From NCBI GenBank assembly GCA_030612725.1, contig JAUWNJ010000006.1, positions 62,001-126,000 on the forward strand: DNA of 64,000 bases, in the 5' to 3' direction. The position numbers were made by a program, and so were the translations under genes. Of the stretch, positions 1 through 64,000 are shown piece after piece; positions within the stretch are counted from its first letter, which is position 1, and each line of letters opens with the position of its first letter. Under the pieces are notes generated by a model, which saw nothing but the letters and a program-made list of their open reading frames with translations, had not been told where the DNA came from and ran no database searches. The stretch comes from Planctomycetales bacterium. GTDB taxonomy: Bacteria; Planctomycetota; Phycisphaerae; SM23-33.

Positions 1-183
1 TGCGGGCACTTCCTCCAAAAGTTCAGTGAGGCTGCCGCAGAACCTCGGCACAACGTAAATCAGGATCGCAAGCAGTATCCCCGTCAGAAGGCAGCACTCC
101 ACCATCCGAACGAATCCGACACCGAAGCGCTTGGCCTTGGCCGGTAGCGGCGGAACCGCGGGTTGTTTGTCGATCTCGGACAT
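1..183 (-). CDS. Membrane protein N-terminus, cut by window edge (possible type II secretion F-domain protein)
   Basis: An open frame of 61 codons runs from an ATG at 183 down to the window edge. A short charged N-terminus (residues 1-27, MSEIDKQPAVPPL...) is followed by a strong hydrophobic segment at about residues 31-47 (CCLLTGILLAILIYVVP) and then VVPRFCGSLTELLEEVPA. The VVPRF...ELLEEVP wording resembles the start of a GspF/PilC-type T2SSF domain (VVPxF...LGxELP), but too little is visible to be sure. It follows the glycosidase-like gene on the same strand by 76 bases and may be the end of the same operon. No function is assigned. Confidence 0.55.
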   Translation of the reverse strand, partial: MSEIDKQPAVPPLPAKAKRFGVGFVRMVECCLLTGILLAILIYVVPRFCGSLTELLEEVPA

Positions 184-259
184 TGCGGCTTCAATCTAAC
201 ACTGAACGCATGAACCGTCAATCATAAGGCTCTCTGAACAAAACCCGCGGGGTTGGCGG

Positions 260-2512
260 TTACTCGCCGTATTCGACTCTTATTCTCAACTCGCCGTGCA
301 GGCCGGACAGATCAACGGTCTCGGCCCCGGCGTCGAAACAGCGATGGTCTTCACCATTAACGGTTACTTTCCTGATCCCCTTCGCCTCCGGCGTCCTGAG
401 CGTGATTACTGTTTTGGTCAATCCTTCCCGGCGCGGCATCTTCACCGTAGCGGAGATCGCGCCTGTGTCGATCTCCGAACGGACGTGAACGCTTACCTCG
501 CCGAAGCAGGTCGGCGCATCTTCGACCACGATTTCTTCGCCGTCCCTGAGCCAGTCTCTCGGGGTGGCGTGGAATAACAGCAGAGTGTCGTAAAGGCCGT
601 CGTTGCCGGAGTCGCGCTCCATCAGGAGCATATACCTGAGGCTTTGCAGAAACAGAGCGCCGCTGGTTGTGTTCGGCGCCAGGCCAAGCAGTCTTCTGAA
701 CGTCTCGCCTTCGGCCAACTTGACGGAACTGGCCTCCGTTCCGATGAAGGTCTCCCGCGTCAGGCCGTGGGCGAGTTTCGCGTAGAAACCGACGAGAAAC
801 TTCTCGACCTCACTCCTTTTCAGGAGCGCAAAGGTGTACCTCAGTGTATAAAGATCGTCCAGTCCGTCCGAGAACCTGATCAGGCCCAGGAGCAGTCCGC
901 CCCTCTTTTCCAGTGTTTCCATAATGTAGCCGGTTCGCTTGTCGTCCGGGCTGAAAATGTCCGAACCAAGGACATAGGGAATCACCAGGTTGTAGTAGCC
1001 GCCATAGCGGGATGCGGTCAGTTTTTCGAACGGCTTGGCCTCTTCGAGCAGTCTGAGTGGAACGAATGGCGGGTCGAATTCTCCGACTACGCTCTTATCG
1101 ACGGCGGAGAGGATCGCCTCTCGCAGTTCTTCTGCTTCCTTTGAATAGCGTTCCGCCAGGCGATCTCTGCCGATCATCGCCAGGACGAGGGACATATCCC
1201 GCAGGCCTCGCCAGGCGTTGGCGTTGGAACTCAGATTATCAACCAGGTCGGGAATGTCGCCGGCAAAGCGTTCCCTGGGGATCAAACCGGACTCGGATTC
1301 CTTCCTCGAAGCCGAGATTGACTCGCAGGCCTCGATTAAAACGGGCAGGTCCCTTTCGATGACACGGATATCGCGGAAGAGGAGGTAATATTGAGCGAAT
1401 TCCTGGAGCCTGAAGGCGTCATTATGATATTCCAGTCCGGCCTGCTTGTAGTATTGAAGCCGCCGGAGATATTTGATCGCTTCTTCTTCGTATCCGAGCA
1501 TTGCAAGGGCCAGGATGGCGTCGCCGCACTCGGCCAAATACTGCCTGTCATAAATGTTTCCGGAACTGTATCGCACCTCGTCCCGCACGGTCAGAATGAA
1601 GGTCTGGACGATAAGCGCCCGGAGTGCGTCGTTGACGATTTTCTCCGGCACGGTTATCTGTACCGCCCGGCTGAGTATTGCTTCCCAGTATTCGGACAGG
1701 TCCCGCTTTGCCTGTTCATACGCAGCCTCATTCAAAGGCTCCAGAGGAGTGAAGGACAGGGGACGGTTGGGAATGAGCAGGAAAGCACTTGCTTCGGTTC
1801 GTCCGGCCAGGTCGAAGTCGTATGTCAGCGTGCTCGCCTCCGGGTCGAATCGCCAACCCGGGTTGAATTGGCAGCAGTATCTCTGGGCCTCATCCATCAA
1901 CAGGTCGCCTTCGGCGGTGAATCGGCTCGGCGTCTCGAAGCGGACGGAGACGCTCGCCTTGCGCGTGCCGCTCCGGCCTGACGCTTTTGCAGTCAATTTG
2001 ACGTATGCGAAAAGCCTCGGCTCAAGACCCGGTATCGAGGCCGCAAAAACCTCCTGTCCGTAAAGGACGCCGTCTTCCGCGTAGGCCAGTCGTACTACGG
2101 GAAGATACCCTTCGAGATATTTCGGCCCGTTCAGTTTGCTGATGTCGTCGCCGAAGGGCGTTTCGTTCCGGCCGACCTGGATGAAGGCTTTCAGATCAGG
2201 CTGGAACCACGCAGTCCAGCCGCTGCCGTCGAGTCTCCAGGGATTGATGGACAACCCGATCTGCGAACCGTTGCCGACGAGCCTTATCTTCTCCAGGCCT
2301 TCCTTCAGGCCCAGGACGATGGGGTAATGCTTGAAAGATGCGTTGACGTATCTCAGCGGCGGGAGGTAGTCCTTGACGTTCTGGTAGGTGGGTCCTTCAG
2401 GGCGGGAAAGAACTTCCTCTGCCCAGATGTCCCTGTCGGCTTCGAGGGCTTCGGCCACTCTTTTCGGGAAATCCGTGGACGGATCGTCTGATTGGATTCT
2501 TTCCTTTGTCAT
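260..2512 (-). CDS. Six-hairpin glycosidase-like protein
   Basis: A 750-residue protein without an evident signal peptide. The N-terminal half (about 60-310) is beta-rich and ends in a DLAGRTEASAFLLIP region. The C-terminal half (about 320-700) is helical with repeated acidic/aromatic helices (SSGNIYDRQYLAECGDAILA, LEYHNDAFRLQEFAQYYLLF), the arrangement expected of an (alpha/alpha)6 six-hairpin glycosidase, and a short beta tail follows. I cannot name a GH family or the catalytic acids. The frame is open further upstream, but ATG 2510-2512 is preferred: it overlaps the stop of the heparinase-like gene as ATGA, and the upstream extension is only the shadow of that gene. The coupling suggests processing of the oligosaccharides released by the lyase. 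Substrate unknown. Confidence 0.7.
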   Translation of the reverse strand: MTKERIQSDDPSTDFPKRVAEALEADRDIWAEEVLSRPEGPTYQNVKDYLPPLRYVNASFKHYPIVLGLKEGLEKIRLVGNGSQIGLSINPWRLDGSGWTAWFQPDLKAFIQVGRNETPFGDDISKLNGPKYLEGYLPVVRLAYAEDGVLYGQEVFAASIPGLEPRLFAYVKLTAKASGRSGTRKASVSVRFETPSRFTAEGDLLMDEAQRYCCQFNPGWRFDPEASTLTYDFDLAGRTEASAFLLIPNRPLSFTPLEPLNEAAYEQAKRDLSEYWEAILSRAVQITVPEKIVNDALRALIVQTFILTVRDEVRYSSGNIYDRQYLAECGDAILALAMLGYEEEAIKYLRRLQYYKQAGLEYHNDAFRLQEFAQYYLLFRDIRVIERDLPVLIEACESISASRKESESGLIPRERFAGDIPDLVDNLSSNANAWRGLRDMSLVLAMIGRDRLAERYSKEAEELREAILSAVDKSVVGEFDPPFVPLRLLEEAKPFEKLTASRYGGYYNLVIPYVLGSDIFSPDDKRTGYIMETLEKRGGLLLGLIRFSDGLDDLYTLRYTFALLKRSEVEKFLVGFYAKLAHGLTRETFIGTEASSVKLAEGETFRRLLGLAPNTTSGALFLQSLRYMLLMERDSGNDGLYDTLLLFHATPRDWLRDGEEIVVEDAPTCFGEVSVHVRSEIDTGAISATVKMPRREGLTKTVITLRTPEAKGIRKVTVNGEDHRCFDAGAETVDLSGLHGELRIRVEYGE

Positions 2513-4608
2513 TGGGTTCTCCCGGGGCTCGCAGCGCGGCCTGACGCGCGCCGACCGGTCCCCTTTTTCTCTATTCCGGGCTTGCCTTCCTTCAGCGGTA
2601 CGGTAACTATCACCGGCTTGGCTCGGGGCAGTGAGACGCTGATGCGAATTACCCCGTCGCTTTCTGATACGATTTCGGCCTTCGCCTGCGGTACTGCGCC
2701 CTTGGCGGGAACGAGAATCCACGCAAACGTGGTTGTCTTCTCGATCTTCGCCGAATAGACGGCTGTGGGGTTAGGCTCCTTGACGTTGTATCTCACGCTG
2801 TACCAGCCCTGGATGCTCGGCTTTTCCCTGCCCTTGACGATCTCCAACTTCCACGGCAAGTCCGAGGCCGGTACGATCCTTAAGTTGCCCTTGCCGGCAT
2901 CGGTGGATGTAATCGTGCCGTCCTGAACCGCCACCGTGCAGGCGGGATGGTAATGCCACAAGACCTGAATATCGCGCGGTTTGTCGGTCGTAACCCGGTC
3001 AACGACGACCCAGAATTTCCCGCGAACGTAAAGCACCGCCCGCGTGTGAACGACCTTGCCCTTGATTCCCTTGAAACCCTTGTCAAAGACGCCGCGGGCG
3101 TAATCGAAAGCGGGTTCGATAGCGTAACTGTCTTTTTTCAGGGGTTTTCGGGCCTCCCGCCGGCCTGGGTTCTGCCCGTGCCCGTCGATGAGGATAACAT
3201 TGTGCGAGGCGGATCCGATGAAATATTCCCGCCAGGTACCCTTGCCGCCGCCGTAACTCTTGTATGTATAGCGTCCGCCATCGACCAGCAGATCCCTGCC
3301 GTAGGCAGCCACAGACAGGTGGAGTTTGTCGTAGTGCCAGTGGCTTATTCCCAATGGACCTGCATCGAAGAGCGCCCAGTGCGCGCCGGCGTCCCATCCG
3401 CTCCGCATGATAATTTGCCCTGCCCAGGGGAAAATGATCGTAGGTTGTCCCTTGGGCTTTTTACCCTTCCGGCCGTTGGCGGCGATGTATGTCCAGTCGG
3501 GCCTTTTGTACCTTTTGGAAGCGTCAAGGACTCTCTGGCGGTTGAAGTCGCGGTCGGAGTCATTATTCAGCGGTCCGTGCCCGTCGGGGCGGATGGAATA
3601 GGCGAGGTAGTTCCACATCTTTTCCAGGCTTTCCGCGAATTCTGTCGGAAGATTCCTGCCCGATTGCCGCAGCACGTCCGCGAAGCGTTGAAAGGCCTTC
3701 AGTGCCACCCAGTGATAGTGGGATGTCAGTTCCTTCTGTACGCCGTCGGGATACAACTGCCTCGTTATTTGGGTAAGCATGCGCTTTACCGCGTAGTCGG
3801 TCCAGGCGTCGGCATCGGCAAACTCAGGCCAGCATACGCCGGCGGTCGCCAGGCCATGCATCTCCATCGCAATCCAGTTGCTGCCGGCGGCGTGGAAATG
3901 TTTGTTGTAGTGCGCGTGGTCGGGCATCGCCGAGAGCATCAGTATGCGCGCCGCCGGTGTGAACTCGTTGACCTGTTGCAGGCCATAGAAAATATCCGCC
4001 CAGTGCACGACCCGAAAATAGACCTCCAATCCACGCCACTGCGGCGTGCTGTTCCGCTTTCCGGGATACGGGCTTGATGTAACCCAGTCCCGGACGTGTT
4101 CGTCGATACGCCGGACGTAAGCGATGTTGCCTGTTTTGAAGTAGGCGTCCATCAGTTCTTTCAGATGGAATTGCCGATTCAGCGCCCATGCCCATTCCTT
4201 GTCCTTTTCGGGTCCGCGGTAGGTCCATTTGAGCCCGCCTGACTTGAGCCGGGGCGCTTTCCCCTCAACGCACTGGAACGTGAAGGTGTCCTTGAGCATT
4301 TTCTCGCAGGACGGGTCGGTTCGGTTTCCCGGTTCGGGCGGCTTCTTCCGAAGCCACTTTCCCGAATCGCTCCGCCGATAGTATTTCAGCAGTTCCCGGC
4401 AGGCGGCGGGGAAGTCCTTCTTTCCCGTAGCCGATTTGACTTGCTCCAGACCCTTGCGCTCCAGGTCCAGAGCGGCGAACAACTTGACCACGCGCTCCGG
4501 ATGCTTCCGGCAGACCCATTCGACACTTGTTTCTTCTTTCGGCGTAGCCATTGCAACTCCCCAAATACCCAATAATACCCAACACAGAACAGCGAATCTT
4601 TGTTTCAT
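2509..4608 (-). CDS. Heparinase II/III family polysaccharide lyase, secreted
   Basis: A 699-residue protein starting MKQRFAVLCW with a signal peptide (residues 1-24, cleavage near VAMA-TP). Residues about 80-420 form a helical toroid-type N-terminal domain. Residues about 425-690 are the beta-sheet heparinase II/III domain, with the hallmark stretch HWALFDAGPLGISHWHYD followed by LLVDGGRYTY and SHNVILIDG. Members of this family cleave uronic-acid polysaccharides (heparan sulfate, alginate and similar) by beta-elimination in the periplasm. ATG 4606-4608 is chosen because it begins the signal peptide and overlaps the upstream reductase stop as ATGA. The downstream glycosidase-like gene is coupled in the same way. 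The exact substrate cannot be read from sequence. Confidence 0.85.
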   Translation of the reverse strand: MKQRFAVLCWVLLGIWGVAMATPKEETSVEWVCRKHPERVVKLFAALDLERKGLEQVKSATGKKDFPAACRELLKYYRRSDSGKWLRKKPPEPGNRTDPSCEKMLKDTFTFQCVEGKAPRLKSGGLKWTYRGPEKDKEWAWALNRQFHLKELMDAYFKTGNIAYVRRIDEHVRDWVTSSPYPGKRNSTPQWRGLEVYFRVVHWADIFYGLQQVNEFTPAARILMLSAMPDHAHYNKHFHAAGSNWIAMEMHGLATAGVCWPEFADADAWTDYAVKRMLTQITRQLYPDGVQKELTSHYHWVALKAFQRFADVLRQSGRNLPTEFAESLEKMWNYLAYSIRPDGHGPLNNDSDRDFNRQRVLDASKRYKRPDWTYIAANGRKGKKPKGQPTIIFPWAGQIIMRSGWDAGAHWALFDAGPLGISHWHYDKLHLSVAAYGRDLLVDGGRYTYKSYGGGKGTWREYFIGSASHNVILIDGHGQNPGRREARKPLKKDSYAIEPAFDYARGVFDKGFKGIKGKVVHTRAVLYVRGKFWVVVDRVTTDKPRDIQVLWHYHPACTVAVQDGTITSTDAGKGNLRIVPASDLPWKLEIVKGREKPSIQGWYSVRYNVKEPNPTAVYSAKIEKTTTFAWILVPAKGAVPQAKAEIVSESDGVIRISVSLPRAKPVIVTVPLKEGKPGIEKKGTGRRASGRAASPGRTQ

Positions 4609-5693
4609 CGGTTTTCTCCCAATCCGGCGATGTATTTGAGTCGTTCGATAATCGGCAGGTGCTGGGTGCACTTGTCCTCGCACTGGCCACACTCCACGCA
4701 CGCGCGGGCCTCCTCCGGCGACAGACCCCAATGCCACTTGAGGCGGTTGATGATATCCTGATCGCCTTGTCCCAGTATCTTGCTGTTGTATGACTCCATG
4801 AACTTGGGGATTTCCACACCCTCCGGACAAGGCAGGCAGTACCCGCACTGCGTGCAAAGATTGTCGAACCCCTCCTCAATTCTGCTTTTAAGATTCGCAA
4901 CGTGTTCAGCGTCGTAAGGCTGGAAGTTTTCGACGGCAGCGACGGCCTCATCGACGTGCCGCTTTGTCGTAAAGCCCACAAGGGCACTGGTAATGGCAGG
5001 GTGTGAGACGTTGAAACGAATGGCAGACTCGACGACGCTTCGGTCGTCCGGTCCTCGCAGAAAATCCAGTCTTTCGGTCATGCCGGGGATCAGCCCGCCG
5101 CCGAGCGGATTCATCGTTACTACGCCAATGTCCATCTCGGCTGCACACTCCAGCGCATCGGCGCGGAACGGGAAGTTCAGCACGTTGTAGCCGATGGTTA
5201 TCCCTTCGAGAACGCCTTCGTGGACGATGTCGCAGATTTCCGCGCCGGTGATGTGCAGCGAGGCGGCAACATGCCCGATTAGCCCTTCGTCTTTGGCCTT
5301 AACGGCCGCTGCAATCGCCCCGCCGGCTTTGCGCCGAGGCCACTGGTCGGCCCCGGTAATGCACCAGATGTGGAAGAAGTCGATTTTTTCGACGTTCATC
5401 CGCCGAAGCGACTTTTCGAGGTCGTCCCGCAGTGCATCGCCGTCAGCCTTGTTCGATTTGGTCGAACAATAGAACGACTCCCTCGGCATCTGCTTAAAGG
5501 CCACTCCGAAGGTCTCTTCGCTCTTTCCGGCGTTGTAGCCCGGAGCGGTGTCGAAATAGTTTATCCCTTTTGCGTGGGCGTACAGCAGCAGTTCGGCATT
5601 GGCGTCGAGGTCGTCGATGTTATCGAACCGCATACCGCCGAATCCGACCACGGAAATCTCTTTACCCGTCCTGCCGTAAGGTTTGTACCACAT
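4605..5693 (-). CDS. Aldo/keto reductase with C-terminal Fe-S motifs
   Basis: A 362-residue protein with an AKR TIM barrel at residues about 1-270: GFGGMRFD near the N-terminus, the catalytic region NYFDTAPGYNAGKSE, and IDFFHIW where the active-site His strand lies. A C-terminal ferredoxin-like part follows with two cysteine clusters, CTQCGYCLPCP and CVECGQCEDKCTQHLPI, which fit 4Fe-4S binding. This architecture is common in predicted oxidoreductases of anaerobes and planctomycetes. It is the first gene of a minus-strand operon and is coupled by ATGA to the heparinase-like gene, so it probably acts on a sugar or uronate product. That link is inferred from context. Confidence 0.88.
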   Translation of the reverse strand: MWYKPYGRTGKEISVVGFGGMRFDNIDDLDANAELLLYAHAKGINYFDTAPGYNAGKSEETFGVAFKQMPRESFYCSTKSNKADGDALRDDLEKSLRRMNVEKIDFFHIWCITGADQWPRRKAGGAIAAAVKAKDEGLIGHVAASLHITGAEICDIVHEGVLEGITIGYNVLNFPFRADALECAAEMDIGVVTMNPLGGGLIPGMTERLDFLRGPDDRSVVESAIRFNVSHPAITSALVGFTTKRHVDEAVAAVENFQPYDAEHVANLKSRIEEGFDNLCTQCGYCLPCPEGVEIPKFMESYNSKILGQGDQDIINRLKWHWGLSPEEARACVECGQCEDKCTQHLPIIERLKYIAGLGENR

Positions 5694-5765
5694 GGCCTTG
5701 GTCCTTCTCCGAATAATATGCCGGTCTGCCAGGCGATCGTTCGTTATTTCCTTCTATACTCGCCA

Positions 5766-5799
5766 CCCGATATTATATCGGGATTTTCCACGGCTTCAA
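5766..5799 (-). promoter_or_regulatory. Promoter of the reductase-lyase-glycosidase operon, overlapped by a palindrome
   Basis: On the minus strand TTGAAG (5799-5794) is separated by 16 nt from TATAAT (5777-5772). The -10 box lies inside the perfect palindrome CCCGATA-TTA-TATCGGG (5766-5782), which could be a repressor operator. The predicted start of transcription is about 70 nt before the reductase ATG. Confidence 0.5.
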
Positions 5800-5848
5800 C
5801 GTTCATAGTGTCGGTAAGCGTCTTCACCATGCAGTATTCAGTTACCTT

Positions 5849-5877
5849 TTGCTTTGGCGTGTATCAATCGTTATGAT
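5849..5877 (+). promoter_or_regulatory. Candidate gltB promoter
   Basis: TTGCTT (5849-5854), 17-nt spacer, TATGAT (5872-5877), about 125 nt before the gltB GTG. It lies in the 309-base gap between the divergent reductase operon and gltB. Outside the two promoter candidates I see nothing else in that gap. Confidence 0.35.
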
Positions 5878-6002
5878 TATTCCGGTTAATATTGCTTATC
5901 TGCCAATCCCGCAAAAACGATAGTTAACATGTCGGTGCGCGCTGAAGCATCACGGGCAGGAAAGATGACGCAGCACGGCGGGACTTTTCGCTGGAAAAGA
6001 AC

Positions 6003-9000
6003 GTGGCATCGGAATCACAGACAAATCGGTTCTTGTATGAGGCTCGGCGCGAGCACGACGCCTGCGGTATCGGTGCGGTTGTGAATATCGACGGCGGACG
6101 AAGCCATCGTATCCTTGAACTGGGCAACCAGATCGTATTGAACCTCCAACATCGAGGCGCGTCCGGAAGCGACGAAACCACCGGAGACGGAGCCGGTATC
6201 CTGTTTCAGATCCCCCACGAGTTCTTCGCAGAAGAGGCCGACAGACTCGGTATCACCCTGCCGGAACGGGAGCGCTACGGCGTGGCAATGGTCTTCGAAC
6301 CCAAAGACCCGGACCTCAGGGGCAAGTGCGAGGAATTGCTCGCCCAAGCCGTTGCATATTACGGTCTGAAGGTGCTTGGTTGGCGCGACGTGCCGGGCGA
6401 AGCGACTTGTCTGGGCGATCTGGCCCGTGCAGCGGAACCGTCTGTCAGGCAGATGTTTATCGACGGGAACGGACGACCCGCCGAATCGCTCGAACGCACT
6501 CTCTACCTGGCTCGCAAACGGGCCGAACGCCTGTCGGTCGAAAAATTCGGCGACCAGGCAGCCGATTTCTACATAGTTTCCATGTCCAGCCGAACGATTT
6601 GCTACAAGGGCATGTTCCTTGCGCCACAACTGTTCGGCTACTACCCGGACTTATCGGATGCGCGGGTTGTCTCGTGCCTGGCGATGGTCCACCAGCGCTA
6701 CAGCACAAACACGTTTCCCAACTGGCGTCTTGCCCAGCCATTTCGAATGGTGGCCCACAACGGCGAGATAAACACCATCAGCGGAAACGCCAATCGCATG
6801 AAGGCCCGCGAGCACCTGCTGGAGTGCAGGCAGTTCGTCGAGGACTCGCCCGCCGGCGCCGGGCAGGCTGGTATGGACGACCTGTTTCCGATTCTCACGT
6901 CCGGCGGCAGCGACAGCGCACAATTTGACAACGTTCTGGAACTGCTCGTCCGGGCAGGCAGGTCCATTCCGCACGCGATCATGATGATGATTCCCGAGGC
7001 CTTTGGGCCAACCTATCACATCAGCACCGACAAGCGGGCGTTTTACGAGTACCACGCCGCCGTGATGGAACCCTGGGACGGACCGGCGGCGATGCTGTTC
7101 ACCGACGGGAAATTAATCGGCGGAACGCTCGACCGCAACGGGCTTCGGCCGGCGAGGTACGTCGTAACAACCGACGGGCTTATGGTGCTGGCCAGCGAGG
7201 TTGGAGTCGTCGATTTTCCACCGGAAAAAATCCGCTCCAAAGGGCGACTCCAGCCGGGACGGATGTTCCTGGCCGATACCGAAGGCGGACGAATCATCCT
7301 GGACAACGAGATCAAGGGACGGATCGCACGAGGAAGGCCATACCGCCGATGGCTGACGCAAAATCACATCGAACTGCGCGGATTGTTCGCTGCGACCGAA
7401 AGTAAAAAGCCCGATTCGAAAACTCTGCGAAAGCGGATGCGCGTGTTCGGATATACCCGTGAAGACCAGCGGATGATCCTGGTCCCGATGGCTCTCAACG
7501 CGCAGGAGCCTATCGGTTCGATGGGAACCGACACGCCCCTGGCGGTGCTTTCGGATCGGCCCAGGCTGCTGTTCGATTATTTCAAGCAGATGTTCGCACA
7601 GGTAACTAACCCGCCGATTGATCCGTTGCGTGAAGGTCTTGTAATGTCGCTGATGAGTTTCACCGGAAAGCAGCGAAATATCCTGGACGAGACGCCGGAG
7701 CACTGCCGGCAGTTGAAACTGCCCCACCCCATTCTGACCAACGAGGATATTGTTCGTCTTCGCACAGCCAGGCGGGACGACTTCAAGGTGGCCTTTGTGG
7801 ACGCCCTCTTTGACGCAGCCGATAATGACCCCGCCGCTGCGCTGCGGCGAGGCCTGGACGAAATGGTCGATGCCTGTGCCGAAGCCGTTACCGACGGCGC
7901 ATCGCTCATTATCATTTCCGACCGCAATTTTAACGAGATGCGGGCGGCCATTCCGAGCCTGCTGGCGACGTCGGCGGCGCACCACGGACTGATAAAACGC
8001 AAACTCCGCAATGAGACCGGACTGGTAATCGAAACCGGCGAAGCCCGCGAAGTGATGCACTTCTGCTGCCTGTGCGGATACGGCGCAAACGCCGTGAACC
8101 CGTACCTGGCCTTCGAAACGCTCAGCGACCTCCATCGTAACGGCGATATTTCCAACGACATCGAACTCGATCAGATTATAGATAATTACATCGCCGCGAT
8201 TAAAAAGGGCATCCTCAAAACAATGTCCAAAATGGGCATATCGACGCTGCGGAGTTATCACGCTGCCCAATTGTTCGAAGCCGTCGGGCTGGACGGCGAA
8301 CTTGTGGACGAATACTTCACGGGCACTTCGTCACGGATTTCCGGAGCCGACCTTGAGGCAATCGCCCGTGAAACGCTCCGGCGCCACAAGCATGCTTACG
8401 CCGACGGCACCCCCGATGAGCCTGAGATCGAGTTCGGCGGCGAATATCAATACCGTCGCGACGGCGAAACGCACCTGTGGAATCCGCAGACCGTCGCCTT
8501 CCTCCAGCACGCCGTAAGGGCCGACGACGCCGAGGCCTACGCAAAGTACGCAAAACTGATTAACGATCAATCAGGGCGATACTGCACGCTACGCGGGTTG
8601 TTTGAATTGACTCCGGGGCAAGCGGTTCCGTTGGAGGAAGTTACCCCGGCTGAGGAAATCGTCAAACGCTTTTGCACGGGCGCTATGTCGCACGGATCGA
8701 TCAGCAAGGAAGCCCACGAAACAGTCGCCGTTGCCATGAATCGCCTCGGCGCGATGAGCAACACCGGCGAAGGCGGCGAGGACCCCGCCCGATACGACCA
8801 GGGCAACGGCGATTCGCTCAACAGCGCAATCAAGCAGGTCGCCAGCGGGCGGTTCGGCGTAACGATAGAATACCTCGCTCATGCGAAGATGCTTCAGATA
8901 AAGATGGCCCAGGGCGCCAAGCCGGGCGAAGGCGGACAGTTACCGGGCCATAAAGTTACCGACGAAATCGCACATATACGCCACTCCACGCCGGGCGTTA

Positions 9001-10580
9001 CGCTCATTTCGCCGCCGCCTCACCACGACATCTACTCCATCGAGGACCTTGCGCAGTTAATTCACGACCTCAAGTGCAGCAATCCGGGCGTGAAGGTTTC
9101 CGTAAAACTGGTCTCCGAGGTCGGCGTCGGGACAGTGGCAGCCGGTGTGGCCAAGGCCGGCGCCGACGAAGTGTTGATATCAGGCTACGACGGTGGAACC
9201 GGGGCAAGCCCGCTTTCGTCCATCAAGCACGCGGGCATCCCGTGGGAACTGGGGCTTGCCGAGACACAGCAGACGTTGGTGTTCAATGGTTTGCGAGGGC
9301 GTATCCGCGTGCAGGTGGACGGGCAACTCAAGACCGGGCGCGACGTGGTAATCGGCGCGCTGCTGGGGGCGGAACAGTTCGGTTTCGGCACCGCCGCCCT
9401 GGTAAGCCTTGGATGCTGCCTGTTACGGAAATGTCACCTTGGAACATGCTCGGTCGGTATCTGTACGCAGAACCCGGAATTACGCAAGCGGTTCGCCGGT
9501 AAGCCTGAACATCTCCAAAGGTTCATGCTCTTCGTGGCTGAGGAAGTTCGAGAGATTATGGCAGAGTTGGGCTTCAGGAAATTTGAAGACATGATCGGGC
9601 GGGTGAACAGGCTCGGCAGTGGCAAGGCCGTCGAGCACTGGAAGGGAAGAGGGCTGGACTTTTCGGCCATTTTCGCCCAGCCGGATGCTTCCGACGGGCG
9701 CGACATCCGCCAGGTTCGCAGCCAGAACGACCTGCTTGAAAATCATCTGGACTGGCGGATTCTCGAACAGGTCGCCCAGAGCATCGAAAGCGGTGAAAAG
9801 GTCGCCGTCGAAATGCCCATCCGTAATGTACATCGGACGGTCGGGACGATTCTGAGCAACCGGATTGTCCGTGCCCGCGGCTCTGCCGGCCTGCCGGACG
9901 GAACTATCGATATCACGCTGCGAGGTTCGGCCGGGCAGAGTTTCGGGGCGTTTCTAGCGCCGGGGGTAACGCTCAGGCTCATAGGCGACAGCAACGACTA
10001 TCTTGGCAAGGGTCTTTCCGGCGGGCGGATCGTCGTGCAGACTCCGCCCGAAGCGCCGCTGGAGGCGCATGAAAATATAATCGCCGGAAACGCCCTGCTC
10101 TACGGCGCGACGTCCGGCGAGGTGTTCGTCAACGGACTGGCAGGCGAGCGTTTCGCCGTTCGCAACAGCGGTGTAACGGTTGTGGTCGAGGGAATCGGCG
10201 ACCATGGCTGTGAATACATGACCGGCGGGACAGCCGTGGTAATCGGGCAAACCGGGCGGAACTTCGCAGCCGGTATGAGCGGCGGAATCGCATACGTCCT
10301 CGATAAACACCAACTCTTCGACACGCTTTGCAACCTGGACATGGTAGATGTGGAACCGGTCTGGAAGGACGAGGACGTAACTCGGCTGCGAAACCTTATT
10401 ACCCGCCATTACGAATGGACCAACAGCCGGCGGGCGAAGGAAATACTCGACAGGTGGCGCGACGTGATAGGGACGTTCGTGAAGGTCGTTCCGATTGACT
10501 ATCGGCGGGCGATGCAGCGGCTACGGGACCGCGAAGAGAGACTCACAGACACTACCCCCGCAACGGAAGAAGTTTTTTAA
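6003..10580 (+). CDS. gltB: Glutamate synthase large subunit
   Basis: A 1525-residue protein, close to the usual 1500. It transfers the glutamine amide nitrogen to 2-oxoglutarate, giving two glutamates. The N-terminal class II glutamine amidotransferase begins after a 20-residue propeptide; Cys21 in HDACGIG is the expected nucleophile. The FMN/synthase domain carries GYDGGTGASPLSS near residue 1060 and the 3Fe-4S cysteines in GCCLLRKCHLGTC near 1137-1150. The C-terminal GXGXG beta-helix follows (about 1270-1480). The start is GTG at 6003; the codons ahead give no better start. gltD follows with no gap, so both subunits are co-translated. Confidence 0.97.
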   Translation: MASESQTNRFLYEARREHDACGIGAVVNIDGGRSHRILELGNQIVLNLQHRGASGSDETTGDGAGILFQIPHEFFAEEADRLGITLPERERYGVAMVFEPKDPDLRGKCEELLAQAVAYYGLKVLGWRDVPGEATCLGDLARAAEPSVRQMFIDGNGRPAESLERTLYLARKRAERLSVEKFGDQAADFYIVSMSSRTICYKGMFLAPQLFGYYPDLSDARVVSCLAMVHQRYSTNTFPNWRLAQPFRMVAHNGEINTISGNANRMKAREHLLECRQFVEDSPAGAGQAGMDDLFPILTSGGSDSAQFDNVLELLVRAGRSIPHAIMMMIPEAFGPTYHISTDKRAFYEYHAAVMEPWDGPAAMLFTDGKLIGGTLDRNGLRPARYVVTTDGLMVLASEVGVVDFPPEKIRSKGRLQPGRMFLADTEGGRIILDNEIKGRIARGRPYRRWLTQNHIELRGLFAATESKKPDSKTLRKRMRVFGYTREDQRMILVPMALNAQEPIGSMGTDTPLAVLSDRPRLLFDYFKQMFAQVTNPPIDPLREGLVMSLMSFTGKQRNILDETPEHCRQLKLPHPILTNEDIVRLRTARRDDFKVAFVDALFDAADNDPAAALRRGLDEMVDACAEAVTDGASLIIISDRNFNEMRAAIPSLLATSAAHHGLIKRKLRNETGLVIETGEAREVMHFCCLCGYGANAVNPYLAFETLSDLHRNGDISNDIELDQIIDNYIAAIKKGILKTMSKMGISTLRSYHAAQLFEAVGLDGELVDEYFTGTSSRISGADLEAIARETLRRHKHAYADGTPDEPEIEFGGEYQYRRDGETHLWNPQTVAFLQHAVRADDAEAYAKYAKLINDQSGRYCTLRGLFELTPGQAVPLEEVTPAEEIVKRFCTGAMSHGSISKEAHETVAVAMNRLGAMSNTGEGGEDPARYDQGNGDSLNSAIKQVASGRFGVTIEYLAHAKMLQIKMAQGAKPGEGGQLPGHKVTDEIAHIRHSTPGVTLISPPPHHDIYSIEDLAQLIHDLKCSNPGVKVSVKLVSEVGVGTVAAGVAKAGADEVLISGYDGGTGASPLSSIKHAGIPWELGLAETQQTLVFNGLRGRIRVQVDGQLKTGRDVVIGALLGAEQFGFGTAALVSLGCCLLRKCHLGTCSVGICTQNPELRKRFAGKPEHLQRFMLFVAEEVREIMAELGFRKFEDMIGRVNRLGSGKAVEHWKGRGLDFSAIFAQPDASDGRDIRQVRSQNDLLENHLDWRILEQVAQSIESGEKVAVEMPIRNVHRTVGTILSNRIVRARGSAGLPDGTIDITLRGSAGQSFGAFLAPGVTLRLIGDSNDYLGKGLSGGRIVVQTPPEAPLEAHENIIAGNALLYGATSGEVFVNGLAGERFAVRNSGVTVVVEGIGDHGCEYMTGGTAVVIGQTGRNFAAGMSGGIAYVLDKHQLFDTLCNLDMVDVEPVWKDEDVTRLRNLITRHYEWTNSRRAKEILDRWRDVIGTFVKVVPIDYRRAMQRLRDREERLTDTTPATEEVF

Positions 10581-12029
10581 ATGGGTGAACCGACAGGATT
10601 TCTGGAATATCCGCGCGAGCAAGTCGCCAGCCGAGAGGCCGGCGAGAGAGTCAAGGACTATCGCCGGATAACGCTGCCGCTTAGCGAAGATGTCCTGCAT
10701 CGCCAGTCGGCAAGGTGCATGGACTGTGGAATACCGTTCTGCCATGGTTCGACTTCGCTCACCACAGGTGGAATCGGCTGCCCGCTATTCAATCGCGTCC
10801 CGGAGTTCAACGACTTTGTATATCGCGGGCGGTGGCGCCAAGCGTGCGACAACCTTCACTCCACCAATAATTTCCCGGAGATTACGGGGCTGGTCTGTCC
10901 CGCCCTGTGCGAGGCAGCCTGCACGCTCAACATCGATACCGAGCCGGTTCTTATAAAACAGATCGAACTGGCGATTGCCGAGCGTGGTTTCGAGGCCGGT
11001 TTTATCAAACCCCAACCCGCAAAAAACAAGACCGGCAGGCGGGTTGCGATAGTCGGATCGGGTCCGTCGGGTCTGACCGTCGCTCAGCAACTGAGCCGCT
11101 TCGGCCACGACGTGGTCATCTTTGAAAAGGACCGTTCCGTCGGCGGGCTGCTGCGATACGGTATTCCCGACTTCAAACTGGAAAAATGGGTTATAGATCG
11201 GCGGCTTGAGCAGATGCGGGCTGAAGGCGTGGACTTCCAGACCAATGTGAACGTCGGCGAGGACGTCTCGCTGAAGTATCTGCGAGGTCGGTTCGACGCT
11301 ATCTGCCTGGCGATGGGCGCAGGTCAGCCCAGAAACCTGCCCGTTTCCGGACGTGGCCTGGATAACATCTGCTTTGCGATGGATTATCTTACGCAGCAGA
11401 ATCGCCTCAACGCCGGCGAAGACCTCGACGACGAAAGCCGAATAGATGCAGCCGGTAAAGTCGTCGTTGTAATCGGCGGCGGAGACACCGGAAGCGACTG
11501 CGTGGGAACGGCAAGACGCCAGGGCGCAAGAGAGATTCACCAGTTTGAAATTCTTCCCCAACCGCCCGAAAAAACCAACCCCCAGACCCCCTGGCCGATG
11601 TGGCCTGATATCCTGCGGACTTCCAGTTCGCACGAGGAAGGATGCACGCGCCGGTGGAGCGTCCTGACAAAGTCCTTCAGCGGCGTCGGGGTGCGCGTCA
11701 GTAAGATAAACTGTTGCCGGGTCGAATGGACCATGACCGACGGCGGTTGGAAGATGAAAGAAATCCCCGGTAGCGAATTCAGCATGAAGGCCGACCTGGT
11801 CCTGCTGGCGATGGGGTTTACGCACGTGACGCACAACGGCCTGGTCGAGAAATTACGCCTCAACCTGGATAAAGCCGGTAATATAATCGTCGATGCGGAC
11901 GCCCGGAGTTCCGAGCCTGGCATTTTCGCCGCCGGCGATTCGGTATCCGGCGCGTCCCTTGTCGTTCGCGCCATCGCATCCGGAAGAGCGGTCGCCGATT
12001 CCATCAACCGCCGGCTGCTTCAGCGATAA
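10581..12029 (+). CDS. gltD: Glutamate synthase small subunit
   Basis: A 482-residue FAD/NAD(P)H-dependent subunit that feeds electrons to GltB. The N-terminal cysteine-rich domain (RCMDCGIPFCH, GCPL, CPALCEAACTLN) binds 4Fe-4S clusters. The first dinucleotide-binding motif is VAIVGSGPSGLTVAQQ (about residue 152) and the second is VVVIGGGDTGSDCVG (about 295). The C-terminal FAD motif GIFAAGDSVSGASLVV is intact. The length is normal for the family. The ATG directly follows the gltB stop, and only six bases separate its stop from the convergent gene at 12036. Confidence 0.97.
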   Translation: MGEPTGFLEYPREQVASREAGERVKDYRRITLPLSEDVLHRQSARCMDCGIPFCHGSTSLTTGGIGCPLFNRVPEFNDFVYRGRWRQACDNLHSTNNFPEITGLVCPALCEAACTLNIDTEPVLIKQIELAIAERGFEAGFIKPQPAKNKTGRRVAIVGSGPSGLTVAQQLSRFGHDVVIFEKDRSVGGLLRYGIPDFKLEKWVIDRRLEQMRAEGVDFQTNVNVGEDVSLKYLRGRFDAICLAMGAGQPRNLPVSGRGLDNICFAMDYLTQQNRLNAGEDLDDESRIDAAGKVVVVIGGGDTGSDCVGTARRQGAREIHQFEILPQPPEKTNPQTPWPMWPDILRTSSSHEEGCTRRWSVLTKSFSGVGVRVSKINCCRVEWTMTDGGWKMKEIPGSEFSMKADLVLLAMGFTHVTHNGLVEKLRLNLDKAGNIIVDADARSSEPGIFAAGDSVSGASLVVRAIASGRAVADSINRRLLQR

Positions 12030-12035
12030 GGAATT

Positions 12036-14663
12036 TCACTCTCGTTTGAGGTAGCAGACTGTCTTCTGCTCCATCGTATTGGCGTTGAGTTTGACTCTTA
12101 CGCCGTCGCCAAGGTCTGAAGTGTCGATGACGCGGATGACCTCGTTCCATTTATCCGCTTCGTCGCCGAGTAAATCCGCCAGGCGATTCGGAGCGCCGGT
12201 AAAAAACTCCTCGTTTATCAGGTTGCCTTCCTTCGACGGGAACAGCGCCATATACAGCATGTCCATCTCGACCATTTCGCCGAACAAGTGCGTCCCAAGC
12301 GACACTTCCGGCACCAGCCCCTCGCGCATGATCACTATTTCGCAGAGAATGGACACGGAACTTATGTCGGAGAAGTTTATCGGGATACCGAGTTCCGGCG
12401 AACTTGTGCCCCAACGCCCCGGACCGAGCAGCATTATGGTCCCGGGTCCGTCTGGGTCGTCCCCGGCGATGTGCGTGATCCGCCCCAGAAGGCGGGCGAC
12501 ATGATGCCTCTGGTTCAGGGGTAACAGGCCATAAGCGGAGGGGACGACGTAAATCATCCGATTCACATCGGCCAGCCTGCTGCGACCTATGACAGCGCCG
12601 CAAGCCTTAAGTACCAGGTCCCCGGCGGCGATATGTTCCGGCGGATCAGGAACGACCACGCCGCCCTTGTACTGGAATGGGCGACACTGAAGCAGGTTGA
12701 TCTTGTATTGGTTTTCGGCGAGGAAGTTGGCGGTAAATTCCACGTCCACCGGATAATCGTAGGCCAACTGAAGCAGTTTGAGCATTTCGTGCATATTTTC
12801 GACCATCGGCGTATCCCGCAGCAGAGACTCGAAGGTCAGTATGTACGGGAATACGTCTTTGACGCCGCTGTCGGCCGCTCGCTGGGCCAGTTCCTCGCTG
12901 CGCGATGCGAACAGGTCAATCGGAAGGTCCGAACTCTGTCCGGCCACACTGGAAAACCTGGCCGAGACCAGCCTGCTCGCACCCAGGTCCAGCACATCGA
13001 CTTTTTTCTGAGCAAACTGACAAACCTCGTCGAAGTTGGACTCAGGCCTTCTGGTCGGAGCGTTCAAGGCCACGACTCTTGTATAGTCGTCGTCGTGGCG
13101 ATCGACCGCCCGCGTACCAAGCCCGAAGACCAGCCTCAACACGCCCGCCGACGGGTCGATGTCCCTGCTCCAGACGTAAGGGTTGAACGAAAGCCCCACG
13201 CCGGCGACCTGAGGGTAATAGAACTCGTTATAGGCCGCACCGGAAACCCTCTGGACAAGAACGGCCATTTGCTCGTCGCTACCGAGGAGTCCCCGCTGGG
13301 CGCGGTAAGTCAGGGCCTTTTCGCCCATCGTGCTGGAATAGACCGTACGGACGGCTGATAGAAAATTCTCAAGCCGATTTTCCCGCGAACCCTGGTTGAC
13401 GCAGAATACGCTTTCGTATTTACCGGCGAAGGCGTTTCCGTAGTTGTCCTCCAGCAGACTGGAGGAACGGACGATAATCGGCGACTGACCGAAGTAATCC
13501 AGCATATCGGCGAACTGTTTTATGATGTACTCGGGAAACGTTCCGTTCAGCATCTCCCCGCGGGCGGTTTCCGCGCCGTCAAGGAACGTTTCAGGGTCTT
13601 TCTGCTTTTGCTTCATCCACCAAAGCCCGTTCTGGACCAGGTAAGTATAAAAGACGTCCGATCCGATGAAGAAACTGTCGTGCGGCTCCAGAATCTCATT
13701 CCATCGCGGATTATTCTTCTTCAGAATCGCCCGCGCCAGGAGCATTCCGACCGTCTTTCCCCCGAGCAGGCCCGTTCCGATCATTCGCCGGCGAATTTTA
13801 AGAATGTCCGAAAGGTTCAGAAATCTGGATGCCAGATCGAGAATCCGCCCGTCCCTGGCGATTGCCATGCGAAGCAATCGATGGACAAAGGCGTCCATGT
13901 CTTCACCGGGGTCATCGCCGCGATTCAGGACCGACTGCAACTGCTCGGCATGAGCGAAGGTGCTGCTCCAGAATCCGAGCCGGTAACTGGCGCTGTCAAG
14001 CCGGCTCCAGGGAACGGTTCCGAGAACCTCGGTAATTGTAACGCTCTGTGTAACCGGAAGGAATTCGTCGCCGGCCCAGACGTGCAGAACGTACATACTG
14101 TGCGAATGTCGGTGCTGAACCTTGAGCGGATGAACGTAAAGCCTGCCTTTGTGACGATAAACGTCCACCAGAACCTGGGTAGTGTTCGTGATGGGGCTGA
14201 TGGCGTGGAACGAATGGTTGTTCCTGAGCACCGCGAAATAGGCGACCGCCGAATGGTCGTAAAGATACGGGCATGTCAGCATGAAGAAGTTGCCGAGCAT
14301 CCTGTCGCTGCACCAGTCGGCGGCAAGGTCGGACATGCAGTCGAACAGATAATACCCGCCCCGACCGACATCGTTGATAACATGGTGTATATCAGATATA
14401 AACTGCTCGAACCCCGCCTCATGATGCAGTTGATGAATCTCTACGCCGCTACCGTCGGCCACCAGGGGCGGGTGTTTGGCGAAACGGAAATAGATAACCC
14501 TCCGCCCCTGCTTCAGGGCGCCGCGACAGAAAGATTCGGCAAAGGGTCTGTAATCGTCAACTGAGCCAACCTGCCAGACGACATTGTCGCCGGGCATCAG
14601 GCCTTTCAGCACACTGTCCAGACCCGCAAGCCCCGTGCTGAAATTATCGTCAATCTTCGTCAT
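12036..14663 (-). CDS. KaiC/RecA-like domain fused to PEP/pyruvate-binding (PEP synthase-type) domain
   Basis: An 875-residue protein. Residues about 1-240 read like a KaiC/RAD55 RecA fold (FSTGLAGLDSVLKGLMPGD, then GRRVIYFRF), but where the P-loop should be there is VVWQVGSVDDYRPFAES, with no GK[ST], so ATP hydrolysis at this site is doubtful. Residues about 290-690 match the ATP-grasp PEP/pyruvate-binding domain of PEP synthase/PPDK: GTGLLGGKTVGML, IIVRSSSLLEDNYGNAFAGKYES, VFGLGTRAVDRH, LLQCRPFQ. The swivelling phosphohistidine domain and the PEP TIM barrel are absent. A C-terminal part contains LLGPGRWGTSSPELG. ATG 14661-14663 is preceded by GGAAGG, which favours it over an ATG 19 codons upstream. 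Role unknown; a nucleotide-sensing or phosphotransfer regulator is a guess. Confidence 0.75.
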   Translation of the reverse strand: MTKIDDNFSTGLAGLDSVLKGLMPGDNVVWQVGSVDDYRPFAESFCRGALKQGRRVIYFRFAKHPPLVADGSGVEIHQLHHEAGFEQFISDIHHVINDVGRGGYYLFDCMSDLAADWCSDRMLGNFFMLTCPYLYDHSAVAYFAVLRNNHSFHAISPITNTTQVLVDVYRHKGRLYVHPLKVQHRHSHSMYVLHVWAGDEFLPVTQSVTITEVLGTVPWSRLDSASYRLGFWSSTFAHAEQLQSVLNRGDDPGEDMDAFVHRLLRMAIARDGRILDLASRFLNLSDILKIRRRMIGTGLLGGKTVGMLLARAILKKNNPRWNEILEPHDSFFIGSDVFYTYLVQNGLWWMKQKQKDPETFLDGAETARGEMLNGTFPEYIIKQFADMLDYFGQSPIIVRSSSLLEDNYGNAFAGKYESVFCVNQGSRENRLENFLSAVRTVYSSTMGEKALTYRAQRGLLGSDEQMAVLVQRVSGAAYNEFYYPQVAGVGLSFNPYVWSRDIDPSAGVLRLVFGLGTRAVDRHDDDYTRVVALNAPTRRPESNFDEVCQFAQKKVDVLDLGASRLVSARFSSVAGQSSDLPIDLFASRSEELAQRAADSGVKDVFPYILTFESLLRDTPMVENMHEMLKLLQLAYDYPVDVEFTANFLAENQYKINLLQCRPFQYKGGVVVPDPPEHIAAGDLVLKACGAVIGRSRLADVNRMIYVVPSAYGLLPLNQRHHVARLLGRITHIAGDDPDGPGTIMLLGPGRWGTSSPELGIPINFSDISSVSILCEIVIMREGLVPEVSLGTHLFGEMVEMDMLYMALFPSKEGNLINEEFFTGAPNRLADLLGDEADKWNEVIRVIDTSDLGDGVRVKLNANTMEQKTVCYLKRE

Positions 14664-14820
14664 AACACCTTCCACCCGCCCAGGCTGCTTCGGCGATAAC
14701 AACCCGGCAAAAACCCACACGAATTCCTGATCCTTAATCTACAACGTATCCGCGTATTTTCCAAGGCTTTGTCCCTCCAGGTTCCATCTGCTGGTTTTGC
14801 CGGGCTGAATTCCTGCTGTT

Positions 14821-14950
14821 TCACTTGGCTGTCATGTTCATTACAATTCCGACACGACATGGAAATGGGTTGGGCCTCTGAAAAACCATGCCGACCCGCT
14901 GGCGGAGGTTGACGAACTTGACCCTCTGGAGATTCCTGATCTGCTGCAAT
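14821..14950 (-). pseudogene. Fragment of pstB (phosphate ABC transporter ATPase)
   Basis: Read on the minus strand, residues LRQRVGMVFQRPNPFP match the Q-loop segment of PstB (typically LRRRVGMVFQKPNPFP), preceded by QRVKFVN and followed by a short unrelated tail to a stop at 14821. No Walker A, signature or Walker B sequence is found nearby, so this is a decayed remnant of at most about 40 codons. It lies in the 562-base gap between two divergent genes; apart from it and the promoter at 15080 the gap looks empty. Confidence 0.45.
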
Positions 14951-15079
14951 CGGCCGCTGTTTGATTGTTCCGACGTTGAGATAAGCATTGCAAGGCCGAG
15001 CCAGACGGTTCCGGTTCGGCCTTTGGTTTTTATATGGGACAGGGGTTGCTTGGCACTCAATCTCTTGTGAGATAATCAC

Positions 15080-15107
15080 TTGGCGATTTGCGATTTTGTG
15101 GTATAAT
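15080..15107 (+). promoter_or_regulatory. Extended -10 promoter for the LEPR surface protein
   Basis: TTGGCG (15080-15085), 16-nt spacer, TATAAT (15102-15107) preceded by TGG, which makes an extended -10. The leader before the ATG at 15226 would be about 110 nt. Confidence 0.5.
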
Positions 15108-15225
15108 GCCGATATCTTTACATCTCTGAGGCGGGATGGGCGGTGTGTTGACGGCCTTGGGTTTCTCCTGCCGGGATGGGACAGTTTCTGTACTGATAAG
15201 TTCGCGTCAAGAGAGGAGCATATCA

Positions 15226-18200
15226 ATGCGTGAGAAGACTAATGTCGATTCGCAGGTTCGGCAGGTTCAGCCGATGTTCGAGCAACTCGAACCGCGGTTG
15301 CTGCTGGATGGTGCGCCTTTCAGCGTCCCGCATGACGTGGCTGTAGGGAATGGCCCGGTGGGCATCGTTTCGGGTGACTTTAACGGCGACGGGCTGGTGG
15401 ACCTGGCTGTCACGAACCCAAACGACGACGACGTTAGCGTGCTGCACGGGCTTTCCGGGGGTGGATTCGGGCGGCAGGACGTGGTTGTGGGAGATGATCC
15501 GCGGGGCATCGTTTCGGACGACTTCAATGACGATGGATGGATGGACCTTGCCGTCACAAACTACACTGGTAAAAGCGTGTACGTGCTGTACGGCCTTGAG
15601 GCTGGCGGTTTCGACAGTCAACGTGTTGTGTCCTCATCAATAAGTACTCTCCATGGCATCGTTTCAGGGGACTTTAACGACGACGGACGGGCGGACCTCG
15701 CCGTCACGAGCATCACTGATGTAGGGGATGGTCTCGTGTGCATTATGTACGGCCTTGAGGCTGGCGGCTTTGGCAACTTCCAAATCGTGGCCGTGGGGCG
15801 TTTTCCGCTTGGCATCGTTTCAGGGGACTTCAACGGCGACGAGCGGACGGACCTCGCTGTCACGAACTACTTTTCCAACAACGTGAGCGTGCTATACGGC
15901 CTTGAGGCCGGTGGCTTCGGCAACATCCGGACCGTGGCCGTGGGTGAACGTCCCTATGGAATCGTTTCAGGGCATTTCAACGGTGACGGTCGCGTGGACC
16001 TAGCGGTAACGAACGAGTACGACGACGACGTGAGCGTGCTGTATGGGCTTTCCGAGGGTGGATTCGAGCGACAGGACGTGCCTGTGGGAGATGGTCCGCG
16101 GGGCATTGTTTTGGACGACTTCAACGGTGACGGGCGAGCGGACCTTGCCATCGCTAACCTTAACGGCAACGACGTTAGTGTGGTGTATGGCCTTGTGGTC
16201 GGTGGTTTTAACAGCCGGCAGGATGTGGCCGTGGGGAGTGGTCCATGGGAAATTGTTTCAGGGGACTTCAATGGCGACGGTCGCGCTGACTTAGCCGTCA
16301 CGAACTTCTATGACGACGACATAAGTGTGCTGTACAACCAGCAAGGTGTTAAGGTTATTCGTCCCGGAGCAGGTGTTAGCGAGTGGGAATCTTCGGACTC
16401 TGCTGGCAAGGCAGCGGATTCGGAATGGGCCGACGAGGGCGGAATGGTGCTGGACCCAGGGCTTTTCTCCGGGGACGCCCAGCCGGTCTATCGCTTCAAT
16501 TTACCCGAATCCATTATTGTCGGAGAGAACACCAGCGTGACCGTTTCCATTTACGGCAAGGGTAAGGACTGGTCTTATGAGCCGGCACTATGGGTCGGAC
16601 CGGAAGGCAGCCGCTACCTGTTGACCGACCATCTCCCCGAAGCCGAGGGATGGACACACTTCGAAGTACCGGCGGATCAGTTGGCGGGTCTCATGGTGGA
16701 TGCCGGGGCTGTCATGCCCGGTTATACGCTGGACGTAATGGTGGATGCGCAATATGACGTAGTGGTTTGGGACTGGTACGACCTCAAAGAAGTTCGCATC
16801 AACTACACGCATGAAGGGGTTTCCTCGCTCGGTATTCAGTCCTACCAAACTGTTCTAAACGGAGCATCGGCTGTCCTTAACTTCTATGAGGATATAGCCA
16901 GCGCCTGGCCCCAGCCGCTCCTGGCTCAAGGTGATCTGGCGCAGTTGTTGCAGCCTTCTATTCCAACCGTATCTCTGGGGGTTCCTTTTCTTGATATTGC
17001 ATGGGAGACTTTCGGATTAATCCATGATTTCGAGCTATTGTATGACGTATTGGGCGGGGTTTTTACATGGATGGACTTTATGATGAGCGTTGACGTCTAT
17101 CCTGGCAGCGAGACAAATAGTGCGTTCCAGGCCTTTGCGAATCTCGGTACGAACTGGTGGGATGCGTTAGAGGACGATGGGCAAATCTCCGATGGCGAGG
17201 CCGGGACGATCAATAGCGCTATCCAGAACACTCAGGACCGGCTCGACGACCTGGAAGCCGAGTTGATTGATGTCGCTGCGGACATGGAGGGATTTCTCAG
17301 CCATACGGACCCGGGTGTTGTCAACTACGCAAAGCTGGGACTCCAGGCTCTGGCCCCAATGCTTCTGTTTGACCCCGACACCGGCGATGGCCCCACGGCA
17401 AACAGCTACCTACCCGCCTTGAATCAGATGATAGGGGACCTTTGGGTGAATAGGTCTCCCACTGGAATTTCCCTCAGCAGCACGAGCGTTCCGGAGAACC
17501 AGCCCACCGATACTGTTGTCGGTACATTCAGCACAACAGATGACCCGGGGGACACGCACGCTTATGAACTGGTCAGCGGTGCGGGCGATGATGACAACGG
17601 TTCCTTCTGGATCAATGTGAATACGCTCAAGACTGACGAATCGTTCAATTATGAGGGGAAGGACACTTACAGCATCCGCGTTCGTTCGACGGACCAGGAC
17701 GGGCTATATACCGATAAGATCTTCACGATAAACGTTACGAACGTTAACGAGCAGCCGACGGACATTGCTCTGTCGAACAACGCAGTGGCCGAGAATCAGC
17801 CGGCAGGGACCGTAGTCGGTGTGCTGTCGGGGACGGACCCGGATGCCGGCCAGAGCGCGACGTTAACGTTCAGCCTTGTGCCGGGCTACGGCGATAACTC
17901 CCAATTCAGCATTGACCCGGCGACCAAACAGTTGAAGACCGCAGCGGCATTCGACTTCGAGTCAAAGAGCAGTTACAGCATTAAGCTGCTGGCAACGGAC
18001 GCCGGCAGCCCGGTACTGAGTTACGAGGAAGTCTTCGCGGTGAATGTAATCGACGTGCCGGACGCTACGATAGCCGGCCGGTATGTCTTCTACAACCGCT
18101 CGTATTTCGACGGCAATGATGTAGCCGCCAACACAGCTGACGACACCGCAATCGACACCAGCAAGACGTCCCTGTTGCCTGGCCAGACCGCAACCTTTGC

Positions 18201-19101
18201 CAACTACACCAGTTACAGCCGAGGTATCAACGGCATCATGATCGACATCGACGGTCTGGCGGGTACGCCGACGGCTTCCGATTTTACGTTCAAGGTCGGC
18301 AACAACGACGATCCGAGCACCTGGGTAACCGCCGCTACCCCAACAATCGCATCACCTCGGGCAGGTGAAGGTGTTGACGGGTCTGACCGCGTGACGATCA
18401 TCTGGGCGGATGGGACTATTCAGAAGCAGTGGTTGCAGGTAACTGTGCTGGCCACAGCCAACACCGGCCTGGCCGAGCCGGACGTGTTCTACTTCGGCAA
18501 CCTGCCCGCGGATTTCAGCGGAGCCTGGACGGTTAACGTGGCGGACTTGGGCATCCTGGCTGGGTCGTACGGACAAACGTTTCCTGCGCCTGTGATGCTT
18601 CAGGGCGACGCCAATGCGGACTGCAAGGTGGATGTGGCTGATCTCGGCATTATGGCTTCTTCCTACGGATTAGCGCTGAGCACCTTAACCGCGCCGGTTT
18701 CCGGCGGCGCCAGCGCGGGGGCTACAATAGTAATGGCTGGATCGGGATACGATGATCCGTATGACGGCCTGGCTGCGCCTTCGATGACAAATCCCATTCT
18801 TGGACAAGTGTCCGAATCGGCGAGATTGCCGGTCTTGCAATGGTCTTCCGCCATGAGAACGTCTCCTTCTGAAGAAGCGGCCTCGCAGAGCGCTGCGAGG
18901 AAGGCTCTGAGCGGCACCCTGGATAGCAATTTGCTGGTCCCGTCCCCGGTGGACATAAGAACTGACAGGCCAATGGCCTTGGCTACTGCAAACACAGACC
19001 CTGGTGATGATGCTCCCTATGGCGGGACAGAACCTTTCGACGATGACTTGATGGTTGATCTCCTTGCCGGTCTTGAGGCTGGAGTCTTTCTGAGGATTTG
19101 A
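15226..19101 (+). CDS. Secreted LEPR-motif protein with FG-GAP repeats, cadherin-like repeats and dockerin-like end
   Basis: A 1291-residue protein. The N-terminus FEQLEPRLLLDGAP (residues 22-35) is the LEPR-XLL type motif typical of exported planctomycete proteins. Seven FG-GAP/VCBS repeats (about 40-372) follow, each near 50 residues with a calcium-binding DFNGDGRxDLAVTN core. Next come a beta-rich module (about 372-540), a helical stretch (about 565-740), two cadherin-like repeats (about 745-845 and 845-945), a module with YNRSYFDG and RGINGIMIDIDG (945-1100), and two dockerin-like half-repeats, VNVADLGILAGSYG and GDANADCKVDVADLGIM (1103-1148). A low-complexity tail ends the protein. ATG 15226 has GAGAGGAG ahead; an earlier in-frame ATG would put 30 residues before the motif. 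It is probably cell-surface or extracellular and adhesive, with no enzyme domain visible. Confidence 0.85.
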   Translation: MREKTNVDSQVRQVQPMFEQLEPRLLLDGAPFSVPHDVAVGNGPVGIVSGDFNGDGLVDLAVTNPNDDDVSVLHGLSGGGFGRQDVVVGDDPRGIVSDDFNDDGWMDLAVTNYTGKSVYVLYGLEAGGFDSQRVVSSSISTLHGIVSGDFNDDGRADLAVTSITDVGDGLVCIMYGLEAGGFGNFQIVAVGRFPLGIVSGDFNGDERTDLAVTNYFSNNVSVLYGLEAGGFGNIRTVAVGERPYGIVSGHFNGDGRVDLAVTNEYDDDVSVLYGLSEGGFERQDVPVGDGPRGIVLDDFNGDGRADLAIANLNGNDVSVVYGLVVGGFNSRQDVAVGSGPWEIVSGDFNGDGRADLAVTNFYDDDISVLYNQQGVKVIRPGAGVSEWESSDSAGKAADSEWADEGGMVLDPGLFSGDAQPVYRFNLPESIIVGENTSVTVSIYGKGKDWSYEPALWVGPEGSRYLLTDHLPEAEGWTHFEVPADQLAGLMVDAGAVMPGYTLDVMVDAQYDVVVWDWYDLKEVRINYTHEGVSSLGIQSYQTVLNGASAVLNFYEDIASAWPQPLLAQGDLAQLLQPSIPTVSLGVPFLDIAWETFGLIHDFELLYDVLGGVFTWMDFMMSVDVYPGSETNSAFQAFANLGTNWWDALEDDGQISDGEAGTINSAIQNTQDRLDDLEAELIDVAADMEGFLSHTDPGVVNYAKLGLQALAPMLLFDPDTGDGPTANSYLPALNQMIGDLWVNRSPTGISLSSTSVPENQPTDTVVGTFSTTDDPGDTHAYELVSGAGDDDNGSFWINVNTLKTDESFNYEGKDTYSIRVRSTDQDGLYTDKIFTINVTNVNEQPTDIALSNNAVAENQPAGTVVGVLSGTDPDAGQSATLTFSLVPGYGDNSQFSIDPATKQLKTAAAFDFESKSSYSIKLLATDAGSPVLSYEEVFAVNVIDVPDATIAGRYVFYNRSYFDGNDVAANTADDTAIDTSKTSLLPGQTATFANYTSYSRGINGIMIDIDGLAGTPTASDFTFKVGNNDDPSTWVTAATPTIASPRAGEGVDGSDRVTIIWADGTIQKQWLQVTVLATANTGLAEPDVFYFGNLPADFSGAWTVNVADLGILAGSYGQTFPAPVMLQGDANADCKVDVADLGIMASSYGLALSTLTAPVSGGASAGATIVMAGSGYDDPYDGLAAPSMTNPILGQVSESARLPVLQWSSAMRTSPSEEAASQSAARKALSGTLDSNLLVPSPVDIRTDRPMALATANTDPGDDAPYGGTEPFDDDLMVDLLAGLEAGVFLRI

Positions 19102-19357
19102 CCAGCGAATGAGCGTAACATGTGGACGTCGTATGCCAACGCCTTCGGTACGAACGGTTCGGCCGACCCTCAGGCTCTGACTTCATCCCATCGGTAGCGG
19201 ATTGCGCCGTTGTGGTATGACAACGGGTTCGATGCCGGTCGGCTTCGTGACATTTTTGCATCTCTCTACACGTTCAAAAGTGTAGCACCACGATTGCCGA
19301 TCTGGATTACGGGGCGATGATGTCTCGCAAAATCTTTGCTTACAAGCAGAAGTGTAA
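19102..19357 (+). other. Gap between surface protein and integrated element, possible coding remnant
   Basis: No intact gene. A frame from ATG 19120 (MWTSYANAFGTNG...) is interrupted by a TAG after 25 codons and continues open as RIAPLWYDNGFDAGRLRDIF... for about 40 codons to a TGA near 19320. I do not recognise it. A small hairpin CTACAC/GTGTAG lies at about 19267-19286. Confidence 0.3.
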
Positions 19358-19378
19358 TGGGCGCGACAGGACTCGAAC
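19358..19378. repeat. Distal att site of the element
   Basis: A 21-bp sequence (TGGGCGCGAC...CTCGAAC) identical to 26804-26824, the T-arm/acceptor end of tRNA-Val on the minus strand. It is flanked on the left by unrelated chromosomal sequence. Confidence 0.85.
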
Positions 19379-19563
19379 AATCGGCGAAAACGCCCGTAAA
19401 ATCACCAATTCCGAAAACAGGCGGCGCACTTTCAGGCGCACTTTCCGGCGATTCCGCGCCGAATCTGACCGAACTGACAGCGATGTTATCCGGCATGAGC
19501 GCCGCCGACAAGAAAATACTCGCGGCGTTGCTGACAGACAAGGGGAAGGACGGGCAGGAATGA
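19379..19563 (+). other. Alternative integrase 3' end, displaced by integration
   Basis: Sequence right of the distal att core reads, in the integrase frame, QSAKTPVKSPIPKTGG... to a TGA at 19561-19563 (61 residues, ending KDGQE). When the element is circular, the frame entering the core at 26804 would continue here, giving an integrase of 484 rather than 429 residues. The in-frame codons left of the core are chromosomal and have no plausible start, so in the integrated state this is probably not a separate gene. Confidence 0.7.
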
Positions 19564-19823
19564 CCCAGGACGCCCCCCACAAGTCGCCAGGACTGCATCA
19601 GGACGCGAGCCTGCCCGCACAGGGCAACGAACCGCCCGAAACCGTACCAGAATACCTACGGGATGTAGATCGCTGTTTCTGGCGAGCCAAGACACGATTG
19701 ACGCCGCCGGGCGTTCCGGCGGATACAGAAGGCCCGGCACAGGCCGAGCGGGAAATTGACGGACTGCCCGACGTGGACGAAATCGACTTGAAGCAGGATC
19801 GTCCGCTCACAGTCGCCGGTTGA
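19560..19823 (+). CDS. Small hypothetical protein of the element
   Basis: 87 residues (MTQDAPHKSPGLHQDASL..., ending KQDRPLTVAG), acidic and proline-rich, with no recognised domain. The ATG overlaps the stop of the displaced integrase tail as ATGA, so in the circular form it would be translationally coupled to the integrase. The coupling is the main reason to believe it is real. Function unknown. Confidence 0.5.
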   Translation: MTQDAPHKSPGLHQDASLPAQGNEPPETVPEYLRDVDRCFWRAKTRLTPPGVPADTEGPAQAEREIDGLPDVDEIDLKQDRPLTVAG

Positions 19824-19908
19824 GTCCGGGCGGCACAGGTTGTAGAATCCAGGCATCGGGACGGCGGCGGTCCGTCAAGGCGATCCAACTCTTTGAAAGG
19901 GCTGAACT

Positions 19909-20736
19909 ATGAAGCGGACACTTCTACTTTGTCTTGTTATCGGCGTGGCGATTACTACGGGTTGGATGCTTGGCCATCAACCGTCCTATGCGGAGCGTGC
20001 GGCACGACGCGATAACGGCTGGACTGGCGTCGTTACAAGGGAGCAGTTGACCGGGGGGCCAAGATTCAACGGCAATGTTGTTACTTGGTCCGACAGTCGC
20101 GGCAATCTTTGCGCTTGGCACATGGGTCAACGATATGTGCTTGCTAGGAATGGTCAGTATATGACCAAAACGGTCCAGCCGGGCGTCGGAATGGTCTTCT
20201 GGAAAAGCACGCGAGTTAACGAATACAAGGCGTGGATTGCGCCGGGTTCCGCCGTGGTACATAGATCTGCGCCTCGATCTGACGCTAGTCCGGCAAAGGA
20301 AGCAGAAGCGGCGCGACAGCGCGCCATTAAATTCAACCTTCAAACCGCCCGCAATATCGACCCGGACAGGTTTGCCGCCGGACGAATACAAAGCAAGATT
20401 GCAAAGATAGAAGCCACGTCCGCTTTGCAGGCGGCACAACGAAAAGCGAGAGAGACCGCCCGGCAGATTTCGGAGAAAGCCCGAATCGAAGGGGCCGAAC
20501 GGAATCGAAAGAGCGAGGATCGCATTAATCGTGAAATCAACGAAGCGATTGCCAAGTTGAGTAAGGTATATCCCGAACTTGCAAAAGATTCTGCAACGAT
20601 TAAGCGTTGGGAAAATGAGGCGGCGAGGATTCTTCGCGCCTCCATTCCGGGACCAGACGCCGAGCCGGAGGCCAAGCCTTTGACTATCGAGGAAGCATTT
20701 AGGCGGGCGGCAGTAGCATTGACAGGCCGAAAGTGA
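19909..20736 (+). CDS. Hypothetical exported coiled-coil protein
   Basis: 275 residues. An N-terminal signal peptide or membrane anchor (MKRTLLLCLVIGVAITTGWMLG) is followed by a beta-type region (about 35-115, GNVVTWSDSRGNLCAWHMGQ) and a long charged helical segment (about 125-235) rich in Ala, Lys, Glu and Arg that should form a coiled coil. I recognise no family. The ribosome-binding phrase TTTGAAAGGG lies 7 nt before the ATG and is shared with other element genes. A phrase ATCGGGACGGCGG in its leader (about 19855) recurs just before the next gene, pointing to a duplicated leader. Confidence 0.7.
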   Translation: MKRTLLLCLVIGVAITTGWMLGHQPSYAERAARRDNGWTGVVTREQLTGGPRFNGNVVTWSDSRGNLCAWHMGQRYVLARNGQYMTKTVQPGVGMVFWKSTRVNEYKAWIAPGSAVVHRSAPRSDASPAKEAEAARQRAIKFNLQTARNIDPDRFAAGRIQSKIAKIEATSALQAAQRKARETARQISEKARIEGAERNRKSEDRINREINEAIAKLSKVYPELAKDSATIKRWENEAARILRASIPGPDAEPEAKPLTIEEAFRRAAVALTGRK

Positions 20737-20798
20737 AAAAGAATATCGGGACGGCGGCTTGCAACTGCCAAGCGGTCCCTGGTTGGCGTGCTCGTTAC

Positions 20799-20849
20799 TT
20801 ACCCTTTCAGGCGCTCCACCGGGGACCGGCCCGACCTTTGAAAGGGTAA
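20799..20849 (+). promoter_or_regulatory. Hairpin that can sequester the ribosome-binding site of the next gene
   Basis: TTACCCTTTCA (20799-20809) is a perfect 11-bp complement of TGAAAGGGTAA (20839-20849), which contains the Shine-Dalgarno sequence of the gene starting at 20853. A second possible pairing, GGTCCC (20774-20779) with GGGACC (20822-20827), could form an alternative fold. The geometry fits translational control. Confidence 0.5.
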
Positions 20850-20852
20850 AAG

Positions 20853-21470
20853 ATGACGCTACAAGACACTTTCCGAGAAGCCTACAGGGATGTTGCGCTG
20901 AAGGTACACAAATTGCTTTCCTTTCCGGGAGCCAGAGAGACTTTCGGACGGCACTTCAAAGAATACAAGGAGCGTTCGAGCGGCAAGCGGCGAAACCTTA
21001 CGGCGAAATACACCAGACTTGCCGTTTTGCATGGCCTCTGCTTCCCTGACGAAGCGATAGACCCACTTATCATTTCCGACTCCTGCAAATACAATAAAAC
21101 GTGGTCGGTGGCCACTCCTCTTGCCTGGTCTGCTGACAATGACAAGAACCGCGCTGGCACAATAATGGACTTGGAAGCCGACCTTGCCGACGTGGAGGCC
21201 GACTTGGAGGCCAACGCGCCCGGGCAGGATGAAGGCGAAGCAAAGGCGGTGGACGAACCCCAAGGGACGCCGAAAACTAATCCCCAACTCATCTATCAAT
21301 CTGACGGAGCGGAGTTCTACAACATTCCCAAGAGCACACTTTCCAAGGCGGCCAACAAGGAACCAGGCGAGCCGGGGTATCTCTGGTCTGGCCACACGGG
21401 GCGCAGGGTTTTTTATCGCAGGGCCGACTTGCAAAAAATCAGCCGCAGTCGGCAGAAACTTGGCGGATAG
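20853..21470 (+). CDS. Hypothetical protein with C-terminal HTH-like segment
   Basis: 205 residues. The N-terminal half (about 1-100) is basic and helical (HKLLSFPGARETFGRHFKEY). An acidic linker follows (about 105-145, DLEADLADVEADLEA). The C-terminus (about 150-200, EFYNIPKSTLSKAANKEPGE then GRRVFYRRADLQKISRSR) has the pattern of an excisionase/HTH_17-type DNA-binding domain. ATG 20853 has AAAGGG four to nine bases ahead, within the hairpin described. It is probably a DNA-binding protein of the element; the precise role is unknown. Confidence 0.65.
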   Translation: MTLQDTFREAYRDVALKVHKLLSFPGARETFGRHFKEYKERSSGKRRNLTAKYTRLAVLHGLCFPDEAIDPLIISDSCKYNKTWSVATPLAWSADNDKNRAGTIMDLEADLADVEADLEANAPGQDEGEAKAVDEPQGTPKTNPQLIYQSDGAEFYNIPKSTLSKAANKEPGEPGYLWSGHTGRRVFYRRADLQKISRSRQKLGG

Positions 21471-21481
21471 TTTCCGTTGGT

Positions 21482-21559
21482 GTTCACAGTCAACGCTTTT
21501 TCGATGTAGAAAAGCCGCTATTTACGGGGGCAATCTCGCCTTTACGAGTTCACAGTCAA
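21482..21559 (+). promoter_or_regulatory. Pair of 12-bp direct repeats before the HTH genes
   Basis: GTTCACAGTCAA occurs at 21482-21493 and again at 21548-21559, 66 bp apart, in the short gap before the first excisionase-like gene. They may be binding sites for an element-encoded HTH protein. Confidence 0.35.
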
Positions 21560-21593
21560 GTTTCTAAAAGTTTCTCGCGTTAGATTCTATGAC

Positions 21594-21812
21594 ATGAAAA
21601 CGACGCGAGAGATTGCAAGGGAATTGAACATCACGCCGGCGGCTCTGCGGCAGCATATTGCCGCTGGGAACATCGCCTCCCCGAAACGGCGAGCCGGGAT
21701 GATGTTCTTGTGGACTTCAAGAGAGATAGAAATTGCGCGGCAGGTTTTGAGTGAGCCAGGACGCAGACGGCCCCGGTATGTCGCCAAGGCGCTGATGGGG
21801 GGCCTCCGATGA
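21594..21812 (+). CDS. Small HTH protein, MerR/excisionase-like
   Basis: 72 residues. The N-terminal helix-turn-helix REIARELNITPAALRQHIAAG is followed by SPKRRAGMMFLWTSREIEIAR, where a wing and dimer helix would lie. It is typical of HTH_17/MerR-like excisionases and small phage regulators. Its stop overlaps the ATG of the next HTH gene as ATGA, so the two are co-translated. It may act as recombination directionality factor or repressor. Confidence 0.65.
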   Translation: MKTTREIARELNITPAALRQHIAAGNIASPKRRAGMMFLWTSREIEIARQVLSEPGRRRPRYVAKALMGGLR

Positions 21813-22027
21813 AAACTGACACCGCCCCCGCAACCATTACACCGCTGCTATTGAACATGCGCGACGCAGCGAGATTCCTGGCAATCGGCGAAAGGACTCT
21901 CTGGTCATTGACTGTTCCACGCGGGCCGATCCCATCTGTTCGCATCGGGCGCGCCTGTAGATTTGACAGACGTGATTTAATCGCCTTCGCCGACAGCCGA
22001 AAGGAGGCTTCGTCATGCAGCGAGTGA
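21809..22027 (+). CDS. Excisionase-family HTH_17 protein
   Basis: 72 residues. LLNMRDAARFLAIGERTLWSL is the classical AlpA/HTH_17 opening, followed by PSVRIGRACRFDRRDLIAFAD, the usual second half of this domain. Such proteins control excision or expression of integrated elements. ATGA overlap upstream; the next small gene starts 13 bases before this one ends, behind AAAGGAGG. Confidence 0.75.
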   Translation: MKTDTAPATITPLLLNMRDAARFLAIGERTLWSLTVPRGPIPSVRIGRACRFDRRDLIAFADSRKEASSCSE

Positions 22028-22194
22028 ACAAAAATCGCCTCCGTCCGTCTGCGGGAGAACAGGCATTGCGCCGGGCTGAACGACGGCGAATCCAAAGGCT
22101 GCACGGTGGCAAGTGGACGCGCGAGGCCAAGGGTGAGTTTCAAGCGTTCTTGCGGCGGCGTGCTTGTGGGTGTTTTGAGGGTCGTGCGCTATGA
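22015..22194 (+). CDS. 59-residue basic hypothetical protein
   Basis: MQRVNKNRLRPSAGEQALRR begins a 59-residue, very arginine-rich protein ending in RRRACGCFEGRAL. It is preceded by a near-perfect Shine-Dalgarno AAAGGAGG seven bases before the ATG, and its TGA overlaps the ATG of the replication gene (ATGA). Those two signals support translation. It may be a nucleic-acid-binding accessory factor; no family recognised. Confidence 0.6.
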   Translation: MQRVNKNRLRPSAGEQALRRAERRRIQRLHGGKWTREAKGEFQAFLRRRACGCFEGRAL

Positions 22195-23048
22195 AGCCGG
22201 GCAACAACACACCGAATGGCGAACCCATTGACACCGGCTTCTGGCGTCTCCAACACGAGCACCTTGCCGCCGTGCTTGCCCGCAATGACCTGTCCTGGGA
22301 ATCGGCTCGCGTCTATCTCGCCCTGGCCGACATGACCCTGGGATACGGCAAGACGCGCGATGTTGTCAGCCTGGGGCAGATTGCCGACCGGGCCGGGATG
22401 ATCCGCTGCCACGTGGTCCGCGCCCTGAAGCGTCTGGCAGACTTGGGGCTGTACGGGCAAAGCCGTGCAAGGGGTCAGCAGATGGCGCGATGGGTAATCT
22501 GGCCGCCGCCTGCTGTTACCGAGGCTGGTACTAGTACCGAGGCCGGTAACAGAAGTGTTGCCGAGGCTGGTAACAGAACTGTTACCGAAGGTGTTACCGG
22601 GGCTGGTACACACCAAGACACCAAGAAAGGGAAGAAATTAAAGAAGGGGGAAAAAAGCGCGGCAAAGCCGCCCGCCGCCTCTGGTAAAAACTTTTCCTTG
22701 ACGCCTGGGGACCACAAAGGCAACGGCGACGTGGGCCGACTGGTCGGGCTTTGGGTCGAGGGCTTTCAGTCCCGCATCGTGAAGCCCTTCGCAAAGAGCG
22801 CCCGGGGACGGCTGGCAGGGACAATCAAGAATCTGCTGGGGGAATTTGCGACTGACGATCTCGCCGCTGCAATCGGGCGGTGGTTCAGCGAGAGTCGGCA
22901 AAGTTATAGCATCGGGCTTTTCAAGGTCAAGTTGGAGGATGGCGACGCCGACCTTACGGGCCGCGTTGTTGAAGAAAAATACAAGGGGCATGTCAACAAG
23001 GCGAGCGCCAAGGCAGCCAGAGACGGCGCGCTCCTGGAGGAACTCTGA
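22191..23048 (+). CDS. Phage replication protein O-like initiator
   Basis: 285 residues. Residues about 12-105 resemble the N-terminal winged-helix domain of phage replication protein O (DTGFWRLQHEHLAAVLARN, LSWESARVYLALADMTLGYG, CHVVRALKRLADLGLYG). A repetitive linker (about 108-140, built from TEAG units) and a lysine-rich stretch follow, then a C-terminal domain (about 175-285). In lambda the O initiator binds iterons inside its own gene and recruits helicase; here the gene also carries repeats (22517-22608) and is followed by a DnaB-type helicase whose ATG overlaps the stop. This strongly suggests the element's replication initiator. Confidence 0.7.
   Translation: MKPGNNTPNGEPIDTGFWRLQHEHLAAVLARNDLSWESARVYLALADMTLGYGKTRDVVSLGQIADRAGMIRCHVVRALKRLADLGLYGQSRARGQQMARWVIWPPPAVTEAGTSTEAGNRSVAEAGNRTVTEGVTGAGTHQDTKKGKKLKKGEKSAAKPPAASGKNFSLTPGDHKGNGDVGRLVGLWVEGFQSRIVKPFAKSARGRLAGTIKNLLGEFATDDLAAAIGRWFSESRQSYSIGLFKVKLEDGDADLTGRVVEEKYKGHVNKASAKAARDGALLEEL
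22517..22608 (+). repeat. Iteron-like repeats inside the replication gene, candidate origin
   Basis: Five 14-bp units related to TACCGAGGCTGGTA start at 22517, 22535, 22559, 22583 and 22595 (spacing 18, 24, 24, 12). Most carry the dyad TACC-N6-GGTA. Between them lie perfect palindromes GGTACTAGTACC (22527-22538) and GGTAACAG-AA-CTGTTACC (22569-22586). An A/G-rich purine stretch follows at about 22612-22655. The layout resembles lambda ori. Confidence 0.5.
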
Positions 23049-24412
23049 TGCAGGTTCGAGAAATGCCACAATCCGCCGAAGCGGAAGTCTGCGTACTGGG
23101 GTCAATGCTTCTTGACCCTGACACCATCCCGGAGGCGCGGGAAATAGTCGGTGTTGATGATTTCTATCGCCCGGCTCATCGGACGATATTTGACGCTCTC
23201 TGCAAGATGCACCAGGCGGGATCGGCAATCGACCTTGTAATCTTTCAGAACTATCTCACCGACAACGGGCAGTTGGAAAAAGTCGGCGGCATCGAGTACG
23301 TCGATGATATTGTCAGTGGCGTACCAAGCGCGGCAAACCTGAAATACTACGCCGGTATCGTCCGCGAGAAGTCCGCCCTTCGGCAGTTGATCGGTATCGG
23401 AACGAAACTCGCCGACCGCGCCTACCACCCGGAAGGTTCCGCCGAAGGCCTGATTGACGAAACCCAGCAGCGGCTAATCGAGCAGGACGCCCGCCACAAG
23501 CGAATGGCCGGGAACGTCGCCGACGCCGGGGAGATTTCCGGGGCCGTCCTGAAACGAACCGAGGAGGTCTGGCGCAATCCCGATTGCTTCGTGGGACTGA
23601 AGACCGGCATATCCATTCTGGACAAGGCTACCGGCGGCCTGCGGCCCGGCAATTATGCTGTACTGGCCGGTGTAACCGGAAAGGGGAAAACCACACTGGC
23701 GACAAGCATCACCGAGAGCGTATGCAGACAGGGCAAGGCGGTTCTCTACATCAGCGCCGAGATGACGCCGGCGGAACTGATGGAGCGAATGCTTGCCGCC
23801 AAATCCGACATTTACCTTTCAAGAATCCGCAACGGGCGGTTGCGGGATGGCGACGTCAACAATGACTGGGGCAGACTGGCCGACGCCGATGCCAAAATCG
23901 CCCAGTGGAAACTACGAATCATCGGCAAGCCATTGAGCGTGCCGGAGATCGCCGCTGCGGTTCGGAAGTTCGGGCAGGACCTGCATCGGCCCGTGGACCT
24001 TGTGGTAATCGACTATCTCCAAAAGATGAAGGGGCCGGGGAATAGTCGTTACGAACAAGTCAGCGGTGTATCCGGCAACCTGAAAAATATGGCCTTGGAC
24101 CTTGGCGTGCCGCTGCTCGTGCTGGCGCAACTTCGGCGCGAGGTCGGCCAGAGCGGACGGAAGCCATGCCTACACGATCTGAAGGAAACGGGCGAGACGG
24201 AGAACGATGCCGATGTCGTCCTTCTACTGCACCATCCGCCAGACAACGGCCCCGACGTATTCGACCAGGACCAATACGAAGTCTGGTTGAAGATTGACAA
24301 GAATCGCAACGGCCCGGAGACGCCCTGGCCCAGCGAAACCGAGAACCAAAAGGGCGCAATCAGGCTGAAATGGAAACCATCCGTTACCCGGTTCAGTTGG
24401 CCGGTAGAGTAA
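23048..24412 (+). CDS. DnaB-type replicative helicase of the element
   Basis: 454 residues. The N-terminal DnaB domain (about 6-105: SAEAEVCVLGSMLLDPDTI) is joined by a linker to a RecA-type helicase domain (about 175-450) with Walker A GVTGKGKTTLA, Walker B LVVIDYLQ and the DnaB-specific region LVLAQLRREVG. It is the hexameric 5'-3' helicase for the element's replication. It resembles the chromosomal dnaB at 34137 in architecture but clearly diverges in sequence. Its ATG overlaps the initiator stop (TGATG) behind GGAGG. A loader remnant follows directly after its stop. Confidence 0.9.
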   Translation: MQVREMPQSAEAEVCVLGSMLLDPDTIPEAREIVGVDDFYRPAHRTIFDALCKMHQAGSAIDLVIFQNYLTDNGQLEKVGGIEYVDDIVSGVPSAANLKYYAGIVREKSALRQLIGIGTKLADRAYHPEGSAEGLIDETQQRLIEQDARHKRMAGNVADAGEISGAVLKRTEEVWRNPDCFVGLKTGISILDKATGGLRPGNYAVLAGVTGKGKTTLATSITESVCRQGKAVLYISAEMTPAELMERMLAAKSDIYLSRIRNGRLRDGDVNNDWGRLADADAKIAQWKLRIIGKPLSVPEIAAAVRKFGQDLHRPVDLVVIDYLQKMKGPGNSRYEQVSGVSGNLKNMALDLGVPLLVLAQLRREVGQSGRKPCLHDLKETGETENDADVVLLLHHPPDNGPDVFDQDQYEVWLKIDKNRNGPETPWPSETENQKGAIRLKWKPSVTRFSWPVE

Positions 24413-24598
24413 GGAGTTTGGAACGATGACCTGCCGACAATCATAACCAGCAACGTTGACCCTGATGCCCTGGTCGGAGCCGTGGACGGTCGGGTAGCGA
24501 GTCGGATTGCCGAATCACGGACGATGTTTGAATTTCCGAATCGCGACCTTCGAGTTGTCGGCACGGTAAGGGATGTTGACAAATGTCAACTTCGGTGA
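24413..24598 (+). pseudogene. C-terminal remnant of a DnaC/IstB-type AAA+ helicase loader
   Basis: In the same frame as the helicase and immediately after its TAA, 61 codons read GVWNDDLPTIITSN... then DGRVASRIAES. TIITSN (sensor 1 region) and DxRVxSRI (arginine-finger region) are hallmarks of DnaC-like loaders. No start codon, Walker A or Walker B is present, so the N-terminal two thirds are gone. It suggests that the element once carried an initiator-helicase-loader set. Confidence 0.6.
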
Positions 24599-24642
24599 GG
24601 ACACGAAAAGTGGAAAAAATCAAGCAGACACTTGACAGATTT

Positions 24643-24718
24643 TGTAGCCTCCGCCCAAGTGGAAAGTACCGTAAGCCCTTTTCACCTCGCCAGTTGCGGC
24701 TGCACAGGCGAGGCTACA
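24643..24718 (+). ncRNA. Candidate structured RNA or attenuator
   Basis: TGTAGCCTC(c)GCC (24643-24655) pairs with GGCGAGGCTACA (24707-24718) as a 12-bp stem with one bulge. Inside, GTGGAAAG (24659-24666) pairs with CTTTTCAC (24678-24685), one G-U pair. CCTCGCC (24685-24691) offers an alternative partner for GGCGAGG (24707-24713). It lies 55 nt before a regulator gene with no gene of its own, in the 24599-24772 gap. No poly-T follows, so a simple terminator is unlikely. Confidence 0.35.
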
Positions 24719-24772
24719 GTGTAAGACGGTGATTCAGGCGGCGTATAGTCAAGTAACATGTGAGGTGTTGAG

Positions 24773-25003
24773 ATGCCAAAGAAGCGAGTTGAACTTTCGG
24801 ACCAGATACGCCGGGCGGTGCGAACCTCCGGCAGGAGTTGCTATTCGATCTGCAAGTGGTCCGGGCTTGACCAGTCGAGCCTTTCGCGGTTCATGCGCGG
24901 CGAGCGGGGCCTGTCAATGCGAAGCCTGGACGACCTGGCCGACATACTGAAATTGAACCTCCGAAGTCCACGAAGAAACCGGAAAAAACCGAGGACAGGA
25001 TAG
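24773..25003 (+). CDS. Small XRE/Cro-type HTH regulator
   Basis: 76 residues. The HTH region is SGRSCYSICKWSGLDQSSLSRFMRG followed by RSLDDLADILKL, the canonical five-helix Cro/C1 pattern, and a basic tail. GAGGTG lies six bases before the ATG. It sits at the boundary between replication and regulatory/integration genes and may control the promoter at 25022, which is flanked by an inverted heptamer. Confidence 0.75.
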   Translation: MPKKRVELSDQIRRAVRTSGRSCYSICKWSGLDQSSLSRFMRGERGLSMRSLDDLADILKLNLRSPRRNRKKPRTG

Positions 25004-25005
25004 CA

Positions 25006-25055
25006 CACTTTGCGAGAAAAGTTGACGGCAAACGCCGATGGTGTATAACAAAGTG
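25006..25055 (+). promoter_or_regulatory. Promoter flanked by inverted operator-like heptamers
   Basis: TTGACG (25022-25027), 16-nt spacer, TATAAC (25044-25049). CACTTTG (25006-25012) and CAAAGTG (25049-25055) form an inverted pair enclosing the promoter, a layout expected for a Cro/C1-type repressor. It precedes the gene at 25078. Confidence 0.45.
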
Positions 25056-25077
25056 CGAAAGTGAAAGGGTACATGCC

Positions 25078-25293
25078 ATGAGCGACACTGATCCAAAATC
25101 ACGGAAGAAGCAGGAGCGGGAGGCTTACTCGCGCGCGCTAAAGGCAATACCGCGTGGCGTATTTCTAAAGGTGCATCGGATGATGTCCTCGCCCGATACG
25201 TCAACGGAAAACTCTCCGGCGCCAAAGCCGCCTGATGAAACCAGTAAAGAGCCGTCCCCGAATGACGAAAAGGTGAGCCATGAGCAAAGGTAA
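25078..25293 (+). CDS. Small hypothetical protein
   Basis: 71 residues, very hydrophilic: a basic helix (RKKQEREAYSRALKAIPRGV, about 8-30) followed by a Pro/Ser-rich acidic tail. AAAGGG lies about eight bases before the ATG, the same ribosome-binding phrase used by the element genes at 19909, 20853 and 25555. Its end overlaps the start of the following XRE gene by 14 bases. No family recognised. Confidence 0.5.
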   Translation: MSDTDPKSRKKQEREAYSRALKAIPRGVFLKVHRMMSSPDTSTENSPAPKPPDETSKEPSPNDEKVSHEQR

Positions 25294-25516
25294 ATCACTC
25301 GTTGAACGTCTGAAAGACGAAATCCGCAAAGCAGAGAAGCGGGGCCTGACGCGCTATCGAATCGCCCAAGAGTCCGGCATAAGCGAAGCACAATTGAGCC
25401 GTCTCATGGCCGGGACGGTTGCCCCCAGGCTGGACACGGCGGAAAAGATTGCTCATGTCCTGGGGCGGAAAATAATTATCACTTCTGCGAAAATGGACTT
25501 GACAAAGCGTAAGTAG
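25280..25516 (+). CDS. XRE-family transcriptional regulator
   Basis: 78 residues. RYRIAQESGISEAQLSRLMAG then RLDTAEKIAHVLG is a clear Cro/C1 helix-turn-helix, preceded by a charged helix (SLVERLKDEIRKAEKRG). AAAAGGTGAG precedes the ATG. It overlaps the gene upstream by 14 bases and lies 38 bases before the integrase, so it is well placed to control integration and excision. Confidence 0.8.
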   Translation: MSKGKSLVERLKDEIRKAEKRGLTRYRIAQESGISEAQLSRLMAGTVAPRLDTAEKIAHVLGRKIIITSAKMDLTKRK

Positions 25517-25554
25517 TAACGTAGAATCTTCACGGGGCAATGAAAGGGTAAGTC

Positions 25555-26844
25555 ATGGCAAGCATATCAACGAATCAAAAGACCGGCAGGCGGATAATTC
25601 TCTTTACCGGACTCGAAGGGCGGCGGCAGTCGATACGCTTCGGGGCGATAAACAAGCGGCAGGCGGATACGGCCAAACTGCATATCGAGGATTTACTTAC
25701 CAGCCGGATCGCCGGAACCGCGCCGAAAGATACGACGTCTCAATGGCTTGCCGGCCTGCCCGATACATTCCGCAAACGCCTGGAGCGAGTCGGGCTGACA
25801 GGTCCACGCCGCCGCCGGGCATGTCCGACGCTGGGCGCTTGGCTGGAATCATATTTCGTTGGCCGGTCAGACGTGAAGGAATCAACGACAATCGCCTGGG
25901 GCCATACGCGGCGGAACCTGTTGGCGTTTTTCGGTCCGTCAAAACGGCTGGACGAAATAACACCCGCCGACGCGGACGCCTTCCGTATTGACCTGAAAGC
26001 AAGCGAACCCTTGGCGGAAAACACTCGCCGACGACGAATGAGTATAGCCGGGCAGTTTTTCCGCGCTGCTGTCCGGGCGAAACTTATCACCGAAAACCCC
26101 TTTGACGGACAGAAAACGACTCTGCTGAAAACTACGGCGCGGGATTACTTTGTAACTGGCGCGGAAGCCCAGGCGGTTCTTGACGCCTGCCCTGACCCCC
26201 AGTGGCGGCTTATCTTCGCCTTGTGTCGATACGGGGGCCTGCGATGTCCGACGGAAGTCTTACGGTTGCAATGGCAGGATATTGACTGGGCGAATTCAAT
26301 TATGGTAGTCCACGCGGCAAAGACCGAACATCACGAAGGCGGCGGAGTCCGGCGGGTTCCGATCTTCCCGGAGATTCTGCCACACCTTCGGCAAGTCTTT
26401 GAGGAAGCCGCGCCGGGGACCGAGCGAGTTATCACCCGTTACCGTGAAGCGAGCGCGAACCTGCGAACACAACTGGCGCGGATAATCAAAAGGGCGGGCT
26501 TGGAATCCTGGCCGAAATTGTTTCAGAACTGCCGGGCGTCAAGAGAAACGGAACTGGCGGAAACTTTCCCGCTGCACGTTACTTGTGCATGGCTTGGCCA
26601 CACGCCGAAAGTGGCGATGAAAAACTACTTGCAGGTAACGGCAGAGCACTTTGAAAAAGCGACGCAAAAAGCGACGCACTTTCCGGCGCAGTATCCTACC
26701 GCAACGGGCTGCACGGACTCGCAAGCCGAACCTTCACAAGAGCAGAAACCCCCGTTTTTACAGGACTATGCGAAGCCGTGCGATTCTATGCAAAATCATC
26801 TAGTGGGCGCGACAGGACTCGAACCTGTGACTTCTTCCGTGTAA
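25555..26844 (+). CDS. int: Tyrosine recombinase/integrase
   Basis: 429 residues in the integrated state. The N-terminal arm-binding region (about 1-95) is basic; the core-binding SAM-like domain (about 98-190) contains STTIAWGHTRRNL. The catalytic domain (about 195-375) has Arg230 in RYGGLRCPTE, a Lys in AAKTEHHEGG, NCRASRETEL where HxxR is usual (the second Arg is present, the His replaced), WLGHT, and Tyr358 in MKNYLQVT. The frame then crosses the att core and ends in tRNA-derived codons (GATGLEPVTSSV). The ribosome-binding phrase TGAAAGGGTAA is shared with other element genes. In the circular form the tail would differ. Confidence 0.92.
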   Translation: MASISTNQKTGRRIILFTGLEGRRQSIRFGAINKRQADTAKLHIEDLLTSRIAGTAPKDTTSQWLAGLPDTFRKRLERVGLTGPRRRRACPTLGAWLESYFVGRSDVKESTTIAWGHTRRNLLAFFGPSKRLDEITPADADAFRIDLKASEPLAENTRRRRMSIAGQFFRAAVRAKLITENPFDGQKTTLLKTTARDYFVTGAEAQAVLDACPDPQWRLIFALCRYGGLRCPTEVLRLQWQDIDWANSIMVVHAAKTEHHEGGGVRRVPIFPEILPHLRQVFEEAAPGTERVITRYREASANLRTQLARIIKRAGLESWPKLFQNCRASRETELAETFPLHVTCAWLGHTPKVAMKNYLQVTAEHFEKATQKATHFPAQYPTATGCTDSQAEPSQEQKPPFLQDYAKPCDSMQNHLVGATGLEPVTSSV

Positions 26845-26877
26845 GGGAAGCGCTCTAGCCAACTGAGCTACGCGCCC
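26804..26877 (-). tRNA. tRNA-Val (anticodon UAC)
   Basis: 74 nt on the minus strand with acceptor GGGCGCG/CGCGCCC, D-stem GCTC/GAGC, anticodon stem CTTCC/GGAAG with loop CTTACAC, T-stem ACAGG/CCTGT and TTCGAGT loop. CCA is not encoded. Its 3' 21 nt are the att core used by the mobile element, which restores the gene after integration. The end of the integrase gene overlaps it antisense. Confidence 0.95.
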
Positions 26878-26886
26878 GAGTCGAAC

Positions 26887-26916
26887 AGTATAATCGCTCG
26901 GAGAGGCCCCTGACAA
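26887..26916 (-). promoter_or_regulatory. tRNA-Val promoter
   Basis: Minus strand TTGTCA (26916-26911), 18-nt spacer, TATACT (26892-26887), ten bases before the tRNA 5' end. Confidence 0.5.
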
Positions 26917-26962
26917 CAAAAAGTATTACTAAGTCAAAGCAAAAGCGGGTTATTATACGGCT

Positions 26963-27952
26963 ATGAGATATACAAAAATCGCACAGGGGCAGTTGGAAGT
27001 TTCGACAGTCTGCATGGGTTGCTGGGCGTTGGGCGGCGACAGGACCTGGGGCCCGCAGGACAAGACCGACGCCATTGCCGCGATCCACGCGGCAATGGAC
27101 GTGGGAATCAATTTCTTCGACACTGCCACAGGCTACGGGAACAGCGAGCTGTTGGTGGGCGAGGCCCTCAGGGACCGACGCGAAGAGGTCGTCATCGCCA
27201 CGAAGGTCGGCGGAAGGAACCTGACGGCGGAGAAACTACCGGCTGCGTGCGAGCAGAGCCTGACCAATCTTGGAATCGATTGCATCGACGTCTATCACAT
27301 CCACTGGCCAAGCCGGCGTGTAAGCGTGGATGAAACGGTCCGGGCGATGGAGGACCTCAAGGCCGCCGGTAAGATCCGCCACATCGCCGTGTCCAACTTC
27401 GGGCCTGAGAACCTCTCGGAGCTTCTCCCGCTGACGATACCGGCGGCGAACCAACTGGCCTACAGTCTGCTGTTCCGGGCAATCGAGTTTGAGATACTAC
27501 CGGCCTGCCTGGACGGTGATGTGGCGGTAACGTGCTACAGCCCGCTGATGCAGGGTCTGCTGACGGGCAAGTTCGGCAGCGCCGACGACGTCCCCGACGG
27601 ACGCTTGCGGACCAGGATATTCAACAGCGACCGGGCTGATGCCCTTCACGGCGAGGCGGGCGCAGAAAAAGAAACCTTCGCCGCCATCGCCGAGATCGCC
27701 GAAGTCGCCCGCCAGGCGGGGATGGACATGGCGGTAATGTCGCTGGCGTGGTTGTTGGGGCGCGAGGGCGTCGCCAGCGTGATTGCCGGCGCACGCTCGC
27801 CCGACCAGATTCGCCGCAACGCCGCTGCCGGCGACCTGATCCTCCCGGCCAACGTATCGACCCGCCTGGACGAAGTAACCGAGCCGCTGCGAGAAACGAT
27901 GGGAGCAAACGCGGATATGTGGGAGCCGCAGTCCGCTTCGCCGATTCGATGA
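26963..27952 (+). CDS. Aldo/keto reductase
   Basis: 329 residues, the usual AKR length. NAD(P)H-dependent barrel: MGCWALGGD near the N-terminus, NFFDTATGYGNSE (catalytic Asp/Tyr), a Lys in ATKVGG, and the His strand VYHIHWPS. The C-terminal cofactor segment VIAGARSPDQIRRN is intact. Unlike the enzyme at 4605 it has no Fe-S cysteines. It stands alone between tRNA-Val and a convergent acyltransferase. Substrate unknown. Confidence 0.9.
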   Translation: MRYTKIAQGQLEVSTVCMGCWALGGDRTWGPQDKTDAIAAIHAAMDVGINFFDTATGYGNSELLVGEALRDRREEVVIATKVGGRNLTAEKLPAACEQSLTNLGIDCIDVYHIHWPSRRVSVDETVRAMEDLKAAGKIRHIAVSNFGPENLSELLPLTIPAANQLAYSLLFRAIEFEILPACLDGDVAVTCYSPLMQGLLTGKFGSADDVPDGRLRTRIFNSDRADALHGEAGAEKETFAAIAEIAEVARQAGMDMAVMSLAWLLGREGVASVIAGARSPDQIRRNAAAGDLILPANVSTRLDEVTEPLRETMGANADMWEPQSASPIR

Positions 27953-27992
27953 GGCTTACATAAACCGGTATTCGGCAATCTGTTGGTTTTTC

Positions 27993-28910
27993 TCATCCTC
28001 GGATGATCCGCGTCCAGCGCTTGTCAAGCCAGTTCCACCACATCTCCGGATGCTCGTGAAGGAATTCATCGACGCTTTGAGCCCATCTGCGCGTAGCGTC
28101 TTCGACCTTTTGTTTCACCCGCCCGCCTCGTGCCAGTTCTATCGGCTGGCTGTAGCGGATGTGATACGCCCCATTCTCCCATCGCCAGACGGTCGGAACC
28201 ACCGGCGCGCCGGTCCGTAGTGACATTACAAATACTCCGGTCGGGAAATATACCGTCCGACCCAGAATGGTTACGGGTACGCCCTGGTACGGCTTTCGCG
28301 GCGTGTCGGGCGTGATGAAGAGCATCCTTCCGGACCGGAGGACGTCGATGGCGACCCGAAGACGCTGGGCCTTGGTAGCACCGGCGGGCGGATAGACAAG
28401 GTGTCCCTTGCTGGCCAGACCTATGGCCTCGTTGATCCGCATTTTGCGCGGGTCCTTGTTTCTTCGGAGGTAGATGCTGCACGGGATTAGCGGGCTTACA
28501 ATCGGCGGATAAATCGGGTATCCGCAGATATGTGGAGCGATATTGATTACCCCCCTTCCGGCGGCGTGGGCCTGGACCAGCAGGTCGAATGAGTCGTCGA
28601 ATCTGAATTTTTCCGGGCAGCCGCTGCGGGCAAAACCGGCGCGGAAAACGTGCGCCAGCATGGTCATCTGATCGACAACGCGATCAAAATGGGCATCGAG
28701 CAAGCCCGGACGATAAACGCCGGCAAGTTTCATGTTCTTCGCCAGCCTCGCTCGAAGCGGAAACAGCGTCCGCGTCAAGACAGTAAACACGCCGCGGAGA
28801 CCTTCGACGACGGCGCGATCGTCCGTCCTGCGGGCGATTTCCATACCGACCCGCAGAGAGCCGAACGTCAGCGTCTTGCGCATTTGTCTCAACAAGTCCA
28901 TATTAAACAT
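27993..28910 (-). CDS. LpxL/HtrB-type lipid A acyltransferase family protein
   Basis: 305 residues. It resembles the lauroyl/myristoyl acyltransferases that add secondary acyl chains to lipid A at the inner membrane: INIAPHICGYPIYPP in the place of the HX4D motif, MLFITPDTPRKPYQGVPV as the second block, PTGVFVMSLRTGAPVVPTVW, and the C-terminal WWNWLDKRW. The usual Asp of HX4D is not evident (His-Ile-Cys-Gly-Tyr-Pro), so activity or alignment is uncertain. Start at ATG 28910, or at ATG 28901 (MDLLRQ). A repeat tract lies directly upstream. It fits the lipid A genes further on in the window. Confidence 0.7.
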   Translation of the reverse strand: MFNMDLLRQMRKTLTFGSLRVGMEIARRTDDRAVVEGLRGVFTVLTRTLFPLRARLAKNMKLAGVYRPGLLDAHFDRVVDQMTMLAHVFRAGFARSGCPEKFRFDDSFDLLVQAHAAGRGVINIAPHICGYPIYPPIVSPLIPCSIYLRRNKDPRKMRINEAIGLASKGHLVYPPAGATKAQRLRVAIDVLRSGRMLFITPDTPRKPYQGVPVTILGRTVYFPTGVFVMSLRTGAPVVPTVWRWENGAYHIRYSQPIELARGGRVKQKVEDATRRWAQSVDEFLHEHPEMWWNWLDKRWTRIIRG

Positions 28911-29001
28911 CTATCAGCAGCCAGATATCAGCAGCCAGATATCAGCAGTCAATGGTGAGCAGTCAGCCGCTGACAGCCGACCGCTGATTGCTGACAGCAG
29001 T
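28911..29001. repeat. Intergenic repeat, ATCAGCAG/CTGCTGAT type
   Basis: A 14-bp unit (CAGATATCAGCAGC) repeated about two and a half times on the left, with the inverse phrase GCTGACAGC...GCTGATTGCTGACAGCAG on the right (28969-29000), able to fold back. The rest of 28911-29474 holds the promoter at 29237 and a 68-codon frame at 29056 without coding support. Confidence 0.6.
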
Positions 29002-29236
29002 ATTAAATCACCGCGAAGAATAATACACCTAGACACCTCAATAATACATTAAAAAGTGAGTGACATTTTTTTCTGGCAGACTGTAAAGAATCTAATAACC
29101 GGAAGTTACGGAGCAATATGGCAGGGTTTATTGCGGAATTGGCACAAAACAGGGCTGAACTACTCAAAAATCATGTTGCCATACAGTGCCAGAAAATCAG
29201 GCCTCTCACCATTAAAAGTGGATGCGGAAATTTATA

Positions 29237-29265
29237 TTGACATGACCTTGGGTGTCCTGTAGATT
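29237..29265 (+). promoter_or_regulatory. Candidate promoter before tRNA-Gln and prs
   Basis: TTGACA (29237-29242), 17-nt spacer, TAGATT (29260-29265). It would produce a transcript carrying tRNA-Gln and then prs. Confidence 0.4.
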
Positions 29266-29474
29266 ACCGCTCGATAAGCATTGCAGTAGATGTCGGCCCT
29301 TGTAGGCGTCCCGTCGGTGGAAGTATTGCCGGAGTGGGAAATGGACGAGTAGTTAGCGGCCGCTCGTTCAGGCCTCGGGCCGGGCAACCGCCGCTGTCTT
29401 CTCGCGTCGTCGTACGGTTCGGCACGACTCACCGCTGGCCGACGACGGCTAAACGGACTACTGATTACTAAAAT

Positions 29475-29546
29475 AACCCGGTGGTGTAATTGGTAACACA
29501 CGAGTTTTTGGTACTCGCATTCCAGGTTCAAGTCCTGGCCGGGTTG
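29475..29546 (+). tRNA. tRNA-Gln (anticodon UUG)
   Basis: 72 nt: acceptor AACCCGG/CCGGGTT, D-stem GTGT/ACAC, anticodon stem CGAGT/ACTCG with loop TTTTGGT, T-stem CCAGG/CCTGG with TTCAAGT. Discriminator G; CCA not encoded. It lies 55 nt before prs. Confidence 0.93.
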
Positions 29547-29601
29547 AAAAAATAGTCCCGTAGGAATGCCTACGGCAAATCCAGGAACCAGAGATTGAGT
29601 C

Positions 29602-30585
29602 ATGGATAGTTTAGATGATAATTTGAAGGTATTTTCGGGAAGGGCGCATCCGGCGTTGTCCCGTCAGGTATCCGAGTATCTTGGCCTGCCGCTGGGGCTT
29701 GTAACGAATGAACCATTCCCGGACGGCGAACTCATGGTCAAACTCGATGAAGACGTTCGCGGACGCGACATATTCCTCATCCAGCCGACGTGCCCACCGA
29801 CCAACGAAAGCCTGATGGAATTGCTGATTTTCATCGACTGCGCCCGTCGCGCCTCGGCAGAACGTGTAACGGCGGTGATTCCCTATTTCGGATACGCTCG
29901 TCAGGACCGCAAAGACGAAGGAAGAGTCCCGATTACCGCCAAATTAGTGGCCAATCTGATCTCCACCGCCGGGGCGGACCGTGTCCTGACAATAGACCTC
30001 CATGCCGGGCAGATTCAGGGATTCTTCGACATTCCGGTCGATAACCTCTACGCCGAACCGGTGCTTACCAATTATTTCCGCCAATGCGAGATGGACAATC
30101 TTGTGCTGGTCAGTCCCGACGCCGGCAACGCCAAACACGCCCGCATATATGCCGAGCACCTCGGCGGCGATTTCGCAGTTATCGACAAGCGACGCATCAG
30201 CGGAAAAGATGTCGCCATCGAACGAGTCATCGGGGACGTAAAGGGAAAAACCGTCCTGATGGTCGATGACATGATCTCAACGGCGGGGACTATCAGCGGG
30301 GCAGCCAAACTCTGCAAGAAAGAGGGGGCCAACCGTATATACGTCGGCGCTACCCACGCACTGCTGTGCGGACCTGCTCTTGAACGCCTGGCCGCAGCGC
30401 CAATCGACGAAATAGTCGTTACCGACACGATCCCAATCCCGGACGCAACCATAAATGCACTGAAACTGAAAGTGCTGTCCGTAGCCGCTCTCCTCGGAAA
30501 AGCGATCCGCTGTATCCATAATGACGAATCCGTGAGCAGCCTGTTTTCAAGTGAATCTGTAAGCAGTTTATTTTCCAAAGATTAA
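29602..30585 (+). CDS. prs: Ribose-phosphate pyrophosphokinase
   Basis: 327 residues (family about 315). It makes PRPP from ribose 5-phosphate and ATP for nucleotide, His and Trp synthesis. Conserved sites: KVFSGRAHPAL, the catalytic flexible-loop region YFGYARQDRK, DLHAGQIQGFFDIPVDNL, and the PRPP-binding loop VLMVDDMISTAGTI. The C-terminus has an odd internal duplication (DESVSSLFS then SESVSSLFS) beyond the usual end. It is the first gene of the translation/replication/envelope run, 12 bases before rplY. Confidence 0.96.
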   Translation: MDSLDDNLKVFSGRAHPALSRQVSEYLGLPLGLVTNEPFPDGELMVKLDEDVRGRDIFLIQPTCPPTNESLMELLIFIDCARRASAERVTAVIPYFGYARQDRKDEGRVPITAKLVANLISTAGADRVLTIDLHAGQIQGFFDIPVDNLYAEPVLTNYFRQCEMDNLVLVSPDAGNAKHARIYAEHLGGDFAVIDKRRISGKDVAIERVIGDVKGKTVLMVDDMISTAGTISGAAKLCKKEGANRIYVGATHALLCGPALERLAAAPIDEIVVTDTIPIPDATINALKLKVLSVAALLGKAIRCIHNDESVSSLFSSESVSSLFSKD

Positions 30586-30597
30586 GGAAACGAATCC

Positions 30598-31254
30598 ATG
30601 GAAGTTCTGAAGATCAGCAAACGTGAGAAATTGGGTACGACGGAATCCCGCCGACTTCGCTACGAGAATTTTACTCCGGCAATAATTTATGGTCACGGGC
30701 AGGAAAACCAGGCAGTGAGCCTCTCGTCATACGACATCGAACGGGCCATCCTGCGCGGCGAACAGCTGCTCAAATGCGATCTGGACGGAGAGGAGCAGAA
30801 CCTGCTCATCAAGGACATACAGTACGATTACATGGGACAGGAAATAATCCATGTTGACCTGACGCGTGTCAATCTCGACGAACAGGTGAACGTTACCGTT
30901 CAGATCGTGCTTCGCGGAACGCCCGTCGGCGTCGAAAACGAAGACGGCGTGCTCCGCCAGCAACTATCCGATCTGAACGTGCAGTGCGTGGTAACGAATA
31001 TCCCCGAAGAACTGCGCGTAGCGGTGGCAGAGATGCACACCGGCGACATGCTGCGTATTGCCGACCTGGAACTTCCCGAAGGCGTAACGACGGACGACGA
31101 CCCGGAAACAGTGGTCGCTTCAGTATCCATCGTAGCAGAGGAAGTCGAAGCGGTAGCTGAAGAAGAAGAAGAAGTCGAAGCCGGGCCTGAAGTTATCGGC
31201 GAAAAGGCTGAAGAAGAGTCCGCCGAGGGTGAACAGGCCAAACCGGAGAAGTAA
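30598..31254 (+). CDS. rplY: 50S ribosomal protein L25 (Ctc/TL5 form)
   Basis: 218 residues. An N-terminal 5S rRNA-binding L25 domain (about 1-92: NFTPAIIYGHG, LIKDIQYDYMGQEIIHVDLTRV) is followed by the beta TL5/Ctc C-terminal domain (about 98-182) and a strongly acidic tail (183-218, Glu runs). prs-rplY-pth is a widely conserved order. The acidic extension is longer than usual and parallels the acidic tails of S6 and L9 in this operon. Confidence 0.93.
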   Translation: MEVLKISKREKLGTTESRRLRYENFTPAIIYGHGQENQAVSLSSYDIERAILRGEQLLKCDLDGEEQNLLIKDIQYDYMGQEIIHVDLTRVNLDEQVNVTVQIVLRGTPVGVENEDGVLRQQLSDLNVQCVVTNIPEELRVAVAEMHTGDMLRIADLELPEGVTTDDDPETVVASVSIVAEEVEAVAEEEEEVEAGPEVIGEKAEEESAEGEQAKPEK

Positions 31255-31258
31255 AAGA

Positions 31259-31377
31259 CCATAACAAAAATTAACCGCAGAGATCGCAGAGATAAAAAAA
31301 ACGGATTTCGTTGTTATTTTTATTTCCTTTTATAATAAACACCTCTGCGACCTCTGCGTTCTCTGCGGTGAAGTAAC
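31259..31377. repeat. Intergenic inverted repeat, CGCAGAG family (copy 1)
   Basis: Left arm AACCGCAGAGATCGCAGAGA near 31272-31292, right arm CCTCTGCGACCTCTGCG then TTCTCTGCGGTGAA near 31342-31373. The left flank (CCATAACAAAAATTAACCGC) is almost identical to the copy at 38304. Confidence 0.7.
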
Positions 31378-31395
31378 TTCTACCGGAGTCAGAAC

Positions 31396-32022
31396 TTGGA
31401 AGAATGCGGCGCAGACGTGAAATTCGTGGTCGGACTGGGTAACCCGGGACGGCAATATCAAGACACGCGGCACAATATCGGTTTCATGGTATTGAAAGAG
31501 TTGCGGCGACGCTGGGAGCCGGGAGAAGGAAAACGAAAATTTCACGCCAGGGTCTTCTCGGCGAACGTCGGCGGGCAGAAAGTTTTACTGGCGGGTCCGC
31601 GAACGTTTATGAACCGTTCAGGACAGGCAGTGGCGGAAATGACGGCGTTTTACAAGGCCGAGGTCGAATCAGTGCTTGTAGTGCTGGACGACGTAGCCTT
31701 GCCGACGGGACAGATTCGGGCAAGAGCGTCAGGATCGGCCGGCGGGCATAACGGGCTGAACGATATAATCAAAACGCTGGGAACGAACAGACTGGCGAGG
31801 CTGCGAATCGGTATCGGCGAACCACCGGAAAAAATGGATTCCGCCGATTACGTTCTTGGCAGGTTTCGGGCGGACGAAAAACCCGTTATCGCCGATGCGG
31901 TCAAACGTGCCGCCAATGCCGTCGAAGACTGGATAAGCAAGGGTATCACTTATGTGATGAATCACTATAACCACGAGGCCGATAGTTCAAACGAGCCTAC
32001 TGAAACGGGAAAGAACACATGA
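31396..32022 (+). CDS. pth: Peptidyl-tRNA hydrolase
   Basis: 208 residues; it releases tRNA from peptidyl-tRNA dropped by the ribosome. Family signature FVVGLGNPGRQYQDTRHNIG with catalytic His in RHNIG, then GPRTFMNRSGQAV and the VVLDDVALPTGQIR/SAGGHNGLNDI blocks. The start is uncertain: TTG 31396 has GGAG eight bases ahead, while GTG 31417 (VKFVVGLGNPG) would match the family N-terminus better. The stop overlaps the rpsF ATG as ATGA. Confidence 0.94.
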   Translation: MEECGADVKFVVGLGNPGRQYQDTRHNIGFMVLKELRRRWEPGEGKRKFHARVFSANVGGQKVLLAGPRTFMNRSGQAVAEMTAFYKAEVESVLVVLDDVALPTGQIRARASGSAGGHNGLNDIIKTLGTNRLARLRIGIGEPPEKMDSADYVLGRFRADEKPVIADAVKRAANAVEDWISKGITYVMNHYNHEADSSNEPTETGKNT

Positions 32023-32576
32023 AGACATACGAAGCGATGTTCCTGCTTGATGCGGGAAATACTGACTTTGAATCAACCTCTGCACCCGTGCGCGAGGTGC
32101 TTGAGCGTGCCGATGCCGAAATACTCAGCATCAAACCATGGGATGACCGCCGACTGGCGTTCAACATCAAGGGGCGAAAGCGGGCGCTGTATGTGCTGAC
32201 CTACTTCAAAGCCGATCCGTCCAGGATCGACGAACTACAGCACGACATCCAACTGAACGACCGCCTCCTGCGAGCGATGATCCTTTCAGGCGACCACGTT
32301 AACGAAGAACAGATTAACGCCGACACACCCGCCACTCTCGCCGAATCACGTAAGGCCGCCGCCGAAGCCGAACTCGCCGCGAAGAAAGAGGCTGAGTCGA
32401 ACGAACAAACACCACAGGACGAAACCAAACCCGACGAAGCACCCGCGACACCGGAAGTAACAAAAGCGACCGAAACGCCGGAAACCGAAACACCCGAAAC
32501 ACCCGAAACTCCCGAAGCAACAGAAACGCAGGCAGGCGAAGCCGACGAAGACGCCGATACGACGGACAAGGACTAG
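32019..32576 (+). CDS. rpsF: 30S ribosomal protein S6 with long acidic tail
   Basis: 185 residues against about 100-135 in most bacteria. The S6 fold is residues about 1-95 (YEAMFLLDAG, IKPWDDRRLAFNIKGRKRALYVL, LNDRLLRAMIL). The remaining 85 residues are a helical Ala/Glu/Lys stretch and then a repetitive acidic tail built from TPE/ETPE units (about 135-185), likely disordered. It is translationally coupled to pth and followed by ssb and rpsR, the classic S6-SSB-S18 order. Confidence 0.95.
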   Translation: MKTYEAMFLLDAGNTDFESTSAPVREVLERADAEILSIKPWDDRRLAFNIKGRKRALYVLTYFKADPSRIDELQHDIQLNDRLLRAMILSGDHVNEEQINADTPATLAESRKAAAEAELAAKKEAESNEQTPQDETKPDEAPATPEVTKATETPETETPETPETPEATETQAGEADEDADTTDKD

Positions 32577-32616
32577 CCAGGCGTAACAAGGTATCCCGAA
32601 AGAAAGCGAGAATACT

Positions 32617-33108
32617 ATGGCCAACTACAATAAGGTAATCCTCGTGGGCAACATCACTCGCGATCCGCAGTTGAAATATCTTCCAAGCCAGACGGCTGTT
32701 TGCGAGTTCGGCCTGGCGATAAATCATCGCTGGCGAAGCGCCGACGGCGAACAGAAGGAAGATACCTGTTTCATTGACTGCCAGGTTTTCGGTAAACAGG
32801 CAGAAACCTTCAACCAGTATATGACCAAGGGTCGGTCCGTGCTGGTCGAGGGTCGCCTGCAATTAGATAGATGGGAAAGCCAGGACGGACAGAAACGTTC
32901 CAAACACCGCGTATTCGTCCAGAGTTTCCAGTTTCTCGGACAAGGCGGCGGGCAAGGCGGCGGGCAAGGACGAACGGCGCCCCAGCAGGGTCAGAGCAAC
33001 CAGCCTCCAGCACAATCGCCGCATGACGATTACGGCGAAGGATACGACAACCCGCCGCAACAACAAAATGAACCGTCCCCCCCGCCGGGAGACGATATAC
33101 CGTTCTAA
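32617..33108 (+). CDS. ssb: Single-stranded DNA-binding protein
   Basis: 163 residues. The OB-fold is at about 1-108 (YNKVILVGNITRDPQLKYLP, RSADGEQKEDTCFIDCQVFG, KGRSVLVEGRL, QSFQFLG). A Gly/Gln/Pro-rich linker is followed by the acidic tip PPGDDIPF that recruits replication and repair partners. GAAAGAAAG lies ahead of the ATG. Its position between rpsF and rpsR is typical. Confidence 0.97.
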   Translation: MANYNKVILVGNITRDPQLKYLPSQTAVCEFGLAINHRWRSADGEQKEDTCFIDCQVFGKQAETFNQYMTKGRSVLVEGRLQLDRWESQDGQKRSKHRVFVQSFQFLGQGGGQGGGQGRTAPQQGQSNQPPAQSPHDDYGEGYDNPPQQQNEPSPPPGDDIPF

Positions 33109-33150
33109 AAATTCGTGTAATTCGCAGTAATTTGTGTAATTCGTGGCAGG
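33109..33150. repeat. Short intergenic repeat, AATTCGTG family
   Basis: Tandem variants of AATTCGTGTAATTCG (33110-33147). The same phrases occur at 59053-59100 and 63199-63212. Confidence 0.5.
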
Positions 33151-33170
33151 TACAGGAGAAATTAGAAGAT

Positions 33171-33446
33171 ATGGCCAGGAAACCATTCGAACGTTCAAAA
33201 AAAGGCAAAAATGACGGCGACAGGAAAAACCGCTCCCGCTACTACGAGCAGAGTAAGTGCCGATTTTGCCGTGACAAGACCGACGAGATAGACTACAAGG
33301 ACATTGACGTCCTTCAGAAACTCGTTACCCAACACGGGAAGGTGTTTTCACGAAAACGCAGCGGTAACTGCGCACGTCATCAACGAAGCGCAATGCGGGC
33401 AATCAAAAAAGCACGATTCCTGGGACTGATACCGTATATAACTTGA
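33171..33446 (+). CDS. rpsR: 30S ribosomal protein S18
   Basis: 91 residues beginning MARKPFERSKKGK. S18 core: CRFCRDKTDEIDYKDIDVLQK, RKRSGNCARHQRSAMRAIKKARFLGLIPY. The CxxC plus CxxH set suggests the zinc-binding version of S18. ATG 33171 is chosen over an upstream in-frame codon because AGGAGAAATTAG lies just ahead and the family starts here. Confidence 0.96.
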   Translation: MARKPFERSKKGKNDGDRKNRSRYYEQSKCRFCRDKTDEIDYKDIDVLQKLVTQHGKVFSRKRSGNCARHQRSAMRAIKKARFLGLIPYIT

Positions 33447-33449
33447 AAA

Positions 33450-33577
33450 AGCAGTCAGCAATCAGCATTCAGCAATCAGCAAAAGATAAAAAAAGATTGC
33501 TGTGCGTAGCACCGCGTAGCGATACTACGTACCACTACGTGGAACGCTGAACGCTGAATGCTGAACGCTGAATGCTT
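33450..33577. repeat. Composite intergenic hairpin repeat
   Basis: Left: GCAGTCAGCAATCAGC and repeats of ATCAGC; right: GAACGCTGAATGCTGAACGC. In the middle lies GTGCGTAGCACCGCGTAGCG...CCACTACGTGGAACG, which shares its phrases with the arms of the repeat at 43393. It looks like one repeat type nested in another. Confidence 0.6.
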
Positions 33578-33597
33578 AAAAAAGAAAGGGTTGTCGG

Positions 33598-34137
33598 ATG
33601 AAACTTCTTTTACGTCAAAGTGTAGATAAACTGGGTTATGTCGGCGATGTCGTGGACGTCAAGACGGGATATGCACGAAATTACCTGCTACCTCATGGAC
33701 TGGCGATGGAACCCACCAAAGCCAATATAAAATCCATCGAAGCGGCAAAACAGGCATACCTCGAACAAATGGCAAAGGAACGAAAAGAACTCGAAGCACG
33801 AGCCGAATTGCTGAGCGGTAAAGAAATTACCATAACCGCAATGGCTAACGAGGAAGGACATCTTTACGGTTCGGTAGGACCCGCGCAGATAGTCGCAGCC
33901 CTGGACAGCGAAGGCTTCCACATCGAAGAGAAAAACGTCGTACTCGATGAGCAAATCGGGACACTCGACAAATACGAGGTAACCATACGGTTCTCCGAAG
34001 ACGTTTCCGCCGATATCAGCGTGTGGGTCGTACCTCCGAACGATCCCGACGAATCCGACGAAAGCACAGAACCGGAACCAGCGGTTCCTGAAGACGAAAG
34101 CAACGCACAGCAGCAATACGATACCGAGGAAAATTAA
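33598..34137 (+). CDS. rplI: 50S ribosomal protein L9 with extended tail
   Basis: 179 residues against about 148. The N-terminal domain MKLLLRQSVDKLGYVGDVVDVKTGYARNYLLPHGLA is canonical (23S rRNA binding), followed by the long central helix and the C-terminal domain (about 75-148, GHLYGSVGPAQIVAAL). The last 30 residues are an acidic extension. The stop codon overlaps the dnaB start (TAATG). Confidence 0.96.
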   Translation: MKLLLRQSVDKLGYVGDVVDVKTGYARNYLLPHGLAMEPTKANIKSIEAAKQAYLEQMAKERKELEARAELLSGKEITITAMANEEGHLYGSVGPAQIVAALDSEGFHIEEKNVVLDEQIGTLDKYEVTIRFSEDVSADISVWVVPPNDPDESDESTEPEPAVPEDESNAQQQYDTEEN

Positions 34138-35600
34138 TGGCTACGTCGGAACCATCCGACATCGGTACTTCCGCTCCGGAAACAACTGTCGAAAAAGCCG
34201 ACACACCCGGAACGGGATATGTCCCGGCCTCGCCCGCCGGAAGGGGTGAAAAAAACGCCGCGGCAAACCAACGCGCTCTTCCGAACTCCATCGAGGCTGA
34301 AGTGTGCGTACTCGGTTCCATGATGCTGGACCCCGGAACCATAGACGTAGCCGTGCATATCACGCAGGGAGACGACTTCTTCCGCCCGTCGCACCGCGTT
34401 GTCTATGACGCGCTCTGCGGGATGCACAACTCCGGCAAACCCATCGACCTGGTAACAATCAGCGAAGAACTCCAGCGGTCGAAACTGCTCGAACGCGTCG
34501 GCGGGGACGAATATCTGGTCTCTCTCGTCGAAAGCGTTCCCTCGGCTGCGAATATCGAATACTACGCCATGCTGGTCCGGGATAAGGCGCTCCTGCGAGA
34601 ACTTATCGCCGCAAATCAGCAAATCGCCCAGGACGCATACGAAAGTCAGGACGAACCCAAAAAAATACTCGACCAGGCAGAGTACAAAATATTCCAGATA
34701 TCCTCCCGTCAGATCGGCGACCAGGCCCATAGCCTCGAAAGCCTCCTCCAGCATACGTTCGAGACCCTGTCGGCCGCCGACGGTTCAATGATCACCGGCG
34801 TGGCTACCGGATATTTCAAACTCGACGAACTGACCGCGGGATTCCAGAAGAGCGAGATGATTGTCGTGGCGGGCAGACCCTCGATGGGCAAGACCGCCCT
34901 GGCGTTGAACATGGCGGAATACATGGCCGTCGAGGACAACCGGAAAATCCTGCTGTTTTCACTTGAGATGTCCAAAGCGGCGTTGGCGCTGCGGTTCCTC
35001 TGCTCCCGCGCCCGACAGAATGCCGCTCGCCTGCGACGGGGAAATCCGTCAGCCGAAGACTGGACTCATCTGCAAATGGCAGCCGGTGAACTGGAAAAAG
35101 CCAAAATCTTCATAGACGACTCAGCCGACCTGAACATTCTCAGCCTCCGCTCCAAGGCCAGGCGAATGTATGCCAGCGAGGGCCTGGACTGCGTCTTCGT
35201 GGACTATCTCCAGTTGATGAGCCCGGCAGGTAAGGCAGAGTCGCGCCAGCAGCAGATTGCCGATATTTCCCAAGGCCTGAAAACTCTGGCTCGCGAACTG
35301 GATATCCCAATCGTCGTAATGAGTCAGCTCAACCGCGCCGCCGAAGGCAGAGAAGGACACCGCCCGCGCATGAGCGACCTCCGCGAGAGTGGCGCTATCG
35401 AGCAGGACGCCGACGTGGTCATACTCCTGCACCGAGAAGACTACTACCACCGCGACGACCCGGAATACCAGGAAGACAACAAGACCGATGTGATCATCGC
35501 AAAGCAGCGCAACGGACCTATCGGAACAGTCCCGCTGACATTCCTGAAAGAATGTATCCGCTTCGAAAACTACGCCGCTGAAGAAGCATACGGATTCTAA
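34137..35600 (+). CDS. dnaB: Replicative DNA helicase DnaB (chromosomal)
   Basis: 487 residues. A 35-residue leader precedes the DnaB N-terminal domain (LPNSIEAEVCVLGSMMLDPG, about 44-140). The helicase domain (about 205-480) has Walker A AGRPSMGKTALALN, Walker B CVFVDYLQLM, and the motif VVMSQLNRAAEGREGHRPRMSDLRESGAIEQDADVV (cited in part by position, about 395-430). rplI-dnaB is a common gene order. The DnaB-like protein of the element at 23048 is a separate, diverged copy. Confidence 0.96.
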   Translation: MATSEPSDIGTSAPETTVEKADTPGTGYVPASPAGRGEKNAAANQRALPNSIEAEVCVLGSMMLDPGTIDVAVHITQGDDFFRPSHRVVYDALCGMHNSGKPIDLVTISEELQRSKLLERVGGDEYLVSLVESVPSAANIEYYAMLVRDKALLRELIAANQQIAQDAYESQDEPKKILDQAEYKIFQISSRQIGDQAHSLESLLQHTFETLSAADGSMITGVATGYFKLDELTAGFQKSEMIVVAGRPSMGKTALALNMAEYMAVEDNRKILLFSLEMSKAALALRFLCSRARQNAARLRRGNPSAEDWTHLQMAAGELEKAKIFIDDSADLNILSLRSKARRMYASEGLDCVFVDYLQLMSPAGKAESRQQQIADISQGLKTLARELDIPIVVMSQLNRAAEGREGHRPRMSDLRESGAIEQDADVVILLHREDYYHRDDPEYQEDNKTDVIIAKQRNGPIGTVPLTFLKECIRFENYAAEEAYGF

Positions 35601-35656
35601 TCTGATTGCAACAAAGATTGGGAAAAAGAAAGCGTGATTTTACAATTTTATTAAAA

Positions 35657-35909
35657 GAAGAAAAAGAAGGATAGCAGGATTTCAGGGATTACAGGATTTC
35701 AGGGATTTTGATTTTGCTAAAAGAAACAGAAGAAACCAAATCCCCATAATCCTGTAATCCCTGAAATCCCGCTATCCTTTCTTCTTCTTTTTCTTTCAGC
35801 AAAATCAAAATCCCTGAAATCCTGTAATCCCTGAAATCCTGCTATCCTTTCTTCTTCTTTTTCTTTCAGCAAAAATTAGAATCCCTGAAATCCTGCTATC
35901 TTCTTTTTT
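35657..35909. repeat. Large intergenic inverted repeat, CAGGATTTCAGGGATT family
   Basis: Left arm 35667-35716 and right arm 35800-35849 are perfect 50-bp complements. Additional partial right arms lie at about 35750-35787 and 35871-35905, so the right arm is present about three times. The repeat fills most of the 406-base gap between dnaB and bamA; the rest contains only the bamA promoter. Confidence 0.8.
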
Positions 35910-35940
35910 CAACTTCCAGCACATCACCCACCAAAAACCT

Positions 35941-35968
35941 TTGACATCCCCCGCGACGAAGGTATCAT
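35941..35968 (+). promoter_or_regulatory. bamA promoter
   Basis: Consensus TTGACA (35941-35946), 16-nt spacer, TATCAT (35963-35968). The leader to GTG 36007 would be about 32 nt and includes GGGAG. Confidence 0.55.
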
Positions 35969-36006
35969 TCCCCTCAATTCAGGAAAGTTCTGCGGGAGAA
36001 TACCAA

Positions 36007-38301
36007 GTGAACCATATCTGCCGAACGGCACTTGCAGCAGCGATGCTTGCGTGTCTGACATGGACGGTGGCAGCCTCTGCCCAAACAAAAGAGAAGTCCG
36101 CGCCGGACACGGTCATCGAGGTTCGCGTCGAGGGAAACAAGGTCCTCAGCGAGTCGGCTGTCCTTTCCGATGTCAAAACCCGCCCAGGCCAACCCTACAG
36201 CGAACAGGTCGTCCGCGACGACGAACAGCGATTGCTGAAAACGCGACGGTACAACAACATCGTCGCCACAAAGACGCAGACCGACAAGGGCGTCATCGTT
36301 ACATTCACCGTAACGGAACGCCCGCTCATTGAGGCTGTGATTTTCGAAGGAAACAAGTCCTTCAAGGATGTTACGCTCGCGGCGATGCTGACTTTCGGCG
36401 GCGGCGACCCGATAGACAAATTCCGGATAGAAAGCGGTAAAAGATCGATACAAAGCAAATACCGCTCCGCCGGATACCATTTCGTCGAGGTCAAAATCAA
36501 CCAGACCGCCCTCCGCGACGCAGGGAAACTCGTCTATGAAATCGTCGAAGGATCAAAGGTCTCAATCCGGAAAATCCGCTTCGAAGGCAACTCGGCCTTC
36601 GGGACACGGAAACTCAAAGGCATAATTTCAAGCAAGGCGAAACTCTGGCCTTTCCTGCCCGGAACGCTCGACACCGAAACCGCCGACCGGGATATTACAG
36701 ACCTGCGAAACTTCTACCGGTCGGAAGGATTCCTCGACGCAGCCGTCGATTGCAGGAAGGAATTCTCCGCCGATAAGAAAAAAGTCGTCCTGGTATTCGT
36801 TATTAACGAAGGGCCTCACTACACCATCCGAAATACAGTCTTTCATGGAAACAAGGTTTTCTCGTCCGACGAGATTCGCAGGAAACTCAAACTCCTTGCC
36901 GGCGAGTACTACAATGGACTGACGCTCAGCCGGGACCTGAACAGCATCCGCGACTCATACGGCGAAATCGGATACATCGAGGCGAATGTCTCGGTCAAGA
37001 CCAGGTACACCGATAAGCCCGGCCTGATTGACCTGGTCTATACCATTAACGAGGCCCAGCAGTTTCGCGTCGGTCAGATCGACATTCGCGGAAACGACAT
37101 AACAAAGATGAACGTCATTCGCCGCCAGTTTCGGCTTGATCCGGGACAAATGTACAACGCCGTCGCAGCAGAGGAATCGCGCAGACGTCTTATGGAAACC
37201 AGACTTTTCGGGAAAGTTACAATCACGCCCTACGGCGACGCGCCCGGCGTCCGAAACGCAGTGGCCGAAGTAACGGAGACCAAAACCGCCAACTTCATCA
37301 TCGGCGCAGGCATATCCAGCAACGCCGGACTGCTGGGAAATATCTCCTTCACGGAGCGTAATTTTGACCTCTTCGGTCGGCGCGACCGGAACGGCAAGCG
37401 GTCCTTCAAAGGCGGCGGGCAAACGCTCAGCGTCAGCGCACAGCCTGGAACGGAATTCATGCGGTTCCACGTCGATTGGCGGGAGCCTTATCTGTTCGAT
37501 AAACCTTACTCGCTGGGGACACGCGCGTTCGCGTTCACGTCGGGAAGAGAATGTTATGACGAGACTCGCTACGGCGGTGTCGTCAGCGTCGGACACCGCT
37601 TCAAAAACCGTTGGTACGGCGAGGTTTCCAGTCGAATCGAGGGCGTCCAGGTGGACGACCTCGACGACAACGCGCCACAAGACGTCCGGGACGTGGAAGG
37701 AACCACATTCCTGACCAGCGCGAAAGGCTCGCTGATCCGCGACAGGACCGACAGCCGGTGGCTGCCGTCGAAGGGCGACCGCTTAAAAATCAGTTACGAA
37801 CAGGTCATGGGCGGTTTCACATTCGGTCAGGCCGAGGCCGATTACCGCATCTACCATACCGTCTATACCGACGCGACCAACCGTAAGCACATCCTGGCCG
37901 TTCGCGCCGCCGCCGGCGCTATCTTCGGCGACGCGCCGGTTTTTGAACGATACTATGGCGGCGGATTAGGCTCGGTCCGGGGATTCGATTTCCGCGGAAT
38001 CAGTCCAAGACAGGGGCCTGACGATGATCCTGTCGGCGGCGACTTCAAAACGTTCCTCGGAAGCGAATACTCATTCCCAATCATCGGACGCAACTTACGA
38101 GGCGTAGTCTTCCTCGACAGCGGTACGGTCGAAAAAAATATCGAAATCGAGGACTACCGCGTCTCCGCCGGTTTCGGACTGAGGCTGCAAATGCCGTTCT
38201 TCGGACCGGTGCCCATGAGCATCGATTTCGGCTTCCCACTCAACAAAACCAACGAAGACGACACGCAACTGGTCAGTTTCAGCATCGGTTGGGTGTTCTA
38301 A
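36007..38301 (+). CDS. bamA: Outer membrane protein assembly factor BamA
   Basis: 764 residues. Signal peptide (about 1-25, ending AASAQ), five POTRA-type repeats (about 35-365; for example IEAVIFEGNKSFKDVTL, TIRNTVFHGNKVFSSDEI, FRVGQIDIRGNDIT), and a C-terminal 16-strand barrel (about 380-764) with the RGF motif (GSVRGFDFRG), ending in SFSIGWVF with a C-terminal Phe. It folds and inserts outer-membrane proteins. GTG 36007 is preferred to a TTG at 35941 because the TTG is part of the predicted -35 box and GGGAG precedes the GTG. skp follows, as in many bacteria. Confidence 0.93.
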   Translation: MNHICRTALAAAMLACLTWTVAASAQTKEKSAPDTVIEVRVEGNKVLSESAVLSDVKTRPGQPYSEQVVRDDEQRLLKTRRYNNIVATKTQTDKGVIVTFTVTERPLIEAVIFEGNKSFKDVTLAAMLTFGGGDPIDKFRIESGKRSIQSKYRSAGYHFVEVKINQTALRDAGKLVYEIVEGSKVSIRKIRFEGNSAFGTRKLKGIISSKAKLWPFLPGTLDTETADRDITDLRNFYRSEGFLDAAVDCRKEFSADKKKVVLVFVINEGPHYTIRNTVFHGNKVFSSDEIRRKLKLLAGEYYNGLTLSRDLNSIRDSYGEIGYIEANVSVKTRYTDKPGLIDLVYTINEAQQFRVGQIDIRGNDITKMNVIRRQFRLDPGQMYNAVAAEESRRRLMETRLFGKVTITPYGDAPGVRNAVAEVTETKTANFIIGAGISSNAGLLGNISFTERNFDLFGRRDRNGKRSFKGGGQTLSVSAQPGTEFMRFHVDWREPYLFDKPYSLGTRAFAFTSGRECYDETRYGGVVSVGHRFKNRWYGEVSSRIEGVQVDDLDDNAPQDVRDVEGTTFLTSAKGSLIRDRTDSRWLPSKGDRLKISYEQVMGGFTFGQAEADYRIYHTVYTDATNRKHILAVRAAAGAIFGDAPVFERYYGGGLGSVRGFDFRGISPRQGPDDDPVGGDFKTFLGSEYSFPIIGRNLRGVVFLDSGTVEKNIEIEDYRVSAGFGLRLQMPFFGPVPMSIDFGFPLNKTNEDDTQLVSFSIGWVF

Positions 38302-38303
38302 AA

Positions 38304-38412
38304 AACCATAACAAAATTAACCGCAGAGATCGCAGAGAACGCAGAGGAGTTAAAAACAACAATGTTTTTCTCTGCGGTCTCTGCGGTCTTTGCGGTGAAT
38401 TTATTTTTGTTA
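38304..38412. repeat. Intergenic inverted repeat, CGCAGAG family (copy 2)
   Basis: Left arm ACCGCAGAGATCGCAGAGAA near 38320-38340, right arm TCTCTGCGGTCTCTGCGGTC near 38369-38388. The flanks AACCATAACAAAATTAACCG and TTTATTTTTGTTA are themselves inverted. Confidence 0.7.
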
Positions 38413-38431
38413 AACGAAGGAGAATCATGAT

Positions 38432-39046
38432 ATGAAGTCTTCCCGAACACTTTGGATTTTGGCGGTTCTTTTACTGGCAGTCGTTGCGATTTTCAGTCGC
38501 TCTTCAGCCCAGGATGCCCCGGTCGTCGCAGCGGCCAAGCCGACGCGTGTCGCCGTTTGCGATGTCGCCGCTGTTTTTAATAAATACCAGCGAGCCAAAG
38601 ACCTTAACGAAGAATTTGCTCAGAAGCGTAAGGTAATCGCCGCTGAGGATAAAAAACGCATCGACGTCATCAAGCAACTCGAAGAAATGATCAAAGGTCT
38701 CGAACCAGATTCGAAGATTTACGACCAGAAATTAGCCCAGATGCAGGAACTTGCCCTGAAGCAGTCCGTATGGCGAAAAATGCAGGAGCAAACGGCGATG
38801 CGATGGCACCGTCGGCTTACCGAGGAAATGTATCGCAAAATCCTCGCCGCTATTGAAACGGTGGCAAAAAAACAGGCTTACGACCTTGTGATACACCGCG
38901 AGGACATCCCCATCGCCAGCCAGACCACCACGGAACTGCTCAATAAAATAGCCCAACGCAAATGCCTGTACCACAATCCCGCTATTGACATAACCGACGC
39001 GGTACTGAATTGGGTGAACAGCCAATACGCCAAACGACCGAAATGA
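38432..39046 (+). CDS. skp: OmpH/Skp family periplasmic chaperone
   Basis: 204 residues. Signal peptide (about 1-27, LWILAVLLLAVVAIFSRSSAQ). The mature protein begins RVAVCDVAAVFNKYQRAKDLN, the usual OmpH opening strand, then two long coiled-coil helices (about 60-140) forming the tentacles, and returns with YDLVIHRED. It holds unfolded outer-membrane proteins for BamA, its upstream neighbour. GAAGGAG precedes the ATG. Confidence 0.88.
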   Translation: MKSSRTLWILAVLLLAVVAIFSRSSAQDAPVVAAAKPTRVAVCDVAAVFNKYQRAKDLNEEFAQKRKVIAAEDKKRIDVIKQLEEMIKGLEPDSKIYDQKLAQMQELALKQSVWRKMQEQTAMRWHRRLTEEMYRKILAAIETVAKKQAYDLVIHREDIPIASQTTTELLNKIAQRKCLYHNPAIDITDAVLNWVNSQYAKRPK

Positions 39047-39050
39047 CATT

Positions 39051-39118
39051 TCGTAATCAGTAATCAGTAATCAGTAATTCGGCGCCAGGTTTTTTTACCA
39101 ATTACTAATTACCAATAC
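39051..39118. repeat. Intergenic repeat, TAATCAG family
   Basis: GTAATCAG repeated three times (39053-39078), a GGCGCC centre, seven T, then ACCAATTACTAATTACCAAT as a degenerate inverse. It may double as a terminator. Confidence 0.5.
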
Positions 39119-39166
39119 CTGACTTGTCGAATCCTCTCCGTGAAGATATTATATCTCCCGACGCTT

Positions 39167-40207
39167 ATGATTGATTTAAACCTTACAGTAAGTGAACTCG
39201 CCCAACGCCTGGGCGGAAAGGTCGTCGGGGACGGCGATGTCGTCGTTACCGGTATCGCCCCGCTCTCGTCGGCCTGTACCGAAGACGTTACATTCCTGGC
39301 AGACGCCAGGCTTGCCGACAAACTCTCCGATACGCAGGCCTGCGCCGTTATTGTCGCCAATGAGCATCCACAGGCTGAAATGCCGCTTATCTGTGTCGAT
39401 AACGTTATGGCCGCAGTGTCCGAAGTGCTGACGATGCTTTCTCCGCCCGAAGACCTTCCGCCGGTAGGTGTGCACACCAAAGCCGATATTGCCCAAGATG
39501 CCAAACTTGGCGAAGTTGTGGCCGTCGGGTCCGGTGTGGTCGTCGGAAGCGGTGCGAAAATCGCCGACGGTGTGGTGCTCTGCGCCAACGTTACCGTCGG
39601 AGCCGGTGCTACCATCGGCGAAAAAACCATCCTATATCCCGGCACAGTCGTCATCAGTGGATGCCGGATCGGACGCAACTGCCGGATCGGTCCGGGCGCG
39701 GTAATCGGATCGGTAGGTTTCGGATATTATTTCGCCGAAGGCCGGCATAATCGTGTTCCGCATATCGGCGCCGTCGAGATAGGCGACGAGGTTGACATCG
39801 GCGCGTGCAGTTGCATCGACCGTGGTAAATTCGGAGCCACACGCATCGGCGATGGAACGAAGATAGACAACCTCGTCCAGGTAGCGCACAATGTGCAGGT
39901 TGGGCGAGGATGCGTCCTGGCCAGTCAAGTCGGAATCGCCGGAAGCAGCGTCCTGGGCGATTACGTCGCGCTCGGCGGACAATCTGGCATCAGCGACAAT
40001 ATCACGCTGGGAACGGGCGTCAGAGCAGCGGCCCAAAGTGGTATAATACGAGATGTACCGGACGGTATGGAAGTTATAGGCTATCCCGCCCTCCAGGCCA
40101 CAAAGCAGTTGCGGGTCTGGAAGGTAACGTCCGAATTACCGGAATTGCGGAAAAAAGTTCGGGAACTTGAGAAGAGGCTGTCAGCCCTTGAATCAGCAAA
40201 CGATTAA
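39167..40207 (+). CDS. lpxD: UDP-3-O-acylglucosamine N-acyltransferase
   Basis: 346 residues. It adds the second 3-hydroxyacyl chain in lipid A synthesis, using acyl-ACP. An N-terminal uridine-binding domain (about 1-95) precedes a left-handed beta helix of hexapeptide repeats (about 100-300), with GSVGFGYYF, EIGACSCIDRGKFGATRIGDGTKIDN and VQVAHNVQVG (catalytic His in AHN). A C-terminal coiled helix closes the protein. ATG 39167 fits the family N-terminus (IDLNLTVSELAQRLGG); a GTG at 39140 is an alternative. It overlaps the next gene by about 20 bases. Confidence 0.94.
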   Translation: MIDLNLTVSELAQRLGGKVVGDGDVVVTGIAPLSSACTEDVTFLADARLADKLSDTQACAVIVANEHPQAEMPLICVDNVMAAVSEVLTMLSPPEDLPPVGVHTKADIAQDAKLGEVVAVGSGVVVGSGAKIADGVVLCANVTVGAGATIGEKTILYPGTVVISGCRIGRNCRIGPGAVIGSVGFGYYFAEGRHNRVPHIGAVEIGDEVDIGACSCIDRGKFGATRIGDGTKIDNLVQVAHNVQVGRGCVLASQVGIAGSSVLGDYVALGGQSGISDNITLGTGVRAAAQSGIIRDVPDGMEVIGYPALQATKQLRVWKVTSELPELRKKVRELEKRLSALESAND

Positions 40208-41501
40208 AACCGAAGTGGACATCAGCGGTCCGGCCTTGTTCAGCGGCGTCGAGACCAGGTTACGATTTCGCCCGTCCGAAGCGAACACCGGGATAGTATT
40301 CGTGCGAACCGACATACCGAACCCCGCCCGCATCAGCGCCACCGCCGCCAACCTCTCACCGAACCAGGACCGTCGAACCAGCATCCACGACGGAACCGTC
40401 TCAATAAGCACCGTCGAGCACGTACTTGCCGCCGTCAACGGTCTGGGTATCGACAACATCCTCATCGAACTGGACTCTGAAGAGGTTCCCGGCGCCGACA
40501 GCTCCGTCCGCCCCTTCACCGACGCGCTCCTTGAGGCGGGTATCGCCCAACAGGAAGCGGACAAAAAAGTATTCGTCATAGATACGCCAATCGCCGTCTC
40601 GCAGGGCGAAGCAATGATCGCCGCGCTGCCGGGAGAGGGCGATTACCTCGACATCCTGTTCGACCTGGACTACAGCGCCATCAGCAAAAGCGTCGGTCGG
40701 CAGGTGCTGGCGTTCAGGCTGTACGAAGATGATTTCGCCGCCGACATCGCCCCTGCAAGGTCGTTCCTGCTGGAAGAAGAGGCAAAGGCCTTCCAGGCTC
40801 GCGGATGGGGAAAACACCTGACCGCCAGGGATTTTCTGGTTATGGGTCCGGACGGGCCTGTGGATAACGAGTTGCGCTTCGCCGACGAGCACGTCCGTCA
40901 CAAAATTGCCGACCTGGTAGGCGATCTGGCGCTGCTTGGAAGGTCGTTGCGAGGGCGAATTGTCGCTTACAGGAGCGGCCACAACCTCAATCAGCAGTTA
41001 GTGCGAAAACTCGCCGAACAGGTCGTTCAGCACGAACGGGCCGGAGCGCTTCTGCGCAAACCCTCGTTCGACATTCGCCGAATAATGAGGCTGCTACCGC
41101 ACCGATACCCGTTCCTGATGATCGACCGGGTTCTCGAACTGGACGGCGACCGCAGAGGCGTCGGCGTCAAAAACGTCTCGATAAACGAGCCGTACTTCCA
41201 GGGACACTACCCCGGCGAACCGATAATGCCCGGCGTAATGATCCTCGAAGCGATGGCGCAGATGTCGGGCATCCTGCTCAGCCAGCGATTGGAGCACACC
41301 GGAAAAGTGGCGGTGCTGCTGAGCATGGACAAGGCAAAGATGCGACGACCCGTCAGACCCGGAGACCAACTTATAATCGAAGTCGAGACGCTGCACGTCC
41401 GAAGCCGAACCGGACACTGCAAATGCCGCGCTATGGTCGGGGCGAACCTCGCCGCAGAAGCAGAAATAAAATTCATGCTGGTAGATGCAGAACCCATATA
41501 A
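40188..41501 (+). CDS. lpxC/fabZ: Bifunctional UDP-3-O-acyl-GlcNAc deacetylase / (3R)-hydroxyacyl-ACP dehydratase
   Basis: 437 residues. Residues about 1-285 are LpxC, the committed step of lipid A synthesis, with the zinc ligands and catalytic residues in STVEHVLAA, VRHKIADLVGDL and YRSGHNLN. Residues about 290-437 are FabZ of fatty acid elongation with LLPHRYPFLMIDRV (catalytic His) and GHYPGEPIMPGVMILEAMAQ (catalytic Glu). This fusion is known from Bacteroidetes, Chlorobi and planctomycetes and balances acyl supply between membranes. TTG 40188 (LNQQTIKTEVDISG) fits the family start; another TTG lies seven codons upstream. Both overlap lpxD. Confidence 0.95.
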   Translation: MNQQTIKTEVDISGPALFSGVETRLRFRPSEANTGIVFVRTDIPNPARISATAANLSPNQDRRTSIHDGTVSISTVEHVLAAVNGLGIDNILIELDSEEVPGADSSVRPFTDALLEAGIAQQEADKKVFVIDTPIAVSQGEAMIAALPGEGDYLDILFDLDYSAISKSVGRQVLAFRLYEDDFAADIAPARSFLLEEEAKAFQARGWGKHLTARDFLVMGPDGPVDNELRFADEHVRHKIADLVGDLALLGRSLRGRIVAYRSGHNLNQQLVRKLAEQVVQHERAGALLRKPSFDIRRIMRLLPHRYPFLMIDRVLELDGDRRGVGVKNVSINEPYFQGHYPGEPIMPGVMILEAMAQMSGILLSQRLEHTGKVAVLLSMDKAKMRRPVRPGDQLIIEVETLHVRSRTGHCKCRAMVGANLAAEAEIKFMLVDAEPI

Positions 41502-41502
41502 A

Positions 41503-41619
41503 AGATTTCCGATTTTTAATTTTCGATTTTTGATTGAAAAAAAAAGCAGGCAAATTTGACCCTGTGCCCCTCAATCGAAAATCAAAAATCGAAAATCGAA
41601 AATCAAAAATCAAAAATAG
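41503..41619. repeat. Intergenic repeat, TCGATTTTTGATT family
   Basis: GATTTCCGATTTTTAATTTTCGATTTTTGATT on the left (given by position 41504-41535) is answered by repeated ATCGAAAATCAAAAATCG on the right (41573-41617). Confidence 0.6.
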
Positions 41620-41621
41620 TT

Positions 41622-42407
41622 ATGATTTCACCAAAAGCGATAGTGATGAATCCTGATGCCCTGACCGACGACGTTCAGGTCGGGCCTTTTACCTTCATAG
41701 GCCCCGACGTGATCGTCGAGGCGGAGACCGTTATCGACAATAACGTAACGGTTACGGGCAAAACGCGGATCGGGCGCTCCTGCCACCTGTTACCGGGCTG
41801 CATCGTCGGTTGCCGCCCCACCGGAGGCGACCGGGACGACGGGACATGCAATATCGGGCAGGGAAACATCATCCGCGAGCATGTAATCATCGAATCGGGC
41901 GATGCTGACGGGCCGGGGACAACGCTCGGCGAGAATAACTTTCTTATGGTCGGCTGTTGCGTCGAAAGCGGTGCGGACCTTGCCGGCGAGGGTATCTTCG
42001 CCAACTTTACGCGCATCGGGCGCCACGCTCGCATCGAAAAATACGTGCGAACCAGCGGATTCACCAGCGTCGAAGCATATGCAACCGTCGGAGCGTACAC
42101 CTTCACCACCGGATACTCCGGAATCGACCGCGACGCACCGCCGTACGCGATCGTCCAGGGATTCCCCTTCCGAGTCCGCAACATCAACAAGGAAAATCTC
42201 CGCCGTTGCGGGTTCGACACACAGGCGATTGAAACTCTCAAGAAGGCCTTTCGCATGATCTTCAACGGCCAGACCGGCTTCCCGAACGACGAACAACTCC
42301 TCCTGGCAGAACGGGAATTCGACAGTGAACACGTATCCAAACTAATCGCGTCGCTCCGAGACAGCGCCGCAAACCCAACAGGAAAAAAACTTCAACCGAG
42401 CGAATAA
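41622..42407 (+). CDS. LpxA-like hexapeptide protein lacking the catalytic His
   Basis: 261 residues, LpxA length. Hexapeptide beta helix (about 5-185), then the LpxA-type helical C-terminus (NINKENLRRCGFDTQAIETL, LKKAFRMIFNGQTGFPNDEQ). In E. coli LpxA the active-site segment reads NNLLMINAHIAHDC; here it reads NNFLMVGCCVESGADLAG, so both histidines are absent. The neighbour at 42498 keeps them. This copy may be non-catalytic, use another substrate or modulate its partner. ATG 41622 is chosen because the upstream frame is repeat sequence. Confidence 0.8.
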   Translation: MISPKAIVMNPDALTDDVQVGPFTFIGPDVIVEAETVIDNNVTVTGKTRIGRSCHLLPGCIVGCRPTGGDRDDGTCNIGQGNIIREHVIIESGDADGPGTTLGENNFLMVGCCVESGADLAGEGIFANFTRIGRHARIEKYVRTSGFTSVEAYATVGAYTFTTGYSGIDRDAPPYAIVQGFPFRVRNINKENLRRCGFDTQAIETLKKAFRMIFNGQTGFPNDEQLLLAEREFDSEHVSKLIASLRDSAANPTGKKLQPSE

Positions 42408-42492
42408 GATTGCCAATTGCCGATTGCCAATTTCCAATTGAAAGAAAGTTCGGCGAACTCGTAGGTCAATTGGCAATCGACAATTGGAAATT
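42408..42492. repeat. Intergenic repeat, GATTGCCAATTG family
   Basis: GATTGCCAATTGCCGATTGCCAATTTCCAATT (42408-42439) is answered by CAATTGGCAATCGACAATTGGAAATT (42467-42492), around a short centre containing TTCGGCGAA. Confidence 0.6.
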
Positions 42493-42497
42493 AAAAA

Positions 42498-43364
42498 GTG
42501 AACTTGACAGTTACACAAGAGGTTGCCGACGGGGCTGATATTGCTCCGGATGTTCGCATGGGCCATTGCTGCGTCATTGGGCCTGATGTGGTTATCGGGT
42601 CCGGGACATCGCTGGGATGCAGGGTTACAGTCGCCGGAAGAACGAGAATCGGAAGCGACAACGTTATTCAGGACGGATGCGTTCTCGGCGTCGTACCGCA
42701 GGACCTGAAATATCATGGTCGGCCGACGTACCTTCTTATCGGCGACCGCAACGAACTGGGACCAAACGTTACAGCACACGTCGGGACCGAAGAAGGCGGA
42801 TTTCTCACCCGCATCGGCAGCGATAATGTCCTCGAAGCCGGTTCGCACGTCGCCCACGACTGTTACGTTGACGACCGCACGCATCTCGGCCCAGCCGTTC
42901 TGCTGGCGGGACACATCCGCGTTGAAACAGGGGCTGTGCTGGAAGAAATGGTCGGCGTCCACCACTTCACGACGATAGGTCGCTTCAGCCGGATCGGCGC
43001 GCGAACCCCGGTAGTCCGCGACGTTCCGCCTTTCGTGTTCTTCTCGTCGGCGGGCGGTTACTACACCTCGCCGCCTTCCGTCAAGGGCGTCCACGAACAG
43101 GCTCTTGCGGACCTCCCGGACGCCGAAGCCGACGACCTCCGCCGTGCGATTCAATACCTTTTCGAGGATGAACAGGCCCTTATCGTCAAAGTCCGGGAAC
43201 TGCTGGAACAGCCTGACCTGTGCGAACCGGTCAAAATCCTCTGCGATTTCTGCCTGCGAAGTCTCGCCGGTCGATTCGGACGTTACCGCGAAGGTTTCCG
43301 AGGCAAAACGCCGCCGGAAGCAGAAGAGTTTCTAAAAGAAACCGTAGGCTGGGACGGAGCATAG
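42498..43364 (+). CDS. lpxA: UDP-N-acetylglucosamine O-acyltransferase (LpxA, intact site)
   Basis: 288 residues. It aligns well with E. coli LpxA: VVPQDLKYHGRPTYLLIGDRNELG, NVTAHVGTEEGG, SHVAHDCYVDD (catalytic His), LLAGHIRVETGAVLEEMVGVHHFTTIG (given in part), VPPFVFFSSAGG, and the C-terminal helices. It catalyses the first acylation in lipid A synthesis. It is the likelier functional LpxA of the pair. It is about 25 residues longer than E. coli LpxA at the C-terminus. The oxidoreductase at 43602 follows. Confidence 0.9.
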   Translation: MNLTVTQEVADGADIAPDVRMGHCCVIGPDVVIGSGTSLGCRVTVAGRTRIGSDNVIQDGCVLGVVPQDLKYHGRPTYLLIGDRNELGPNVTAHVGTEEGGFLTRIGSDNVLEAGSHVAHDCYVDDRTHLGPAVLLAGHIRVETGAVLEEMVGVHHFTTIGRFSRIGARTPVVRDVPPFVFFSSAGGYYTSPPSVKGVHEQALADLPDAEADDLRRAIQYLFEDEQALIVKVRELLEQPDLCEPVKILCDFCLRSLAGRFGRYREGFRGKTPPEAEEFLKETVGWDGA

Positions 43365-43392
43365 CGGAGTCCCACCTTTATTCCGACAAAGA

Positions 43393-43548
43393 GAATATTG
43401 AATATTGTGCGTAGCACCACTACGTGGAACGGAGAATTTTGAATTACGAAGTAAAAAAAGCATCCCTCATGGGCATGTTGTTTCTTTTACTTCGAAATTC
43501 GACATTCCGTGTTCCACGTAGTGGTGCTACGCACAATATTCAATATTC
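43393..43548. repeat. MITE-like intergenic element with 38-bp perfect terminal inverted repeats
   Basis: 43393-43430 and 43511-43548 are perfect 38-bp complements (GAATATTGAATATTGTGCGT...). Inside, GAATTACGAAGTAAAA is answered by TTTTACTTCGAAATTC with one mismatch. The arms share GTGCGTAGCACC and CCACTACGTGGAAC with the composite repeat at 33501-33545. No transposase is encoded. Confidence 0.75.
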
Positions 43549-43601
43549 ATTTTTTCCATGGATAAGTTGGGCCTGCGATTCGATGAAGGAGTTGAAAGTT
43601 A

Positions 43602-44642
43602 ATGAGTATTCGCGTTGGAGTAATCGGTCTTGGTCGCATGGGCAAACTCCACTGCCGCGTTTTGTCCGAGATGCCCGAAACTGAACTTGCGTGTGTGGTC
43701 GATACCGACGACGCCGTCGCCGGAGACGTCGCGGGCAAATTCAACGCCCCTGCCGTCAGCGCCGCCCAAGCCGTCGAACTCGTCGATGCCGTCGTCGTCG
43801 CCACGCCCACCTGCGACCACGTCGCCGCTGCAAAACCGTTTGTCGCCGCAGGCAAAGACGTCCTTATCGAAAAACCCATCGCCGATAATATAGCCGCTGC
43901 AGAGGAACTCATCGCACTCGCCGAAAAGACCGGCGCGAACGTCCAGGTCGGACATACCGAGCGTTTCAACCCGGCTGTCGAAGCCATTCGCCGATTCGAT
44001 ATAACGCCGAAATTCATCGAGGCCCACCGTATCAGCCCGTTCACGTTCCGCTCGGCCGACATCGGTGTGGTGCTCGATATGATGATTCACGACATCGACC
44101 TGGTGCTGATGCTGGCCGGCGACGAACCGACCGCTATCGAAGCCGTCGGAGTTAACGTCCTGGGCGCAGCCGAGGACATCGCCAACGCCAGATTGACATT
44201 CGCCGGTGGATGCGTCGCCAACCTGACGGCTTCTCGCCTCGCAATCAAGAGCGAACGGAAGATGAGGATATTCTCCGAACAGGCATATCTCTCGGTCGAT
44301 TACGGAAAAAAGGTCGGAATCGTCGTCAAGAAAAGCGAGAACACCGATTTGATCCAGATGGCCCGCCAAATGGACGCGAAAAACCTGAGCGAATTGGCCG
44401 GTAAGGTCGATTACACCAAACTCATCAAAGTCGAGCAGCTGAAAATATCCGACGACGTCGAGCCGCTCCGCAAACAGGCGGAAGCCTTCTATAACTGCGT
44501 CGCAAACGGCGCCGAACCGGTCGTACCCGCCGCTGCAGGACTGGCTGCAATCAGATGTGCAGCCGCTATTACAAACTCGATCAAATCGCACCGATGGGAC
44601 GGAACCGCCTCAGAGCGCCAGGGACCGGATATAATTCAGTAA
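43602..44642 (+). CDS. Gfo/Idh/MocA dehydrogenase, possible UDP-GlcNAc 3-dehydrogenase (GnnA-like)
   Basis: 346 residues. NAD-binding Rossmann fold (RVGVIGLGRMGKLHCRVL, about 3-20), IEKPIADN with the family Lys, and a C-terminal substrate domain including MMIHDIDLVLML (HD motif). In Leptospira and Acidithiobacillus a member of this family, GnnA, sits near lpxA and oxidises UDP-GlcNAc at C3 so that lipid A carries 2,3-diamino sugars; other bacteria keep a homologue in the lpx cluster without proof of that role. The matching aminotransferase GnnB is not in this window, so the specific call is tentative. Confidence 0.75.
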   Translation: MSIRVGVIGLGRMGKLHCRVLSEMPETELACVVDTDDAVAGDVAGKFNAPAVSAAQAVELVDAVVVATPTCDHVAAAKPFVAAGKDVLIEKPIADNIAAAEELIALAEKTGANVQVGHTERFNPAVEAIRRFDITPKFIEAHRISPFTFRSADIGVVLDMMIHDIDLVLMLAGDEPTAIEAVGVNVLGAAEDIANARLTFAGGCVANLTASRLAIKSERKMRIFSEQAYLSVDYGKKVGIVVKKSENTDLIQMARQMDAKNLSELAGKVDYTKLIKVEQLKISDDVEPLRKQAEAFYNCVANGAEPVVPAAAGLAAIRCAAAITNSIKSHRWDGTASERQGPDIIQ

Positions 44643-44704
44643 GACGGACGGCATATCCGATAATTAAATCGTCACGAGAGGGTAGATTTTTCACTGCGAC
44701 ATCA

Positions 44705-44733
44705 TTGCAAAATTGGCGTTAATAGACTATTAT
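44705..44733 (+). promoter_or_regulatory. Toxin-antitoxin promoter
   Basis: TTGCAA (44705-44710), 17-nt spacer, TATTAT (44728-44733), about 43 bases before the antitoxin ATG. Confidence 0.45.
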
Positions 44734-44775
44734 ATCTATGAGAATGTGTTTTTCTTTCGCTTTGGAATTCTTACC

Positions 44776-44970
44776 ATGACACAAAAAGAACTTATCATCA
44801 AACGCATAGAAGAAGTCCCCAACGCTTTGCTCGGCGAATTGGCGGACTTTCTGCGTTTCCTGAAAATGAAGGCCGCCGAAGAAAAATCCAGTTCCGCCCT
44901 GATGAGCGAATCGTCTTTAAAAAAAGACTGGCTTCGCCCCGAGGAGGACGAAGCGTGGAAAGATTTGTAA
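44776..44970 (+). CDS. Antitoxin of a MazF/PemK-type pair
   Basis: 64 residues: MTQKELIIKRIEEVPNALLG, then LADFLRFLKMK and a hydrophilic tail. The N-terminal helices and the IEEVP...ELxDFLxFL pattern match DUF2281-type antitoxins. ATG 44776 is preferred to an upstream in-frame codon in the promoter. It overlaps the toxin gene by 16 bases, the order expected for type II antitoxins, and probably neutralises the toxin and represses the shared promoter. Confidence 0.7.
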   Translation: MTQKELIIKRIEEVPNALLGELADFLRFLKMKAAEEKSSSALMSESSLKKDWLRPEEDEAWKDL

Positions 44971-45287
44971 AAGGGGACATCGCCATAGTTCCATTCCCAT
45001 TTTCCGACCTGACTCAATCGAAGCGAAGACCGGCTCTTGTTCTGGCAGAACTGAAAGGCGACGATCTTGTCCTGTGCCAGATAACAAGTCAGAATATACG
45101 CAATGAGTATGCGGTAGAATTGCGCGAGTCTGACTTTGAAACCGGCACTCTACATAAGCAGAGCAATATCCGCCCCGACAAACTCTTTACCGCAGACCGA
45201 GGTATCATCCTTTATAAAGCCGGGCGGATCCGAAAGCAAAAAGTAGCACAGGTGATAGATAGTATTATTCGTATATTGAAACGCTGA
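44955..45287 (+). CDS. MazF/PemK-family toxin
   Basis: 110 residues, GTG start behind a strong GAGGAGG. FVKGDIAIVPFPFSDLTQSKRRPALVL is the canonical PemK/MazF N-terminal sheet (given by family; residues 5-31), followed by LVLCQITSQ and the SNIRPDKLFTADRG block. Members are mRNA endoribonucleases. Together with the overlapping antitoxin it forms a complete type II module between the lpx cluster and purC. Confidence 0.85.
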   Translation: MERFVKGDIAIVPFPFSDLTQSKRRPALVLAELKGDDLVLCQITSQNIRNEYAVELRESDFETGTLHKQSNIRPDKLFTADRGIILYKAGRIRKQKVAQVIDSIIRILKR

Positions 45288-45405
45288 ATTCCTACCAACG
45301 AAAACTTTCCGAATTGTTCCGTTTTGGTTCGGAGTCCGGCTGGAAACACCGGAGGCGGAAAGTTCATTTGCTATCGCAGGAAGGTTTTACCATCATAATG
45401 AAACT

Positions 45406-46200
45406 GTGGTGAAATTCTCAAGACGGATAATCTCGTCGTTGCTGTTCCTGACGGCATCGGAGCGGAGGGTCCAGCAGTCCGACCCGAAGCGTTTCTCCAA
45501 ACCGGCCTGTGCGATGATGCTGCTGAGCGTCGCGTTCGGAATTATACTCGTCGGATCCTGGAGCACTGCCTATCATGTAATGTGGGTGCTCCGGCGTGAT
45601 CTGCTGGACCACTGGGCGGTTTTCTCGTCCGCGGTGTGCGGATTGATAATGGTTCTCGTTCTCTACCGTCAATCGGCGGCGGCGTTAATCGAACCGGTAA
45701 CGGGCAAATCCCGCCCGGCCAGATGGATCGGACTGGCGATGCTGACCGTCGGCGTATCGGCGATCCTCAACTACTCCTTTCGCCAGTCAAATCCCGATTG
45801 GTCAACGCGGCTGTCTCAGCAATGGTTATGGCTTTGGCCTCGCCCGATATGCCGGGTGCTGCTTCTGACGCCGATATGGGGAGCGTGGAGCATGGTGGTG
45901 CTCGGGCAGTTTCACCGCCCCGGCGAGCGGACCGACCCGCCTGCAAAATGCTTCGCCGAAACCGTCAGCCCCATCGCCTCGGCAGCGTGTCTGTCGATTC
46001 CGCTGGCAGGGTCGTTGCTGCTTCTGAACTTCATGTCTCCGTGGAGGCATTTTATTCCACCGGCAGCGGCAGTGGTCGCAGCCCTGGGGGCTGGGACGTT
46101 AATCGTTCGACGACGGGGACAAATCTCCCGAAAAAACCTGCTGGCAACGAATTTTGTAACGCAACTGGGGTTTCTGGCGGCATATCTGGTTGTGAGATGA
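45406..46200 (+). CDS. Hypothetical polytopic membrane protein
   Basis: 264 residues with about seven hydrophobic helices (near 37-52, 70-88, 107-121, 148-166, 190-211, 217-234, 246-262). The N-terminus is basic. No family recognised. GTG 45406 or 45409 follows GGAAGG at some distance, so the exact start is open. A 9-bp inverted repeat, AACTTTCCG (45303) and CGGAAAGTT (45356), lies just upstream. It lies 58 bases before purC on the same strand; no functional link is visible. Confidence 0.6.
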   Translation: MVKFSRRIISSLLFLTASERRVQQSDPKRFSKPACAMMLLSVAFGIILVGSWSTAYHVMWVLRRDLLDHWAVFSSAVCGLIMVLVLYRQSAAALIEPVTGKSRPARWIGLAMLTVGVSAILNYSFRQSNPDWSTRLSQQWLWLWPRPICRVLLLTPIWGAWSMVVLGQFHRPGERTDPPAKCFAETVSPIASAACLSIPLAGSLLLLNFMSPWRHFIPPAAAVVAALGAGTLIVRRRGQISRKNLLATNFVTQLGFLAAYLVVR

Positions 46201-46258
46201 TAATAACCGCTTCGACCCAAGGTAACGTTCTTGACGTTTCGCTTGATTCTGAGGCCTC

Positions 46259-47173
46259 ATGCGGGTAAAAGACTGGCATATGAAAACGACTGCTTTACTT
46301 ACGACATCGGTTCCGGGCCGTCCCAAGTGTAGCGGCAAGGTGCGCGACATCTACGACTTGGGAAACAACCTCGTTATAGTTACGACCGACAGGATAAGCG
46401 CCTATGACGTGATTATGCCGAACGGTATCCCCGACAAGGGAAGAGTACTCACGCAGATCAGCCTGTTCTGGTTCGACCTGCTGGATGAGGCAAAGCCCAA
46501 CCACCTGGTTTCGGCGGCATTGAAAAACCTTCCCGACGACTTCCGTACCGAAGAACTCGACGGGCGATTCATGCTGTGCAGGAAGTGTCGAACAGTACCG
46601 ATCGAGTGCGTGGTTCGCGGGTATCTTGCCGGTAGCGGGTGGGCTGAATACCAGAAGACCCAGAGCGTCTGCGGGATCGTACTACCGTCGGAAATGAAGC
46701 AGTGCCAGAAACTCCCCGCGCCGATATTCACACCCGCCACAAAGGCTGAAAAAGGGCACGACGAGAACGTTTCCATCGAACAGGCCGGCGAACTGGTCGG
46801 ACCCGACGTCATGACCGAGTTGCGCGACCGGTCAATCGCACTGTACTCAGCCGCCGCTGAATACGCCGCCGAACACGGTGTAATCATCGCGGATACCAAG
46901 TTCGAGTGGGGATACGACGAAAACGACGAATTAATCCTCATTGATGAGATCCTGACGCCGGATTCGTCCCGTTTCTGGCCTGTGGATGAGTACAAGTCCG
47001 GTAGAAACCAGCCAAGTTTCGACAAACAGTTCGTCCGCGACTACCTCGACAAGATCAAATTCAACCGCAGGCCGCCCGCCCCTGTTTTACCAACGGAGAT
47101 CGTCCAGAAGACCCGTCAGAAATATATTCAGGCCTATACGACCCTGACCGGACAGTCTTTCCCCTGGGCATGA
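46259..47173 (+). CDS. purC: Phosphoribosylaminoimidazole-succinocarboxamide synthase
   Basis: 304 residues, the longer PurC form. It joins aspartate to CAIR in purine synthesis. Motifs: KCSGKVRDIYDLGNNLVIVTTDRISAYDVIM, PIECVVRGYLAGSGWAEYQ, IADTKFEWG, LIDEILTPDSSRFWP, QPSFDKQFVRDYL (first and last given by position). An in-frame ATG at 46280 (MKTTALL) is an equally plausible start. The stop overlaps the next ATG as ATGA. Confidence 0.95.
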   Translation: MRVKDWHMKTTALLTTSVPGRPKCSGKVRDIYDLGNNLVIVTTDRISAYDVIMPNGIPDKGRVLTQISLFWFDLLDEAKPNHLVSAALKNLPDDFRTEELDGRFMLCRKCRTVPIECVVRGYLAGSGWAEYQKTQSVCGIVLPSEMKQCQKLPAPIFTPATKAEKGHDENVSIEQAGELVGPDVMTELRDRSIALYSAAAEYAAEHGVIIADTKFEWGYDENDELILIDEILTPDSSRFWPVDEYKSGRNQPSFDKQFVRDYLDKIKFNRRPPAPVLPTEIVQKTRQKYIQAYTTLTGQSFPWA

Positions 47174-48600
47174 CGATAAAAATGCGACTATTGCTTGTAC
47201 AACCGGAATGTCAGTCATCGCTGATTGGTTTTCGCCTTGCGGCGATGCCTGAACCGCTGGCGCTGGAGATGGTCGCCGCAAGCGCGGGCGACCACGACCT
47301 TCGCATCCTCGACATGCGCGTCGAAGACGACCTGATTGGAGCACTGGAGCAATTCAAACCGGATATTGTCGTCGTAACCGCACTGACGACCGAGGTCTAT
47401 GCCGCACAGGACGTAATGCGTCAGGCGAAAGAATTCTCCGACGAGATATTCACGGTAATCGGCGGAATCCATGCCTCGCTTCTCTCGGAAGACTTCTACC
47501 TGCCATACGTGGACGTTATCGCCGCCGGCGAAGCGGAACTGAATTTCCCGCAACTTCTCGATGCCATAGAAAAGCATAAACCGCTCAAGGATATACCCGA
47601 TCTCATCTGGCAAGACACCGATGGAAATTTCGTCCGCAACGCCGAAGGGCCGATGAAACTGGACATGGACGCGCTGCCCATGCCACGGCGGGATCTCATC
47701 GAACATAATCGCCAGGAATACTTCTGGCTGTTCAATAAGCCCGACATAGCCATGGCCACAGGTCGCGGATGCCCGTTCCGGTGCAATTTCTGTAGCGTCT
47801 GGCAGTTCTACAAGGGCATGACCCGCCAGATGTCAGCCGCTCGCGTCGTCGATGAGATTAAGACCATCGATCTGGGCCATATCACGTTCATGGACGACAA
47901 CTTCCTGATGAATTACAAGCGCGAAACCGCTATCGCTGAGATGATCGTAGCCGAGGGGATACAAAAAGATTACAGCATGGAATGCCGCACCGATTCGGTC
48001 GTCCGGCACCCTGACCTGGTGAAAAAATGGGCGGACATCGGACTGTCGTCCGTGCTGCTTGGACTGGAGGCCGTCTCCGACGAGGGGCTTAAAGGCGTCA
48101 ACAAGGGTACCGACATGCGGACCAACGATGAGGCCGTTCGCATCATGCACGACAACGGCGTCATCGTCTGGGGCGCGTTTATCACCGACCCTCAATGGGA
48201 GGCAGACGACTTCCAACGCCTGCGCGATTACGTCGATAAAATGAAAATCACCCAGACACAGTTCACCGTCCTGACCCCGCTGCCCGGAACGGAACTGTAC
48301 CGCCAGCAAAAAGATAAACTGCTGACGGATGATTACACCTGCTTCGACGCGCTGCACGCCGTTACACCCACCAAACTACCGCGTGAAGAATTCTATAAAC
48401 TCTACGCCGGACTTTATCGACAGACCAGCCTCAAACCGTACTACGACCTCGTCCGCGCCGGTAAAATGACCGTCGAGGACTGCAAACGCGGCAATGAAAT
48501 GCTCGAGATTATGAGCCGGTGGGAACTCTACCTCGACCAGGACCCCATTCTCGGAAACCGCCAAAAACGCCAATCCGCCCCGGCAAATCTTGCCCCCTGA
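47170..48600 (+). CDS. B12-binding-domain radical SAM protein
   Basis: 476 residues. An N-terminal cobalamin-binding-like domain (about 5-140, with IVVVTALTTEVYAAQDV and IGGIHASLL) is followed by a radical SAM domain (about 190-410) with the cluster motif GRGCPFRCNFCSVW (CxxxCxxC) and GLEAVSDEGLKGVNKG. The family includes methyltransferases and cyclases of lipids, hopanoids and cofactors. It is translationally coupled to purC, but I see no metabolic link. Substrate not assigned. Confidence 0.85.
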   Translation: MTIKMRLLLVQPECQSSLIGFRLAAMPEPLALEMVAASAGDHDLRILDMRVEDDLIGALEQFKPDIVVVTALTTEVYAAQDVMRQAKEFSDEIFTVIGGIHASLLSEDFYLPYVDVIAAGEAELNFPQLLDAIEKHKPLKDIPDLIWQDTDGNFVRNAEGPMKLDMDALPMPRRDLIEHNRQEYFWLFNKPDIAMATGRGCPFRCNFCSVWQFYKGMTRQMSAARVVDEIKTIDLGHITFMDDNFLMNYKRETAIAEMIVAEGIQKDYSMECRTDSVVRHPDLVKKWADIGLSSVLLGLEAVSDEGLKGVNKGTDMRTNDEAVRIMHDNGVIVWGAFITDPQWEADDFQRLRDYVDKMKITQTQFTVLTPLPGTELYRQQKDKLLTDDYTCFDALHAVTPTKLPREEFYKLYAGLYRQTSLKPYYDLVRAGKMTVEDCKRGNEMLEIMSRWELYLDQDPILGNRQKRQSAPANLAP

Positions 48601-48622
48601 CCCCCAGCCAACTTACGCTCAC

Positions 48623-48696
48623 TACGCCCGAGAGGACTCGAACCTCTGACCTGCGGTTTAGGAAACCGCCGCTCTATCCTGCTGAGCTACGGGCGT
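48623..48696 (-). tRNA. tRNA-Arg (anticodon CCU)
   Basis: 74 nt on the minus strand: acceptor ACGCCCG/CGGGCGT, D-stem GCTC/GAGC, anticodon stem GCGGT/ACCGC with loop TTCCTAA, T-stem AGAGG/CCTCT. CCA not encoded. Reads AGG. Confidence 0.94.
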
Positions 48697-48875
48697 AAAT
48701 GCTGACGATAACCATGTCAATTAACTCTATCCTTGGATCGCATACCGGTCAAGGACATTCGCCGTTTATAGGTCCGTGACGTGAAAAGGTGTCAGGAAAC
48801 TATGGACAAATGGGGGGTTTTCGGTTTAACCTTCTCTCTGGCAATGGGTTATCGCTCAGGATTGACGTGGTGGAA

Positions 48876-49931
48876 ATGACGCCCAAAACCGCAGACTTCG
48901 ATTACGACCTGCCCGACGAATTGATAGCCCAGAAGCCCGTCGAGCCACGCGATAAGTCCAGGCTTATGGTTCTCGACCGCACGACCGGCGAAATTCGGCA
49001 TCACCACTTCGGCGAACTACCAGCCATGCTGCGAGAAGGCGACCTGCTCGTTCTGAACGATACCCGCGTCATCCCGGCGAAGTTCCTCTGCCGACGACGA
49101 ACAGGCGGGCAAATCGAAGGTCTGTTCCTGCGCGAACTGTCGGATGGGCAATGGGAAGCGATGCTCAAGGGTGCGGGACGATGTAAAACCGGAGAAGAAC
49201 TCACATTCGTCGAAGAACCCCCGACAATTGCGAAACTGGAAAGTAACTTAGGCGAAGGTCTCTGGCATCTTTCCGTCAGCCCGCCCCGCGATGCGGTCGA
49301 ACTGCTCGAACGAATCGGCACAACCCCCCTGCCGCCTTACATTCACAGAGATCACCCAGACAGTCATGATGGCCTGACGTACCAAACTGTCTATGCCGCT
49401 CGTCCCGGTGCAGTGGCTGCACCGACTGCCGGGCTGCACTTCACCGAAAACATCCTCGCCGACCTCCAAGCCAGGAAAATCGAATCTCTCAACGTTACGT
49501 TGCACGTTGGTCTGGGAACGTTCGCGCCGGTCAAGGCCGAGCAACTCGACCGGCACGAAATGCACTCAGAATGGTACGAACTGTCAGCCTCGACAGCCAA
49601 AGCAATCGTGGACGCCAAACGCCAAGGTCGGCGAATCGTAGCCGTCGGGACCACTTCCGTCCGCGTACTGGAGACCGCCGCTGCAAAGGGTCCGTTGTCG
49701 GCGCGGTCCGGTTGGACCGATCTGTTCATCTATCCGCCGGGCGAGTTCCGCGTTGTCGATACCATGCTGACCAATTTTCACCTGCCTCGCTCGACGCTGC
49801 TGATGCTGGTGGCTGCTTTTTGCAGGCCCGGTTCGACCGACGGGATACAAATCATCAAAGACGCCTACGCCGAAGCAATCCGGCAAAAATATCGTTTCTA
49901 TTCCTATGGCGATGCAATGTTGATATTGTAA
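48876..49931 (+). CDS. queA: S-adenosylmethionine:tRNA ribosyltransferase-isomerase
   Basis: 351 residues. It builds epoxyqueuosine in tRNA from preQ1 and SAM. Family blocks: DFDYDLPDELIAQKPVEPRD, LLVLNDTRVIPAKFL, YQTVYAARPGAVAAPTAGLHFT (given by family, about 190-211), HVGLGTFAPVKAEQLDRHEMHSEWYEL and TNFHLPRSTLLMLVAAF. ATG 48876 matches the family start; longer in-frame starts add 29 unrelated residues. A weak GGTGG precedes it. Confidence 0.95.
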   Translation: MTPKTADFDYDLPDELIAQKPVEPRDKSRLMVLDRTTGEIRHHHFGELPAMLREGDLLVLNDTRVIPAKFLCRRRTGGQIEGLFLRELSDGQWEAMLKGAGRCKTGEELTFVEEPPTIAKLESNLGEGLWHLSVSPPRDAVELLERIGTTPLPPYIHRDHPDSHDGLTYQTVYAARPGAVAAPTAGLHFTENILADLQARKIESLNVTLHVGLGTFAPVKAEQLDRHEMHSEWYELSASTAKAIVDAKRQGRRIVAVGTTSVRVLETAAAKGPLSARSGWTDLFIYPPGEFRVVDTMLTNFHLPRSTLLMLVAAFCRPGSTDGIQIIKDAYAEAIRQKYRFYSYGDAMLIL

Positions 49932-49936
49932 GAGGC

Positions 49937-51817
49937 ATGATTATCAAGACGCGACGATTCTGGATGCTTTCGGCGATATCGGCGGCGATACTGCTTCCGA
50001 CACTGGCGCAAGCGCAGATTCTCGACCCCTTTTCAATCCCAAAGAATGCGAAAAAGGGTTTCTTCGCCCGGACGATCATCTCACATAAGACGGTCGCGCC
50101 TGGTGATTCATTCCAGGTGGCGGTCGAAATGACCATCCCCGACGGCGCCTGGCTCTACGGCCCAATAGCAGGCGGAACGGTCGTCAAGCCTATAAGCCTG
50201 TGGCTTGAAATCGCCCCGAACTCCCTGTGGGTCGATATTGGCGGGATGCTCTTCGGGCCGACGAAGCCTCACGTTACAAAATATGAGGACGGCCAATCAG
50301 ACACGCACAACGTTTATGATGGCAAGGGGTATCTGTTCTTTACACTGACGGTTCCTGATGACTTCAAGCCGGGACTGGTCAAACTATCGGCAACCGTCAA
50401 CGGTCAAATATGCGAAAAAGACGGCAGATGCATTACGATTGACTACAAAGTCCCAGTTGCTGTTGAAGTAGGCTCGACAACGGTCGCTTCGCCGGAGTGG
50501 ACGGACCGGATTAAGAAAATCCTTTCGCAATCAAAAACATTTGACCAGTGGAAGGACACGCTTGCCGATGAGGCTGCGATAACTACTGTCTGGGGCGCGC
50601 CGTCCGGTATGGGCGTCGAGGCACTGGCGACTTTCGCACTTGCGCTGCTGGCCGGGCTTATCCTCAATATCATGCCGTGCGTCCTTCCGGTGATTCCGCT
50701 TCGGTTGCTTGCGCTGCTGAACCAGGCCGGTCAATCCCGCCGGCGGTTCATCACGCTCGGACTGGCATTCGCAGGGGGAATCGTCCTGTTCTTCGTCGCC
50801 CTGGCGGCAGCCAACGTGATACTGAAACTCTCGATGCAATACTCGATCAAGCAGGCAGACCTCTTTAGACATTCCGGCTCGGTCATTGCGATGATATTGC
50901 TTCTGGTGGCGCTGGCCGCCAATATGTTTGATGTCTTTACCGTTACGGTTCCGGGCAAAGTCGCCTCGGCCCAGCCAAAACGTGGACACCTCGGAGCCGT
51001 CGGTATGGGTCTGCTGATGGCGGTGCTCTCGACGCCGTGCAGTTTCGCCATTATCGCAGCAGTGTTCAGTTCGGCTGTGCTGTTTCTGCCGCTGGTGTCT
51101 GGGACGATTGCAATCATACTTATCGGCGTGGGAATGGCCGCTCCGCACGCGCTGCTGGCGTGCTTTCCGAAGGTCGTCTCCCGTCTTCCCAAAGCCGGTA
51201 AGTGGACCGACCTGTTCAAGCAGTCGGTCGGATTCGTATTCCTGCTGATAGCGGTCTGGCTTCTGCGAACACAAATGAGCCTGGCGTACCCCGCATGGGT
51301 CGCTGCCTACGGCGTGGTACTGGCGATGTGCCTCTGGATGTGGGGTTCGTGGGTGCGGTTCGACGCCGCCGGCTGGAAAAAATGGTCCGTCCGCATCGCA
51401 GCGGTCGCTATCGCCGTATCGGCGGGATGGTGGATGCTTACGCCGTCGAAACCGTCGGCAGTGAAGATGCGTCCCTACGACGCCGCCGAGATAGCCCTCG
51501 CCCGGAAGGACGGTAAAATCGTCCTGATAAAATTCACCGCCACATGGTGCCCGGAATGCCAGGTCCTGGATATGACGGTTTTCAACGACCCCGACCTGGC
51601 CAAGGCCCTTAAGGACAGGGGCGTAGCCGTATTCAAAGGCGACGTTACACGCAAGGACATGCCCGCCGGCAAGATGCTCTTCGATAAACTCCGCGAGCAG
51701 GGGCCGCCGCTGACGGTGATATTCCTGCCGGGAAATCCAAAACCAATCCGCCTGCGAAAAGGATTAAGCGGGAAACTTATAATTCAGAAAATGGACGAAG
51801 CAATCGGGAAAAGGTAA
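49937..51817 (+). CDS. dsbD: Thiol:disulfide interchange protein DsbD
   Basis: 626 residues. Signal peptide (about 1-27), periplasmic alpha domain (about 28-190, with NGQICEKDGRC holding a cysteine pair), an eight-helix membrane domain (about 215-490) with the redox cysteines in IMPCVLPVIPLR and LSTPCSFAI, and a C-terminal thioredoxin domain (about 510-626) with ATWCPECQ. It moves reducing power from cytoplasm to periplasm for disulfide isomerisation and cytochrome maturation. All three modules are intact. It starts five bases after queA, behind AGAGG. Confidence 0.92.
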   Translation: MIIKTRRFWMLSAISAAILLPTLAQAQILDPFSIPKNAKKGFFARTIISHKTVAPGDSFQVAVEMTIPDGAWLYGPIAGGTVVKPISLWLEIAPNSLWVDIGGMLFGPTKPHVTKYEDGQSDTHNVYDGKGYLFFTLTVPDDFKPGLVKLSATVNGQICEKDGRCITIDYKVPVAVEVGSTTVASPEWTDRIKKILSQSKTFDQWKDTLADEAAITTVWGAPSGMGVEALATFALALLAGLILNIMPCVLPVIPLRLLALLNQAGQSRRRFITLGLAFAGGIVLFFVALAAANVILKLSMQYSIKQADLFRHSGSVIAMILLLVALAANMFDVFTVTVPGKVASAQPKRGHLGAVGMGLLMAVLSTPCSFAIIAAVFSSAVLFLPLVSGTIAIILIGVGMAAPHALLACFPKVVSRLPKAGKWTDLFKQSVGFVFLLIAVWLLRTQMSLAYPAWVAAYGVVLAMCLWMWGSWVRFDAAGWKKWSVRIAAVAIAVSAGWWMLTPSKPSAVKMRPYDAAEIALARKDGKIVLIKFTATWCPECQVLDMTVFNDPDLAKALKDRGVAVFKGDVTRKDMPAGKMLFDKLREQGPPLTVIFLPGNPKPIRLRKGLSGKLIIQKMDEAIGKR

Positions 51818-51821
51818 ATTT

Positions 51822-52667
51822 ATGACTCAGATGAAAGAATCGGAACGTGTCCTTTCGGGCGTGAAAAACATAATCGCCGTCGGTGCCGGTAAGGGCGGCG
51901 TGGGTAAGAGCACAATTTCGGTCCACCTTGCCGTCGGGCTTCGCCGGACCGGTGCGTCCGTCGGTCTGCTGGACTGCGACATCTATGGCCCTTCAATCGC
52001 GATGATGACGGGCATCGAAGGGGCGGAACCTGTAATGGTCGGCGAAAAGCAAATCGCCCCGTTTGACGCCTGTGGCCTGAAGGTTATCTCAATGGCGAAT
52101 TTCATCCCGTCGGACGCCGCAATGATCTGGCGCGGGCCTATGGTCCACGGCGCGATAAAGCAGTTTCTGACCGACGTTGATTGGGGTAAGTTGGATTATC
52201 TTGTCGTGGACCTTCCGCCGGGAACGGGCGACCCGCCGCTGACGCTGGCCCAGACGGTCGGCGTTACCGGAGCGGTAATCGTAACGACGCCCCAGCCGGT
52301 GGCTCTGGGCGACGCGATGCGAGCGGCACAAATGTATCAGAAACTGGGGATCCGCGTCCTCGGCGTGGTGGAGAATATGAGTTATTTCGTCTGCCCCGAC
52401 TGCAAGGCAGAACACGACATCTTCGGGCGAGGCGGCGCGCGATATGCCGCCCAAGGCGCCAACTTGCCGCTGCTGGCCGAGATTCCGATGAACCTGGCAA
52501 TGCGGGTCAATACCGACGGCGGCGACGCCGAGGACGATTTCGACGAAGCACAAAACCCAGCCGTCGCCAAGGCGCTGACGGAAATGGTCGAAAACGTAAC
52601 CGAGCAGGTCCGTATCCGAAACGAAAACGAACCGCCGGCCAAGCCGATACAGGTCGGGAAAAAATAG
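51822..52667 (+). CDS. mrp: Mrp/NBP35-type Fe-S carrier ATPase
   Basis: 281 residues. Deviant Walker A AVGAGKGGVGKSTISVHLAV (about 17-36), DCDIYGPS, VVDLPPGTGDPPLTLAQ and the CxxC metal site in YFVCPDCKAEHDIFG. It binds and delivers 4Fe-4S clusters. There is no N-terminal DUF59 domain. It starts four bases after dsbD. A short half-repeat of ATTACACGGATTACAC type follows at 52672-52695. Confidence 0.93.
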   Translation: MTQMKESERVLSGVKNIIAVGAGKGGVGKSTISVHLAVGLRRTGASVGLLDCDIYGPSIAMMTGIEGAEPVMVGEKQIAPFDACGLKVISMANFIPSDAAMIWRGPMVHGAIKQFLTDVDWGKLDYLVVDLPPGTGDPPLTLAQTVGVTGAVIVTTPQPVALGDAMRAAQMYQKLGIRVLGVVENMSYFVCPDCKAEHDIFGRGGARYAAQGANLPLLAEIPMNLAMRVNTDGGDAEDDFDEAQNPAVAKALTEMVENVTEQVRIRNENEPPAKPIQVGKK

Positions 52668-52705
52668 TCCACTGATTACACGGATTACACAGATAAAAAC
52701 AACAG

Positions 52706-53326
52706 ATGAACAGCGGTTACGAGATTAGCAAGCGGGGCTTGGATTTTATGGCGGCTGCTGTGGGGTTGGCGGTCTTGAGTCCGTTTATGCTGATTTTTTA
52801 CCTGTTGGTGCGGTGCACGAGTAGAGGTGACGGGTTCTTCGTCCAGGGCCGCGCCGGCAGGGATGGGCGGATATTTCGAATGGTAAAGTTCCGCACGATG
52901 CGGGCAGACCACAAGCACGACCCCAACCCGACAATCGTAATCACCGACTCACATGAGGACGTTACGCCCGTCGGACATTTCCTGCGAAAATTCAAACTCG
53001 ACGAACTGCCGCAATTGTTCAACGTGTTGGCTGGACACATGTCGCTGGTCGGACCAAGGCCAACCGTGCCCGAACAGGTGGCTCAGTACGGCGAATTCGA
53101 GCGACGCCGTCTTCTCGCCCGCCCCGGAATCACCGGTCTGGCGCAAATCAACGGCGGCACGGGCCTGACCTGGCCTGAACGAATCGAATGGGACGTTTAT
53201 TACGTCGAGCATCGAACGCTGATAATGGACCTGAAAATCCTCCTCCTCACAGCCTCGGCGCTGGTCGTCGGAACCGAAAAAAACGTCCGCCGATTCCGCG
53301 ATGTACATCCCGAAGAGAAGGTCTGA
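52706..53326 (+). CDS. Undecaprenyl-phosphate sugar phosphotransferase
   Basis: 206 residues, the short (WecP/PglC-like) form. One N-terminal membrane segment (about 12-35, FMAAAVGLAVLSPFMLIFYL) precedes the catalytic core: GRDGRIFRMVKFRTM, LRKFKLDELPQLFNVLAGHMSLVGPRP, LARPGITGLAQING, and DVYYVEHRTLIMDLKILLLT. It transfers a sugar-1-phosphate to undecaprenyl phosphate to begin a surface polysaccharide. No other glycan genes are adjacent. Confidence 0.9.
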   Translation: MNSGYEISKRGLDFMAAAVGLAVLSPFMLIFYLLVRCTSRGDGFFVQGRAGRDGRIFRMVKFRTMRADHKHDPNPTIVITDSHEDVTPVGHFLRKFKLDELPQLFNVLAGHMSLVGPRPTVPEQVAQYGEFERRRLLARPGITGLAQINGGTGLTWPERIEWDVYYVEHRTLIMDLKILLLTASALVVGTEKNVRRFRDVHPEEKV

Positions 53327-53328
53327 CG

Positions 53329-53736
53329 CTACCCCGCGGGTTTTCGTCCGAGGTGTTCGTCGAGTTCTTCGGGCGTGGAGATCATTACGTCGTAGAATTC
53401 GCCGTAGTGTTCGCAATCGGGCGGATTGTGCTCCCGGCAGCGTTTCGGGCGACGGTCGTAAATCGTGCAGAAATTGTCCTCGTCGAGGTACATGCACCGT
53501 CCTGCAATAATCCGATGCCACCGGTAGTTCACGATGAAGACGCGGACCGTATCGTACTGCAACTCCCACTTCAGTTCGTCGATGTCGTCGCGCGTACGCG
53601 GCTTGGTGATGTGCATTACCAGGTCATGGCAACACTTGGCCGGACAACCATTGCAGGCGTCCAGCATTCTCTGACGTGGTCCGGTCTTTCTCTTCCGGCC
53701 GGTAACATTCGTTCTGTGCGTCTTCGTCTTCGACAT
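53329..53736 (-). CDS. YkgJ-type cysteine cluster protein
   Basis: 135 residues. CNGCPAKCCHD (about 28-38), then GRCMYLDEDNFCTIYDRRPKRCR (about 79-101) and CEHY form the zinc/iron-chelating YkgJ (UPF0153) domain. It is convergent with the sugar transferase, two bases away. Metal binding is supported by the cysteines; the biological role is not known. Confidence 0.85.
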   Translation of the reverse strand: MSKTKTHRTNVTGRKRKTGPRQRMLDACNGCPAKCCHDLVMHITKPRTRDDIDELKWELQYDTVRVFIVNYRWHRIIAGRCMYLDEDNFCTIYDRRPKRCREHNPPDCEHYGEFYDVMISTPEELDEHLGRKPAG

Positions 53737-53751
53737 ATCGTTCGCAACCCG

Positions 53752-54927
53752 TCAATTTTCTGATAGAAGCGCCTTCTTACGTGAAATCTGGCGGAAGGTG
53801 CAATAGATAATCGCATAAATAATGGCACACGCCGGCGCGATAAGCAAGGCCTTGCCGAGACCATATGCGTCCGCCATTTTACCGGTAACGGCAAGAAACA
53901 GGAAGGCCCCGGCCGCCCCTGAAATCATCACCACGCCCGTCAGTGCGCCCTGCTGATGACGGCGATAGTCGAATACTTCCGCCATCAGGTAAGGCCAAAG
54001 CCCGCCGATGGACGCTCCGAGCAGAAAGGCCGCCGGTTGAAGCCACAATGCGCTGCTCACGTTCGTCAGACACAGCAGGGCCGCGACGCTCACGGCGACC
54101 GAGCAGATGATGAATTTCGCGCCGAAGACGCGCCGTCTCAACCCCAGTAATAACCGCATCGCCGTCATACCGGCCATGAGCAAGGTCAGCGCCAGCAGGG
54201 CCTGGAATTTGCCAAAACCGGCCTCGGACTCCAGGAAGTTCGGTATCCAGGTGACGAGCACCGCCTCGCAACCCACATAGAATGCGAAACCCGACAGGCC
54301 CAGCAGGAGCGTCAGGTCCGGGCGGCGGGCGGAGGAGGCCTTACGCTCCGGATGCGGCACGGGGGGATGGGGCGGCAGATCGCGGAAACCGACAGAAGCG
54401 AGTACCAGACACACAGCGAACGCCCCAGCCGCCACCAGGAAAGTCGGTTGCCACCTGCCTGTAACAAGCAGGCAAAGCCACACCGCCACAGGTCCGAGAA
54501 GCCTGCCCAGACCCTGGAAGGCGTGAAGCAGGTTGATCCCGCGGGCCTGGTCCCGCCGACAGAACCGGCCGACAAGCGGATTGACGAAGGAACCCATGCC
54601 GTTGGCGAAATAGAAGAACAGCAATGCTGCGACGAATGCGCCGGCGACGGGCGCAAAGGCAATGCAGACAGCGGCGACCGCGCTGAGAACCAAAACCCAA
54701 TTCATAACCACGCGGGCGCTCCAGCGGTCATAAAGCGCTCCGCCGAGAAGAGCGGCCATCGAGAAAAAAACGCTGGCCAGACCCATCCACAACCCCATCC
54801 GGGCGTGCGTGAACCCGAACGCCTCCTCGACGTTCTTGATCAGCGCCGGCATGAGACCCAGGCCGAACATCCCGACGACCAGATAGTACGAATGGCAGAC
54901 CGATTTGTAACGAGTTGTCTTTTCCAT
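53752..54927 (-). CDS. MFS transporter
   Basis: 391 residues with about twelve hydrophobic helices and the MFS loop signature between helices 2 and 3 (GGALYDRWSARVVMNW). The two halves are separated by a basic loop (about 200-215). The best start is ATG 54927 (MEKTTRYKSV); an in-frame ATG at 54975 adds 16 residues. No clear ribosome-binding site helps to decide. Substrate unknown, though the fold resembles fucose/nitrate-type porters. Confidence 0.85.
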   Translation of the reverse strand: MEKTTRYKSVCHSYYLVVGMFGLGLMPALIKNVEEAFGFTHARMGLWMGLASVFFSMAALLGGALYDRWSARVVMNWVLVLSAVAAVCIAFAPVAGAFVAALLFFYFANGMGSFVNPLVGRFCRRDQARGINLLHAFQGLGRLLGPVAVWLCLLVTGRWQPTFLVAAGAFAVCLVLASVGFRDLPPHPPVPHPERKASSARRPDLTLLLGLSGFAFYVGCEAVLVTWIPNFLESEAGFGKFQALLALTLLMAGMTAMRLLLGLRRRVFGAKFIICSVAVSVAALLCLTNVSSALWLQPAAFLLGASIGGLWPYLMAEVFDYRRHQQGALTGVVMISGAAGAFLFLAVTGKMADAYGLGKALLIAPACAIIYAIIYCTFRQISRKKALLSEN

Positions 54928-54985
54928 AATGCGGGCGCCGGCAAAAAGCGAGCACGCCAAACGGTTGCGGAACATTGGTTTGCCG

Positions 54986-55882
54986 CTACTGACTACTACT
55001 ACCCCACGGCGGCGTTTCGGGCAGGTGGGCGTCGAATTCGGCGATAAGTTCGTCTTCGTATTTGCCCGCGTATTGACCGGCGAAGAATTTGTCGGCAGCG
55101 ACTTCGAAGAAGCGTTTCCACGAGTCGGCTTCGTCGCCGGGATTAATCGGGTAGAACAATGCCCCGTTGGCTTTAGCGGCCTTCATGTCGCCGGGCGCGT
55201 CGCCGATCATCAATATCCTGTCGGGTTCGTACTTTCCGCCGGCGGCGTATTGGATGTGTTCTTTTTTAGAACCCATCTCCTGCCCGCAGATAAGATGAAC
55301 GTATTGGGCGATGTCGTGCTCGTCCCATTCGCGGCTAAGCGCCTCGCCCGGCGTTCCGGAGCAGACCATGGCGTCGGCCAATTCGGCTATTTTTTCCAGG
55401 CTCTCGCGGAGGTGTGGGAACGGCGGAACGCCGCGAACGATTTTTTTAACGTCGGCATTGACGGCGTGGGACCATCGAAGAGTCCTTTTGAGAACTTCGT
55501 CGTCGGTGGCGGCGATTTTCGCTTCCAGGGCGGGATTGCCCAGTTTGGACTCCTGGTCAATCCACTTACGCAGCGAATCGACCTGCGGAGCCTTGTATCC
55601 TCGCTCGACGGCTTTGGGATGATCCGCCAACAGGTCGAAAACCCTCACCAGGGCCGGGAAGCGATTTGCGCCCCGCCACTTGCTGTAGAGGTTGACGAAC
55701 TCGGCCACGTCGCGGGCGAACCGACTGACTGCCTGGAGTTCCCAACTGTTAATGGTGTTGGGAATGAAACACTCCTTGTGCTTAATCTCCATCGAGTCGA
55801 ACGCACATCCGTCCGAATCAATCCCAACGAAAAATTCCTTTGTCTTTTCCAGTCCTTTTAAGATTTCAACGGGGCCTGCCAT
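54986..55882 (-). CDS. HAD-family hydrolase
   Basis: 298 residues. HAD motif I FFVGIDSDGCAFDSM (the usual second Asp replaced: D-S-D), motif II MVCSGTPGEAL, a Lys in SKKEHIQ, and motif III/IV ILMIGDAPGDMKAAKANG. A large helical cap lies at about 45-150. It may act on a sugar phosphate. It lies upstream of the MFS gene on the same strand. Confidence 0.85.
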   Translation of the reverse strand: MAGPVEILKGLEKTKEFFVGIDSDGCAFDSMEIKHKECFIPNTINSWELQAVSRFARDVAEFVNLYSKWRGANRFPALVRVFDLLADHPKAVERGYKAPQVDSLRKWIDQESKLGNPALEAKIAATDDEVLKRTLRWSHAVNADVKKIVRGVPPFPHLRESLEKIAELADAMVCSGTPGEALSREWDEHDIAQYVHLICGQEMGSKKEHIQYAAGGKYEPDRILMIGDAPGDMKAAKANGALFYPINPGDEADSWKRFFEVAADKFFAGQYAGKYEDELIAEFDAHLPETPPWGSSSQ

Positions 55883-55983
55883 TTTTGCTCCAATTTCCGA
55901 TTTTCGATTGTATTTCCCGAAGGTCGCTGACCTGTTTGGAGGCTTACTTTGCTTTTATTGTTGGGTTGTTGTCAATTGGAAAT

Positions 55984-56018
55984 TAAAAAAATGCCGTCAG
56001 ACCACGGTAGTCCTGACG
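55984..56018 (-). terminator. Rho-independent terminator
   Basis: Read on the minus strand: CGTCAGGAC-TACCGTG-GTCTGACG (one bulge) followed by GCATTTTTTT. It lies 20 bases after the stop of the oxidoreductase gene. Confidence 0.7.
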
Positions 56019-56037
56019 ACCCGACCTGCCTTTTTTA

Positions 56038-57345
56038 TTACAATGGCGCATCGCCCAGGAGGTCTGCGATTTTGACTGCCTTTCCGGTGTCGATGCTTTT
56101 ACATGCAGCCACGCCGACAAGTATCGAATAGGCTCCGTCCCGTCGTCCCGCCTTGCGTTTGAGCGGATCGGCTGGGGCTTCGGGGTCGAAGACGTCCGCC
56201 AATAGTGGCGCGTCGCCTCCGCCGTGCCCGCCTTTGCTTGTCCTGACCTCGATTTGCTCCGGCGATGAGAACTCCCGAATCAGGGTTATCGTGGTATTCC
56301 CCTTTTCCAGTTCGCCGGGGATGGTTCCGTCGCCGCTGATGTAGGTATTCTCGCAGGCGTGATGCTCCAGTCGGCCGCGGCTCCCGTTGAAGGCAATGCG
56401 ATAGCCTTCGTAGGGGCTGTAGGCGTGCAGGATGTAGTTGAGCAGCGCGCCGCTTTTGTACCGGGCCGACACCGACATATTGTCCCAGATATTAATCTCG
56501 TCGGAGAAGACGCATTTATCGCGGATGTATCCGTCCGGCTCGTCTTCGCAATCGAGGTACATTTCCTTCATGTCTTCCGAGTCCGCCAGGTTCAGGTGGA
56601 ATTTGCAGCGTTCAGCGACGGGGCAATTCCTGCATCGTTCAGACCGCCCTGCCAGGCCCATTCGTTCCGCCGTCGTCGGCGTGTAATATTTCAGTGAAGC
56701 ATGACAAAAGACTTCCTCGGGATCATCGCCAAGCCACCAGTTGACAAGATCGAAATGGTGCGTGGCCTTGTGAACCAGCAGCGAGCCGGAGTTTTCGCGC
56801 CTTCGGTGCCAGCGTCGGAAATAATCGGCTCCGTGGCTGGTGTTCAACAACCATGCGAAATCGACGCTGAGTATCTCGCCGATGACGCCGGAGTCGAGCA
56901 TTTCCTTGACCTGGCTTCGTGGCGGGCTGTAGCGGTAATTGAAAGTAACCTGGAGGTTTTTTCCGGTTTTTGCGGCGGTTTTGAGGATTTTCCGGCAGCG
57001 GGTTTCGTCGGTGGTCATGGGTTTTTCGGTAACGACGTCGCAGCCTAGTTCCATCGCCCGGCAGATGTAATCGCTGTGTGTGGCGTCCGGGCCTGTGGTT
57101 ACGATAACGACGTCGGGTTTGGCCTCGGCGATCATCTTATCGAAATCATCGGCCCGGTACGCCGGGACGGGCGAGCCGCCGAGTTCGACGATGTGGCGAT
57201 TGGCCAGGTCCAACCGTCCGCCGCTTATGTCGCATATCGCCGCCAGTTCGCAGGAGTCGGAAAAATCGCCGACAATGGCGTCCGTGTACATCCGGCTCCT
57301 GCCGCCCATACCCACATGCGCGTAACGTTTTTTCACCTTTGACAT
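56038..57345 (-). CDS. Gfo/Idh/MocA family oxidoreductase
   Basis: 435 residues. Rossmann N-terminus (YAHVGMGGRSRMYTDAI), TEKPMTTDE with the family Lys, and HKATHHFDLVNWWLGDD in the substrate domain. An unusual insertion with four cysteines (RCRNCPVAERCKFHL...DCED, about 245-285) could hold a metal or stabilise the fold. It is typical of the many carbohydrate-related MocA proteins in planctomycetes. ATG 57345 fits the family start. It follows gnd by 16 bases and probably shares its transcript. Confidence 0.88.
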   Translation of the reverse strand: MSKVKKRYAHVGMGGRSRMYTDAIVGDFSDSCELAAICDISGGRLDLANRHIVELGGSPVPAYRADDFDKMIAEAKPDVVIVTTGPDATHSDYICRAMELGCDVVTEKPMTTDETRCRKILKTAAKTGKNLQVTFNYRYSPPRSQVKEMLDSGVIGEILSVDFAWLLNTSHGADYFRRWHRRRENSGSLLVHKATHHFDLVNWWLGDDPEEVFCHASLKYYTPTTAERMGLAGRSERCRNCPVAERCKFHLNLADSEDMKEMYLDCEDEPDGYIRDKCVFSDEINIWDNMSVSARYKSGALLNYILHAYSPYEGYRIAFNGSRGRLEHHACENTYISGDGTIPGELEKGNTTITLIREFSSPEQIEVRTSKGGHGGGDAPLLADVFDPEAPADPLKRKAGRRDGAYSILVGVAACKSIDTGKAVKIADLLGDAPL

Positions 57346-57361
57346 AGAAAATCCACAACCA

Positions 57362-58810
57362 TTATGCTGTGTATGTGCTTGCTGTGGTGTCTCCGCCGGT
57401 TCCGGTCCAGTTGGTGTGGAAGAATTCGCCTCTCGGCTTGTCGGTGCGTTCGTATGTGTGCGCGCCGAAATAGTCCCGCTGGGCCTGGAGCAGATTGGCC
57501 GGCAGGCGTTCGGAGCGGTAGGCGTCGTAGAACGCCAGGGCTGAACTGAATGCCGGTACCGGCACGCCCAGCCGGACTGCCCGGATGACCACGCGCCGCC
57601 AGGCTGAATTGGCCTTGCGAACCGCGCTGCGGAAATAAGGCACAAGCAGCAGGTTCGTCGGCAGGGTTTTCTTGCTGTATGCGTCCTTTATCTTGCCCAG
57701 GAACTGGCTTCGGATGATGCACCCGCCCCGCCACATCAGCGCGATTCCGCCGTAATTGAGGTTCCAGCCGTACTCATCCGCAGCCGCCCGAAGCAGCATG
57801 AAGCCCTGTGCGTAGGAGATAATCTTCGAGGCATACAGCGCCTGGCGGATGTCTTCGACGAACTTTGCCCGGTCGCCTTTGAAGGTTCGCTTTGGGCCTC
57901 GGAGTTTTTCACTGGCAGCGACCCGCTCGTCCTTCAGGGCTGAGAGGCATCGCGCGAAGACAGCCTCGCCTATGAGCGTCAGCGGTATTCCCATATCCAA
58001 CGCGCTGATGCCCGTCCATTTGCCCGTGCCCTTCTGCCCGGCAGTGTCGAGAATCACATCGACCATCGCCTTACCCGTTTCCGGGTCGGTCTTTGCCAGG
58101 ATGTCGCGGGTGATTTCGATGAGGTAACTGTCCAGTTCGCCCTTGTTCCATTCGGCGAAGGTTTCGGACATTTCGGCCGGCGTCATTCCGACAGCATTCA
58201 TCAGCGAGTAGGCTTCGCAGATAAGTTGCATGTCGCCGTACTCGATACCGTTATGGACCATCTTGACGTAGTGGCCTGCGCCGTTCTCGCCGACCCAGTC
58301 GCAGCACGGTTCGCCGTCGCTCTTGGCCGACACTGCCTGGAAGATGGGTTTTACGTGTTCCCAGGCGGCTGGACTTCCGCCGGGCATGATGCTAGGCCCA
58401 TGTCGCGCGCCCTCTTCGCCGCCGGAGACGCCCGTGCCGATGTAGAGCAGGCCCTTGCTCTCAACGTACTTGAATCGACGAATCGTGTCGTTGTAGTTGC
58501 TGTTTCCGCCGTCGATGATGATGTCGCCGGATTCGAGGTGGGGGATAAGTTTCTCAATGAACGCATCGACGGGCGCACCTGCTTTGACCAGCAGCATCAC
58601 CCGCCGAGGACGCTTCAGAGCGCCGACGAATTCCTCAATCGAGTGTGTCCCGATGATATTCGTACCGGCGGCGGGGCCGGTGATGAAATCGTCCACCTTG
58701 CTGACAGTGCGGTTGAAGATGGCCACGGTGAATCCGTGGTCGTCCATATTCAGTACGAGGTTCTGGCCCATCACTGCCAGACCGATTAGTCCGATGTCTG
58801 CCTGCGGCAT
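57362..58810 (-). CDS. gnd: 6-phosphogluconate dehydrogenase
   Basis: 482 residues, the long enteric/eukaryotic-type form. NADP-binding [34 protein letters not shown], the catalytic region [21 protein letters not shown], and [20 protein letters not shown] (active-site Lys/Asn/Glu). It forms ribulose 5-phosphate and NADPH in the oxidative pentose phosphate path. ATG 58810 is chosen over a longer start in the upstream repeat because AGGAAAAACAG precedes it. Confidence 0.96.
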
Positions 58811-58830
58811 CTGTTTTTCCTTTCTGTCTA

Positions 58831-58967
58831 AATAGCAATCAGCAATCAGCAATCAGCAATCAGCGATCAGCAAAAGATAAAAAAGAATGCCAAATGCTAA
58901 TCCGTTTCTTCTCTCTGTACGCTTTTGCTGAATGCTGATTGCTGATTGCTGACTGCTGACTGCTTTT
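58831..58967. repeat. Intergenic inverted repeat, AATCAGC family
   Basis: Left: AGCAATCAGC repeated (58833-58871); right: GCTGAATGCTGATTGCTGATTG then GCTGACTGC (58927-58963). The same phrase type appears at 33450 and 28911. It separates gnd from tRNA-Leu. Confidence 0.7.
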
Positions 58968-58970
58968 TCA

Positions 58971-59052
58971 TGCGAGGGACAGGACTCGAACCTGCACCCC
59001 TTTCAGGACCAGGACCTAAACCTGGCGCGTCTGCCAATTCCGCCACCCTCGC
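58971..59052 (-). tRNA. tRNA-Leu (anticodon UAG)
   Basis: 82 nt on the minus strand with long variable arm: acceptor GCGAGGG/CCCTCGC, D-arm GGAATTGGCAGAC, anticodon stem CCAGG/CCTGG with loop TTTAGGT, T-arm CAGG/CCTG with TTCGAGT. CCA not encoded. Confidence 0.94.
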
Positions 59053-59580
59053 TGTTACCACGAATTTCACGAATTATAGCGAATTACACGAATTATACAA
59101 ATGCACTTATACAAACGCATGAGGGAAATCGGAGAAAATTTTTTTACCGAATCCGTAACTTCGGGGTTATAACACGGTTGAATCAATAGTGAATAGTGGT
59201 GTTCGCATCGCGCCGAAAAGCGAGCGCCGAAGCCGTTGCTGGACTATGAGTTAAAACATATGAGAAACATACTCACCGGGCAGGATTTATCTGTCATACC
59301 AATGCTTATCCTGCCCAAGCGGGTCCCATCTCCGGGCGACTCGAAAAAGAGACGCCTGGCCCGCCTGTTATCGTCGCGAATTTGCGGTCTGTTTCGACTA
59401 TTTATCAAAAGCGCGACGGATTCCTGGAATTGTCTCGCGGGACAACAGGCCTGCGTGGGCTTCGATTTACTTGCCGAAGCGAACTCTTCAATTGCAGGAT
59501 ATGCGCTGGACACCTCGGAGCGGCGCATAGATAATGCGGTATTCGTGAATGTAATGTTCACGAAGGAAGGGAGATAGACC
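59053..59580. other. Gap without a supported gene
   Basis: 59053-59107 is a repeat of the AATTCGTG/CACGAATT family also seen at 33109. A 113-codon frame (59236-59577, TTG start) has neither a ribosome-binding site nor recognisable residues. GAAGGAAGGGAG at the right end belongs to the next gene. Confidence 0.5.
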
Positions 59581-60714
59581 ATGGCCATTGACTTTCGATG
59601 TGAAAACTGCGGAAAGTTGTTGAGCGTAGAGACCAAAGAGCCCTCGAAAATCAAGTGCCCCTACTGCAAGGCGAAGGTAACGGTTCCTGCCGGCCTGGCG
59701 TCTCTTCCCACACCTCAGATTCCCGGAGATGAAACCGAAACTCGTCCCGATCAGACTGTCGGAGCAGCCGAAGCCGAAGCCGAAATCCTCGCCGGCGCAG
59801 AGTCCGATGCACTGGCCGGAGCAATGGCGACACTGATGCCATGGGTTATCAGCCTGTTCTTCCATGTCGGTATCCTGGTAATCCTGGCGTTCTTTGCGAT
59901 TATAGTGTCCCAAAAGAAACTCAAAGCCAATATCGTCGTCCCGAATGTCCCGATTTCGGAAAACCTCACCGAGAACATAGCCGGCGACATGAATCCCGAA
60001 CTGCTCGCAAAGACCCTCGAGAAGCCCGACGAGAAGTTCTCCAATCGCGACTCGAAGATACCAATGACCAATATGGGGGAAACCGAGAATAAAGTTACGA
60101 TGTACGGTACTGTCGGCGGAGCCGCAGCCGGTGGCGCTCGCGCCCGGATGGGACTACCGGTCGACCACGGCAAACCCAAAACCCGGGCATTCGGTACGAA
60201 GGGAAACGCATGGCACGTCGTTTATGTCATGGACCGCTCCGGATCCATGCTGGACACCCTCGACGAGGTCAAAAAGCAGATATTACGGTCAATCTGTCTG
60301 CTCAAACCGAAACAGACATTCCACGTGATATTCTTCGCTACGGGCACACCCAAGGAAAATCGTCCCCGCCGACTTGTCCATGCCACGATACCCAATAAAC
60401 GCGAAGCGCGGAAATTTATGAAGGACATCACCGCCGGCGGATCGACCGACCCCGTCCCCGCCCTCAAAAGGGCGTTTACCGTCCTCAAAAATACGCCCGG
60501 AAAACGGAAAGGGAAACTGATCTATCTGCTGACAGACGGGGAATTCCCCGATAACGAAAAGGTTCTCAACGCTATCAGAACCTTAAACGCCAAACACGAG
60601 GTACACATTAACACCATACTGCACCATCACCACAGCCCCGACGTGATGAAGGTGCTCCGTCAAATCGCAAAAGAAAACGGCGGAGAATTCAAGTTTGTCG
60701 AGGCGAACGAATGA
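59581..60714 (+). CDS. Zinc-ribbon, membrane-anchored VWA-domain protein
   Basis: 377 residues. An N-terminal zinc ribbon (FRCENCGKLLSV...KCPYCKAKV, about 5-32), an acidic linker, one transmembrane helix (about 90-110, WVISLFFHVGILVILAFFAI), then a VWA domain (about 205-377) with the MIDAS motif VMDRSGSML, T in TAGGSTDP, and LLTDGEF. A strong GGAAGGGAG precedes the ATG. Its stop overlaps the next gene (ATGA). Context with ExbB/ExbD genes suggests a role at the cell envelope; function not known. Confidence 0.82.
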   Translation: MAIDFRCENCGKLLSVETKEPSKIKCPYCKAKVTVPAGLASLPTPQIPGDETETRPDQTVGAAEAEAEILAGAESDALAGAMATLMPWVISLFFHVGILVILAFFAIIVSQKKLKANIVVPNVPISENLTENIAGDMNPELLAKTLEKPDEKFSNRDSKIPMTNMGETENKVTMYGTVGGAAAGGARARMGLPVDHGKPKTRAFGTKGNAWHVVYVMDRSGSMLDTLDEVKKQILRSICLLKPKQTFHVIFFATGTPKENRPRRLVHATIPNKREARKFMKDITAGGSTDPVPALKRAFTVLKNTPGKRKGKLIYLLTDGEFPDNEKVLNAIRTLNAKHEVHINTILHHHHSPDVMKVLRQIAKENGGEFKFVEANE

Positions 60715-61796
60715 TACACTCCAAACAGAAAATATCGTTACTGTTGACCCTTGCAGCAGTCTTGACCGTCGCGGCGCAGACCTGCGCCGATTCGATTAAA
60801 CTGACCAGCGGAATAATGTATGACCCGGTAAAAATCATGGGCGCTTCAGACGGTATGATCCGCTTCCTATGGGGAAAAAGTACCCTGAGCAAACCGGTGA
60901 GCAAGGTGGCTTTCATCAACATCACCGACGACGGGAATTTCACGAAGGGCGAAAACCTCCTCGGACAGGGCAAATACGCCGAGGCCGAAAAAGCCTATTC
61001 ATCAGCACAACGCACCGCAACCAAGTGGAAAAAAACGCTGATCGATTATCGCCTCCTCGCGGTCAGCAACGCAGCCGGAGATATAGACAAATCCACAGCC
61101 CGCTGGTTGAAAATAGTCGATGACGCCAACGCTTCAGCCGGGGCATTGTCCCTGCGTCCGAAGAAACTCGCCCCACCGAAAAGCAAGGCCAACGACAGGG
61201 CCATTACTCTACTGAACGGGAAGATTAAAGAGACGAAATCCGACGCGTACGTCAAGGCGATTCGTGAACTGCTCGTTGATCTTTACGAGCGTCAGGGGCA
61301 ACTCGCCAAAGCCAGGGCTGAAGCGATGAAACTGGCGGGTAAAACACCGACAAGCAAGCCCTCTAACGGAACGAAAACGCTGCCGGTCGGTTCGGCCAAC
61401 GTGCAACTGCGCCTGGCTTCGCTGTCGATGAAGGATGGGCAATTCGACGAGGTAATCGAACTGTTACAGCCAAGGATGAAGCAATTCGCAGCACCCGAAC
61501 TCCCCACGGCAATGCTGCTTCTGGGGAAGGCGAGACTGGAAAAGGCAAAGGCCGAACCGAAAAAACCGGCATCGAGAAAACTTCTGATCGAAGCGGGGCT
61601 TGACCTGATGCGGGTGGCAGTGTTTTTTACCTCCAGTAGCGAAGCGCCGCACTCGCTTTTCCTGGCAGGAGAAGTTAACGAACGGCTGGGGAATGCCCGA
61701 GGCGCTAAAGCGGCATATTCAGCCGTTGTCAGGAGATACGCCAAATCACCGGCGGCAAAAGATGCTAAAAAAGCGATGGAACGGATGAAGAAATAG
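60711..61796 (+). CDS. Secreted TPR-like protein
   Basis: 361 residues. Signal peptide (about 1-26, LLLTLAAVLTVAAQTCA), a short beta part (about 27-75, DPVKIMGASDGMIRFLWG), then helical repeats of TPR type: KGENLLGQGKYAEAEKAYSS, IRELLVDLYERQGQLAKARA, LASLSMKDGQFDEVIELLQP, LAGEVNERLGNARGAKAAYS. It is probably periplasmic and mediates protein contacts. It is coupled by ATGA to the VWA gene and precedes the ExbB/ExbD genes. Confidence 0.8.
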   Translation: MIHSKQKISLLLTLAAVLTVAAQTCADSIKLTSGIMYDPVKIMGASDGMIRFLWGKSTLSKPVSKVAFINITDDGNFTKGENLLGQGKYAEAEKAYSSAQRTATKWKKTLIDYRLLAVSNAAGDIDKSTARWLKIVDDANASAGALSLRPKKLAPPKSKANDRAITLLNGKIKETKSDAYVKAIRELLVDLYERQGQLAKARAEAMKLAGKTPTSKPSNGTKTLPVGSANVQLRLASLSMKDGQFDEVIELLQPRMKQFAAPELPTAMLLLGKARLEKAKAEPKKPASRKLLIEAGLDLMRVAVFFTSSSEAPHSLFLAGEVNERLGNARGAKAAYSAVVRRYAKSPAAKDAKKAMERMKK

Positions 61797-62340
61797 GGCA
61801 TAGGGCATAGGGCGTAGGGCGTAGGGCATAGGGCGTAGGGCGTAGGGAATGGTTGGATCGGCGTGCTACAGGGAACAATAATATGGGCAAGACAGGTGGA
61901 TACAAAGATCTCATTGCCTGGCAGAAAGCGATGGACCTTGTTGAGGCGGTTTATCGCGCCAGCGGAAAGTTTCCTTCGGAAGAAAGGTTCGGTTTAACGT
62001 CACCGGTTCGACGTGCCGTCGTGAGCATACCGTCCAATATTGCCGAGGGGTACGCCCGGTCAGGTCGGAATGATTACCTGCGTTTTTTAAATATAGCCCG
62101 CGGTTCTGCCAATGAAGTTGAAACGCAGATTTTGGTTGCAGCACGCCTTGAATTTACAGAAGGCAATTCCGCAGAGCGTTTACTGGAATTAATCGACGAA
62201 GTACAAAGAATATTGAAGGGGTTGGTCAAGAGGCTGAAGATATAATTCGAGAACCGGCGACAGGAGTTAGTCTTTTTCTCCTACACCCTATGCCCTATGC
62301 CCTACGCCCTATACCCTATGCCCTATACCCTATGCCCTAA
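61795..62340 (+). mobile_element. IVS-like unit: four-helix-bundle gene between inverted heptamer arrays
   Basis: The left array (61795-61848) holds about eight units of TAGGGCA/TAGGGCG; the right array (62284-62340) holds about eight units of CCCTATG/CCCTACG/CCCTATA. They are inverted and would pair into a stem of about 55 bp enclosing the four-helix-bundle gene. This is the layout of 23S rRNA intervening sequences, but here the unit sits between protein genes. Confidence 0.55.
61883..62245 (+). CDS. Four-helix-bundle protein (23S rRNA IVS-protein family)
   Basis: 120 residues: GGYKDLIAWQKAMDLVEAVY, FGLTSPVRRAVVSIPSNIAEGYAR, YLRFLNIARGSANEVETQILVAARL, and a fourth helix to the end. The WQKAMDLV and SIPSNIAEG phrases are the hallmark of the S23/IVP family found in 23S rRNA intervening sequences and related to the DGR accessory protein Avd. 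The pentameric fold binds nucleic acid. ATG 61883 follows AGGGAA; an in-frame codon ten residues upstream starts inside the left array. No reverse transcriptase is nearby. Confidence 0.88.
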   Translation: MGKTGGYKDLIAWQKAMDLVEAVYRASGKFPSEERFGLTSPVRRAVVSIPSNIAEGYARSGRNDYLRFLNIARGSANEVETQILVAARLEFTEGNSAERLLELIDEVQRILKGLVKRLKI

Positions 62341-62399
62341 CTAAATTGATGAATTGTGTTTGAAAATGAGGAAACCCTTTAAACTTCCGAGGAGAACAG

Positions 62400-63128
62400 A
62401 TGCGGCGACGGATATTGATTAGCGCAGGACTGACGGCAATGGTGGTAATGTGGTTCGCGGGCGTTGCAATGGCGGCAGAGGAGGACGTCGGAGACGTTAC
62501 GAAAATCAAGTACTTCGACTGGTTTGTCGTCAAAGGCGGATTCATCGGATGGTTGCTGATAGCTATCGATGTGGCCAGTTGGGCGGTCATCATCGAGCAC
62601 TTCGTTACGATACGCAGGATTAACATCCTGCCCGAAGCAGTGCGGGCGCAAATCATCCAAATGGTCGCGGATAAACAGTATAAGGAGATGATCGAATACA
62701 CCGAGACCGAACCGTCCACCCTGTCGTATCTGGTCCACCAGTCATTATCCGAGGCCTCCCACGGATATGCAGCAATGGAACGCGCCATGGAAGAGGCCTC
62801 CGAAGAACGCACGACCAAACTTCTGCGTAAGATAGAACTGTTGAACGTCATCGGGAATGTTTCGCCCATGATGGGGCTGCTGGGGACCGTCTATGGAATG
62901 ATCAGGGTCTTCAGCACGATCGTCCAGTCAGGCGGGATGCCGGACGCCAGTTCACTCGCCGGCGGCGTCGGAACCGCGCTGGTAACGACGTTCTGGGGTC
63001 TTATCGTCGCGATTCCCGCACTGGCAGTCTATGCCGTCATGCGAAACCGCATTGACGCACTGTCCAGCGAGGCAATGACCGTAGCGCAGGAAACAATCCT
63101 GAACTTCCGACCAGGTGCTAAAAAATAA
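62400..63128 (+). CDS. MotA/TolQ/ExbB proton channel protein
   Basis: 242 residues. A possible signal peptide (about 1-25, ending VAMAAEE), then three membrane helices (about 48-68, 150-172, 195-217) and the family core IGNVSPMMGLLGTVYGMIRVF and GTALVTTFWGLIVAIPALA. It forms the stator that energises outer-membrane machines with the ExbD/TolR proteins downstream. GAGGAGAA precedes the ATG. Confidence 0.93.
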   Translation: MRRRILISAGLTAMVVMWFAGVAMAAEEDVGDVTKIKYFDWFVVKGGFIGWLLIAIDVASWAVIIEHFVTIRRINILPEAVRAQIIQMVADKQYKEMIEYTETEPSTLSYLVHQSLSEASHGYAAMERAMEEASEERTTKLLRKIELLNVIGNVSPMMGLLGTVYGMIRVFSTIVQSGGMPDASSLAGGVGTALVTTFWGLIVAIPALAVYAVMRNRIDALSSEAMTVAQETILNFRPGAKK

Positions 63129-63212
63129 CAACAAAATGAACCGCAGTCCGTAGTCCGTAGGACTCTATGAGGACCGCGGTGAAATTCTTCTTGTTTTTGT
63201 AATTCGTGGACG
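63128..63212. repeat. Intergenic inverted repeat between exbB- and exbD-like genes
   Basis: ACAACAAAATGAACCGCAGTCC (given by position 63130-63151) is answered by GGACCGCGGTGAAATT and TTGTTTTTGT (63170-63200). The outer flanks resemble the CGCAGAG family, and GTAATTCGTGG at the right matches the AATTCGTG family. Confidence 0.5.
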
Positions 63213-63223
63213 GAGAGAAAGTT

Positions 63224-63709
63224 ATGGTTAAGAGTCGAGTCAATAAACCGGGGCCTGCGGACCTGGCGTTCAATATGACGCCGATGATCGACTGCGTATT
63301 CCAGTTGCTCATCTTCTTCATGCTGACGACCCAGATGGCTTCGGCGGACTTCGTGAACATGAGAGTCCCCAAGCCCGATTGGAGCCAGGCCAAAAAACCC
63401 GCAGAAGAAAATAAAGCCGTTGTCAACGTCGTACCCTACACCCAAAGCGAAATCGAAGAAGACAGCACAAGAAATGGCATAGCCAAGGAGTACAAACTGG
63501 GAAGCCTGGTCATTAAAACGAACAATATGGAAAAACTCGTTACCGAATTGAAGAAAGCCCGACGGACCAGTCAGGACCCCAAAGAATTCGTCGTCGAACT
63601 GCGGGCAGATAAATCTATACGGTACGACCATATAGAACCGGTTCTCCAGGCGATGCAACAGGCGGAACTGGGAAGAATGTACATAACCGCGATGCGGGAA
63701 CAGGGCTGA
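63224..63709 (+). CDS. ExbD/TolR family protein
   Basis: 161 residues. LAFNMTPMIDCVFQLLIFFML holds the single membrane helix with the conserved Asp (about 20-40), followed by a periplasmic domain (about 50-161) with an internal KSIRYDHIEPVLQAMQQAEL segment typical of TolR/ExbD. ATG 63224 behind GGAGAG is chosen. Forms the proton channel with the upstream ExbB-like protein. Confidence 0.92.
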   Translation: MVKSRVNKPGPADLAFNMTPMIDCVFQLLIFFMLTTQMASADFVNMRVPKPDWSQAKKPAEENKAVVNVVPYTQSEIEEDSTRNGIAKEYKLGSLVIKTNNMEKLVTELKKARRTSQDPKEFVVELRADKSIRYDHIEPVLQAMQQAELGRMYITAMREQG

Positions 63710-63713
63710 TAAA

Positions 63714-64000
63714 ATGGCACGTTCACAAAAAAACATAACCGGCGACGAAACTATCCACTACGTCTCGGCGAGAAAACAACGTGAAGACAAGAAAAAGCAC
63801 GCCTCCACAGCGATCCAGCCTCCGCTGACGCCAATGATCGACATCGTCTTCCAGCTGCTGCTGTTCTTCCTGCTGGCGTGTCAGTTTCGTATGGACGAAG
63901 GGCAAATAGCGGCGAATTTACCCGATCTTTCCGGAAAACCGCCGCCCAAAACCATACCCGTCGATCCAATCGACATTACACTCCAGGCAACGGGACGCGA
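63714..64000 (+). CDS. Second ExbD/TolR family protein, cut by window edge
   Basis: 95 codons visible. A 40-residue charged cytoplasmic N-terminus (MARSQKNITGDETIHYVSAR) is followed by PPLTPMIDIVFQLLLFFLLA with the conserved Asp, then the start of the periplasmic domain. It begins four bases after the first ExbD. Paired ExbD genes after one ExbB are common in planctomycetes. Confidence 0.9.
   Translation, partial: MARSQKNITGDETIHYVSARKQREDKKKHASTAIQPPLTPMIDIVFQLLLFFLLACQFRMDEGQIAANLPDLSGKPPPKTIPVDPIDITLQATGR

Follow-up and report, generated by a model that had tools for sequence, protein, structure and literature searches.

Planctomycete integrase genes that appear to enclose their attachment site and to exchange a C-terminal hairpin upon integration

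An integrase frame that crosses the attachment core

Does integration of a mobile element alter the integrase that the element encodes? The question is raised by the window analyzed here, a 64,000-nucleotide stretch of a Planctomycetales genome in which a tRNA-Val gene carries an integrated 7.4-kb element. A preliminary description of this DNA had stated that the integrase frame stays open through the 21-bp att core, that in the chromosome it ends after 429 residues with codons antisense to tRNA-Val, and that a circular element would encode 484 residues by way of a 61-codon tail reaching position 19563. The relevant features are as follows.

19358 to 19378, + strand: attL core, 21 bp, a displaced copy of the tRNA-Val 3' end, exactly repeated at 26804 to 26824 and spanned by an empty site in genome G005
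19378 to 19563, + strand: tail of the integrase frame beyond the core, 61 codons plus stop, linked to the integrase gene only in the circular form
22191 to 23048, + strand: replication protein O-like gene of the element (PF04492)
23048 to 24412, + strand: DnaB-like replicative helicase gene of the element (PF03796, PF00772)
25555 to 26844, + strand: tyrosine integrase gene, integrated form, 429 amino acids (PF00589, PF13102; PHROG 1)
26803 to 26877, - strand: tRNA-Val(tac), identified by ARAGORN and restored by the element's core
26804 to 26824, + strand: attR core, read in frame by the integrase gene as V-GATGLE

The two core copies are identical and form an exact 21-bp repeat, TGGGCGCGACAGGACTCGAAC. 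The boundaries of the element are supported by an empty site in a genome of the same family (G005:C95:977-1149), which consists of the left flank, the core and the tRNA without interruption and matched the joined flanks with 91% identity over query positions 13 to 185. With the tRNA 3' end restored, a displaced copy of the core and an empty site, the window element meets the criteria for tRNA targeting. No capsid gene was recognized among its scanned open reading frames (ORFs), and this, together with the replication genes, suggests an integrative plasmid or a phage satellite. Small helix-turn-helix proteins also are encoded by the element (window 19358 to 26824). Directly to its left lies a repeat-rich ORF of 1,321 residues (15136 to 19101), in which FG-GAP-like and cadherin-like repeats were recognized by eye.

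The integrase is a tyrosine recombinase of the phage integrase type. Its PF00589 match (E value, 3.8e-9) places the catalytic domain at residues 200 to 364 of 429, and R230, K256, R327 and Y358 fall in invariant alignment columns. The integrated form ends in ...VGATGLEPVTSSV followed by a stop, inside tRNA-Val on the antisense strand; the catalytic domain is complete in this form, and the tail is absent. Computational joining of the two core copies gave a circular frame of 484 amino acids, ...VGATGLEQSAKTPVKS...GKDGQE, in which the tail codons (19378 to 19560) start after the last whole codon of the core and the stop lies at 19561 to 19563. The exact repeat read in phase, the ORF with its end within the ARAGORN tRNA, and the joined frame bear out all three statements of the preliminary description, which was correct and, as the following comparisons indicate, understated.

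Recurrence of the in-frame tail across Planctomycetota

The 61-residue window tail alone, searched against other genomes of the class, matched relatives with a best E value of 1.8e-6. These relatives are orphan frames with a tRNA-antisense-type start (GLE or GFE), followed by GGAxSGA and then by DPDLAxIVxAWPxLPxxIR. A profile built from six tails gave matches in 42 of 392 genomes of the phylum. The tail was matched by no Pfam, PHROGs or NCBIfam model, and searches of phage and plasmid collections gave no meaningful match.

Starting from the tail yielded 11 elements in which the integrase frame crosses the shared core into the tail in the same frame. Selection on the tail was avoided in a sample of 40 integrases drawn from the phylum, the majority of which terminate antisense within a tRNA. 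Where attL was located, 15 elements within 20 kb and 5 more within 60 kb enter a homologous tail in frame; sampled elements without a located attL could conceal further exceptions. Two larger elements (G567 and G193) were identified because the residues surrounding the core agree between their two ends. Among named genome contigs, 61 of 80 integrases have a tRNA-antisense end, and an in-frame tail was present in every integrase whose core was found in the fetched 10 kb; six of these elements were new to the count, including those of Candidatus Kuenenia and Adhaeretor mobilis, of which strain HG15A2 carries a 9.5-kb element at tRNA-Leu (L326). In total, about 39 integrated elements of planctomycetes are known at both ends and have an integrase frame running through the core into a homologous tail, a few possibly being duplicated between collections. 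Their target tRNAs include Val, Ile, Met, Leu, Glu, Ser, Phe, Lys and others, and the core is read in more than one codon phase.

Past the core, the median open length of the integrase frame is 64.5 codons (range, 41 to 122), compared with 23.5 for the other two frames (26 elements). A chance open frame is ruled out by the homology of the tails, the agreement in frame and the codon test given below. Two exceptions were seen: a 22-bp core followed by 41 open codons without homology to the tail (L218), and cores of 17 to 18 bp with only 1 to 15 codons after the core (L200). Candidate cores of 15 bp in L190 and L222 were treated as chance matches. Related elements with the att core outside the integrase frame, or with a tail not conserved as protein, had been named in advance as refuting the proposal; in the elements compared, the core lies inside the frame and the tail is conserved as protein.

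The uninterrupted gene also occurs in free viral contigs. In five distinct viral-contig integrases (L098, L104/105, L106, L108/109 and L112/125), the integrase, a core-like sequence and the tail form one gene. A tRNA-derived core was plain by eye in L098, L108/109 and L112 but not in L104. L109, from a free contig, has 74% DNA identity up to the core with its integrated relative L111, which has tRNA-Ser at its attR, and diverges thereafter; judged by sequence, this is the closest before-and-after pair available. In more distant viral relatives, such as L113 and L114, the frame stops soon after the core-like sequence. Circular permutation of the phage contigs G654 and G655 was rejected as proof of a circle, there being a 26.3-kb overlap and no shared ends, and the contigs with L108 and L109 are overlapping linear fragments that do not prove a circle. 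The evidence throughout consists of sequence and prediction, mostly from metagenome-assembled genomes.

Two kinds of constraint within the tail

The tail divides into two parts, and the first has counterparts in the linker that precedes the core.

19423 to 19450, + strand: putative P' arm-type sites, tandem GGCGCACTTTC(A/C), with CGCACTTTCCGGCG common to the integrase linker
19462 to 19560, + strand: coding region of the C-terminal helical hairpin (NLTELTAMLSGMSAADKKILAALL...), placed by profile alignment A3; hairpin predicted in L109 and L104
26659 to 26691, + strand: putative P arm-type sites in the integrase linker (GCGACGCAAAAAGCGACGCACTTTCCGGCGCAG), repeats matched to the tail

Sharing of CGCACTTTCCGGCG between the window tail and linker arose in 0 of 200 shuffles. 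More generally, a given element carries the repeat of the GGAxSGA part (GGCGCAnnnTCCGGCGCA-like) in its integrase linker as well, where the codon phase often differs. Linker and tail repeats matched at 17.1 of 20 positions within an element, compared with 14.2 across elements and 11.1 and 11.4 for control regions, and none of 20,000 permutations over 26 elements equaled the within-element pairing. Four-fold-degenerate third bases of this part have an identity of.672, against.349 expected. By these sequence measures the GGAxSGA part is constrained as DNA. Because the repeats match element by element on both sides of the core, they are probably P and P' arm-type sites, although there are no binding data; since they flank the core within the frame, the whole attP would lie inside the integrase gene.

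The second part behaves differently. In the hairpin columns, identity is.48,.59 and.36 at codon positions 1, 2 and 3, four-fold third bases are near neutral (.349 versus.326 expected), and conserved Leu and Arg columns use up to six codons, as expected of a constraint inferred to act on protein. AlphaFold2 models of two different fused integrases predicted a C-terminal helical hairpin (pLDDT about 78 to 94 in L109 and about 80 in L104), with the linker, core and arm region disordered. N-terminal strands and a helix also were predicted in both, and no arm-binding Pfam match was obtained. The window hairpin is diverged and lacks the W-P motif.

These data bear on the notion that post-core conservation is a matter of DNA only, the P' arm repeats happening to lack stops and so leaving a frame open by chance. 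The constraint on the GGAxSGA part and its reappearance in the linker, frequently with a changed codon phase, are what that notion predicts, and for the arm part it holds. It fails the codon test for the hairpin, where third positions are free yet residues are conserved; moreover, a hairpin is predicted structurally and the tail is in the integrase frame in all counted elements. As an account of the whole tail we consider it very improbable.

A further occurrence of the hairpin was seen at L089:490-1659, where the frame of a different, Xer-like tyrosine recombinase runs via tRNA-antisense-like residues into the same WPxLP hairpin, which may be a module common to several integrase lineages.

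Proposed exchange of the hairpin and its possible consequences

We think it very probable that these integrase genes carry a complete attP near their 3' ends, such that the hairpin is present only in the circular or phage form, exchanged on integration and regained on excision. The gene would be ordered as catalytic domain, disordered linker with P arm sites, core from the tRNA 3' end, P' arm sites and short helical hairpin, and a circle or phage would express it as a single frame giving full-length integrase. Integration by crossover within the core would strand the hairpin frame at attL without its gene, so that the frame at attR ends about 10 codons later in the tRNA antisense strand; excision would restore the full-length gene. 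Both isoforms are inferred to be made, in the absence of circle, transcript or protein data. As the truncated integrase keeps the whole catalytic domain, it should still excise. We infer that with the hairpin the circular form of the enzyme has a property that the prophage form lacks, most likely one used in assembly or regulation of the integrative complex. Sequence comparison shows the arrangement of the gene, its repeated occurrence and a constraint on the hairpin at the level of protein. It is only inferred, without functional measurement, that the two forms have different activities or that they govern direction or the downstream replication genes.

Lambda attP is not part of the int reading frame. 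The planctomycete integrases resemble lambda Int in catalytic fold (best Foldseek match, 1z1b) and in having the core between arm-like repeats, but here arms and core are coding. The archaeal suicidal integrases of SSV1, pTN3 and pT26-2 likewise have attP inside the integrase gene, which is split by integration and restored by excision; there the N-terminal part is parted from the catalytic part, leaving the enzyme inactive, and such integrases were described as exclusive to archaea (PMC8371274). The elements described here reside in bacteria, their integrase keeps an undivided catalytic domain, and nothing but the C-terminal hairpin is exchanged. In mycobacteriophage integration-dependent immunity (BPs and others), attP is in the repressor gene, the target is a tRNA and integration removes the C terminus, giving two forms; the lost part is an ssrA-like degradation tag without arm-type sites (PMC9262239). 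The planctomycete system shares the coding attP, tRNA target, C-terminal truncation on integration and two encoded forms, but its attP is in the integrase gene, arm-like repeats flank the core and the part lost is a helical domain. Islander-type tRNA islands also have an integrase beside a tRNA with a restored 3' end and a displaced fragment at the other end; a coding link from the integrase to the displaced-fragment side does not figure in the abstract that describes them (PMC4383910). We found no description of such an arrangement in bacterial integrases in the open literature; subscription papers were largely outside the search, and priority is uncertain.

Loss of the hairpin may achieve nothing: the hairpin could serve the working free-form integrase in folding or dimer contacts, its loss being a side effect, tolerated and without regulatory role, of keeping int and attP in one compact module. 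Such modules would be favored in exchange between elements and the catalytic domain is complete even where the tail is missing, which makes this a real possibility that we stop short of calling probable; it leaves unaccounted for that nearly all examined elements keep the hairpin after the core, when placement before the core would retain it in both states. Direction control of tyrosine integrases is usually credited to separate directionality factors. The hairpin might instead be a built-in direction switch, the full-length enzyme favoring integration and the shortened one being tuned for excision or silence, an idea that is speculative and, in our estimation, somewhat unlikely; if true, it would mean a phylum-wide self-editing recombinase in bacteria. 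Alternatively, the tail could be a degradation signal, the free-form integrase being unstable and stabilized by integration in the manner of the ssrA-like tags of mycobacteriophage repressors. Integration-dependent immunity is a precedent (PMC9262239), but the very ends of the tails are not conserved and have no LAA-like terminus, and it is an internal helical hairpin that is conserved. Judged from sequence alone, we regard this as quite improbable.

Integration could also act mainly through expression, and two further features of the window are pertinent.

19560 to 19823, + strand: 87-amino-acid ORF overlapping the tail stop by ATGA (19560 to 19563)
25499 to 25527, + strand: promoter-like TTGACA-17-TAGAAT before the integrase gene, the region's best match, agreeing at 11 of 12 positions

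In a circle, the integrase promoter could read through the tail into the 87-amino-acid gene, the O-like replication gene and dnaB, whereas in the chromosome it would read against tRNA-Val, on the tRNA antisense strand; replication genes would thus be wired to the integrase gene only after excision. The promoter-like site, the location of all recognized element genes on the + strand and the ATGA overlap agree with this. The coupling had been part of the preliminary description, and it is present in the window, but with only 7 of 26 elements having it, it is not a general feature. There are, in addition, further promoter-like sites within the element (e.g., 19820 to 19848). We judge this reading unlikely, though not to be dismissed. 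The 87-amino-acid ORF had no Pfam or PHROG match. Integration can generate an ATG in phase with the tail at the newly formed attL (A plus TGGGCG), as at window positions 19357 to 19359 and at several related attL sites, so that an orphan tail peptide from the chromosome is possible in principle.

If the proposed hairpin exchange is correct, the reaction yields DNA in which the gene of its own enzyme has been rewritten, and does so across a bacterial phylum; self-breaking integrase genes, previously described for archaea only (PMC8371274), would now extend to Planctomycetota. The exchange would explain why planctomycete integrase frames repeatedly end in GLEPVTSSV-like residues and why WPxLP reading frames occur as orphans. 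Core, GGAxSGA and WPxLP hairpin together offer a marker for element ends in planctomycete genomes, and the two integrase forms can be compared directly by expression.

The genome of the window also contains, on contig C33 (L023, about 3079 to 4894), the remnant of a second element of the same family at tRNA-Glu. A C-terminal piece of an integrase terminates there in tRNA antisense, and 1.8 kb from it lies an imperfect core that leads into a relative of the tail (GDAESGIL...AELMQMLSSLSAEDKTKLAA). Near attL of L148 and L151, and perhaps of L138, the DNA preceding the core looks like the integrase linker, as if from tandem insertion; in such an arrangement, the chromosome-side integrase would be fused to the tail of the newcomer.
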